Source: Synergistaceae bacterium (GTDB taxonomy: Bacteria; Synergistota; Synergistia; Synergistales; Aminobacteriaceae). From it: DNA of 36,593 nucleotides. A model generated the notes under the pieces. It did not search any database. It was not told where the DNA came from and was given only the letters and a program-made list of their open reading frames with translations. Numbering within the stretch: the first letter of the stretch is position 1; each line of letters opens with the position of its first letter. A program made the position numbers and the translations under genes. This document shows positions 1 through 36,593 of this stretch, in pieces. The DNA lies in assembly GCA_031276855.1 (NCBI GenBank), contig JAISMH010000040.1, positions 1 to 36,593 on the forward strand, read 5' to 3'.

Positions 1-62
1 CCGGAGCGGGCCTGTTCCTCGCGGCGGCGTTCTTCGCCGCCCGGAAAAGCGGCAGGCGTTAG
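1..62 (+). CDS. C-terminal end of a probable membrane protein (partial)
   Basis: An open frame enters from the left edge and stops at TAG 60-62. The 19 visible residues (GAGLFLAAAFFAARKSGRR) are a hydrophobic stretch followed by a basic tail, as at the cytoplasmic end of a final transmembrane helix. The gene converges on the minus-strand operon, and the two-way terminator at 116-154 lies between them. The family cannot be named from so little. The frame was chosen for its membrane-like composition and clean stop, so a chance open frame is not excluded. Confidence 0.45.
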   Translation, partial: GAGLFLAAAFFAARKSGRR

Positions 63-115
63 CGGATAATCAATACAAATCAATACGCGCCTTTAATATC
101 GTTCCTTCCCGCGCA

Positions 116-154
116 AAGAACCGGGCGGCCCCTCGCGGGGCCGCCCGGTTCTTT
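116..154. terminator. Bidirectional rho-independent terminator
   Basis: A perfect 12-bp GC stem (121-132 with 137-148) closes a TCGC loop. It has TTCTTT on the right and AAGAA on the left, so it reads as a terminator on both strands. It lies between the plus-strand partial gene ending at 62 and the minus-strand operon ending at 174, and would serve both. Confidence 0.85.
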
Positions 155-173
155 CAGGACAGATCGCAACCGT

Positions 174-791
174 CTATCTTCTGACCAGCGCCCGGATCAC
201 CCGCACCGCGCCGTCTATGCCGGTGAAGCTGGTGTTGACCGCGAGGTGGTAGATTTTCGCGGAACCCCACTTCTGCTCCGTGTAATGCTCGTGGTAGTTC
301 GCCCTGCCCTTGTCCATCCTCGTTATCCGCGCCTCGGCCTCGGCCTCCGTGACGCCGAATTCTTCCGCGACCCGGCGCACCCTGTCCCGCATCTCTCCGT
401 AAACGAAGACGCTGACGCGGCACGGATGACCGCGAAGCACGTAGTTGGCGCAGCGCCCGATGATCACGCAGCTGCCCTGTTCGGCGATTTCCTCGATGAC
501 CTTCGACTGCGCGAAAAATACCTGATCGCTGAGGGGCACGTTGAGCGGGGCGAACACACCCGCTGAGGCGTATCCGCCGATGGCGAGGTTGAACAGGAAC
601 TTGTTGGAAGCCTCCTCCTCCGCCTTTTCTATCGTCAGAGGATCGAGGCCGCTTTTGCCCACGGCCAAATGAATCAGGGACTTGTCGTAAAACGCGATCC
701 CAAGCTCCCCGGCAAGCTGTTCCCCGACCTTCCGCCCTCCGCTTCCGAATTCCCTGCTGATGGTGATCACGAAATTATCGAGATTATTCAT
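174..791 (-). CDS. Cytidylate kinase-like family protein
   Basis: This 205-residue protein resembles the cytidylate-kinase-like family (Cytidylate_kin2), P-loop proteins related to CMP kinase whose substrate is often unproven. The N-terminus FVITISREFGSGGRKVGEQL holds the glycine-rich phosphate-binding loop at about residues 11-20. AFYDKSLIH follows, as in CMP-kinase-like folds. A central CVIIGRCANYVL strand-loop and an arginine-rich lid region (RDRVRRVAEEFGV) also fit. It is the last gene of the minus-strand operon, 40 nt downstream of the L,D-transpeptidase, and ends just before the strong terminator. Whether it acts on CMP is inference, since a canonical Cmk is usually encoded elsewhere. 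Confidence 0.85.
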   Translation of the reverse strand: MNNLDNFVITISREFGSGGRKVGEQLAGELGIAFYDKSLIHLAVGKSGLDPLTIEKAEEEASNKFLFNLAIGGYASAGVFAPLNVPLSDQVFFAQSKVIEEIAEQGSCVIIGRCANYVLRGHPCRVSVFVYGEMRDRVRRVAEEFGVTEAEAEARITRMDKGRANYHEHYTEQKWGSAKIYHLAVNTSFTGIDGAVRVIRALVRR

Positions 792-831
792 GATGAACGC
801 CGCGCCCCCCCTTTTGTATCACTCTTCCGTA

Positions 832-1581
832 TCACTCTTCCTCGATCACGACTTTCATGCTCCTGAACGCGAACTTCTTCAGGTCTTCCAACTCGTCGTT
901 CAGCATACGGACACAGCCCTCGGAAACCATGGTCCCCCGGGAGGCCGGATCGTGCGTTCCGTGAATGCCGATGCCCTGCCACCCCGTGCGGAGGCGGATG
1001 AACCAGGGCCCGTAGGCTCCGCTGATCGAACCCTTGCCGTCCCCGAAATCGTGGGTCCAAGCCTTCGAATCTTCAATAGACTGTACCGTGAAGATGCCGT
1101 TCGGCGTCCGGTTGTCGCCGGCGCGCTCCTTGTCTCCGGGGTTTTTTCCGACGGCGACCGTGTAGACCCGATCCACCTCGTCCCCGCGGTACAGGTAGAG
1201 CCTGAAAAGGGCCTTGTTGATCCGAATCCAGTACTCGTTGTCCTCCACGGTCAGATTGGGCGGCAACGAACCGGGAACGGACGGCGCGGACATGGCTGCC
1301 GTCAAGTCGCCCGAATCCTCCGGCTTCCCGGCAACGGGCGATGTCAGGCGCGCACTGTCCGCGGCATCCCTCGGGCGATCCTCGGCCCGGCGGCGGTAAA
1401 ACTCCGCTCCCCACAGCGCCGCCAGAAGCAGAAGCATCGCGGCGAAGGCGGCTTTCAGAACGGGATGGTAACGCCGCCGCCTCACCCATCGGCCCTGGCC
1501 TTTTTCGAGCCAGACGACATCCGAGTGAAACACGCTTTTCAGCCAGTTTACAAGCCTCTCCAAAATCGCAGGTCTTTTCAT
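832..1581 (-). CDS. L,D-transpeptidase (YkuD domain), membrane-anchored
   Basis: This 249-residue protein belongs to the YkuD (ErfK/YbiS/YcfS/YnhG) family, which forms 3-3 crosslinks in peptidoglycan or attaches proteins to it. A basic cytoplasmic N-terminus is followed by one transmembrane helix at about residues 42-60 (AAFAAMLLLLAALWGAE). The extracytoplasmic catalytic domain covers about 120-249. The signature is intact: IGIHGTHDP with His207, and SEGCVRM with the nucleophile Cys223. TPNGIFTV is the usual substrate-loop strand. It lies between mutS2 and the cytidylate-kinase-like gene and probably shares their transcript. The operon also carries alanine racemase, another peptidoglycan enzyme. 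Confidence 0.93.
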   Translation of the reverse strand: MKRPAILERLVNWLKSVFHSDVVWLEKGQGRWVRRRRYHPVLKAAFAAMLLLLAALWGAEFYRRRAEDRPRDAADSARLTSPVAGKPEDSGDLTAAMSAPSVPGSLPPNLTVEDNEYWIRINKALFRLYLYRGDEVDRVYTVAVGKNPGDKERAGDNRTPNGIFTVQSIEDSKAWTHDFGDGKGSISGAYGPWFIRLRTGWQGIGIHGTHDPASRGTMVSEGCVRMLNDELEDLKKFAFRSMKVVIEEE

Positions 1582-1634
1582 CGGCAGAACATCACTCTCG
1601 TTTTTTTACGGAAAACCCGACAAAAGCACATCAC

Positions 1635-1681
1635 GGGGCTCCGCCCCGCACCCCGGCAGGGGACTCGTCCCCTGCACCCCC
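1635..1681 (-). repeat. GC-rich palindromic repeat, family A
   Basis: Read on the minus strand, this is GGGGGTGCAGGGG, a short palindrome arm, CCCCTGCCGGGGT and then GGGGCGGAGCCCC. The same arrangement recurs at 20381-20426 after the TolC gene. It starts right after the mutS2 stop codon, where the last bases of the gene (GGAATTCAGATAA) are duplicated in tandem. It may act as a REP-like transcript-end structure. Confidence 0.7.
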
Positions 1682-1697
1682 TTATCTGAATTCCCCT

Positions 1698-4064
1698 TTA
1701 TCTGAATTCCACTATCGTGACGCCGTATCCGCCCTCGCCGGCGCCGCCCAGACGGTACGCGGAAACGTACTTCAAACGGGCGCAGAGGGCGTGAACCTCC
1801 CGCCGTAAAATCCCCTCGCCGCGGCCGTGGATCACCGTCACGCTCGAATGGCCGGCCCGGTAGGCCCTGTCCAGATACGTCGTCGTCAGCGGCAGAGCCT
1901 CGTCCACGCTCATTCCCCGAATCATCAGGGAACCCGGCACCGTCTCGCGCTTCATCATAGCAGAAGTATCCACCGGCGGCACGGCTATTTTCGCGGTTTT
2001 TCGCGTCTCGACGAGCTGCTCCACGGGGATCTCCATGTGCATCGGCCCCGCGATGAGCCGCGCTTTGCCGTTCCGCACGGACTCGATCACCCCGACGATC
2101 CCGCTGTCCGCAACCTGCACCGTCAGACCCTCCCGGGGCACGAAGTCCGCCGGCCTGCTTTCCATCTCGCGGGCCGCGCGCCCGGCGCGGCGCTCCTCCA
2201 AACCCTTGCGGAGCGTTTGAATGTCCTGGCGTCTGCTGTTCAATTCTTTGTGAGCCGCGGATTTCGCGGCTTCCTCCAATCCTCTGATGAGCTCGCGCGA
2301 AGCCGTCTCGGCCCTCGCAAGCAGGTCGGAAGCCTGCCTGTCCGCCGCCTCGATGATCCTGTCCCTCTGGCTCTCGAGCTCCGCCGCGCGGGCCTCGAAG
2401 TCGCGCTTGAGCCTCGCCGCCTCCGCGCGTTCCTCGTCGAGCCTCCGCTCCAAACGGTCGAGCGCGGCCCCGCGCTCGTTCAACTGCCCCATCAATTCCT
2501 CGGCGGAGACCTCGCGCGCCCTCAAAGCGGCGTAGGCCCGTTCCAGAACGTCTTCCGGCATTCCCCATCGCTTCGCGATCAGGAGCGCGCTGCTCCTGCC
2601 CGGCACCCCCATCAGAAGGCGGTAGGTCGGGGTCAGGCTGTCCGCGTCGAACTCCATGCTCGCGGTCTCGACGGAGGGCGTGGTCAGGGCGTACTGCTTG
2701 ATGGGGTTGTGGTGCGTGGAGGCAAGCGTCAGAACGCGCCTCTCCCGAAGCGTGTCCAGAATGGCGATACCCAAAGCCGCTCCCTCGTGCGGGTCCGTCC
2801 CCGCGCCGAGCTCGTCCAGCAGCACCAGAGACCGCGGCGTCGCGGCCTTCAGAATGCCGACGATGTTTTTCAGGTGGGCGCTGAAGGTGGACAGGTTCTG
2901 CTCGATGCTCTGCTCGTCTCCGATATCCGCGTAAACCGCGTCGATGTTCCCGACGACGGAGCCGTCGCGCGCGGGCAGGGGCAGGCCCGCCCAGCCCATC
3001 GCGGCGCAAAGCCCCACCGTCTTCAGGACGACCGTCTTCCCTCCCGTGTTCGGCCCCGTGATCACGAGGGAAGAAAACCCTTCCGCCCCGCCGCAGCGGA
3101 CGTCCACCGGAACGGCCGCCTCCCGCAGGAGCGGGTGTCGCGCGCCGGCCAGGCGGAACCGCGTCCCGCGCGACAGCTCCGGCAGGGTCCAGCGCCGCTT
3201 CCTCACGACCTCCCCCGCGGCGAAGAGCAGGTCCGTCTCGCCCAGCGCCCCCTCGGCCTCCGCGATCGCGCGCCCGCGCGCCAGAACGCCGCGCGTGAGT
3301 TCCGTCAGGATGCGCGTCTCCTCGTCCCGCTCGTCTCTCGTCTTCAGCGTCAGGCTGTTGTTGACGGCCGAGAGCATTCGCGGCTCCATGTACACGGAGT
3401 TCCCCGACGCCGAGCGATCGACCAGCAGGCCCGGAAAGCGGTTGACGTACTCCTGCCGCACCAGCAGCAGAAAACGCCCGCCGCGCCAGGCGAGGGAGCG
3501 CTCCTGCAGCATGTTGAGGATGTTCGGGTCTTCCGTCAGGCGGTTCGCCGTCTTGCGCCCCGCCCGCTTCAGGGCTTCGAGTTCGTTTCGGATCTCCAGA
3601 AGTTTCGGCGAGGCGCCGTCCGCCAGGCGCCCGGTGTCCTCGACCACAGCCAGGGCCTCCAGATCCGGGCCGAAGTCTCGGATGCGCCGGGTGAGCGCCT
3701 CGAAGGCGGGATACTCGCCGAGAAGGCCGCTCAGGGCCTCCCTGACCCGCATCGCCAGAGCGAGAAGGGCCTTGACCTTCAGCAGTTCCTCTCCCGAGAG
3801 AAGGCCGCTCCTCTTCGCCGAGGGGAAAAGGTCCGTGACGCAGACGGCACCCGGATTCCACGGCACCCGCTTTTCCCCGTACCGGTCGGCGCAGTCCATC
3901 CACGCGGTGAGGAGCCCCCGGCGGGTCTCCAGCTGCTCGAGATTCTCGCAGGGCGCAAGAGAGGCGAGGGCGCGCTCCCCCAGCTCCCCTCTCAGATTCT
4001 CCGCGAAAGGGAAGAGGGCTTTTTCAAATTCGAGAAGACGCAGGACGGATTCAGAAATTAACAT
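1698..4064 (-). CDS. mutS2: Endonuclease MutS2
   Basis: This 788-residue protein has the normal MutS2 length and layout. The ATPase has Walker A GPNTGGKT at residues 337-344 and Walker B LVLLDELGAGTDPHEGA near 415-430. A long charged coiled-coil region covers about 510-600. A C-terminal Smr domain (about 710-788) carries IHGRGEGILRREV. The mismatch-recognition domain I of MutS is absent, as expected. MutS2 proteins bind branched DNA or, in Bacillus, collided ribosomes; which role applies here cannot be told. The start ATG lies 19 nt downstream of the CvpA-like gene, indicating co-transcription. A palindromic repeat follows the stop codon. Confidence 0.96.
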   Translation of the reverse strand: MLISESVLRLLEFEKALFPFAENLRGELGERALASLAPCENLEQLETRRGLLTAWMDCADRYGEKRVPWNPGAVCVTDLFPSAKRSGLLSGEELLKVKALLALAMRVREALSGLLGEYPAFEALTRRIRDFGPDLEALAVVEDTGRLADGASPKLLEIRNELEALKRAGRKTANRLTEDPNILNMLQERSLAWRGGRFLLLVRQEYVNRFPGLLVDRSASGNSVYMEPRMLSAVNNSLTLKTRDERDEETRILTELTRGVLARGRAIAEAEGALGETDLLFAAGEVVRKRRWTLPELSRGTRFRLAGARHPLLREAAVPVDVRCGGAEGFSSLVITGPNTGGKTVVLKTVGLCAAMGWAGLPLPARDGSVVGNIDAVYADIGDEQSIEQNLSTFSAHLKNIVGILKAATPRSLVLLDELGAGTDPHEGAALGIAILDTLRERRVLTLASTHHNPIKQYALTTPSVETASMEFDADSLTPTYRLLMGVPGRSSALLIAKRWGMPEDVLERAYAALRAREVSAEELMGQLNERGAALDRLERRLDEERAEAARLKRDFEARAAELESQRDRIIEAADRQASDLLARAETASRELIRGLEEAAKSAAHKELNSRRQDIQTLRKGLEERRAGRAAREMESRPADFVPREGLTVQVADSGIVGVIESVRNGKARLIAGPMHMEIPVEQLVETRKTAKIAVPPVDTSAMMKRETVPGSLMIRGMSVDEALPLTTTYLDRAYRAGHSSVTVIHGRGEGILRREVHALCARLKYVSAYRLGGAGEGGYGVTIVEFR

Positions 4065-4083
4065 AAATCGGGCGTTGCCGCCG

Positions 4084-4737
4084 TCATGGTCTCGATGAAG
4101 GGAAAGAATTCGAAGGGAAAGAATCCAGCAGGGTATTCAGGTTCTGCGCCCCGGACGCCGCTCCCTGCATGAGGCGGTCGACGCGGAGCAGTCCCGTCTC
4201 CGTCAGGATTTTGAAAACGGGCGGCCAGGCGACGGCGGCTGTTCGCATGGCCCTGCTTTCCCACATCCACGCGCTGGGGACAAAGGACGAGAAGAGCGTC
4301 ACTCCTCCGTAGATGACGAGCAGCACAAAAAAGACGCGCAGAACCCCCGACAGCGCGCCCAGCGTGTGGTCCAAAAAGGAGAGCCGGGCCGCTCTGACCA
4401 GAGACCGCAGGACTCCGGCCATGAGCGCGAAGGCCAGAGAGACGGCCATGAAAATGACGACGGCGCAGACCGGTTCGAGAATGGTGCGATCCCAGCCTCT
4501 GCCCGCGTAAGACTCCGCCCCCGCGCCGAAAATCCCCATGAGGGCGCGGTCCCAGTTCGGAAAACGGAGCAGAACCATATCGGCCAGAGGCCGCGAAAAC
4601 ATCCAGGAGCAGGCGCAGCTCGCGGCGAACCCGAAGAGGGAGACGATCTCCCCCGTCAGGCCGCGCCGCGCGCCTCTCAGGACAAAAAACGCCAGAGCGC
4701 AGGCCGTCCCGATGTCGAAAATCTGAGCAAAGGTCAT
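4084..4737 (-). CDS. CvpA family membrane protein
   Basis: This 217-residue protein has four hydrophobic segments, at about residues 8-25, 28-48, 95-118 and 135-155. The N-terminal FDIGTACALAFFVLRGARRG plus GLTGEIVSLFGF is the usual start of the CvpA (colicin V production) family. FLDHTLGALSGVLRVFFVLLV is the conserved last part. CvpA proteins are inner-membrane proteins linked to envelope homeostasis, with no firm biochemical role. The gene sits 13 nt downstream of alr and 19 nt upstream of mutS2; cvpA next to mutS2 is a common pairing. The C-terminal 60 residues are less conserved in character. Confidence 0.88.
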   Translation of the reverse strand: MTFAQIFDIGTACALAFFVLRGARRGLTGEIVSLFGFAASCACSWMFSRPLADMVLLRFPNWDRALMGIFGAGAESYAGRGWDRTILEPVCAVVIFMAVSLAFALMAGVLRSLVRAARLSFLDHTLGALSGVLRVFFVLLVIYGGVTLFSSFVPSAWMWESRAMRTAAVAWPPVFKILTETGLLRVDRLMQGAASGAQNLNTLLDSFPSNSFPSSRP

Positions 4738-4750
4738 AAACGTCTCCTTT

Positions 4751-5917
4751 CTAAATCATGACCCTGGGGACGCGGCGGGAGAAGAGGCTCATGACTTGGG
4801 TCTGAACGCTGTCGATCCGTTTGGCGATCTCCGCGGCGGTGATTTCTTCCGTTCCCTGCCGGCCGATTATGACGACCTCGTCGTCGACCCGCGCGTCCGG
4901 AACCTGCGACAGGTCGATCATCGTCTGATCCATGCAGATCGCCCCCACGACGGGGGCGCGTCTGCCGCCGACGAGAACCTCCGGGTTGCGCTGGAAGCGC
5001 GCGAACCCGTCGTAGAATCCCATCGGCATCACGCCGATCCTCTGAACGCCGCGGGTCATGTAACGCAGTCCGTAGCCGATCCCGCTATTGGGCGGAAGAA
5101 CGCGCACGGCGCTCAGGGCCGTTTTGACGGCGGCGGACGGCATCAGCGGGAAGGGGCGGTTCCTCTCTCCGCTCGGCAGGCCGTAAAAGAGGTCTCCGGG
5201 CCGAACCGCGTTCAGGTGCATATGCGGGAAGTGAACGACGGCCGCGCTGTTGCAGGCGTGGAGAAGGGGCAGTTCGAGCCCCGCCGAACGCATTTCCCCG
5301 ACCGCCGCCATGAAACGCTCGAACTGCCAGAGCGTGTAGTCCGGATTGGGTTCCTCCGACGCCGCGAAGTGCGTGAACGCCCCTTCGACGGACAGGCCCA
5401 TGCCGCGCAGAACCGGCGCGCCGGAAACGGCCTCGTCGGGCAGGAATCCCGTCCGCCCCATGCCGCTGTCGATTTTGACGTGGACGCGGGCGGGCAGGCC
5501 CGCGCGCTCCGAGGCCCTCTTCATGGCGAGAGCGTAGTCCAGGTCTCCGCAGGCGCAGATGACGCCGCTTCGGACGAGCGGCTCCGCCGCAACGCGCGGC
5601 GAAGCGCCCATCACCAGAATGTCCTCCTGAAAGCCGTCCTGCCGCAGCGCCAAAGCCTCCTCCGGCGTCGCGACCCCGAACATGCCGCAGCCCTCTTCCC
5701 TCAGAATGCGCGCGATCGCGAGCAGACCCAGGGAGTACGCGTCGCCCTTGACGATCCCGATGACCCGGCAGTTGGGGCCGACGTGCTTCCTGATGTTCCG
5801 GTAGTTCGTCCTCAGGCTCCCGGCGTCGATTTCCAAGCGGGTCGGACGCAGCCTTTCCAAGACTGAGTTCTCCAAGGCCGAGTTCACCACGACTGAGTTC
5901 TCCAAGGCTGAATTCAC
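4751..5917 (-). CDS. alr: Alanine racemase
   Basis: This 388-residue PLP-dependent enzyme interconverts L- and D-alanine for peptidoglycan. The PLP lysine is Lys57 in RVIGIVKGDAYSLG, where most family members have KADAYGHG, so the motif is slightly divergent. HVKIDSGMGRTGF, GIGYGLRYMT (region of the catalytic tyrosine) and GAICMDQTMIDL are clear family motifs. The GTG start overlaps the stop of the symporter gene (GTGA), consistent with translational coupling to an alanine transporter. The first 20 residues are two copies of a 10-residue unit from a 30-bp tandem duplication, so the native start may lie slightly downstream. Confidence 0.95.
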   Translation of the reverse strand: MNSALENSVVVNSALENSVLERLRPTRLEIDAGSLRTNYRNIRKHVGPNCRVIGIVKGDAYSLGLLAIARILREEGCGMFGVATPEEALALRQDGFQEDILVMGASPRVAAEPLVRSGVICACGDLDYALAMKRASERAGLPARVHVKIDSGMGRTGFLPDEAVSGAPVLRGMGLSVEGAFTHFAASEEPNPDYTLWQFERFMAAVGEMRSAGLELPLLHACNSAAVVHFPHMHLNAVRPGDLFYGLPSGERNRPFPLMPSAAVKTALSAVRVLPPNSGIGYGLRYMTRGVQRIGVMPMGFYDGFARFQRNPEVLVGGRRAPVVGAICMDQTMIDLSQVPDARVDDEVVIIGRQGTEEITAAEIAKRIDSVQTQVMSLFSRRVPRVMI

Positions 5918-5918
5918 C
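5861..5918 (-). repeat. 30-bp tandem duplication at the 5' end of alr
   Basis: GACTGAGTTCTCCAAGG recurs exactly 30 bp apart (5861 and 5891), with near-identical following bases. The unit is in frame and encodes NSALENSV twice at the N-terminus of alanine racemase. It probably arose by replication slippage and changes only the leader of the protein. Confidence 0.8.
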
Positions 5919-7287
5919 GCAGGCCCCGATCTTTCAGCCAGGCTTTGTAAGTTTTGAAGAAGGCGGGGCTCAGGAGCAGAAGGGCGATCATGTTGGGAAT
6001 GCCTTCGATGCCCGTCGAGACGTCGACGACCGTCCAGACGAAGTCCACCGACTTCTCCAGAACGATGAATGGCGGAATCAGCCAGATGACGTTGAACAGG
6101 AAGATCGTCGAGGGCTTGTCGCCGAACACGTAAACGACGGAGGTCTTGTATTCGAAGTAATAGCCGATCATCGTGGTCAGGGCCGCCAGAGTGACGGTGA
6201 TCGCGACGATGCTCTGCCCGAAGCCTCCGTAGAGCGACCGGAAGCCGGAGAAGGTCAACTCGACTCCCGTCTGGCCGTTATGCCAGAGATCCGGGGCGGC
6301 GCAGAGGATGACGATGGCGGTCATGGTGCACATCACCATGGTGTCGATGAATACCTCCATAGCGCCGTAAAGGGCCTGATTGCAGGGGTGATCCGTGATG
6401 GCCGTGGCGTGGACCATGGGGGCGGTTCCCAACCCGGCCTCGTTGGAAAATGTTCCGCGCGACGCGCCCCGCTGCAGGGTCTGCATGACCGTCGCGCCGG
6501 CGAAACCGCCGATGGCCGCGTGAGAATTGAAAGCGTACCGGAAGATGTCGATAAAGACGCGGGGAAGGTGCGTGATGTTGACGAGGATGACGCCCACGGA
6601 GAAGAACACGTAAAAAATGACCAGAAAGGGAGTGATCTTTTCCGAGAAACGCCCGATGCGCTTGAACCCGCCGAAGACGACGAGCGCGGTGAGGACGACC
6701 GACACGACGACGGTGTAGATCGGCTCGATCTTGAAGGTCGTGTGAAGCGCGGTGGCCATTGTGGAGGGCTGGACCCACACGGCGGTGCCGAGCGCGCCCA
6801 GAATCATCATGACGCCGTAGAACATCGACAGAGGCTTCCACTTCGCGCCCAGGCCCTTTTCGATGTAGTACATCGGGCCGCCGTAGAACGTGCCGTCGGG
6901 ACGCTGTTCGCGGTAGAGAACGGCGAGCGTGACCTCGACGAACTTCGTCATCATGCCGAGTATCGCCATCAGCCACATCCAAAAGACCGCGCCGGGGCCT
7001 CCCAGCGCGATGGCCGTCGCGACGCCCGCGATGTTGCCGTTGCCGATCGTCCCGGCCAGGGCCGCGGATATCGCCTGAAACGGCGTGATGGTCCCTTCGC
7101 CTTTCAGCGCGTCGCGCCGGATGACCTTGCCCAGAGTCTCGCGGAAGATGAAAGGAAGATGCCGGATCTGAAAGAATCCGGTCCCCAGGGTAAAAACGAT
7201 CCCGCACGCGGCGATGAGCACCAGCATGGGCCACCCCCAAAGCTGCCCGGCCAGCCAGTCGAAAAACTTGAAAAACGCCTCTTCCAT
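5914..7287 (-). CDS. Sodium:alanine symporter, AGCS family
   Basis: This 457-residue polytopic membrane protein matches the alanine/glycine:cation symporter family. Marks include GTGFFQIRHLPFIFRET, the glycine-rich GTIGNGNIAGVATAIALGGP, FWMWLMAILGMMTKFVEVTL and SNEAGLGTAPMVHATA. About ten hydrophobic segments are visible. The ATG at 7287 was chosen because AAAGGGG precedes it by 10 nt; an in-frame extension to 7338 adds 17 residues with no membrane character. It is the first gene of the operon leading into alanine racemase, with which it overlaps by 4 nt. Uptake of alanine followed by racemisation is a reasonable functional link. Confidence 0.95.
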   Translation of the reverse strand: MEEAFFKFFDWLAGQLWGWPMLVLIAACGIVFTLGTGFFQIRHLPFIFRETLGKVIRRDALKGEGTITPFQAISAALAGTIGNGNIAGVATAIALGGPGAVFWMWLMAILGMMTKFVEVTLAVLYREQRPDGTFYGGPMYYIEKGLGAKWKPLSMFYGVMMILGALGTAVWVQPSTMATALHTTFKIEPIYTVVVSVVLTALVVFGGFKRIGRFSEKITPFLVIFYVFFSVGVILVNITHLPRVFIDIFRYAFNSHAAIGGFAGATVMQTLQRGASRGTFSNEAGLGTAPMVHATAITDHPCNQALYGAMEVFIDTMVMCTMTAIVILCAAPDLWHNGQTGVELTFSGFRSLYGGFGQSIVAITVTLAALTTMIGYYFEYKTSVVYVFGDKPSTIFLFNVIWLIPPFIVLEKSVDFVWTVVDVSTGIEGIPNMIALLLLSPAFFKTYKAWLKDRGLR

Positions 7288-7353
7288 AATTATTGTTCCC
7301 CTTTCCCCAGGGTTGCAGGCCCTGGACCTGTTGTGCATATGACGAAAACGAGT

Positions 7354-7382
7354 AAAAAAAGCACCCCGCCGTCGGCCGGGGT
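7354..7382 (-). terminator. Rho-independent terminator of the M20 peptidase gene
   Basis: On the minus strand, ACCCCG and CGGGGT pair around an 8-nt loop and are followed by GC and seven T residues. It starts at the stop codon of the peptidase gene and separates it from the symporter operon. Confidence 0.75.
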
Positions 7383-8575
7383 CAGGCTTCAGCGGCCGCC
7401 GCCCTGGCGATGGCGCGGTAGCCTTCGCAGGCTTTGACGAGCTGGTCGATCTCGATGTACTCGTCCGCGACGTGGGCCAGGCGTTCCAGCGACCCGCCGT
7501 AACCGATGGTGGGGATTCCGGCCTTCCCCGCGTAGTACGAGCCGTTGGTGCAGAAGGCGTAATGCGAAAGCTCCGGGGTCTGGCCGATGGCCTCGAGCCC
7601 TTCCACGGCTTTGCGGACGAAGGGATGATCCGCCTCGAACAGCCAGCCCGGCGCGAAGCGTTTCGCCTCGATTTTCAGGCCGGTGTAGCAGGTGTCCTGT
7701 CCGTCCGCCAGAAAGGCCCGCGCCTGAAAGTCCTCGTCCTCGGCGGAAAGCGAACGGAAAATTTCGTTGAACGGGGCGAGAACGTCTTCTTCCGTCTCGC
7801 CGACCAGAAGGCGCCGGTCGAATGTCGCCCGGCAGAGGCCGGGAATCACCGACGCGCCCGGATACGGAGAGGAGATGACGTCCGTGACCTCCAGAATCCC
7901 CTCTCCCAGCACGGAGTGCCGCGGAGGACGAAAATCCCGCTCCACGGCGGCGATCAGCTTCGCCATTTTCCGAACCGCGTTGACGCCGGCCGACGGGTTG
8001 GACGAGTGGGCCGAGCGCCCCAGGGTCTCCGCGACGACCTCCGCGCGTCCCCGCTGAGCGCGCTTGACGGACAGGTTCGAGGCTTCGCCGATCACGACCA
8101 TGTCCGGAGCCCATTTTTTCCCGATCTCTTCGGAGGCCACGCCCTCGAAGCATTCCTCGTGGACGCTCCCGGCGACGATCAGCTCCCCGTTCAGCGCGTT
8201 TTTTTCGTCTTCGGCGAGGAACGCCGCGGCCAGAACCATCGCGCAGAGGTTCCCCTTCATGTCGCTGGCCGCGCGCCCGTAAATTTTCCCGTCCTCGACC
8301 TCCGCCCCGTAAGGGTCATGGCGCCACAGAGAGGGGTCGGCGACGTCCACGTGATCCATGTGACCCTCCATCAGCAATTTTCCGCCGCCCTTTCCCAGCA
8401 CGATCCGCCCCGCGACATTCCCGTACCGGTCGACCTCCACGCTGTCGTACTTCAATCTCCTCATCGTGCCGGACAGGAAATCCGCCATCGGCCCCTCCTG
8501 CCCGGACAGGCTCTTCAGGCGTATGGCCGCCCTGCAGAATTCTATCAGTTCTTTTTCCCTCGCTTCCGGCAACAT
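7382..8575 (-). CDS. M20 family metallopeptidase / deacylase (ArgE-DapE-YgeY type)
   Basis: This 397-residue protein has the M20 di-metal site in order. MEGHMDHVD gives the first His and Asp, GRAASDMKG the bridging Asp, and GSVHEECFEGVASE the catalytic Glu and the next Glu ligand. A final His lies near FCTNGSYYAG / LAHVADEY. The phrase WRHDPYGAEVEDGKIYGR resembles the YgeY-type selenium-linked hydrolases more than ArgE. Substrates in this superfamily are small peptides or N-acyl amino acids, and the real one is unknown here. The gene is monocistronic: a terminator follows and a divergent threonine aldolase lies upstream. Confidence 0.9.
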   Translation of the reverse strand: MLPEAREKELIEFCRAAIRLKSLSGQEGPMADFLSGTMRRLKYDSVEVDRYGNVAGRIVLGKGGGKLLMEGHMDHVDVADPSLWRHDPYGAEVEDGKIYGRAASDMKGNLCAMVLAAAFLAEDEKNALNGELIVAGSVHEECFEGVASEEIGKKWAPDMVVIGEASNLSVKRAQRGRAEVVAETLGRSAHSSNPSAGVNAVRKMAKLIAAVERDFRPPRHSVLGEGILEVTDVISSPYPGASVIPGLCRATFDRRLLVGETEEDVLAPFNEIFRSLSAEDEDFQARAFLADGQDTCYTGLKIEAKRFAPGWLFEADHPFVRKAVEGLEAIGQTPELSHYAFCTNGSYYAGKAGIPTIGYGGSLERLAHVADEYIEIDQLVKACEGYRAIARAAAAEA

Positions 8576-8747
8576 TCCGCATCCTGCTCCTTATCAGCGT
8601 AATTTTAATGTAATATTATCACGAGTTGCCTTTGTTCCGGTGCCGGACAGACGGATGGGAGCAATATCGGGCGGAATTTGAGCGGGCGGAATTTGATCAG
8701 GCAGCATTTAAGAGGAAAACGTTCAACGATTCAGGAGGGCTCTCGTA
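8576..8747. other. Divergent intergenic region with a 15-bp tandem repeat
   Basis: This gap separates the minus-strand peptidase and the plus-strand threonine aldolase, so it should hold both promoters. An AT-rich stretch at 8596-8625 is the likeliest promoter area for the peptidase, but no box is convincing. GGGCGGAATTTGAGC at 8669-8683 is repeated almost exactly at 8684-8698, a possible regulator site or simple duplication. AGGAGGG precedes the aldolase start. Confidence 0.4.
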
Positions 8748-9782
8748 ATGTACAGTTTCAAGAACGACTACATCGAAAACGCGCACCCGCGGATCTTGCA
8801 GGCCCTGGCAGACACCAACATGGAGCAGGACGAAGGCTACGGTCTCGACCGCCACTCGGCCGCCGCCGCGGAAAGCATCAAAAAATATCTGGGCGCGGAC
8901 GCGGACATCCACCTGCTCTGCGGGGGCACTCAGACGAACCTGATCGCCCTGTCCGCGTTTCTCCGGCCCCACGAGGCGATCATCGCCGCGGAAACAGCCC
9001 ACATCTGCGTCCACGAGACGGGCGCCATCGAGGCCACGGGACACAAAATACTGGCCGTCCCCGCTTCGGGCGGCGGGGCACCGACCGGCAAGCTGCGCCC
9101 GGAGGACATTCAGAAGGTTCTGGACCTCCATACGGACGAGCACATGGTGAAGCCGCGCCTCGTCAAGATATCCAACTCGACGGAGATCGGTTCGGTTTAC
9201 AGTTTGGAGGAACTGGAGGCCCTGAGCCGCTTTTGCGGGGAGCGAAACCTCCTGCTCTACGCCGACGGGGCGCGTCTGGCCTCCGCCCTCGTTGCGAGCG
9301 GCGTCACCCTGTCGGACATGCGGCGCCTGACGGACGCCTTCTACATCGGCGGGACCAAGAACGGCGCGCTGCTCGGCGAGGCGCTGGTCATCGGCCGGGA
9401 CTCCCTGAAAGAGGATTTCCGCTACCACATCAAACAGAAAGGGGGCCTCCTGGCCAAGGGAAGGGTTTTGGGCGTCCAGTTCGAGGAACTGTTCCGGGAC
9501 GGCCTGCTTTTCAGCCTGGCCCGGCACGCCAACGCGATGGCGCGGAAGATCGCGCAGGCGATCTCGGCCGCGGGGTACGGCTTCCTGACGGACTCCCCCT
9601 CCAACCAGATTTTCCCGATCCTGCCCGACGCACTGATCGAAAAGCTGCAAAAAAACTGGGCTTTCTACGTCTGGCAGAAAATGGGCGAAGGACGCTCCGC
9701 CATCCGAATCGTGACCTCCTGGGCCACAAAAGAAGAAGCCGTGGACGAATTCGCAGGGGCCGTGGGCCCCTGCACCCCATAA
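8748..9782 (+). CDS. Low-specificity L-threonine aldolase family protein
   Basis: This 344-residue PLP enzyme of the aminotransferase-like fold I cleaves L-threonine or allo-threonine to glycine and acetaldehyde. The Schiff-base lysine is Lys204 in YIGGTKNGALLG. The PLP-contacting aspartate is in LYADGARLA (Asp173). His85 in AETAHICVHE is the ring-stacking histidine. A strong AGGAGGG lies 9 nt before the ATG. The last nine residues (about 336-344, AGAVGPCTP) are encoded by a dispersed palindromic repeat that contains the stop codon. The natural end of the enzyme was probably elsewhere. Confidence 0.92.
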   Translation: MYSFKNDYIENAHPRILQALADTNMEQDEGYGLDRHSAAAAESIKKYLGADADIHLLCGGTQTNLIALSAFLRPHEAIIAAETAHICVHETGAIEATGHKILAVPASGGGAPTGKLRPEDIQKVLDLHTDEHMVKPRLVKISNSTEIGSVYSLEELEALSRFCGERNLLLYADGARLASALVASGVTLSDMRRLTDAFYIGGTKNGALLGEALVIGRDSLKEDFRYHIKQKGGLLAKGRVLGVQFEELFRDGLLFSLARHANAMARKIAQAISAAGYGFLTDSPSNQIFPILPDALIEKLQKNWAFYVWQKMGEGRSAIRIVTSWATKEEAVDEFAGAVGPCTP

Positions 9783-9905
9783 TGGGTCTGGCAGGGGGGT
9801 AAGATTCCTCGTCTTTTTATGCGGAGGGCCCGTCCCCGCCCAACGGGCGGCATTCTCTCTCGCTTTCACCCACACCCATACCGGGTCCAGGGCCGAAGGC
9901 CCTGG
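9753..9905 (-). repeat. Dispersed ~150-bp repeat, family B, copy 1
   Basis: Two GC palindromes (CCAGGGCC...GGCCCTGG and GCAGGGGCC...GGCCCCTGC) flank a core. On the minus strand the core reads GCCGCCCGTTGGGCGGGG, a variable stretch, then AAAAAGACGAG. A second copy with the same order lies at 22457-22601. This copy supplies the 3' ends of two convergent genes, the threonine aldolase and the LpxK fusion, including both stop codons. Confidence 0.8.
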
Positions 9906-12258
9906 AGATTGAGCAGCGGATTTTCCAGCCCAGTTCCCGGGCGGCGTAGGAGACGACGTCGTCGAGGGCGCCGGGACTGCCCATGCGCACACGTCCGGCA
10001 TCGCTCATTTTTCGGTACAGAGCCGGTGTCGTCAGAACTTTCAGCGCTTGAGCGGCCAAAGCCGAGGCCGTGGGCTCCGTGAGGATCTCCGCGTCCGCCA
10101 GCAGCTTTTTCTGTACGCGCTTGCCTTTTTCGTCGATAGAGATGACCGGAACGCCCATCCCCGCGCAGAGCTGGTTCGCCGTTCCCCCGAGACCTATCAG
10201 CAAAGTCGCCTCCGCCGCGGCCTCCGCCACGCCGCCCAAGTGCAGGCGAATGACGGCGCCCTCCTTCGTCAGACACTCCTTCGTCAGGCAGGGCGGACGG
10301 CCTTCCTCGGATTCGCTGAAACGCCAGCCCTCGCAGGCTTGGGTCAGGCGCTGAAGATCGATCGTCGGTGCCAGGCCCATGACGTAATCGCACGTTTTTC
10401 GAGCCTGAAGGGACTCCACGGCCCCCAGAAGCAGTTTCACGTCGTCGTAGGCCCGCGCCCTGCTCCCCGGCAGAAGCAGAATCCGAGGCCGCGCGGGGAC
10501 GCCGGAGGCGGGGGGGACGGGCACGCCCTCCAGGAGATCCATAATGGGGCTTCCCGCGTAAACCGCGTCCGCTCCCGACTCCGCCAGTTGCGCGGCGGTT
10601 TCGCCGTCGCGGGTCCAAGTCCGAAGGCAGGCGCGGCGTATGATGAACCGTTCGAGCTTCCAATGCCCGCTCAGGTGGACCGTCTTGGCCGTCGCCACGA
10701 AAAGCGGCGCCGTGCCCTGCCCCCAGAGCGTGTGCAGCAGCAGATAAACGTCGCCCACGCAAAGAGGAGTCCGCACCTCCCGCGCCACGGCGCGCCAGTC
10801 GCCCTGCTGGTCCCGAATATGCCCGAACAGCCCCGCCCGCAGGTCCCCCCAGAGGTCGCGCAGACGGTACTTCAAGACACCGCCCGACGGCGTGACGGAC
10901 GGCGTGGAGACGACGGGAAAGCCCTGAATCGTATAGGGCTCGCCGCGCCCCACCAGAGGGAAGGCCATGACCTCGGCCTCCGGAAAGGCGCCGCGCAGTT
11001 TCTTCGCCAGAAGCACCCCGACGGCGTCCTCGCCGTACCCGTTCGACGCCACGACAATGCGCGGACGCAGACGCTCGACCAGCGCGCGCTCGAACCGATC
11101 GGGGTCCTCCAAAACGACGGAAACACGAGGAACGAGCAACGGCTCGTGAGGGGCGTTCGCCCCTTGAGCATTCGCTCCTTTGGCATACACCTCCCTCCAC
11201 GACGGCGGCAGGTTGTAGATGTCCTTTTCCGTGCAGGTCAGAAACTCCGCTCCGCAGGCGGATTTTTCTCTGAGAAGGGACTCCATGTCCCCCTCGGAGT
11301 AGGCGTGATGGTCGAGGAAATGCCGTTCTTTGAGGACAGGAACGCCCTCCTGCGCCAGAGAGCGGGTAAAGCCGGCGGGGTTGCCGATGGCGGAAAAGGC
11401 CATCACCCCGCGCCCGCGGACATCTCCGCCGAAGGCGCAAAAAACGCCCCCGCGCCAGATCGCCCAATCGGAGACCGTGAGGCGCGAGTAAAAAACGCGC
11501 TCTTCGGGCACGAACTCCGTCAGACGCCGCAGGAGGGCGCCGCGCTCGGCGGCGCCGGCCTGATCGGCCTTGGTGACGACGACGATATGGGCCCGCTTCA
11601 GGGCCGACAGGGGCTCGCGCAGAATGCCGGCGGGGATCGGGCGTTCGTTTCCGAAAGGACAGGTCGCGTCGATCAGGACGATGTCCGCGTCGCGCGTGAT
11701 CCGGCGGTGCTGGAAGGCGTCGTCCGCGACGGCCAGGCACACTCCCCTCCGCGCCAGTTCTCTCAGGCCTTTCATGCGGTCGCGCGACACCGCGACGGGA
11801 ACGTCCGGCAGGCGGGAAGAAAGCAGAAGCGGCTCGTCGCCGGCGGCGCGCCGGGCGTTTCCGCCGGCGGGCCCCTCCTCCGTCCTCCCTTCGAGGATTC
11901 TGCCTCCTTTCAAAAGCAGAACATCGGCGTTGTCCCCGCCGTAGCCGCGGCTGACGATACCGGCCGCGAGGCCCTTCTTCAGCATCGCGCGGCAGAGCAT
12001 CTCCACGAACGGGGTCTTGTTGGTGCCGCCGTAAGTGAGGTTTCCCACGCTGATGACCGGAATCGGCGGCTCGCAGACGCGCTTCAGCCCGTGCCGGTAG
12101 AGGAAGTCCACCCACCCGATCCACAGCCTCGCGATCCAGCCGGCGGGTACGAAGAGCGTCCATAAAAAAAAGAGCGGAGAGGAGGGCTCCGCTCCGCGGA
12201 CGAAGTTCATGTAACTTTGCGCTAAACGCGAACAGCAACGGGAAAACATGAGCGGCAC
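9817..12258 (-). CDS. lpxK: Fused tetraacyldisaccharide 4'-kinase (LpxK) and LpxB-like domain protein
   Basis: This 813-residue fusion has an N-terminal LpxK domain (about 25-390). It carries PIPVISVGNLTYGGTNKTPF at residues 67-84, RGYGGDNADVLLLKGG, DAFQHRRITRDADIVLID and CTEKDIYNLP. LpxK phosphorylates the lipid A precursor at the inner membrane. The usual Walker loop GGTGKTP reads GGTNKTP here. From about residue 395 (IVVASNGYGEDAVGVLLAKK) the protein resembles the lipid-A-disaccharide synthase-related family, with ILLLPGSRARAYDDVKLLL. The start is unsure (GTG 12258 or ATG 12249) because no strong ribosome site is seen. The final ~29 residues come from a dispersed repeat. It lies 34 nt downstream of the ferredoxin fusion gene. 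Confidence 0.88.
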   Translation of the reverse strand: MPLMFSRCCSRLAQSYMNFVRGAEPSSPLFFLWTLFVPAGWIARLWIGWVDFLYRHGLKRVCEPPIPVISVGNLTYGGTNKTPFVEMLCRAMLKKGLAAGIVSRGYGGDNADVLLLKGGRILEGRTEEGPAGGNARRAAGDEPLLLSSRLPDVPVAVSRDRMKGLRELARRGVCLAVADDAFQHRRITRDADIVLIDATCPFGNERPIPAGILREPLSALKRAHIVVVTKADQAGAAERGALLRRLTEFVPEERVFYSRLTVSDWAIWRGGVFCAFGGDVRGRGVMAFSAIGNPAGFTRSLAQEGVPVLKERHFLDHHAYSEGDMESLLREKSACGAEFLTCTEKDIYNLPPSWREVYAKGANAQGANAPHEPLLVPRVSVVLEDPDRFERALVERLRPRIVVASNGYGEDAVGVLLAKKLRGAFPEAEVMAFPLVGRGEPYTIQGFPVVSTPSVTPSGGVLKYRLRDLWGDLRAGLFGHIRDQQGDWRAVAREVRTPLCVGDVYLLLHTLWGQGTAPLFVATAKTVHLSGHWKLERFIIRRACLRTWTRDGETAAQLAESGADAVYAGSPIMDLLEGVPVPPASGVPARPRILLLPGSRARAYDDVKLLLGAVESLQARKTCDYVMGLAPTIDLQRLTQACEGWRFSESEEGRPPCLTKECLTKEGAVIRLHLGGVAEAAAEATLLIGLGGTANQLCAGMGVPVISIDEKGKRVQKKLLADAEILTEPTASALAAQALKVLTTPALYRKMSDAGRVRMGSPGALDDVVSYAARELGWKIRCSISRAFGPGPGMGVGESERECRPLGGDGPSA

Positions 12259-12292
12259 AAGGCCGGATCCTGCCGGTTTCTATTCTCTGTTT

Positions 12293-13594
12293 TTATTCAA
12301 ACGCCGCCTCGAACGCCTCGTGGCTCATCGCCCGGTAGGGTTCGGCGGGTTTGCCGGGAACGTGCAGGGCGCCGGTCGGGCAGAAGCCCACGCATCGCTG
12401 GCAGGATTCGCAAAGTCCGGGCTCCACGGCGGGACAGTCCGCCCCCTCCGCCATCGTGACGGCCCGGGCAGGGCAGTCGCGGACGCAGCGCCCGCAGCGG
12501 ACGCACTTTCCCGGGTCCGCCGTGATCGGGAAAAGCCTGTAAAAGAAATCCCACGGCCTCCGCGTCTGCCCCAGGCGGTACATGAGGCCCGACAGCAGGG
12601 GAATTCCGTTGCTCCACTCCGTCTGTCCCTTCAGGAGGTCGCGGGCGAAAGACCGCGCGTCCAGAAGAGCCCTTTCCGTCCGCAGCGCGTTTTTTTCGAC
12701 CGGCAGCTTCTTGTTGCCGTAATTGCCCGGCATGACAAAAAATTTGGCCGCGATGGGGTTATAGCCTTTCTTCCGCAAAACCTTGCCCAAGGGCCCCTGC
12801 ATTCCTCCGGCAAAGCCGCCGCAAGTGCCCATGACGAAGGCTTCGCGCCCGTCCCCCGCGGGCAGGGAGTCGACGAAACGCCATACCGTCGGGTACGTCG
12901 AAAAGCAGGCGACGGGGAAAGCCAGACCCAAAGCCGCCTCTTCGCCCAGCGGGCCGGGGCAGGGCTTGTCCATACTGCGCAGACGAACCGGCAGGCCCTC
13001 GCGCTTCAGGGTCTCCGCCGCCGCCTGAGCGACCAGAAGGCTGTTCCCCGTGCCGGTAAAGACAAAAAGCTCCACCGAGGCCGCGTGCATCTTCGAGGAA
13101 AGCATCCGCTCCCTCCGCGCCAGAGGCAGCTTGCAGAGGGTGGAGGCCACGCCCCCGACGGTCTTGCGCGCCCCGCCGCGGACGAAACCGACGCGCTCGT
13201 AAAAACCGATCGCGCTGTCCGTGACGTAGACGGAGAGGAACTTCGCCTTCGGCGACTCGGACGAACAGCGCGACGCCGCGCGGGCGATCAGGCGCGACCC
13301 CAGTCCCTTTCCGGCATAACCGGGATGAATATAGAGCATGGACACCTGCTCCGGCCCCTTCGTCTCGATCATTCCGGCCAGAACGCCGGACACGTAAACC
13401 AGCTCATGCCGGTACCCCATCGAAATACGGCGCTCCATCGCCTCCGGCGTGACGTAGCGGTCGAAAACCCTTCGCTCGTCCGGAGTGAGAACGCTTTTTC
13501 CGTCCCCGTCCATGACCTTCGAGACGAGCCGGCAAACCTCTCCGCTCTGTCCGGGGCTCATCGCCCTGAATTCCAGACCCTGAATTTCAGCCAC
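12293..13594 (-). CDS. GNAT acetyltransferase - EFR1-type flavodoxin/ferredoxin fusion
   Basis: This 433-residue protein combines three modules. Residues ~5-155 are a GNAT acyltransferase: SMLYIHPGYAGKGLGSRLIA is the acetyl-CoA loop and SAIGFYERVGF the C-terminal signature. From ~172 comes a flavodoxin-like domain, with the FMN loop VFTGTGNSLLVAQ and then GTCGGFAGGMQGPL. Residues ~368-410 hold two 4Fe-4S motifs, CVRCGRCVRDCP and CESCQRCVGFCP. The last two modules alone form the EFR1 (EF-type ferrodoxin) family; the fused GNAT is unusual. The GTG start has GGGGGGA 8 nt upstream. Substrate and partner are unknown. Confidence 0.85.
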   Translation of the reverse strand: MAEIQGLEFRAMSPGQSGEVCRLVSKVMDGDGKSVLTPDERRVFDRYVTPEAMERRISMGYRHELVYVSGVLAGMIETKGPEQVSMLYIHPGYAGKGLGSRLIARAASRCSSESPKAKFLSVYVTDSAIGFYERVGFVRGGARKTVGGVASTLCKLPLARRERMLSSKMHAASVELFVFTGTGNSLLVAQAAAETLKREGLPVRLRSMDKPCPGPLGEEAALGLAFPVACFSTYPTVWRFVDSLPAGDGREAFVMGTCGGFAGGMQGPLGKVLRKKGYNPIAAKFFVMPGNYGNKKLPVEKNALRTERALLDARSFARDLLKGQTEWSNGIPLLSGLMYRLGQTRRPWDFFYRLFPITADPGKCVRCGRCVRDCPARAVTMAEGADCPAVEPGLCESCQRCVGFCPTGALHVPGKPAEPYRAMSHEAFEAAFE

Positions 13595-13612
13595 TTCAAT
13601 CCCCCCAAGCCC

Positions 13613-13633
13613 GACCGGAGCCCCGCTCCGGTC
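13613..13633. other. Perfect 9-bp GC hairpin upstream of the ferredoxin fusion gene
   Basis: GACCGGAGC (13613-13621) pairs perfectly with GCTCCGGTC (13625-13633) around a 3-nt loop. No T-run follows on the minus strand, so it is not a classic terminator. It may be a REP-like element or leader structure in the 90-nt gap between gltS and the downstream gene. Confidence 0.5.
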
Positions 13634-13676
13634 TCCCTCTCGTTATGTTTCGCCCCTTGGGCGCGAACGTGTTTGA

Positions 13677-13704
13677 AGTATAGCCTATTTCAAGTTTTGA
13701 ACAA
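13677..13704 (-). promoter_or_regulatory. Candidate promoter for the ferredoxin fusion - lpxK unit
   Basis: On the minus strand TTGTTC (13704-13699) and TATACT (13682-13677) are 16 nt apart. They overlap the end of gltS and precede the downstream GTG start by about 80 nt. The match to sigma-70 boxes is moderate. Confidence 0.35.
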
Positions 13705-14923
13705 AAGTTTTAATGAACCATATCGTGGCCGGCTGGTAAATAATATCGACCAGGAAGGCGCCGACGATGGGGACAATCATCATGGCCCGCCGGGACATGC
13801 CGTATCGGTCGTTGACGGCAGTCAGGTTGACGATGGCGGTGGGGGTCGCGCCCAGCCCGTGGCCCAAAAGACCCGCGCACATGACGGCGGCGTCGTAGTT
13901 CCTACCCAGGACGCGGAACACCACGAAGTAAGACAGCAGAACCAGGAATATGACCTGGCAGATCAGGATGACGAGCATGGGGCCGGCCAGATCCAGCAGT
14001 TCCCACAGGCGCAGAGTCATCATGGCCATAGACAAATAGAGGCCCAGCATGACATCGCCGATACTTTCCACCAGGGGATAGTCGAATTTGTAGAGGCGTA
14101 CCTTTTCGTTGATGTTGCGCAGGAAGACGGCGACAAACATGGCGCCCACGTAGGTGGGGAAATCCATGCCGATCAGCTTGCCGACCTGAGCGGAAACCAT
14201 AGTGCCCAGCGCCATGCAAAACAGAATGGCGGTGACGTTCTTCATTATATCCAGGTCGGTGAGGGACTGCCCGGTGGCGGCGTTGACGCTTTCCGCGCCG
14301 GTATCGAAGTTTTCGGTCAGGTCAGGCTTGAGATGGTACTTCTCGATCAGGGCTCGGGCAACGGGGCCGCCGACTATGACGGAGGCAATGAGGCCGAAAG
14401 TGGCCGCGGCCGCGCCCACCAAGGTGCCGGCCGGATAACCCATCGACTCGAAGGTACTGCCGTAAGCCGCGCCCGCGCCGTGACCGCCGATCATGGAGAT
14501 GGCGCTGCACAAAAGGGCATAGGCTCTCTGAATGCCGACGACAGGAGCGAGAGTCACGCCGATGATGTTTTGGCAGATAGAAACGAATCCCGCTACCAGC
14601 CAATAAATCACCAGGAGTACGCCGCCTTTTTTCAGCAGGGAAAGACTCGCGCCCAGACCTACCGTTGTGAAAAACGCCAGCATGAAAACCGCTTGAAGGG
14701 TAGTGGTGAAGTTGAATGCAAAGGAACCGGAATTCCGGCCCGCCCAAGTGACCAGCATAAAGAGAAAACCTCCGACAACAGCGGCGGGAATACAGTATTT
14801 TTGCAAAAATTTGACCTTACTCTTGATGAAATACCCCAGAACCAAAAGCAACGCAGCCATAGCCACCGTCGCAACCATGTCCACGCTGATGCTGAACACG
14901 CCGTCAACAATTGCGAAAGTCAT
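13685..14923 (-). CDS. gltS: Sodium/glutamate symporter, GltS family
   Basis: This 412-residue polytopic membrane protein has about ten hydrophobic segments. The GltS pattern appears in SAISMIGGHGAGAAYGSTFE, the conserved pore loop of the first half, and in GLLGHGLGATPTAIVNL, the matching loop of the second half. The family imports glutamate with sodium. GGAGG lies about 9 nt before the ATG, and a good promoter is seen upstream at 14963-14992. Substrate identity is inferred from the family; some close relatives carry other dicarboxylates. The next gene is 90 nt downstream on the same strand. Confidence 0.9.
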   Translation of the reverse strand: MTFAIVDGVFSISVDMVATVAMAALLLVLGYFIKSKVKFLQKYCIPAAVVGGFLFMLVTWAGRNSGSFAFNFTTTLQAVFMLAFFTTVGLGASLSLLKKGGVLLVIYWLVAGFVSICQNIIGVTLAPVVGIQRAYALLCSAISMIGGHGAGAAYGSTFESMGYPAGTLVGAAAATFGLIASVIVGGPVARALIEKYHLKPDLTENFDTGAESVNAATGQSLTDLDIMKNVTAILFCMALGTMVSAQVGKLIGMDFPTYVGAMFVAVFLRNINEKVRLYKFDYPLVESIGDVMLGLYLSMAMMTLRLWELLDLAGPMLVILICQVIFLVLLSYFVVFRVLGRNYDAAVMCAGLLGHGLGATPTAIVNLTAVNDRYGMSRRAMMIVPIVGAFLVDIIYQPATIWFIKTFVQNLK

Positions 14924-14962
14924 CTTTTTTCCTCCTCGCAGAAGTATTTGTTTTTACCGTGA

Positions 14963-14992
14963 ATTATAACTCAGTTTCCCCGCCGCAGACAA
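14963..14992 (-). promoter_or_regulatory. Sigma-70-type promoter of gltS
   Basis: On the minus strand TTGTCT (14992-14987) and a perfect TATAAT (14968-14963) are separated by 18 nt. They lie about 40 nt upstream of the gltS ATG. Confidence 0.6.
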
Positions 14993-15079
14993 CAAGATCC
15001 CAAATCCGCTGTCACTCGTCCGTGATAATATCCGGATGAGACAGGGCGCGGGCGGCCGCGCAGCTGCCAGGGGCATCCC

Positions 15080-15202
15080 CTCGAAGGCGCGCGGGAGACG
15101 CTGAAAAATTTTGCCCCGAAATTGGCGATTTGCACGTACCATCTGCCGGACGATCCCGAGGTTTTAGAAAACCTGATCAAAAAAGCCAATCCGGCCTACA
15201 AT
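15080..15202 (+). pseudogene. Inverted fragment of an FkbM methyltransferase gene (3' part)
   Basis: These 123 bp match the minus-strand FkbM gene at 17835-17957 in opposite orientation, with four mismatches by eye. It reads LEGARETLKNFAPKLAIC through DDPEVLENLIKKANPAYN in frame. It has no methyltransferase upstream part and no start. After NPAYN the frame runs into unrelated sequence and stops at 15269-15271. A second short block (15490-15507) matches 17753-17770, also inverted. The spacing between blocks is about 290 bp here and about 65 bp in the other copy, so something was inserted or exchanged here. The surrounding 14993-15515 holds no other recognisable gene apart from the small peptide frame at 15276. 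Confidence 0.85.
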
Positions 15203-15275
15203 GTCCCGCAGGAGAGGCGCCCGAAAACATCCGGGCGGGCTGTCTGGGGGTCTCCCCTCGAAAGGGGGTGAGAGC

Positions 15276-15362
15276 GTGGAGAGAATAATAAAGCTAGCAG
15301 TCGCTGTGGCCCAGCTTCTACTAGCCATCGCCGAACTGATTCGGCTTTTCAAAGCGCACTAA
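15276..15362 (+). CDS. Putative small hydrophobic peptide (28 aa)
   Basis: GTG 15276 to TAA 15360-15362 encodes a 28-residue peptide. It has a hydrophobic helix-forming core (IIKLAVAVAQLLLAIAELI) bounded by charged residues, with a basic end (RLFKAH). AAAGGGGG lies 6 nt upstream, and that site can pair with the preceding TCTCCCCT at 15251-15258, so translation may be held back by structure. A strong hairpin follows at 15421-15453. The peptide type and folded leader recall type I toxins or small membrane peptides, but I recognise no family. It lies in sequence that interrupts the inverted FkbM fragment. It could also be a chance frame. Confidence 0.45.
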   Translation: MERIIKLAVAVAQLLLAIAELIRLFKAH

Positions 15363-15420
15363 TCCTGCCGTAGGGCGTAAGTCCGAGGTGGGGTAAGCCG
15401 CCCCGCTTCGGCAGCCCCGA

Positions 15421-15453
15421 AACAACCGCCTGACCTCTCCCAGGCGGATTGTT
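15421..15453. other. Long hairpin downstream of the small peptide frame
   Basis: CCGCCTG (15426-15432) pairs with CAGGCGG (15441-15447). AACAA and TTGTT extend the stem around one bulged A. The downstream side is only mildly T-rich, so it could be a weak terminator or a structural part of a non-coding or toxin-type RNA covering 15205-15455. Confidence 0.5.
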
Positions 15454-15515
15454 CCCGCAGATATTATAACCCACGTTATGCGGGATGAAAATATCGGCGC
15501 TTTCAATCGCTGCAT

Positions 15516-16643
15516 TCAATCGCCTTGATCGCCTTGGGGCTCGTCCCAGAAGGGATAGTAGAGGCGGAGGTGCGTCAGCGAGCGGAGGGCGTCGTCGGCT
15601 TTCCCCGAGACGGGGGGCAGTCGCCGCCAGGAACCTCCGTCGAAACGCCCCAAAATGAGCGGTCTCCTGCCGTAGGTACTCCAGAGGTCGGACAGCTTTT
15701 CGGCGCCGGGACGCGTGCCCGGCACGAGGGTTCCCCTGAACAGCGGCGGGGTACCTTCCAGCGGGCCTCTGCCCGGCACGGGAGCGGCAATCAGCCACTG
15801 CGCCGCCCGCCAGGCGCCCGCCATTTCAGAGGAGGTCAGGGCGTGCCGCAGAGGCATGATCTGTATTCCTCCGACCTGGCCGAGCGGGGAGGTCGCGATG
15901 TCGATCACCCCCGTATGGGAGGCCCGTATGCGCCCCACGCTCTGGAACTCCGTCCCGCCGAAGCGTCCGACCCCGCCGACGGGCCGGACGACCCGGGCGG
16001 CGACCTCCACGCCGCGCTTCGTCCAAGCCAGAATCCGTCCGCCCGGCCGGTTTTCGATTTCAACCATCCAAACCTCCGGCCGGGCGGGCAGATCCGACTC
16101 GATCACGAGAGTTTCCCCTTTTTCAATCGCAAGCGTTTTTTCCCGATTCGCCGAGAGAGCCGGCGGTCTTTTCCGGCCGTCCCGTCCCTCGATGAAGATC
16201 TTCGAGCCCGTCAGAGGGGCGAACCCGCCGAAAAGCCCCGTGCCGGCCGGCGCTTCGATGGAAAAGAACGCGCCCTTGGGCGCGGCCGGGGCCACGGTGA
16301 CGGTGGGAACGACGCTCACGATACGCCCCCGGCCCTTTTCCACTCCGGTCAGCAGATGGACGGCGTTGACGGCCGCGGCGCAGACCGTTCCGGGCGTTCC
16401 CCACTTGCTGGCCGTGTAGGCCGGCCAGTTCGTCCTGACGGGCAGGGCGCGAACCCGGCCCAGTTCCGCGGTGCTTCCGTCCGGCAGAACGGCCGTCGCC
16501 ATGGCGCCCGTTTCAAAGGGGATGCGCAGGACGAGAACGCGCGGCGGCGTCTCTGCCCGGGCGGCGGAGGCGCAGAGCAGGAGGGCGGCGAACGCGGAAA
16601 GAATTGTCTTCATTGTCGGTGCCGTTTTTATTTTCGTTTGCAT
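15516..16643 (-). CDS. Exported protein of unknown function
   Basis: This 375-residue protein begins with a basic region, a hydrophobic core (ILSAFAALLLCASA) and a signal-peptidase site after ARA at about residue 30, so it should reach the periplasm. GGGGGA stands 8 nt before the ATG at 16643, which favours this start over ATG 16613. The mature part is rich in beta-type and glycine/proline segments such as GAFFSIEAPAGTGLFGGF and IMPLRHALTSSEMAGAWRAA. I recognise no catalytic motif or family. It is the last gene of a three-gene minus-strand unit, 25 nt after the CPBP gene, bracketed by inverted copies of FkbM sequence. Confidence 0.75.
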   Translation of the reverse strand: MQTKIKTAPTMKTILSAFAALLLCASAARAETPPRVLVLRIPFETGAMATAVLPDGSTAELGRVRALPVRTNWPAYTASKWGTPGTVCAAAVNAVHLLTGVEKGRGRIVSVVPTVTVAPAAPKGAFFSIEAPAGTGLFGGFAPLTGSKIFIEGRDGRKRPPALSANREKTLAIEKGETLVIESDLPARPEVWMVEIENRPGGRILAWTKRGVEVAARVVRPVGGVGRFGGTEFQSVGRIRASHTGVIDIATSPLGQVGGIQIMPLRHALTSSEMAGAWRAAQWLIAAPVPGRGPLEGTPPLFRGTLVPGTRPGAEKLSDLWSTYGRRPLILGRFDGGSWRRLPPVSGKADDALRSLTHLRLYYPFWDEPQGDQGD

Positions 16644-16668
16644 TCAGTTTTCCCCCGAATCGTTCGAA

Positions 16669-17223
16669 TCATCGCGGCATCCACCAGACGGCCCAGACGT
16701 TGCAGACCGCGTGGTAAATGATGGCGGGCAGGACGGAACCGCTGCGGTGCCTCAGAAATCCCATGACCAGCCCCGGAAAAAACGTCGCCACCCGCAGCCA
16801 GCTCGGGGCGACGAACAGATGGGAGAGGGCGAACAGGAGCGAGGTCAAAGGAAGGGCTATCCCTATTCCCACTTTTCGGGCGCAGAAGGTCTGCATCCAG
16901 CCCCGGTAAAAAGTCTCCTCGATGAAAGAGGCGGCGATTCCTCCGCCCAGCAGATTCAGGGCGTTCAGGGGACTCGGGCGGAAGGGCCCGCCCATCCCCC
17001 AGGCACGGGGCCAGTAAAAGGAAATGAAGGTCAGAGGCACGAGAGTAATCAGCGTCGCGGCCGCCGTATCCCACCACGCGCCCGGCCCCATGAACCACCG
17101 GAGCCCGTAGGTTTCCTCGCTTTCGCCGCGGCGTTTGCACCAGACGTAAGGGAAATAGAGCATGAAGGCGGCGATAAAAAGGCCCGGAAGCAGGCGCAGC
17201 AGCCCCGAAAAAGACATCTCCAT
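16669..17223 (-). CDS. CPBP family intramembrane metalloprotease
   Basis: This 184-residue polytopic membrane protein belongs to the CPBP (CAAX protease and bacteriocin-processing, Abi) family. The motifs are all present: IEETFYRGW (EExxxR), LLFALSHLF (FxxxH) and IIYHAVCN (HxxxN), each in a hydrophobic segment. Family members are glutamate-type intramembrane proteases or have non-proteolytic roles. The ATG at 17223 was chosen because GGAGGGG precedes it; a longer frame from 17271 overlaps the upstream gene and lacks a site. It sits between a small membrane protein gene and the exported unknown, and may process or protect a product of this cassette. Confidence 0.85.
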   Translation of the reverse strand: MEMSFSGLLRLLPGLFIAAFMLYFPYVWCKRRGESEETYGLRWFMGPGAWWDTAAATLITLVPLTFISFYWPRAWGMGGPFRPSPLNALNLLGGGIAASFIEETFYRGWMQTFCARKVGIGIALPLTSLLFALSHLFVAPSWLRVATFFPGLVMGFLRHRSGSVLPAIIYHAVCNVWAVWWMPR

Positions 17224-17239
17224 CGCGAATCCCCTCCGG

Positions 17240-17518
17240 TCAAATGGATCTGACGACGGTCTGGACGACATTGGAGATGTTTCGCAGAAAGAGGACGAGG
17301 TCGACGCGATAAATGTAAAGGAGCCCGGAGATTTTCCACAGCAGATAGATCACCGGAACGGCCACGAAGATCGCGCCCGTTTTGTAGAGCACCTTGGCCG
17401 GAATGACGCCGTAGCTCTCGAACAGAACATCTATCAGCCATCCGGCCGTCATCAGGGCGAACCCCAGAATCCAGACGGACATTCCCAAAAAGAGAGTCGA
17501 GTTGATATAATACTGCAC
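17240..17518 (-). CDS. Small membrane protein of unknown function
   Basis: This 92-residue protein has two clear hydrophobic helices, LFLGMSVWILGFALMTAGWL at about 9-28 and GAIFVAVPVIYLLWKISGLL at about 48-67. A shorter amphipathic C-terminus follows. The start is a GTG with GGAAAGGGG upstream, so it is somewhat uncertain. It is the first gene of the cassette leading to the CPBP protein and exported unknown, with a candidate promoter 110 nt upstream. No family recognised. Confidence 0.65.
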   Translation of the reverse strand: MQYYINSTLFLGMSVWILGFALMTAGWLIDVLFESYGVIPAKVLYKTGAIFVAVPVIYLLWKISGLLYIYRVDLVLFLRNISNVVQTVVRSI

Positions 17519-17628
17519 CTTGCGCCCCTTTCCGCGGAAGAACGATTCCCGGAATGCGATCTCTCGCGCGTCCTTATCATCATATTTCTTCGCGTGCCGC
17601 GCCGTCGCGGGAACTTCCCATCCCCTGC

Positions 17629-17657
17629 ATTATACACAGGGAACGGCAGGGACGTAA
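17629..17657 (-). promoter_or_regulatory. Candidate promoter of the small membrane protein - CPBP - exported protein unit
   Basis: On the minus strand TTACGT (17657-17652) and a perfect TATAAT (17634-17629) are 17 nt apart, about 110 nt upstream of the GTG at 17518. The -35 box is weak. Confidence 0.45.
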
Positions 17658-17786
17658 CGGGACGTTTTGCGTCAAACTAAAAAAGCACTCGAAAGGTGAC
17701 CTTACCCCCTTGAACGAATACTCGTCGTCCTCGAACAGCTTATGAACAGCTTATTGAAAGCGCCGATATTGTCATTAGCGATCCCG

Positions 17787-18757
17787 TCATTTCCCAGGCA
17801 CGGACGCAAAGAGTTTGCTCTTTTTCTGCACGATATTGTAGGCTGGATTGGCTTTTTTGATCAGGCTTTCTAAAACCTCGGGATCGTCCGGCAGATGATA
17901 CGTACAAATCGCCAATTTCGGGGCAAAATTTTTCAGCGTCTCCCGCGCGCCTTCGAGCATGTACCGTTCGTAGCCTTCGATATCGGCTTTGATAAAATCG
18001 ACGCGCGTCAATCCGTTCTCTTTTACGAAATCGTCGATTGTCGTGAGTTCCACCTGCTGCACATGCTGTCCTTCCTCCGTGGAGCTTTCCGAGGCAATTT
18101 TGTTGCCGACGGAAACATCTTCTTCTTTAATCAGTGTGCCCGTAGTTTTGACATTGCCCAAACCTTTTTTTACAGGATAAATGTTTTTATTGAGTTTCGC
18201 GGTTTGAAGAAGATACTCATACGAGTCGTCGGCAGGTTCAAAAGCATAGGTCACCGCTCCTTTGACCGAGGCATAGGCCGCAAAGTCTCCTATCCAGCTT
18301 CCCGCGTCCAGGACGATACCCCCCCCCCCGCATTATCCAGCGTCACGTCCACTTGTTCGTTGCGCAGACAGTAAGGTCCATCGGGAAGGTATTCATAAAG
18401 CGCGTTTATTTTTGCCTCGTCATAGCAATCGTTATGCTTCAGATAGACAAGAAAGGTATCATCGACAACATACGCAAGCATAATATCAGCTGCAATACCG
18501 CTATTCAGCATCGGTAAACGAACTTCTTTGAACACGTATACGCCATCTCGCAGATATTTCTTCATACGTTTTACCTTCGCCTTGAAAGGGAGAAGAAGAT
18601 CTTTGTGTGTAAAAGTGGCGATCGTGTAGTTGACATAAGAGAGCATAAATTCCCACAGAGTATATTGACCTGTGTAAACAGCACGGACGCCGATCGAGGT
18701 CAGTTTCCATGCTGTTTTCAGTTTCCTGAATATGACTTTTGCGATGTTGAGACTCAT
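17787..18757 (-). CDS. FkbM family methyltransferase, out of frame at a poly-G tract
   Basis: Two frames together make one protein of about 322-323 residues. The first (18757 to the tract) gives an N-terminal part ending CLRNEQVDVTLDNAGGG. The second, entered within the tract, continues IVLDAGSWIGDFAAYASVKG, then TYAFEP and LTRVDFIKADIEGYERYML. These are the SAM-binding motif I and the later motifs of FkbM methyltransferases. They are O-methyltransferases often acting on surface glycans. Eleven G residues separate the frames; nine or twelve would restore the reading frame, so expression may be switched by slippage. AAGGA stands before the ATG, and a TATAAT box is seen at 18831-18826. A partial inverted copy lies at 15080-15202. 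Sequencing error is the alternative. Confidence 0.82.
18319..18329. repeat. Poly-C/G tract (11 bases) inside the methyltransferase gene
   Basis: Eleven C on the plus strand give eleven G in the coding strand, exactly where the reading frame breaks. Tracts of this length are typical slippage sites for on/off switching of surface-modification genes. One base more, or two fewer, restores the protein. Confidence 0.8.
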
Positions 18758-18932
18758 GGTATTCCTTCTTTCTTATCAAAATACCGGCCTGAAGCCGAGG
18801 GCGAAACATAGTATCCGTTAGGTTCATTATACATGTACATTTATACAATTTCCTGAACGCTTAAAAATACAATGTCCTTTTCCGCGGGAGCGGTTACACT
18901 TAACGTGAAATCGCAAAAAGGAGCGTGCGGAC

Positions 18933-20318
18933 ATGAAAAGACAACGGCGTCGGGAACGGATGAGGAGATGGACCAACTTTTTGCTGGCCGCGGCTTTTTG
19001 CGCGCTGACGTTCTTCTGTCTGGCCCGCTCCTCGTGGGGCGGGCAGGTTCGTCCCGACCCCGGCGGAGCCCGGATTTTGACGCTCGCGGAATGTCTGCGC
19101 CTCGCGGAGGCCCATCATCCCGCCCTTGCCGGAGCGGACGCCGCGGCGGCGGCCGAACGGGGCCGCCTGTCGCAGACGGTTGCGGGGGATCGCGTGGAGA
19201 TCTCGGGAACCGCCTCGGCCGCGCGTTCGGGGAATCAAAACGGGGACAGCGCGAGCTACTCGGTCGGAGCGTCGGCCTCGGTGAAGGTCTTCGACGCGAA
19301 CCGCTCGAAGTACGCGGCGGACGCGCAGCGCAAGTCGCTCTCCGCGGCGGAGGCGAACCGGGAACAGACGCTCTCGCAGATACGCGCGAACGTGAAGTCC
19401 GCTTACATGAACCTTCTCCTCTGCGCGGCGGTTCAAGGGCAGAGGCGGGAATCGGTGGACGCCTTCCGGCGCCATCTGGAGCAGGCGAGGGGTTTTTACG
19501 AGGCGGGGTCGAAAGCCCGCTTCGACGTCACGAAGGCCGAGGTGGACCTCGGGAACGCGGAACTCGCCCTTGTCGAGGCGGAGTCGGACATCGACGTTGC
19601 CCGGGCCTCGCTGCTGAACGCCGTAGGGGTCGAGCCCTTCGGGAAGGAACCGTTCGAGCTTGCGCCGGAGACGGACATTTTTTCCTCTTCTCCCTCTTCA
19701 GGTTCTCTTTCTTCGGGTTCTCTCGTCTCGGGCGCCGCGTTCCCGGAGGGGGATGCGGAGAGTCTGGCCCTCGAGCACCGAGCGGATTACCGCGCCGCCG
19801 GGCTGAGAACCCTTGCCGGGAAGTCCGGTCTGAGGGCGGAGGCCCGTGCGAACTCTCCCAGCGTCTCGCTGCGGGGCGGGTGGAGCGGCGGCGGGGACGA
19901 CCTGTTCTCGCTCGACACGAGCTGGAACACCGGACTCTCTCTGAGCGTTCCCATCGCAGACGGCGGTGCCGCGGCGGCGCGGCTGGAGATTGCCTCCGCG
20001 CAGATCCGCTCTTTGGAGGCTTCAATGGAATCGCTTCGTCAGGACATTCTTCTGGAGGTTCGCAAGGCGTCGCTTGGCGTAAAAAACGCGCGGGAGCGTA
20101 TCCGCATCACGGAGCTGACCGTCGTCCAGGCGGAGGAGAATTACACCCTTGCCGAGGGCCGTTACGAGACCGGCGTGGGGAGCGCTCTCGAAATCACCGA
20201 TGCCCTGCTCGCCCTGACCGACGCTCGCCTTTCCGCCTACCGCGCCCGCCACGACCTGCAAATCGCGCTGATAAACCTGGAAAAAGCAACCGGCACCGAA
20301 TTTAATAGATTTGATTAA
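18933..20318 (+). CDS. TolC family outer membrane efflux protein
   Basis: This 461-residue protein has a basic N-terminus and a signal-type hydrophobic stretch (FLLAAAFCALTFFCLA). Two repeated halves of long alpha-helical segments follow, as in TolC-family channels. LTLAECLRLAEAHHPALAGA opens the first half, and VQAEENYTLAEGRYETGVGS followed by ALEITDALLALTDARLSAYR closes the second. The channel would span the outer membrane and connect to the MacA-like adaptor next door. AAAAAGGAG precedes the ATG. Another long frame overlaps on the same strand but lacks these motifs. The gene ends in a triplicated GC repeat. Confidence 0.93.
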   Translation: MKRQRRRERMRRWTNFLLAAAFCALTFFCLARSSWGGQVRPDPGGARILTLAECLRLAEAHHPALAGADAAAAAERGRLSQTVAGDRVEISGTASAARSGNQNGDSASYSVGASASVKVFDANRSKYAADAQRKSLSAAEANREQTLSQIRANVKSAYMNLLLCAAVQGQRRESVDAFRRHLEQARGFYEAGSKARFDVTKAEVDLGNAELALVEAESDIDVARASLLNAVGVEPFGKEPFELAPETDIFSSSPSSGSLSSGSLVSGAAFPEGDAESLALEHRADYRAAGLRTLAGKSGLRAEARANSPSVSLRGGWSGGGDDLFSLDTSWNTGLSLSVPIADGGAAAARLEIASAQIRSLEASMESLRQDILLEVRKASLGVKNARERIRITELTVVQAEENYTLAEGRYETGVGSALEITDALLALTDARLSAYRARHDLQIALINLEKATGTEFNRFD

Positions 20319-20429
20319 GGGGTGCAGGGGCCTACGGCAATTTGATTAAGGGGAGCAGGGGCCTACGGCAATTTAATAAGGGGTGCAGGGGCCTGCGGCC
20401 CCTGCCGGGGTTTGGGGCGGAGCCCCAAA
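20310..20429 (+). repeat. Tandem triplication of a 31-bp unit ending in palindromic repeat A
   Basis: TTTGATTAAGGGGTGCAGGG and the following CCTACGGCAA recur with a 31-bp period at 20310, 20341 and about 20372. The third unit opens into the full repeat A, with GCAGGGGCC/GGCCCCTGC and then the perfect hairpin TTTGGGGC-GGA-GCCCCAAA at 20411-20429. The first unit contains the TolC stop codon. It lies in the 167-bp gap before the adaptor gene and may work as an attenuating structure. Confidence 0.8.
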
Positions 20430-20491
20430 GGTCAAAATAAATTAATACTTTTATTCTCTTTTTCAAGCCTTAATCCGGGGAGGTTTTGCAA

Positions 20492-21748
20492 TTGAAAGCT
20501 CTGAAAAAAACGCTTTACATTCTATTCGCCGCCGGCATTATCGCCGGCGGCGCCTGGTGGTTTCTGCGGACGGAGCCCGCGCGTTACGTCTACCGCACGC
20601 AGCCTGTGACGGTCGGCTCCGTCACCGCCACGATCGGCGCGACGGGCAAGGTCAACGCGGTGGAGATGGTCGAGGTCGGAACGCAGGTGTCCGGCACGAT
20701 AAAGGAGCTTTACGCCGATTACAACAGCGCGGTGAAGAAGGGGCAGTTGATCGCCCTGCTCGATCCCGACGTGCTCCAGTCGCGGGTCGAGGAGGCCAGG
20801 GCGGCTCTGGCGCTGGCTCAGGCCGGAGTGGCGCGCGCGAAGGCCACCGTGACGGATTCGGAGCGAGCCTTCAAGCGCGCGAAGGAGCTCATGGGGCGCG
20901 ACCTCATCGCGAAAAGCGAGCTCGACGCCGCGGAGACGGCGCTTCTGCTCGCCCGGGCGTCGCTTTCGGAGAGCGGCGCCCGGGTCGTTCAGGCCAGGGC
21001 GGGCCTGAAGCAGGCGGAGACGAATCTGGGCTACACGAAGATCCTCTCTCCCGTGGACGGGGTCGTCATCTCCCGGCAGGTGGACGTGGGGCAGACCGTG
21101 GCGGCCAGCCTCCAGACCCCGACGCTCTTTTCCATCGCGCGGGATCTGACGCAGATGCAGATCGAGGCCAGCATCGACGAGGCCGACATCGGGCGTATCG
21201 CGGAGGGGCAGAAGGCGGTCTGCAAGTTCGACGCCTGGCCGAAGCTCGAATTCGAGGGCACCGTGACCCAGGTGCGCCTCGCGCCGGAGATCGTTTCAAA
21301 CGTCGTCACCTACACGGTCGTTCTGAAGGTGGGCAACGCGGATATGAAACTGAAGCCCGGCATGACGGCCAACGTCACGATCATCACGGAAAAGCGCGAC
21401 AACGTTCTGAAGGTCGCCTCCGCCGCCCTGCGGTTCAGCCCCCCGTCCGACGCGGTTCCGCCTGAAGGGAAACCGGGAGGAGCGCCCCGGGCCGCCTCTC
21501 CGCTGGGCTTTCCCCGCCCGATGCGCGGGAGCCGGAATTTTGGCGGCGGCGGCGAAAACACGCCCGTGGTGTGGCTTGTGGAGAACGGCCGGCTCGCGGG
21601 CAGCCTGCCCGCGGGGGAACAGGGGCTCAGCGACCGGACCTGGGTGGAGGTTCTGAACTCCCCGCTGAAGGAGGGGCAGGAGCTGGCCGTCTCCTACGCC
21701 AAGGAGGACTCCGCGCCGGGCGCGACATTCGCGGGGACGAAACCATGA
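20492..21748 (+). CDS. MacA-like periplasmic adaptor (membrane fusion protein)
   Basis: This 418-residue adaptor of the HlyD/RND-MFP superfamily links an inner-membrane ABC exporter to TolC. A transmembrane anchor (TLYILFAAGIIAGGAWWFL) comes first. Then follow the lipoyl half VGSVTATIGATGKVNAVEMV, a coiled-coil hairpin (about 100-170), the second lipoyl half TKILSPVDGVVISRQVDVGQ and a beta-barrel region (IEASIDEADIGRIAEGQ). The TTG at 20492 is preferred, since GGGGAGG lies 8 nt upstream. The upstream TTG at 20486 is only 2 nt from that site. The stop overlaps the ATPase start (ATGA). A glycine- and proline-rich insert near residues 320-355 is unusual. Confidence 0.93.
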   Translation: MKALKKTLYILFAAGIIAGGAWWFLRTEPARYVYRTQPVTVGSVTATIGATGKVNAVEMVEVGTQVSGTIKELYADYNSAVKKGQLIALLDPDVLQSRVEEARAALALAQAGVARAKATVTDSERAFKRAKELMGRDLIAKSELDAAETALLLARASLSESGARVVQARAGLKQAETNLGYTKILSPVDGVVISRQVDVGQTVAASLQTPTLFSIARDLTQMQIEASIDEADIGRIAEGQKAVCKFDAWPKLEFEGTVTQVRLAPEIVSNVVTYTVVLKVGNADMKLKPGMTANVTIITEKRDNVLKVASAALRFSPPSDAVPPEGKPGGAPRAASPLGFPRPMRGSRNFGGGGENTPVVWLVENGRLAGSLPAGEQGLSDRTWVEVLNSPLKEGQELAVSYAKEDSAPGATFAGTKP

Positions 21749-22497
21749 CGGCCTTTCCGGATAAATACGAACGCGAACACGCAAACCCCTGTTCGCCCGA
21801 GGTTCGTTGTCTGATCGAGGTCCGCGATCTCGTGAAGGTCTACAACGCCGGGGGCGCGGAGGTGCGGGCGCTGGACGGGGTGTCGTTTTCCATCGATCGG
21901 GGCGAGTTCGTGGCCGTGATGGGGCCGTCGGGCTCCGGCAAGTCGACGATGATGAACATGCTGGGCTGTCTGGACTCCCCGACATCGGGCTCGTATTTCC
22001 TCGACGGAAGGGACGTCTCGAAGCTCTCCGGCGACGAGCTGGCGGAGGTTCGCAACCGCAAGCTGGGCTTCGTGTTTCAGGGCTTCAACCTCCTGCCGCG
22101 CGCCACGGCGCTTGAAAACGTCGCGCTCCCCCTCGTCTACGCCGGAGTGCCCCCGAAAGAGCGCCGCGCGCGCGCGATAGAGGCGCTCACGCGCGTGGGG
22201 CTGGCCGAGCGCGTCGAACACCGGCCCAGCCAGATGAGCGGCGGACAGCAGCAGCGCGTCGCCGTCGCGAGGGCTTTAGTGTGTAACGCACCTTTAATTT
22301 TAGCTGACGAACCGACGGGCAATCTGGACACCCGCACGAGCGTGGAGATAATGAACCTGCTCACCGAACTCAACGCGGAGGGCAAGACCATCGTCCTCGT
22401 CACGCACGAGCCGGACATCGCCGCCTACGCAAACCGCGCCCTCCACTTCAAGGACGGCAGGGCCGTAGGCCCTGCACCCGGAATGGGTTTGGTGTAG
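21745..22497 (+). CDS. MacB-type ABC transporter ATP-binding protein (LolD/MacB class)
   Basis: This 250-residue ATPase has Walker [11 protein letters not shown]-loop [10 protein letters not shown], signature [15 protein letters not shown], Walker [13 protein letters not shown] and the H-loop LVTHEPD. The LolD/MacB subgroup is shown by [20 protein letters not shown]. It powers the permease encoded next, as a split version of MacB. The ATG at 21745 overlaps the adaptor stop codon and follows GGGGA. The last ~13 residues ([13 protein letters not shown]) are encoded within dispersed repeat B, which also supplies the stop. Near-identical PGMG tails appear in the LpxK fusion, where the same repeat forms the gene end. 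Confidence 0.94.
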
Positions 22498-22601
22498 GCG
22501 GGAGACCTTGCCGCCCGTTGGGCGGGGTTGGGCGTTCTGCGCAAAAAGACGAGTAGACTTGCACTATCAGACCCATAAAGGGTACAGGGCCTACGGCCCT
22601 G
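22457..22601 (+). repeat. Dispersed ~150-bp repeat, family B, copy 2
   Basis: GCAGGGCC...GGCCCTGC (22457-22475) and CAGGGCC...GGCCCTG (22585-22601) flank CCGCCCGTTGGGCGGGG and GCAAAAAGACGAG. The element order matches copy 1 at 9753-9905. It covers the end of the ATPase gene and nearly the whole gap before the permease, whose ribosome site starts right after it. Confidence 0.8.
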
Positions 22602-22618
22602 GGGGAGGTTATTCAGGG

Positions 22619-23839
22619 ATGGTTGAGACTTTCAGGACGGCGGTGTCTTCTCTTTTGGCGAACAAGGCGCGGTCGCTTTTGACGATGCTGGGGGTTATCA
22701 TCGGGGTCGGGGCCGTCATCGCGATGGTCGCGATCGGGCGCGGGGCCGCCCTTCAGATGGAGGGGCTGATGTCCGGGATGGGGAGCAACATGATCATCCT
22801 GACGTCCGGCGCGGGGCGTTCGGGCGGGGTGCGTCAGGGAGCGGGGAGCGGCGCGCCGCTGACGCTTTCCGACGCGGCGGCTATCCGCGACGAGTGCTGG
22901 TCCGTGGGGGAAGTCGCCCCGCAGGTCGGCGTCGGTACGCAGCTCATACGCGAAAACCGGAACTGGCCCTCGCAGGTGACGGGCACGACGGCGGGGTTTT
23001 TCCGAATCCGGGACTTTTCCGCGCGCCTGGGACGCCTGCTGGACGACGAGGACGAACGGAGCGCCGCGAAAGTCTGCGTCATCGGCCAAACGGTGGCGGC
23101 GGAGCTTTTCGGGGCGGACGACCCCATCGGCGACAGCATCCGCATCAACCGCATTCCGTTCGAGGTCGTGGGCGTCCTCGCGGCGAAAGGCCAGTCCTCC
23201 GTGGGGCAGGATCAGGACAACACGGTCATCGTCCCGATCACGACGGCGCAGCGCCGTTTGGTGCGCAGCGCCCTGTCCGGCTCCGTGAGCATGATCTCCA
23301 TTCAGGCCCGGGACGCCGGCATGATGGACAGCGTGATGACGGAGGTGCGCGGCCTGATGCGCCAGAGGCGGCGGCTGGAAGGGGACCGGGAGGACGACTT
23401 CGACCTGCGGAACATGACCCAGATGCTGGAGTCTCTCGCGCAGTCCACCCGGGTGATGTCCGTTCTGCTCGGCTCCGTGGCGTCCATCTCGCTTCTGGTG
23501 GGCGGAATCGGAATCATGAACATCATGCTGGTCTCCGTCACGGAGCGCACGCGGGAGATCGGCATCCGCATGGCGATCGGCGCGCGGGCGCGGGACATCC
23601 GCCTGCAGTTCCTGCTGGAGGCCCTCCTGCTCTCGCTCACGGGCGGTTTTCTGGGGATACTTCTGGGGTTCGGCGCGTCGAAGGGCATGAGTTCCCTCCT
23701 GCAATGGCCGACCTCCGTGTCTCCCGCGGCGGTCGCGCTGGCCGCGGGGTTCTCCGCTTTCGTGGGCATATTCTTCGGCTTCTACCCCGCCTGGAAAGCC
23801 TCCCTCCTGCGCCCCATCGACGCCCTGAGATTTGATTGA
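22619..23839 (+). CDS. MacB-type ABC transporter permease (FtsX/MacB_PCD)
   Basis: This 406-residue permease has an N-terminal transmembrane helix after FRTAVSSLLANKARSLLTML, the usual MacB start. A large periplasmic domain (about 45-270) follows. Three C-terminal helices include SVASISLLVGGIGIMNIMLV, with TERTREIGIRMAIGARARDI as the conserved cytoplasmic loop. GGGAGG stands 10 nt before ATG 22619. An in-frame extension to 22508 is only translated repeat sequence and was excluded. Together with the adaptor, ATPase and TolC it forms a tripartite exporter of macrolides, peptides or lipoproteins; the substrate is not evident. Confidence 0.94.
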   Translation: MVETFRTAVSSLLANKARSLLTMLGVIIGVGAVIAMVAIGRGAALQMEGLMSGMGSNMIILTSGAGRSGGVRQGAGSGAPLTLSDAAAIRDECWSVGEVAPQVGVGTQLIRENRNWPSQVTGTTAGFFRIRDFSARLGRLLDDEDERSAAKVCVIGQTVAAELFGADDPIGDSIRINRIPFEVVGVLAAKGQSSVGQDQDNTVIVPITTAQRRLVRSALSGSVSMISIQARDAGMMDSVMTEVRGLMRQRRRLEGDREDDFDLRNMTQMLESLAQSTRVMSVLLGSVASISLLVGGIGIMNIMLVSVTERTREIGIRMAIGARARDIRLQFLLEALLLSLTGGFLGILLGFGASKGMSSLLQWPTSVSPAAVALAAGFSAFVGIFFGFYPAWKASLLRPIDALRFD

Positions 23840-23840
23840 A

Positions 23841-23867
23841 CTCCGGGGGCGGAGCGTGCCCCCGGAG
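23841..23867. other. Perfect 10-bp hairpin between permease and response regulator genes
   Basis: CTCCGGGGGC (23841-23850) pairs with GCCCCCGGAG (23858-23867). No T-run follows, so read-through into the regulator genes is likely, perhaps reduced. The sequence GGAGCGTGCCCCCGGAGACC resembles part of the MITE-like elements at 27538 and 30597. Confidence 0.6.
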
Positions 23868-23902
23868 ACCCCCTTTGGAATGTGTTTAAGGAGGAATATA
23901 TT

Positions 23903-24583
23903 ATGGCTGTGTCGGAACAGATAAACGCGCCGGTGACGCTGATTGTCGCCGACGACCATCCCCTGACCCGGTCGGGGCTGGCGGAATGGGTGAGGCGCAA
24001 CCCGCGCTACGCGCTGCTCGCGGAGGTCGAGGACGGGCTGGCGGCGTGGGAGGCCATCGAGCGGCTGAAGCCGGACATCGCGCTGCTCGACATCCAGATG
24101 GAGGGGCTCGACGGCATCGCCGTCGTTCGCAAAATCAAGGAGTCCGGGCTCCCGACGCGCGCGATCATGCTGACGGCGTTCAAGGCCCAGCCCTACGTCA
24201 TGGCGTCCCTTCTGGCGGGCGCGGGCGGGTTCGTTCTGAAGACCACCGCGATACGCGAGCTGGAAAACGCCGTCGCGCAGGTGATGAGGGGAGGGCTCTA
24301 CCTCGACTCCCAGCTCGGCGACATCCTGAAGGACCGCGACCTCGCCCCGGAACCCCTGACGCCGCGGGAACGCGAGGTTCTGCTTCTGGCCTCGCGCGGC
24401 TTTTCCATCAAGGACTCCGCCGGGCGGCTCTCCATCACGGAGCGCACCGTTCAGGCGCACCTGACCTCCATTTACGCGAAATTCAACTGCCGCAGCAAGA
24501 GCGAAGCCCTTTTGGTCGCGCTGAAATTCGGCCTGCTCTCTCTGGAAGAGCTTCTGGAAGACACTTCTCTGGAGGCCCTGTAA
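23903..24583 (+). CDS. NarL/FixJ family response regulator
   Basis: This 226-residue regulator has a receiver domain (about 12-130) with the acidic pair Asp18/Asp19, the phosphorylated Asp63 (IALLDIQMEG), Thr91 and Lys113 (FVLKTTA). A LuxR-type helix-turn-helix follows at about 155-215, with LTPREREVLLLASRGFSIKD then TERTVQAHLTSIYAKF. A strong AAGGAGGAA precedes ATG 23903. It follows the exporter genes and shares one base with the sensor kinase start (TAATG). Control of the exporter operon by this pair is inferred from position. Confidence 0.95.
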   Translation: MAVSEQINAPVTLIVADDHPLTRSGLAEWVRRNPRYALLAEVEDGLAAWEAIERLKPDIALLDIQMEGLDGIAVVRKIKESGLPTRAIMLTAFKAQPYVMASLLAGAGGFVLKTTAIRELENAVAQVMRGGLYLDSQLGDILKDRDLAPEPLTPREREVLLLASRGFSIKDSAGRLSITERTVQAHLTSIYAKFNCRSKSEALLVALKFGLLSLEELLEDTSLEAL

Positions 24584-26247
24584 TGGCGGGCATGACGCAG
24601 GGTCTGGCGGAGGGTCTGACGGAGGAAGTTCCGGCGAAGAAAGCGGCGAAAGGCAAAGGGCGGAGCAGGAAGCTCCTGAACGTCCTTTTCGTCCTGATCG
24701 TCGTGCCCGTCGTCCTGCTTCTGGCGCGGTCTCTCTCGATCGCGGCGACGCAGCAGCGGGTGGTGCTGGAAATATCGGGGCGCTACGTCCGCCAGCTGGC
24801 GCGGTACGGGGCCGAGCGGTTCGACCGGCGGAGCTTCGCCGAGGGACGCGGCGAGCGCGTGCGGGACTTCCTGACGTTGCGGGGGGATCGCGGCTACGAG
24901 AGGGCTCTGCGGCGCGGGGAGAGAGATTCAGGTAAGAAAGATTCAGGTGAGAAAGATTCAGGTAAGAAAGACTCCGAGGAGCGGGAGCGGGAAAACCGGA
25001 GCGACGGCAAGTTCATTCCCGGAATGCTGGCCTATGTGCGGGAGGACGGGACGTTCATCGCGGGCTCGGACGGCGCGGAAATCCTTCCAGAACTTTGGCG
25101 GCACGGGGAGCTTCGGACGCTGATCGTGGATTCCATGACGCTGGGAAACGGCCGGGAGGTGGCCTACAGCCTGTGCGCCTGGCCCACGGAGGACCCCGGC
25201 GTCGCGGCGGTGGCGGCCGTGACGATGTTCACGTGGACAGGCGGGAACGGCTTCATCATCCGGCGCTTCGTCAACGAGACCATGTGGGTGGCCTTTTTCT
25301 GCCTGGGCGTGCTGTTTTTGCTGCGCAGAACGCTGATCCGCCCCCTGCGCGTCCTGTCCTCCGGGCTGAGGACGTTCCGCTGGGGGCAGGAGGTTCCCGA
25401 AATCGACGCGAAAACCGTCGGGGGAACCTTTTTCGGGCTGGAGGTCGGGGAAATAGCCTCTTTGCGGGAGGCCATCGCGGAGCTGGCGGTGAAGGCCGCC
25501 GAGAAGACGGAACTGGAAAAACGCTATGTCGGAGACATCGTGAAAGCGCAGGAGGAGGAGCGCAACCGGCTGGCGCGGGAGATTCACGACGGGCCCATTC
25601 AGGTCGTGGCGGCCCTGATACAGCGCGTTCAAATGGCCTCCCTGGCGCTCGACGCCGGCGCCGGAAGCGGAGTCAACGGGGCCGGGGCCGATGAGAGCGC
25701 CGAGGCCGGCAGGGCGGAAGCCCGCGCCCAGCTCGCCGTGGCGGAGGAAACCGCGCGAAGCGCCGTCGAGGACCTGCGCGAGGTCTGCGACTCCCTTGTC
25801 CCGCCCTGGGTTTCGCTGGGGCTCGCCCGCTGCATGGAGGAGGCGGGGGCCCGCCTCGCGCGGCAGCACGGCGTCACGGTCGAAGTCGACGTCGATCTGG
25901 AGGGCGAACTGCCCCAGGAAAAGACTCTGGCGCTCTTCCGCATCTTTCAGGAAGGGGTTTCCAACGCCGTCCGGCACGGGCGGGCGGGCGTCATTAAGCT
26001 GTCCGTCACCCAGGATGCGGACGCCGTCGCGTTTGTCCTGCGTGACAACGGTTCCGGGTTCGAGCCCGGAACGCCGGACGCGGAGGCCCTTTTCGCCTCC
26101 GGGCGGCGCGGCCTGGCCGGAATGCGCCGGCGCGTGGACAGCCTCGGCGGCGCGCTCGCGATCATCTCGTCCCCCGGCGCGGGAACGTCCGTGGAAGTGC
26201 GGTTCGCCGTCTCCGGGGTGAACGGCGCCGCGATGGCGGCGGAGTAA
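24583..26247 (+). CDS. Sensor histidine kinase, NarX/DegS (HisKA_3) type
   Basis: This 554-residue kinase has a first membrane helix at about 31-52 (LLNVLFVLIVVPVVLLLA) and an extracytoplasmic sensor region up to about 225. A second helix (MWVAFFCLGVLFLLRR) leads into a HAMP-like linker. The dimerisation box RLAREIHDGPIQVVAALIQR carries the phosphorylated His335. The ATPase domain has NAVRHGRAG (N box), DNGSGFEPG and GRRGLAGMRRRV. The start ATG 24583 overlaps the regulator stop. The sensor region contains a 15-bp tandem repeat encoding KKDSG-type units. It should phosphorylate the regulator encoded just upstream. Confidence 0.94.
   Translation: MAGMTQGLAEGLTEEVPAKKAAKGKGRSRKLLNVLFVLIVVPVVLLLARSLSIAATQQRVVLEISGRYVRQLARYGAERFDRRSFAEGRGERVRDFLTLRGDRGYERALRRGERDSGKKDSGEKDSGKKDSEERERENRSDGKFIPGMLAYVREDGTFIAGSDGAEILPELWRHGELRTLIVDSMTLGNGREVAYSLCAWPTEDPGVAAVAAVTMFTWTGGNGFIIRRFVNETMWVAFFCLGVLFLLRRTLIRPLRVLSSGLRTFRWGQEVPEIDAKTVGGTFFGLEVGEIASLREAIAELAVKAAEKTELEKRYVGDIVKAQEEERNRLAREIHDGPIQVVAALIQRVQMASLALDAGAGSGVNGAGADESAEAGRAEARAQLAVAEETARSAVEDLREVCDSLVPPWVSLGLARCMEEAGARLARQHGVTVEVDVDLEGELPQEKTLALFRIFQEGVSNAVRHGRAGVIKLSVTQDADAVAFVLRDNGSGFEPGTPDAEALFASGRRGLAGMRRRVDSLGGALAIISSPGAGTSVEVRFAVSGVNGAAMAAE
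24924..24968 (+). repeat. 15-bp tandem repeat inside the sensor kinase gene
   Basis: Three copies of AGATTCAGGT(A/G)AGAA encode a DSGKK/DSGEK charged linker in the sensor domain, with a decayed fourth copy after it. The unit is a multiple of three, so copy-number changes would keep the frame. Confidence 0.8.
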
Positions 26248-26304
26248 GACCTGTCTTGTCTTTCTCCCGGCGCGCGTTCGGCAGCCAATCGTTCGGGCCC
26301 GGGC

Positions 26305-27510
26305 TCACCAGTCCGCCTGAAGAACGCCCTCTTTTCTCAGCGATTGTATTTCCTGCGCGGAGAGGCCCAGAAATTCCGAAAGAACGCTCTCCGTATGGGC
26401 TCCCAGGAGGGGCGACGCGGTCTCCACGGCGCAGGGCGTCTCGGACATCTTGATGGGGCAGCCCGGAATCTTCTGTCTGCCGGCTTTGGGGTGGTCGACC
26501 TCCAGAATCATCTCGCGGGCGGCCACCTGAGGGTCCTGCAGAACCTGCGACACTTTGTTGATGGGGCCGCAGGGCACGCCGACCTCTCTCAGCCTGTCGA
26601 TCCACGAGGTGGTCGAGTCTTTTTCCATCGCGGCGGCCAGAAGGGGCTCCAAATCGTCCCGGTTTGCCGTGCGCAGGGCATTGGTTCTGAAGCGTTCGTC
26701 GGCGAGCAGTTTTTTCTCCCCGATTTGTCCGCAGAATTTTTCCCACAGCGAGTCGTTGCCGACGGCGATATTGACGAAGCCGTCCCGCGTTTTGAACGTG
26801 GCGAAGGGCGTTATGGAGGAATGCCTGTTCCCGATGGGTTTGGGGTCTGTGCCGGTCGTCAGGCAGCGGGAGATCGCGTTCTCCAGGATGGCAACCTGAC
26901 AGTCCAGCATCGCCACGTCCACCATCTGCCCCTTGCCCGTCTCGTGCCGGGCCTCCAGGGCTCCCAGAATCCCCACGGCGCAGAAAACCCCCGCGAAGAT
27001 ATCGCCGATGGAACTGCCGGACTTCTGCGGCCTGTCCTCGGAATCCCCCGTGATGCTCATGACGCCGCCCATTCCCTGCACGATGAGGTCGTAGGCCGGG
27101 AACTGCGAATAAGGGCCCGTATAGCCGAATCCGCTGGAAGAGGCGTAGACGAGGCGCGGATTTATTTTTTTGAGTTCTTCGTAGCCGATGCCCAGCTTAT
27201 CCATGACGCCGGGCCGGAAGTTTTCGACGACGACATCGAAGGAGGGGATCATTTTCCGGATCAGTTCGACGGCCCGCGGCTTTTTCAAATTCAGCGTCAT
27301 GCTTTTTTTGTTGCGGTTGATGCTCATGAAGTAGGCGCTCTCCCCCTCGACGAAGGGCCCGAAGGCGCGGGAGTCGTCGCCGCCCTGGGGATGTTCCACC
27401 TTGATGACCTCCGCGCCCATGTCGGCCAGGAGCATCGTGCAGAACGGGCCGGCCAGAACCCGCGTAAAATCAAGAACGCGTATTTTTTCGAGAGCTTTTT
27501 TCACAGCCAT
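26305..27510 (-). CDS. CaiB/BaiF family CoA-transferase (class III)
   Basis: This 401-residue family III CoA-transferase moves CoA between carboxylic acids, as formyl-CoA:oxalate CoA-transferase does. RVLDFTRVLAGPFCTMLLAD and MGAEVIKVEHPQGGDDSR are the N-terminal signature. NRNKKSMTLNLK and FDVVVENFRPGVMDKLG are typical, and the catalytic aspartate is likely in GKGQMVDVAMLDCQ. ATG 27510 was chosen because AGGAGG lies 7 nt upstream; the frame to 27549 runs into the MITE-like element. It converges on the sensor kinase gene. The substrate cannot be named. The MITE copy just upstream may affect its transcription. Confidence 0.92.
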   Translation of the reverse strand: MAVKKALEKIRVLDFTRVLAGPFCTMLLADMGAEVIKVEHPQGGDDSRAFGPFVEGESAYFMSINRNKKSMTLNLKKPRAVELIRKMIPSFDVVVENFRPGVMDKLGIGYEELKKINPRLVYASSSGFGYTGPYSQFPAYDLIVQGMGGVMSITGDSEDRPQKSGSSIGDIFAGVFCAVGILGALEARHETGKGQMVDVAMLDCQVAILENAISRCLTTGTDPKPIGNRHSSITPFATFKTRDGFVNIAVGNDSLWEKFCGQIGEKKLLADERFRTNALRTANRDDLEPLLAAAMEKDSTTSWIDRLREVGVPCGPINKVSQVLQDPQVAAREMILEVDHPKAGRQKIPGCPIKMSETPCAVETASPLLGAHTESVLSEFLGLSAQEIQSLRKEGVLQADW

Positions 27511-27537
27511 GACGAACCTCCTGACTATTTCTGTCTT

Positions 27538-27738
27538 GTAAACGTTCAAGCTCAGGGGGCGGAGTTCGTTCGCCCCAAAGCGGGCTCACTTAAGCAGACG
27601 ACCAATAAGCGAAGCAAATTGTGTCGGTCGCTTACCCGCGCGACAGTTTGCGCGGAGTATGCCCCCCCGAGACCCCCCCCCCCCCGTGTGATAAACGCCT
27701 GTCTTAACGAACATGGCAGACGAGGTTTGAACGGTTAC
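27538..27738 (+). mobile_element. MITE-like element, left copy (~201 bp)
   Basis: The element begins GTAAACGTTCAAGCTC and ends with the inverted counterpart GAGGTTTGAACGGTTAC, giving imperfect terminal inverted repeats of about 13-16 bp. Possible target duplications are TCTGTCTT just before and TTTGTCTT just after (one mismatch in eight). An inverted, clearly related copy lies at 30597-30791. This copy carries a 13-base poly-C run at 27673-27685. It encodes nothing recognisable and fills the gap between the CoA-transferase and HAD genes. Confidence 0.75.
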
Positions 27739-27866
27739 TTTGTCTTTTCCGTTCCGGTTAAACGGCGCCGAAAAAATCGTCCGAGCCTACGGTCAGCGGT
27801 GTATTATATCATGACGCGCTATAATAAGAACACGATGGGCGGGTATGACAGAAAAATGACGGAAGA

Positions 27867-28505
27867 GTGTATGGAAAAGTGATACAAAGAATGAGAGAAG
27901 CGGACAAATCCTCGAAAAGAATCGCTTTTTTTGACTTCGACGGGACCCTCACGTACCGCGACACGTTCCGGGAGTTCCACGCGGCGCATTTCGGGAGGCG
28001 CCGCCTCGCGAAGGCACTCTTCATGGCGTCGCTCGCGGCGCCCGCCTCTTTGGACTTCAGCCGGGAATCTCTGAAAAAGGCGTTTCTTCGTTCTCTTTGG
28101 GCGGGAACCCCGGCGGAGTCGTACCGGCTGGCCGCCGAAAGCTACGCGCGCGGCCCGTTGGAAAAGAACCTGCGGCCTCTGGCGATGCGGGTCTTCTTGA
28201 GTCACCTCGAGCGCGGCGACGACGTGTGGATCGTGACGGCCTCCATGAGGGACTGGGTCGCGTTCTGGGCGGATCGCTACGGCGTCCCCGTCATCGGAAC
28301 CGAATTCGAGGTCGAAAGCGGGATACTGACCGGACGGTTGGCCACTCCCAACTGCAGGGGCCGCGAGAAGGCCGTCCGCATTCGTCAGGCCGTGGATCTG
28401 AGCGGGTACTCCAAGGTGTTCGCCTACGGAGACAGCCGCGGCGACCGGGAAATGCTCGCCCTGGCGGACGAGCCGGTATACCGCTGGAACCGCGTTTCGG
28501 TTTGA
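27867..28505 (+). CDS. HAD-IB family hydrolase (phosphoserine-phosphatase-like)
   Basis: This HAD-superfamily phosphatase of about 212 residues has motif I FFDFDGTLT (nucleophile Asp23, acid/base Asp25), motif II IVTAS, motif III lysine in GREKAVRI and motif IV YGDSRGDREML. The helical cap and length fit subfamily IB (SerB-like and relatives acting on phospho-metabolites or lipid head groups). The start is uncertain among GTG 27867, GTG 27879 and ATG 27891, because no good ribosome site is seen. A TATAAT at 27820-27825 may be its -10 box. It lies within the segment bracketed by the two MITE-like copies. Confidence 0.88.
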   Translation: MYGKVIQRMREADKSSKRIAFFDFDGTLTYRDTFREFHAAHFGRRRLAKALFMASLAAPASLDFSRESLKKAFLRSLWAGTPAESYRLAAESYARGPLEKNLRPLAMRVFLSHLERGDDVWIVTASMRDWVAFWADRYGVPVIGTEFEVESGILTGRLATPNCRGREKAVRIRQAVDLSGYSKVFAYGDSRGDREMLALADEPVYRWNRVSV

Positions 28506-28535
28506 GATTCGCGTCTGTACGCCGCGCTCAGCTCT

Positions 28536-30302
28536 TCATTTCAGCCGCTCATACCCTCGCTTGATAACCTTTGCCATAAGGACGCGACGTTTGGTCAGGA
28601 AGTCCGCATACTCCATCTGCTCCCATCCATCGGGCAAGGCGTGGTCAGCATAAATACCATCTTTCTTGTCATCGGGGATTTTCGCAAGCTGTTCTTTCAT
28701 GTACTCGGCAGGGCTTGTGTCGAGTATCTCTATGTTGTCGCTCCATTCAATAAAAGCGTAGTTCGCGTTTTGGTTACGGTCGCGGTCGTCGGTGATGCCG
28801 ATTCTGGCGAGGTACGCTTTGGGGAACAAATGGTGGCGTTCCAGAGCGGATTTGGCGCCATCGGCGGTCGGACTGAACAATTCCCTCGTTTGCAGGGTTG
28901 AAAACAGCACATTTGAACCGAGTATATTAAGAGCTGCGCAGTAGCCGAACCACGAGGGGTTTCGAGGCGCCGAGTTCGCCAGATTGCCCGACAAAGTAAT
29001 ATCAAAGAAGTCTCCGGTGAACACGGCGGTGATTTTATTACCAAGCAGCGTAACAAATGTATCGGCTGTTTTCACGCTTCGCAGGTCGGCCAAGTCGGAT
29101 TCCATATCCGTTTCGGGAGAGCCTGTGTAATAGCCTGTGACGGCCGTCATAAAGAACCACTTCGCTATCAGTTTGCGGAGTACGGATTCCTCCATGCCGT
29201 AGTCGAACTTGCCAATCAGGTACATCACATAGGCATAGACCAGAGCGTTCTCCGAGGAGATCAAAGCCTTGGATACAAAGCCCGCTGCCTCCACGCACTT
29301 TATGAAGTTTTTCCAGACTTGGACGTTCAGCACTTTATCAAGCACTGTTTTTAGCTTGCCAAACTGCCGGACACGGAGGTCTTCCGAGTAAATGCCGTTC
29401 TCAAAGTCGCGTCCGCGAAGGAGCATATAAGCGTAGTGAAGCCGTGCCCTATGGAAGCCATAGCTCATCGCCGCACGGACGATATGGGTCGGCGACGGTT
29501 GGAACAGGAAATTGTAAGGTGTTCCTGCCTTGGGGATTTTCGCACTCCGGCAGAACTCTGCGATTTTATGCCTGCCTTCAGGCCAGTAAACCGAGATGAG
29601 AGTCAGGATAAAATCATCCTCACCGAGTTTCTCGCCGCCCGAATTCACGCGTACAAAGATATCGGCGACGCTTTCCTCGTCGGCATTTCCGTTAATTTCA
29701 AGCGTCGGTACGCTGAAACTGCCAAGCGAAAGCAAGTCCATTATGTTCTGTTGGATGGACTGTCTTTCGTCGTCGGTAAGGGACAAGCCGGCTTTCTCGC
29801 GGCTTTCGGCCATACTCTGGGCTTTTTCTGAGATGTAGGCAAAACTCCTCGGTTCGTTCAGGAAGACCTCGCTGATATCGTAAATCCACTCGGCAGATCG
29901 CTTCTTAGCGTTATCGCCGACCTCAAAGACTCTGGTCAGCGGGTTGAACGAGATAATAATCGGCTTCTCATTGAACTTCTCGTCCACGATTTTCTTGCCG
30001 CGCATGACGGCAAAGAGCGAGGTCAGACGCTGCTGTCCGTCAATGACGAGGCTTTTCGGCGCAGAGAATGCCTTGCCGTCGGTTCCTATCTGCTTGCTCT
30101 TTTCCGTGCCGTCCGCCGAATCCCAAATCATCAGGTAGCCGATGGGATAGCCCTTAAACATGGAATCAAGCAGGTCACGGACTTTCGTGGTTTTCCAGAC
30201 ATAGCCGCGTTGAAGTTCCGGCAGACCGAGTTTGCCGCTTTCGACCTCCATGATGAGGTCTTTCAGTATGCGCGGAACCGGTGTGAACAACATCTTTGCC
30301 AT
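28536..30302 (-). CDS. DUF262 and HNH (DUF1524) domain protein, GmrSD-like restriction type
   Basis: This 588-residue protein starts with a DUF262 domain: GKLGLPELQRGYVWKTTKVR, YPIGYLMIW and the hallmark VIDGQQRLTSL (Asp88-Arg92). DUF262 proteins of the GmrS class hydrolyse nucleotides and work in restriction of modified phage DNA. The C-terminus has an HNH-like nuclease motif, RHHLFPKAYL (His490/His491) with NQNANYAFIEW, matching DUF1524 (GmrD class). Both halves in one chain are known for type IV restriction enzymes. Its GC content is lower than its neighbours, suggesting transfer. A broken DNA methyltransferase start lies directly upstream on the same strand. Confidence 0.87.
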   Translation of the reverse strand: MAKMLFTPVPRILKDLIMEVESGKLGLPELQRGYVWKTTKVRDLLDSMFKGYPIGYLMIWDSADGTEKSKQIGTDGKAFSAPKSLVIDGQQRLTSLFAVMRGKKIVDEKFNEKPIIISFNPLTRVFEVGDNAKKRSAEWIYDISEVFLNEPRSFAYISEKAQSMAESREKAGLSLTDDERQSIQQNIMDLLSLGSFSVPTLEINGNADEESVADIFVRVNSGGEKLGEDDFILTLISVYWPEGRHKIAEFCRSAKIPKAGTPYNFLFQPSPTHIVRAAMSYGFHRARLHYAYMLLRGRDFENGIYSEDLRVRQFGKLKTVLDKVLNVQVWKNFIKCVEAAGFVSKALISSENALVYAYVMYLIGKFDYGMEESVLRKLIAKWFFMTAVTGYYTGSPETDMESDLADLRSVKTADTFVTLLGNKITAVFTGDFFDITLSGNLANSAPRNPSWFGYCAALNILGSNVLFSTLQTRELFSPTADGAKSALERHHLFPKAYLARIGITDDRDRNQNANYAFIEWSDNIEILDTSPAEYMKEQLAKIPDDKKDGIYADHALPDGWEQMEYADFLTKRRVLMAKVIKRGYERLK

Positions 30303-30349
30303 CGCCTTCTCCCCTGCATTTCAGACAGTCGCTCGTGAACGAGGGGCAA

Positions 30350-30464
30350 CAGGATTCTATCAATTCTGCGCCGTCCATATAGGTATACTTACGCTCAAGG
30401 ACGCGATAGGGCGCGTATGATGATTGATCACTTTGTCCTTGCCAATCCATTCCAGCGTCGACAC
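30350..30464 (-). pseudogene. N-terminal remnant of a DNA methyltransferase gene
   Basis: From GTG 30464, with GAGGAG 9 nt upstream, the frame reads VSTLEWIGKDKVINHH. Losing one base near 30409-30413 moves it to PYRVLERKYTYMDGAELIES. Joined, these match the start typical of site-specific adenine methyltransferases of modification systems (LEWIGKxxVxNHHxxVPYRxL). The catalytic DPPY region and the rest of the gene are absent; the DUF262 gene begins instead at 30302. The remaining gap (30303-30867) holds this remnant and the right MITE-like copy. Confidence 0.65.
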
Positions 30465-30596
30465 CCGTGTTTTCTCCTCGCGTTCATTTCGCTTGCTGCT
30501 CAGGCGCATTATATCAAAGGCGGTTGTCGGGAAGATCTGGAGGACGCTTGTGGGCATCGAAATCCTCAACGACCGGAACCGGAACATCAAGAAGCG

Positions 30597-30791
30597 GTAA
30601 CCGTTCAAACCCTGTATACCATGTCCAGTTAAGACAGGCATTTATCACAGGGGGACTCGGGGGGGCATACTCCGCGTAAACTGCCGCGCGGGTAAGCGAC
30701 CGACACAATTAGCTTCGCTCATTGGTCGTCTGCTTAAGTGAAGGAGCGCAGCGACTGAACGAGCTCCGCCCCCCTGAGTTTGAACGTTTAC
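30597..30791 (-). mobile_element. MITE-like element, right copy (~195 bp, inverted)
   Basis: Read on the minus strand, it starts GTAAACGTTCAAACTCAGGG and ends TTTGAACGGTTAC. It matches the copy at 27538-27738 along its length with scattered changes, including the block CACTTAAGCAGACGACCAAT. Its poly-C site is short (TCCCCCT). No convincing target duplication is seen at its ends. It encodes nothing recognisable. Confidence 0.75.
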
Positions 30792-30867
30792 ATGTTTTCG
30801 AGAGGTCGTTCAATGTGCCAATTTATCTCAATAAAATTGCGTCAGTCACTCAATTTGATAATCACAA

Positions 30868-31272
30868 TCAAGGCACCCATACCAACGCGGTGCCTGTCGT
30901 GACCACTTCGTTTTCCTCGTTTCGGCAGACGGTCTCGAGTTCGGCGCGGTTTTTTTCCAAAATGATCTTGGTCACGGTGCATTGTGCCGTAATCGTATTG
31001 CCGATGTAGATCGGTTTCAAAAAACGCAGATCCTGCCCCATATAGATGGTGCCAGGGCCGGGAAGCTTCATGCCTATCACAGCGGAAATCAGGCCCGCGC
31101 TGAGCATCCCGTGAGCGATTCTGTGCTTGAACTTTGTCTTGCCGGCGGATATTTCATCCAAATGGGCAGGATTGAAATCGCCGGTTATTCCGGCAAACAT
31201 GTAAATGTCACTTTCCGAAATCGTTTTACTCGTCGCCGCGGTATCCCCGACTTTCAGCTCATGGATATTCAT
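30868..31272 (-). CDS. MaoC family dehydratase (enoyl-CoA hydratase type)
   Basis: This 134-residue single hot-dog domain carries the R-hydratase signature. FAGITGDFNPAHLDEISA supplies the catalytic Asp and His, and HRIAHGMLSAGL the following helix. Such PhaJ-like enzymes hydrate trans-2-enoyl-CoA to (R)-3-hydroxyacyl-CoA and act as dimers in the cytoplasm. LGPGTIYMGQ-type sequence and LRFLKPIYIGNTITAQCTV are standard for the fold. GGGAAG precedes the ATG. It lies 61 nt downstream of the small CGGCN protein on the same strand, so the two are probably co-transcribed. Confidence 0.93.
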   Translation of the reverse strand: MNIHELKVGDTAATSKTISESDIYMFAGITGDFNPAHLDEISAGKTKFKHRIAHGMLSAGLISAVIGMKLPGPGTIYMGQDLRFLKPIYIGNTITAQCTVTKIILEKNRAELETVCRNEENEVVTTGTALVWVP

Positions 31273-31333
31273 GTTTTCTTCCCTCGCATAATGTATTTGT
31301 GGTAACGTCTCTCGAATTCTTCCGTCAGGCGTC

Positions 31334-31627
31334 CTATGATTTATGCTGCGCGCCCGATCTCAACGCCTTCTCGATGTCCCCGCAGGCCGGAAAGAAATCG
31401 TCCTGCGACGCTGCCGCGAATCTTCCCAGCGACCCCCGAAAATCCTTGTAATTTGCGCATTTGACGGGGCAGCCGCACACCACGAGGGCAAAATCGGGCT
31501 CGTCTCCGCATGTTTCGTTCGCATGTACAAAATCTGCCGACGGAAACATCTCCCGAATGTGCCGCACGAACGCGGTGCGATCATAACTCGCGTTGCAGCC
31601 TCCGCAATATTTTACTCTGACGATCAC
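31334..31627 (-). CDS. Small cysteine-rich CGGCN-motif protein
   Basis: This 97-residue protein begins with VKYCGGCNASYDR and has further cysteines in NETCGDE and VVCGCPVKCANY. The spacing suggests a bound metal or iron-sulfur cluster, but I cannot name the family. GTG is the likely start, with GAGGGTGAAG upstream. It forms a pair with the MaoC hydratase gene, which may mean a part in acyl-CoA or hydroxy-acid metabolism; that link is inference only. No signal peptide or membrane helix is seen. Confidence 0.65.
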   Translation of the reverse strand: MIVRVKYCGGCNASYDRTAFVRHIREMFPSADFVHANETCGDEPDFALVVCGCPVKCANYKDFRGSLGRFAAASQDDFFPACGDIEKALRSGAQHKS

Positions 31628-31687
31628 AACCGCAACTTCACCCTCTCATGTGCATAGTTGAAGATGGAAAATAGAAGATATAGGAAA

Positions 31688-31712
31688 GCTGCTGCGCGGC
31701 TGACGCAGCAGC
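31688..31712 (-). terminator. Probable terminator after the Synerg-CTERM protein gene
   Basis: GCTGCTGCG (31688-31696) pairs perfectly with CGCAGCAGC (31704-31712). On the minus strand it is followed by TTTCC and further pyrimidine-rich sequence. It lies about 60 nt beyond the stop of the gene at 31775. Confidence 0.6.
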
Positions 31713-31774
31713 GTCGGGTTCAGAACTGCCGGAATTTGCCCTTGAACCGCTTTTCGAACTCCTCTTTTTCATTT

Positions 31775-32230
31775 TCAAATCGGCGTGCCCCGGCAATTCT
31801 CGAATGGTTTTTTCTTTTTGAGCGCCGCGGGCAGACCGATCAATGCCAGCAAAGTCAATCCGATTCCGCCTGCGTTGCAGCCGGTACTCTCTGCGGAAAA
31901 AGAGAATGTCTGCAATGCTTCAGGGTCGTCATAGTCGCCAACCCAAACGACTCCGCTGAAATGCGCGCCGCTCGAAAGGCCGCTGAATCTGAGAATCGCT
32001 TCGCCATTCTCGTCAGTGCTGCCGCTGCCTGTGCTTACAACGTTGTAACCGTCATCGAGTTTGAAGCTGAAATCGACAGCAACAGGTATTCCGTCTTCAT
32101 AAACAGCGATGAAGACATCGGCGCCATCTGAGAATTGGTCGACAGCCTCCACGCTTATGCTCAAGTATGCAAACGCCGGAGTGACGCCGAAAACAAACGC
32201 AAAGAGAAGGACTGTACAAAATCGTTTCAT
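31775..32230 (-). CDS. Secreted protein with Synerg-CTERM sorting signal
   Basis: This 151-residue protein has a signal peptide (MKRFCTVLLFAFVFGVTPAFA, cut near residue 21) and a mature domain resembling a small beta-sandwich with VDFSFKLDDGYNVVSTGSG. The C-terminus has STGCNAG (Cys118), a hydrophobic run GIGLTLLALIGLPAAL and KKKK. This is the pattern of the Synerg-CTERM domain of Synergistota, thought to direct surface anchoring. Ten residues (PFENCRGTPI) follow the lysines, where family members normally end, so a local frameshift or extension is possible. A longer upstream frame to 32782 lacks features. It is divergent from cas3. Confidence 0.85.
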   Translation of the reverse strand: MKRFCTVLLFAFVFGVTPAFAYLSISVEAVDQFSDGADVFIAVYEDGIPVAVDFSFKLDDGYNVVSTGSGSTDENGEAILRFSGLSSGAHFSGVVWVGDYDDPEALQTFSFSAESTGCNAGGIGLTLLALIGLPAALKKKKPFENCRGTPI

Positions 32231-32475
32231 ATCACCGAATACCTTCCTCATTTGTGAGAGCTTATTTGTGAGAGCCGCGCAGTCTTCATCTTTCGCCGGT
32301 GACACCCCCTGGCGGCCGCCGGCGCTTTTGCGATATGCTCCGCGCTGCCCGCTCCGATTGTTTGTGACAATGGCAGCGCCTTCGTTTCGTTTCATATTAT
32401 CATAGACCAACCTGTTATGGACCTGCCGCAGATATACGGTAACAGGACAAGCAAAACGAGGAGGAACAATGAGGA
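32231..32475. other. Divergent intergenic region upstream of cas3
   Basis: This region lies between the Synerg-CTERM gene and cas3 and should hold the cas operon promoter. An AT-rich block near 32390-32402 (CATATTATCATAG) could be a -10 region for either strand, but no -35 box is convincing. AGGAGG precedes the cas3 start by about 11 nt. Confidence 0.35.
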
Positions 32476-35358
32476 ATGAAAAAGCGGTTTTCCGAGGCGG
32501 CCAGTGCGCTTTGGGCGAAAAAATCGAAATATCCCGCGGCGGGCGGCGAGAGTCTTTGGCTGCCGCTCCATTCGCATATGAGCGACGCCGCCGAAACGGC
32601 GCGGCATCTCTGGGACGATTGGCTGCCGAAGGGCACAAAAAAAGCGATCGCGTCCGGCGTCTCTCCGTCGGTGTACGGAGAGGGGGATTTCGTGCGCGCG
32701 CGGCAGGTTTTCGTTTTCCTCGCCGCCGCTCACGACCTCGGCAAGGCGTCTCCGGCCTTTCAGTCGAAGGGAGTGCCGTCAATGGAGCGGCTCAATGAAT
32801 TTCTGCGCCAAAATATCCGCGGCGCCGGGCTGTGTCTGGAAAAACATTCGGAGTATCAGGGGAACGCCTCCACGTATCATTCGCTTGTTTCCCACCTCAT
32901 TCTGGAACGCCGCGGTTATGACGAAAGCGTCTCCGTGGTGGCGGGCGCTCATCACGGCAAGCCGCCGGACGTGGGGCAAGTGAGGGATTGCGCTCTTTAT
33001 GAACGCGGCTGCGGGTCGAACGATGAAAACTGGAAGAGCGTACAAAAGGAACTCCTGGACCACGCGCTTGCGCTCGCCGGACTGGAAGAGACCGACGCCG
33101 TCAAGGTCACGCTGGAGAAGACGGTACAAGTTCTTCTGAGCGGGCTTGTCATCCTGACGGACTGGATTTCGAGCGACGAAAAGCTGTTTCCGCTGGTCGA
33201 TGCGGAATGCTTTCGGGGCGCGGAAGATTCTTCGGTGCGCGCCCGCAGGGCGTGGGGAGAGCTGAATTTAACGCCGTTCTGGGAAACGGCGCAGGACTGG
33301 GACGGCCTGTTCGGGCGGCGATTCAAGTTTGCCCGGGGACCGCTGCCGCTGCAGAAAACTCTGCTCGAAACCGTCGAAACTTGCCTCAAACCCGGAATTG
33401 TGGTCGTGGAGGCCCCGATGGGCGGGGGAAAAACCGAAGCGGCACTGGCGGCGGCGGAGGTTTTGGCGCACCTCACGGGACGCGGCGGCCTGCTGTTCGC
33501 TCTGCCGACTCAGGCAACCTCCGACGCGATGTTCGGCCGCATTCTCAAGTGGATTGAGCGTCTCGGCACGGGCGAGAAGCACAGCGTCCTGCTGGCGCAC
33601 GGCAAGGCCGATTTCAACGAAGCCTACAGGGAAATAGAGCGTTTCGGCCCGGGCAGTATGAACGGCGCGCTGATGGCGTACGACAAGGCCGACTTCAACG
33701 AAATTTACCAAAAAATCGGCTTGTCCGAAAACACTCATGTCGGCGACACCGAAGACGGCGAAGACGTTGTCGTTCACGAATGGCTTTCCGGACGAAAAAA
33801 GAGCTTATTGGCCGATTTTGTCATAGGGACGATCGACCAGCTCCTTTTGGCGGGGCTCAAACAGAAACATCTGATGCTGCGTCACCTGGGACTCGCGAAC
33901 AAGGTGGTCGTCATCGACGAATGCCATGCCTACGATACCTACATGAGCCGTTATCTGTTCAAGGTCTTGTCCTGGCTGGGCGCGTACGGAACGCCGGTGA
34001 TCGTCCTCTCCGCGACGCTGCCGTCCGAAAAGCGCAAACAGCTTATCGACGCCTATTTGAATAAAATCGAAAAAGACGACTACGATCCGCTGTTCGACAA
34101 TGAAAGAAAAAAACCTGAAACGCCTAAATGGAGCCTCTCACGCGAATATCCGCTGATCACCTACAGCGACGGCAAAGAGATAAAACAAAAGTCCGTCGCC
34201 GGGGAAAAACGGCAGCGTACCGTATCGATTCGCTGTCTGAACGACGAGGCCATCGCGGACACCTTGGAAGAATCGCTTTCCGGCGGAGGCTGCGCCGGGG
34301 TCGTTGTCAACACGGTCAGGCGAGCGCAGGAGTTTTATGACAAGATCTCGGAACGCTTTGGCAGGGAGTGCGTTCGGCTGCTCCATTCGCGCTTCATTGC
34401 GCCCGACCGTTCCGATAAAGAAAAGGAACTTCTGGAGATGCTGGGCTCCGACGGCACGAAACGCCCCGAAAAACTCATCGTGATCGGAACGCAGGTTTTG
34501 GAGCAGTCGCTCGATTTGGACTTTGACCTGCTCATCACCGATCTCTGCCCGATGGATCTGCTGATCCAGAGAATAGGGCGTCAACACAGACATGACCGCC
34601 CGCGCCCGAAGAAATTGCGAAACGCCGTCTGTTACGTGTTGGGCGTGAACGGCGAAGATTTTGAAGGCGGTTCGAAAAAAATCTACGGCGAGTATCTGCT
34701 GATGCGGACAAAAGCGTTCCTGCCCGCTGAAATCACCCTGCCGGACTCCATTCCGACCCTCGTACAGGATGTCTATGACGAGAAAAAAGACGCCCTTATC
34801 GATTCCGCGGACAGAGAAAGATATGAAGCCGCGCGGGAAGAAAAGGAAAAACGAAGCAAAAGCCAGGAGCGTCGGGCGTGCGCGTTTCAAATCCCATCGC
34901 CGCCATCGTCCGAGTCTTCGGACACTCTTGTCGGCTGGCTGGACACAGACGTTTCGGAGGGAAAAGGCGAAGCCCATGTCAGAGACGGAGCGGATTCTCT
35001 CGAGGTTATCGTCATTCAAAAGATCCGCGACACTCTGCGTCTTTTGCCGTGGATAAGGGGCGGGGCAGAAATTCCGCGCGGCCAAACGCCCGACGAACAT
35101 CTGGCGCGCGCACTCTCGGGCTGCCGCCTCCGCCTGCCGTCGGAGTTGGATGCAAAATGGCTGCTTGATGATACTATTAAGAAACTGGAAGCAATTTGCG
35201 CGGAAGAGCATTTGGAAGAATGGCAGAAGTCGAAATGGCTGAGGGGGGAATTATTTCTGATATTGGACGAGGCTTGCAAGACGGAACTTTGCGGTTGTCA
35301 GCTTGAGTACGATCGAGATAAGGGATTGATTTCCCGGAGATTGGAGCGTCAAGCATGA
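32476..35358 (+). CDS. cas3: CRISPR-associated helicase/nuclease Cas3 (type I-E)
   Basis: This 960-residue protein has an N-terminal HD nuclease (about 25-280), with LHSHMSDAAETA, the HD pair in AAAHDLGKASPAF (His86-Asp87), YHSLVSHL and AGAHHGKPP. A superfamily 2 helicase follows: motif I APMGGGKTEAAL (GGGKT 316-320), motif II VVIDECHAYDTYMSR (Asp481-His484), motif III LSATLPS and motif VI QRIGRQHRHDRPR. Cas3 degrades DNA displaced by Cascade. It is slightly longer than usual; one cause is a 27-residue tandem duplication at 33589-33750. Its stop overlaps the cse1 start (ATGA), and cse1 next door assigns subtype I-E. Confidence 0.96.
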   Translation: MKKRFSEAASALWAKKSKYPAAGGESLWLPLHSHMSDAAETARHLWDDWLPKGTKKAIASGVSPSVYGEGDFVRARQVFVFLAAAHDLGKASPAFQSKGVPSMERLNEFLRQNIRGAGLCLEKHSEYQGNASTYHSLVSHLILERRGYDESVSVVAGAHHGKPPDVGQVRDCALYERGCGSNDENWKSVQKELLDHALALAGLEETDAVKVTLEKTVQVLLSGLVILTDWISSDEKLFPLVDAECFRGAEDSSVRARRAWGELNLTPFWETAQDWDGLFGRRFKFARGPLPLQKTLLETVETCLKPGIVVVEAPMGGGKTEAALAAAEVLAHLTGRGGLLFALPTQATSDAMFGRILKWIERLGTGEKHSVLLAHGKADFNEAYREIERFGPGSMNGALMAYDKADFNEIYQKIGLSENTHVGDTEDGEDVVVHEWLSGRKKSLLADFVIGTIDQLLLAGLKQKHLMLRHLGLANKVVVIDECHAYDTYMSRYLFKVLSWLGAYGTPVIVLSATLPSEKRKQLIDAYLNKIEKDDYDPLFDNERKKPETPKWSLSREYPLITYSDGKEIKQKSVAGEKRQRTVSIRCLNDEAIADTLEESLSGGGCAGVVVNTVRRAQEFYDKISERFGRECVRLLHSRFIAPDRSDKEKELLEMLGSDGTKRPEKLIVIGTQVLEQSLDLDFDLLITDLCPMDLLIQRIGRQHRHDRPRPKKLRNAVCYVLGVNGEDFEGGSKKIYGEYLLMRTKAFLPAEITLPDSIPTLVQDVYDEKKDALIDSADRERYEAAREEKEKRSKSQERRACAFQIPSPPSSESSDTLVGWLDTDVSEGKGEAHVRDGADSLEVIVIQKIRDTLRLLPWIRGGAEIPRGQTPDEHLARALSGCRLRLPSELDAKWLLDDTIKKLEAICAEEHLEEWQKSKWLRGELFLILDEACKTELCGCQLEYDRDKGLISRRLERQA
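33589..33750 (+). repeat. 81-bp tandem duplication within cas3
   Basis: Two in-frame units of 81 bp (33589-33669 and 33670-33750) encode LLAHGKADFNEAYREI and LMAYDKADFNEIYQKI. The copies have diverged, so the duplication is not recent. It lies between helicase motif I and the DECH box, where other type I-E Cas3 proteins have a single HGK-type segment. Confidence 0.65.
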
Positions 35359-36593
35359 AGGAAAAAGAGTTTAACTTATTGGAAGAAGTTTGGATTCTGG
35401 CCTTGAATCGGGACGGAGAAACAGAAGAATTATCTTTGCTCGAAGTGTTCGAGCGAGCGCACGAGCTGACGGCCCTGGCCGGAGAACTGCCTACGCAGGA
35501 TGTGGCGATTCTTCGGCTGTTGTTGGCGATCCTCCATTCCGTTTTTACAAAAGTGGATGAGAGAGGCAATGCGGGTCCTCTGCAAAAGGCGGGGGACGCC
35601 CTTGCTCAATGGGAGAAATTGTGGAAACTCGGAAAATTTCCCTATGAGGCAATCAGGGAGTATTTGAATCATTACAAAGATCGTTTCTATCTGTTTCATT
35701 CTGACCGTCCGTTTTACCAGGTAGCGGGCTTGGATAAAGGCACAGATTATACGGCCGCGAAACTCATGGGCAATTTATCCGAAAGCAGCAACAAAGTACG
35801 GCTCTTTCAGCTTCGGACCGGCGCCGCAAAAAAAGCGCTTACCTCCGGGGAATACAGCGAAGCGGCGCGTTGGCTGTTGTATCTCAACGCGTTTGACGAC
35901 ACGTCCAGCAAACCTGTGAAAGAGGGTGGAGAGAAGTTTCCATCTCCCGGTGCCGGCTGGCTTGGCAAACTTGGAATTGTCTATGCCGTCGGCGAGAGTC
36001 TTTTTGAAACGCTGATGCTCAATTTTTCGCTGCTTGACGATGACGGAGAGTTATGGGAGCAAGGCTGCGCCGTATGGGAAACGGACAGCGTCAAATCCGC
36101 CCAAAGGACTGAAATTCCGATGCCGCGCGCCCAAACCGAGCTTCTGACCTTGCAGTCAAGACGCCTGCTGTTGGAGCGCAACGGCAGAGACATTGTCGGT
36201 TACAAACTGCTCGGCGGAGATTTTTTCCTCAAGGAGAACGCTTTTTCGGAGCAAATGACGCTTTGGAGACAGGATACGCAGAGCCGCGAGGTGGTGTACC
36301 TGCCGAAGCGGCACGACACCTCCAAACAGCTTTGGCGGGATTTTTCCGCGTTGATGGCCAAAGACGGCCATTCCCGCCTGCCGGGTATTATTAAATGGCT
36401 GGCGCGCTTGGAGGACAAGCACATGATTCCCGCCAGGACCGTCACCATTCAAGCTGCGTCAGTGAAATACGGAGACAAGGATTTTTTTGTAGATGACATT
36501 TGGGGGGATTCCATTTCCGTAAATGCCGCTATTTTGTCTGCTCTGGGCGAAAATTGGACTGACCGGATTGTCAATCTCCTTGCCGTAACGGAC
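35355..36593 (+). CDS. cse1: CRISPR type I-E Cascade subunit Cse1/CasA (partial)
   Basis: The first 413 codons are visible, and the gene runs off the right edge. FNLLEEVWILALNRDGETEE followed by LSLLEVFERAHEL is the usual Cse1 opening. LTALAGELPTQDVAILRLLL leads to LAILHSVF and FYQVAGL. Cse1 is the large Cascade subunit that recognises the PAM and recruits Cas3. The ATG overlaps the cas3 stop by 4 nt, so the two are translationally coupled. The family length is about 500 residues, so roughly 90 are missing. The remaining cas genes and the array are expected beyond the window. Confidence 0.94.
   Translation, partial: MKEKEFNLLEEVWILALNRDGETEELSLLEVFERAHELTALAGELPTQDVAILRLLLAILHSVFTKVDERGNAGPLQKAGDALAQWEKLWKLGKFPYEAIREYLNHYKDRFYLFHSDRPFYQVAGLDKGTDYTAAKLMGNLSESSNKVRLFQLRTGAAKKALTSGEYSEAARWLLYLNAFDDTSSKPVKEGGEKFPSPGAGWLGKLGIVYAVGESLFETLMLNFSLLDDDGELWEQGCAVWETDSVKSAQRTEIPMPRAQTELLTLQSRRLLLERNGRDIVGYKLLGGDFFLKENAFSEQMTLWRQDTQSREVVYLPKRHDTSKQLWRDFSALMAKDGHSRLPGIIKWLARLEDKHMIPARTVTIQAASVKYGDKDFFVDDIWGDSISVNAAILSALGENWTDRIVNLLAVTD

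Follow-up and report, generated by a model that had tools for sequence, protein, structure and literature searches.

The fkbM gene in the 36,593-nucleotide stretch of Synergistaceae DNA analysed here (the window) is probably a translational phase-variation locus of the poly-G slipped-strand contingency type, sequenced in its OFF state. The earlier note had claimed that the reading frame of this gene breaks exactly within a run of 11 G, and that 9 or 12 G would rejoin the halves into a protein of 322-323 residues. Both claims hold, since the plus strand carries C11 at 18319-18329, which is G11 on the fkbM coding strand, with different frames on its two sides, and simulated tract lengths agree with the rejoining at 9 and 12 G and with its failure at 10 and 11 G. 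The features of the locus, and of a related remnant in the window, are the following.

18784..18798, minus strand: leader hairpin, in this genome common only to fkbM and its paralog on contig C109
18763..18769, minus strand: AGAAGGA, resembling a ribosome-binding site by eye, 5 bases before the ATG
18290..18757, minus strand: upstream ORF (N-terminal part) of 155 codons, with its stop nine codons past the tract
18319..18329, minus strand: poly-G tract, 11 G on the coding strand and then TAT, read from the sequence
17787..18317, minus strand: downstream part of fkbM in a different frame, through the stop codon
17910..18314, minus strand: FkbM methyltransferase domain, residues 148-282 of the joined protein (TIGR01444, E 1.1e-23; PF05050, E 6.7e-18)
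15080..15220, plus strand: inverted 141-bp remnant of another close relative of the gene, a third fkbM copy, from its 3′ part (92% identity over 141 bp)

On the minus strand G11 (18329-18319) is followed by TATCGTCCTGGAC. Among the simulated lengths 9, 12 or 15 G turned both halves into one protein of 322-324 aa, and 6 G also joined them, the products over 6, 9, 12 and 15 G being 321-324 aa long. With 7, 10 or 13 G a stop was reached 26 codons past the tract and with 8, 11 or 14 G nine codons past it, giving products of 172 aa at 10 G and 155 aa at 11 G, and from 11 G the nearest ON length is one additional G. The tract is thus a long homopolymer within a frame beyond chance expectation, a change in its length toggles between a full-length (9, 12 or 15 G) and a truncated (10 or 11 G) product, and coding is intact on both sides of it, with no other stop, frameshift or excess of amino-acid change.

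Replication slippage would add or remove G here. In a gene with 9, 12 or 15 G the ribosome would continue into the FkbM methyltransferase domain (ON), and at 10 or 11 G it would stop 26 or 9 codons past the tract, leaving about 146 N-terminal residues followed by junk and no catalytic domain (OFF). The sequenced 11 G would represent the OFF state, one +1 slip from ON, and the paralog carries an equivalent tract. FkbM enzymes are O-methyltransferases, and when made this one would most likely O-methylate a sugar of a surface glycan. Slippage at this tract, expression of the gene, the substrate and the surface role are what we infer from the DNA sequence.

The encoded enzyme and its paralogous copies

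Membership of the FkbM family is supported by two profiles above their curated cut-offs: TIGR01444 (fkbM_fam) matches the joined protein at residues 148-282 with 84.3 bits (cut-off 37.7), and PF05050 matches the downstream half alone with 65.8 bits (cut-off 22.7). Like other members of the family, the protein has a complete domain and a K-x-DIEG motif, which aligns with structure 2PY6. It differs in about 145 N-terminal residues, for which no Pfam match was found, and just before the domain, where the usual PGD is replaced by a Gly run and the sequence is two residues longer. The domain lies wholly downstream of the tract, and the tract-encoded Gly 144-146 immediately precede its first strand, so that the OFF product would lack the whole enzyme. 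This position of the tract before the entire catalytic domain, together with the frame rule, argues for a contingency locus. Structure predictions of the joined protein and four relatives (mean pLDDT 39) were too poor to use.

At the tract site the intact relatives have, for example, VEAGDIVFDVGSWIGDF or VEPGDIVIDAGSWIGDF, which is two residues shorter and has no Gly run; the tract was therefore added in this lineage. A tract shared by orthologs was sought in the Synergistaceae and none was found, orthologs of other genera lacking it. By sequence comparison, the tract is lineage-specific and its exact site is conserved no further than the paralog.

Non-synonymous divergence (pN) of the downstream half against five intact relatives was 0.18-0.25, compared to 0.16-0.21 among the intact relatives themselves, and the upstream half showed a similar pattern, although it must be noted that a very recent break looks identical to a switch state in this test. 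The downstream half has undergone no accelerated amino-acid change and there is therefore no sign of long decay, which also favours a contingency locus. In this respect the earlier suggestion that the intact motifs speak against long decay is borne out, as neither half carries a further stop or frameshift and pN is not raised relative to intact relatives.

Contig C109 starts inside an identical G11-TA tract and runs on into the N-terminal half of a second fkbM, which is 77% identical in nucleotides to the window gene and has its G11 at the same codon. Within this genome the leader hairpin was found only at these two genes; a search of the assembly did not turn up the missing half of the paralog. 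The G11 at the same codon and the shared leader both argue for a contingency locus. The survival of an 11-base run by chance through about 19% divergence of the N-terminal half is estimated at about one in ten, so that the tract of the paralog, taken alone, is modest evidence, and the two genes may possibly share it through gene conversion. Six FkbM genes are known in this genome, the C109 copy included, and three of them carry tracts, the third being a gene on contig C160 with G10 and a shifted frame.

The remnant at 15080..15220 belongs to a larger pair of inverted repeats. Positions 15080-15507 match 17753-17957 in a 141-bp fragment of fkbM (92%) and a stretch of 23 bp (96%), shared in the same order with the 3′ end of fkbM. 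The arrangement resembles an inverted duplication of some age, one copy of which has received an insert of about 270 bp. Inside that insert a small ORF (15276-15362, plus strand) encodes a 28-aa hydrophobic peptide, MERIIKLAVAVAQLLLAIAELIRLFKAH, which by eye resembles small membrane peptides, e.g. type I toxins or holin-like peptides.

Long G runs in the window, the genome and the family

The window has a G+C content of 61%. Under a first-order Markov model 0.058 G/C runs of at least 11 are expected in its 36.6 kb and 2 are observed, while 30 runs of at least 6 are expected and 15 are observed. Short runs are hence depleted and very long runs are in excess in the window. Scaled to the genome, about 3.8 runs of at least 11 are expected and 11 were observed. 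Across the other genes of the window (28.3 kb) G/C runs reach 7 at most, and the nine other Gly-Gly-Gly sites in window genes use mixed codons and never one homopolymer. The excess of very long runs and the absence of any run longer than 7 from the other genes of the window further suggest a contingency locus. The second long run of the window, C13 at 27673-27685 (G13 on the minus strand), is intergenic and lies inside a dispersed repeat, in a repeat-like element upstream of a CoA-transferase gene. Elements resembling it, with variable G runs, are present on contigs C42, C129, C139 and C174.

The tracts of this genome were sampled by search and from fetched regions, in which about 18 runs of at least 10 were found. 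The tracts inside reading frames other than those of the FkbM genes are in frame and occur in a GT4 glycosyltransferase (C179, G10), a VOC-fold protein (PF13669; C81, G12) and a GLUG/Big_2 surface-type protein (C15, G13). One tract, close to the 3′ end of a C88 reading frame, is ambiguous, and the remaining long runs look intergenic, several of them within a dispersed repeat. Judged from their sequences, such a mixture of in-frame and shifted tract genes would be expected of a contingency gene set. On contigs C109, C15, C27, C56, C118 and C174 long G/C runs lie less than about 110 bp from the contig ends, far above expectation, which reflects either a mixture of tract lengths or G runs that sequenced poorly. 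The idea that the tracts persist because mismatch repair was lost was rejected, as MutS_I and MutL domains are present in this genome and in most relatives.

In the family, GGGGGGGGGGTAT was found in 37 of 83 genomes and was several-fold commoner than the reversed control. It occurs mostly in genera g1, g8 and g16, is rare elsewhere in the order, and in one genus there are tens of long G tracts per genome. Forty tract regions of the family were fetched and read, and both parts of the tract genes were searched separately. Tracts that shift the frame were found in GT4 genes (L152, L153), GT2 genes (L148, L155), a polysaccharide pyruvyl transferase (L151), an NTP-transferase/PEP-mutase (L154), a cytidylyltransferase (L147) and a methyltransferase of a single-contig genome (L126), and in-frame tracts in methyltransferases (L134, L132), AlgX/DHHW proteins (L143, L144), FdtA (L161) and a subtilase (L133). 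The homologous site of L143 and L144 has 10 and 11 G, one listed as shifted and the other in frame, and lengths also differ between L117 and L140 (11 and 10) and between L120 and L163 (12 and 10). These differences support change of tract length within the family, at sites other than the window locus. Together with the further ORF tracts of this genome, they argue for fkbM being a contingency locus.

In the fetched regions of this genome TAT follows 6 of 17 runs of at least 10 G and 5 of 1381 runs of 4-6 (Fisher P 5e-10 in that sample). It falls in different codon frames after the long runs, so the excess is not simply a constraint at the protein level. Four of the matches to 7 G followed by TAT were ordinary Gly-Gly-Tyr codons of conserved genes, and the signature was for this reason judged only on runs of at least 10. 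In genus g16 TAT or CAT follows 41% of 150 listed long tracts, compared to 7% of short runs; CAT and TAA also occur on the 3′ side of its long tracts, and a TTAC[GT]TA-like sequence is often found on the 5′ side. The excess could possibly come from selection on the flank, from an origin in repeats or from a biased mutational process. That some genera hold a large poly-G repertoire with a frame-independent 3′ boundary (TAT, or loosely pyrimidine-A) is a doubtful generalisation, and if true it would point to a process, directed by sequence, by which tracts arise, are positioned or are maintained rather than to plain selection on homopolymers.

Alternative readings and known systems

Some observations weigh against a contingency locus, namely the lack of the tract in other-genus orthologs, the orphan position of the gene and a promoter scan that found no sigma-70-like promoter at fkbM. 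A search of the window for Rfam elements returned none. An assembly or sequencing error in the homopolymer, with the true length in frame and fkbM simply intact, is unlikely. Short reads are prone to errors in long G runs, and several contigs of the assembly end at or near long G/C runs (e.g. C109, C15, C27, C56, C118), but two separate copies both have 11 G and other tracts of the assembly are in frame. A count that is off by 1-2 would still leave a candidate tract of 9-12 G in an ORF, and an error of this kind alters the present state only and not the kind of locus.

One may also speculate that fkbM is a recent pseudogene whose tract slipped once and which is being lost like other fkbM fragments. 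The 141-bp remnant at 15080-15220 is in line with such a loss, as are the fkbM copies of relatives such as L010 and L024, which are degraded or truncated, and a recent pseudogene would look like a switch locus. This is nevertheless quite improbable given that neither half has a further stop, a frameshift or accelerated change, that the tract is also present in a diverged paralog and that the tracts of other genes are in frame. The least credible explanation, and a very improbable one, is slippage of RNA polymerase or the ribosome, yielding a fixed low output of full-length protein from the out-of-frame gene with the DNA unchanged. Homopolymers can cause transcriptional slippage, and slippage at the transcript or ribosome is compatible with slippage of the DNA. 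However, the cases known to be efficient involve runs of A or T, and homologous sites differ in tract length from gene to gene and from species to species, a change in the DNA itself.

Phase variation by slippage of the tract would resemble that of Campylobacter jejuni cj1426c, a G/C-tract contingency gene of the capsule that encodes a 6-O-methyltransferase (PMC8355987). The likeness lies in the intragenic G tract of similar length, the frame-based on/off control, the switched methyltransferase and the many surface-sugar tract genes in one genome. C. jejuni belongs to another phylum, and its switching and substrate are known, whereas here both are predicted. A further difference is that mismatch repair genes are present in this genome, so switching may be slow. 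In Helicobacter canadensis putative methyltransferases with G11-G13 are among the G-tract genes (PMC2823697); tracts of 9-14 G lie within methyltransferase genes, some annotated as frame-shifted, but that species too is of another phylum, and its length ranges were observed while a single assembly is available here.

Searches of the open-access PMC literature found no tract-based switching described for Synergistetes, Synergistota, Synergistaceae or Fretibacterium, which fits the novelty for the phylum anticipated in the earlier note. A putative DNA inversion has been described in one of two Synergistetes species (PMC5903667), which is a different mechanism. The fkbM locus very probably represents a known kind of switch in a phylum for which this literature yielded no earlier report. 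If this is true, an anaerobic, mostly animal-associated phylum shares a surface-switching strategy for which Campylobacter, Helicobacter and Neisseria are the main known examples, and existing metagenome reads could be used to test for tract-generated surface variability in gut Synergistaceae.

Neighbourhood and possible role of fkbM

The gene is flanked by an outer-membrane efflux gene and a CAAX-type protease and is an orphan outside any glycan cluster. In the Synergistaceae MAG L088 fkbM comes immediately after a gene for a Bac_transf sugar transferase, and most other tract genes fall into the glycan-building or surface class. From the enzyme family, the L088 neighbour and these other tract genes, a surface glycan is a somewhat favoured candidate for the substrate.

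Elsewhere in the window, an 813-aa ORF at 9817-12258 (minus strand) has an LpxK-like (tetraacyldisaccharide 4′-kinase) start and a continuation of the lipid-A-disaccharide-synthase type, and by eye may possibly be a fusion of the two. A GNAT acetyltransferase fused to a 4Fe-4S ferredoxin-type region lies at 12293-13594 (minus strand). The right end of the window (28536-30302 and 32476-35358) holds defence-type genes, a GmrSD_N protein and a Cas3 helicase-nuclease.
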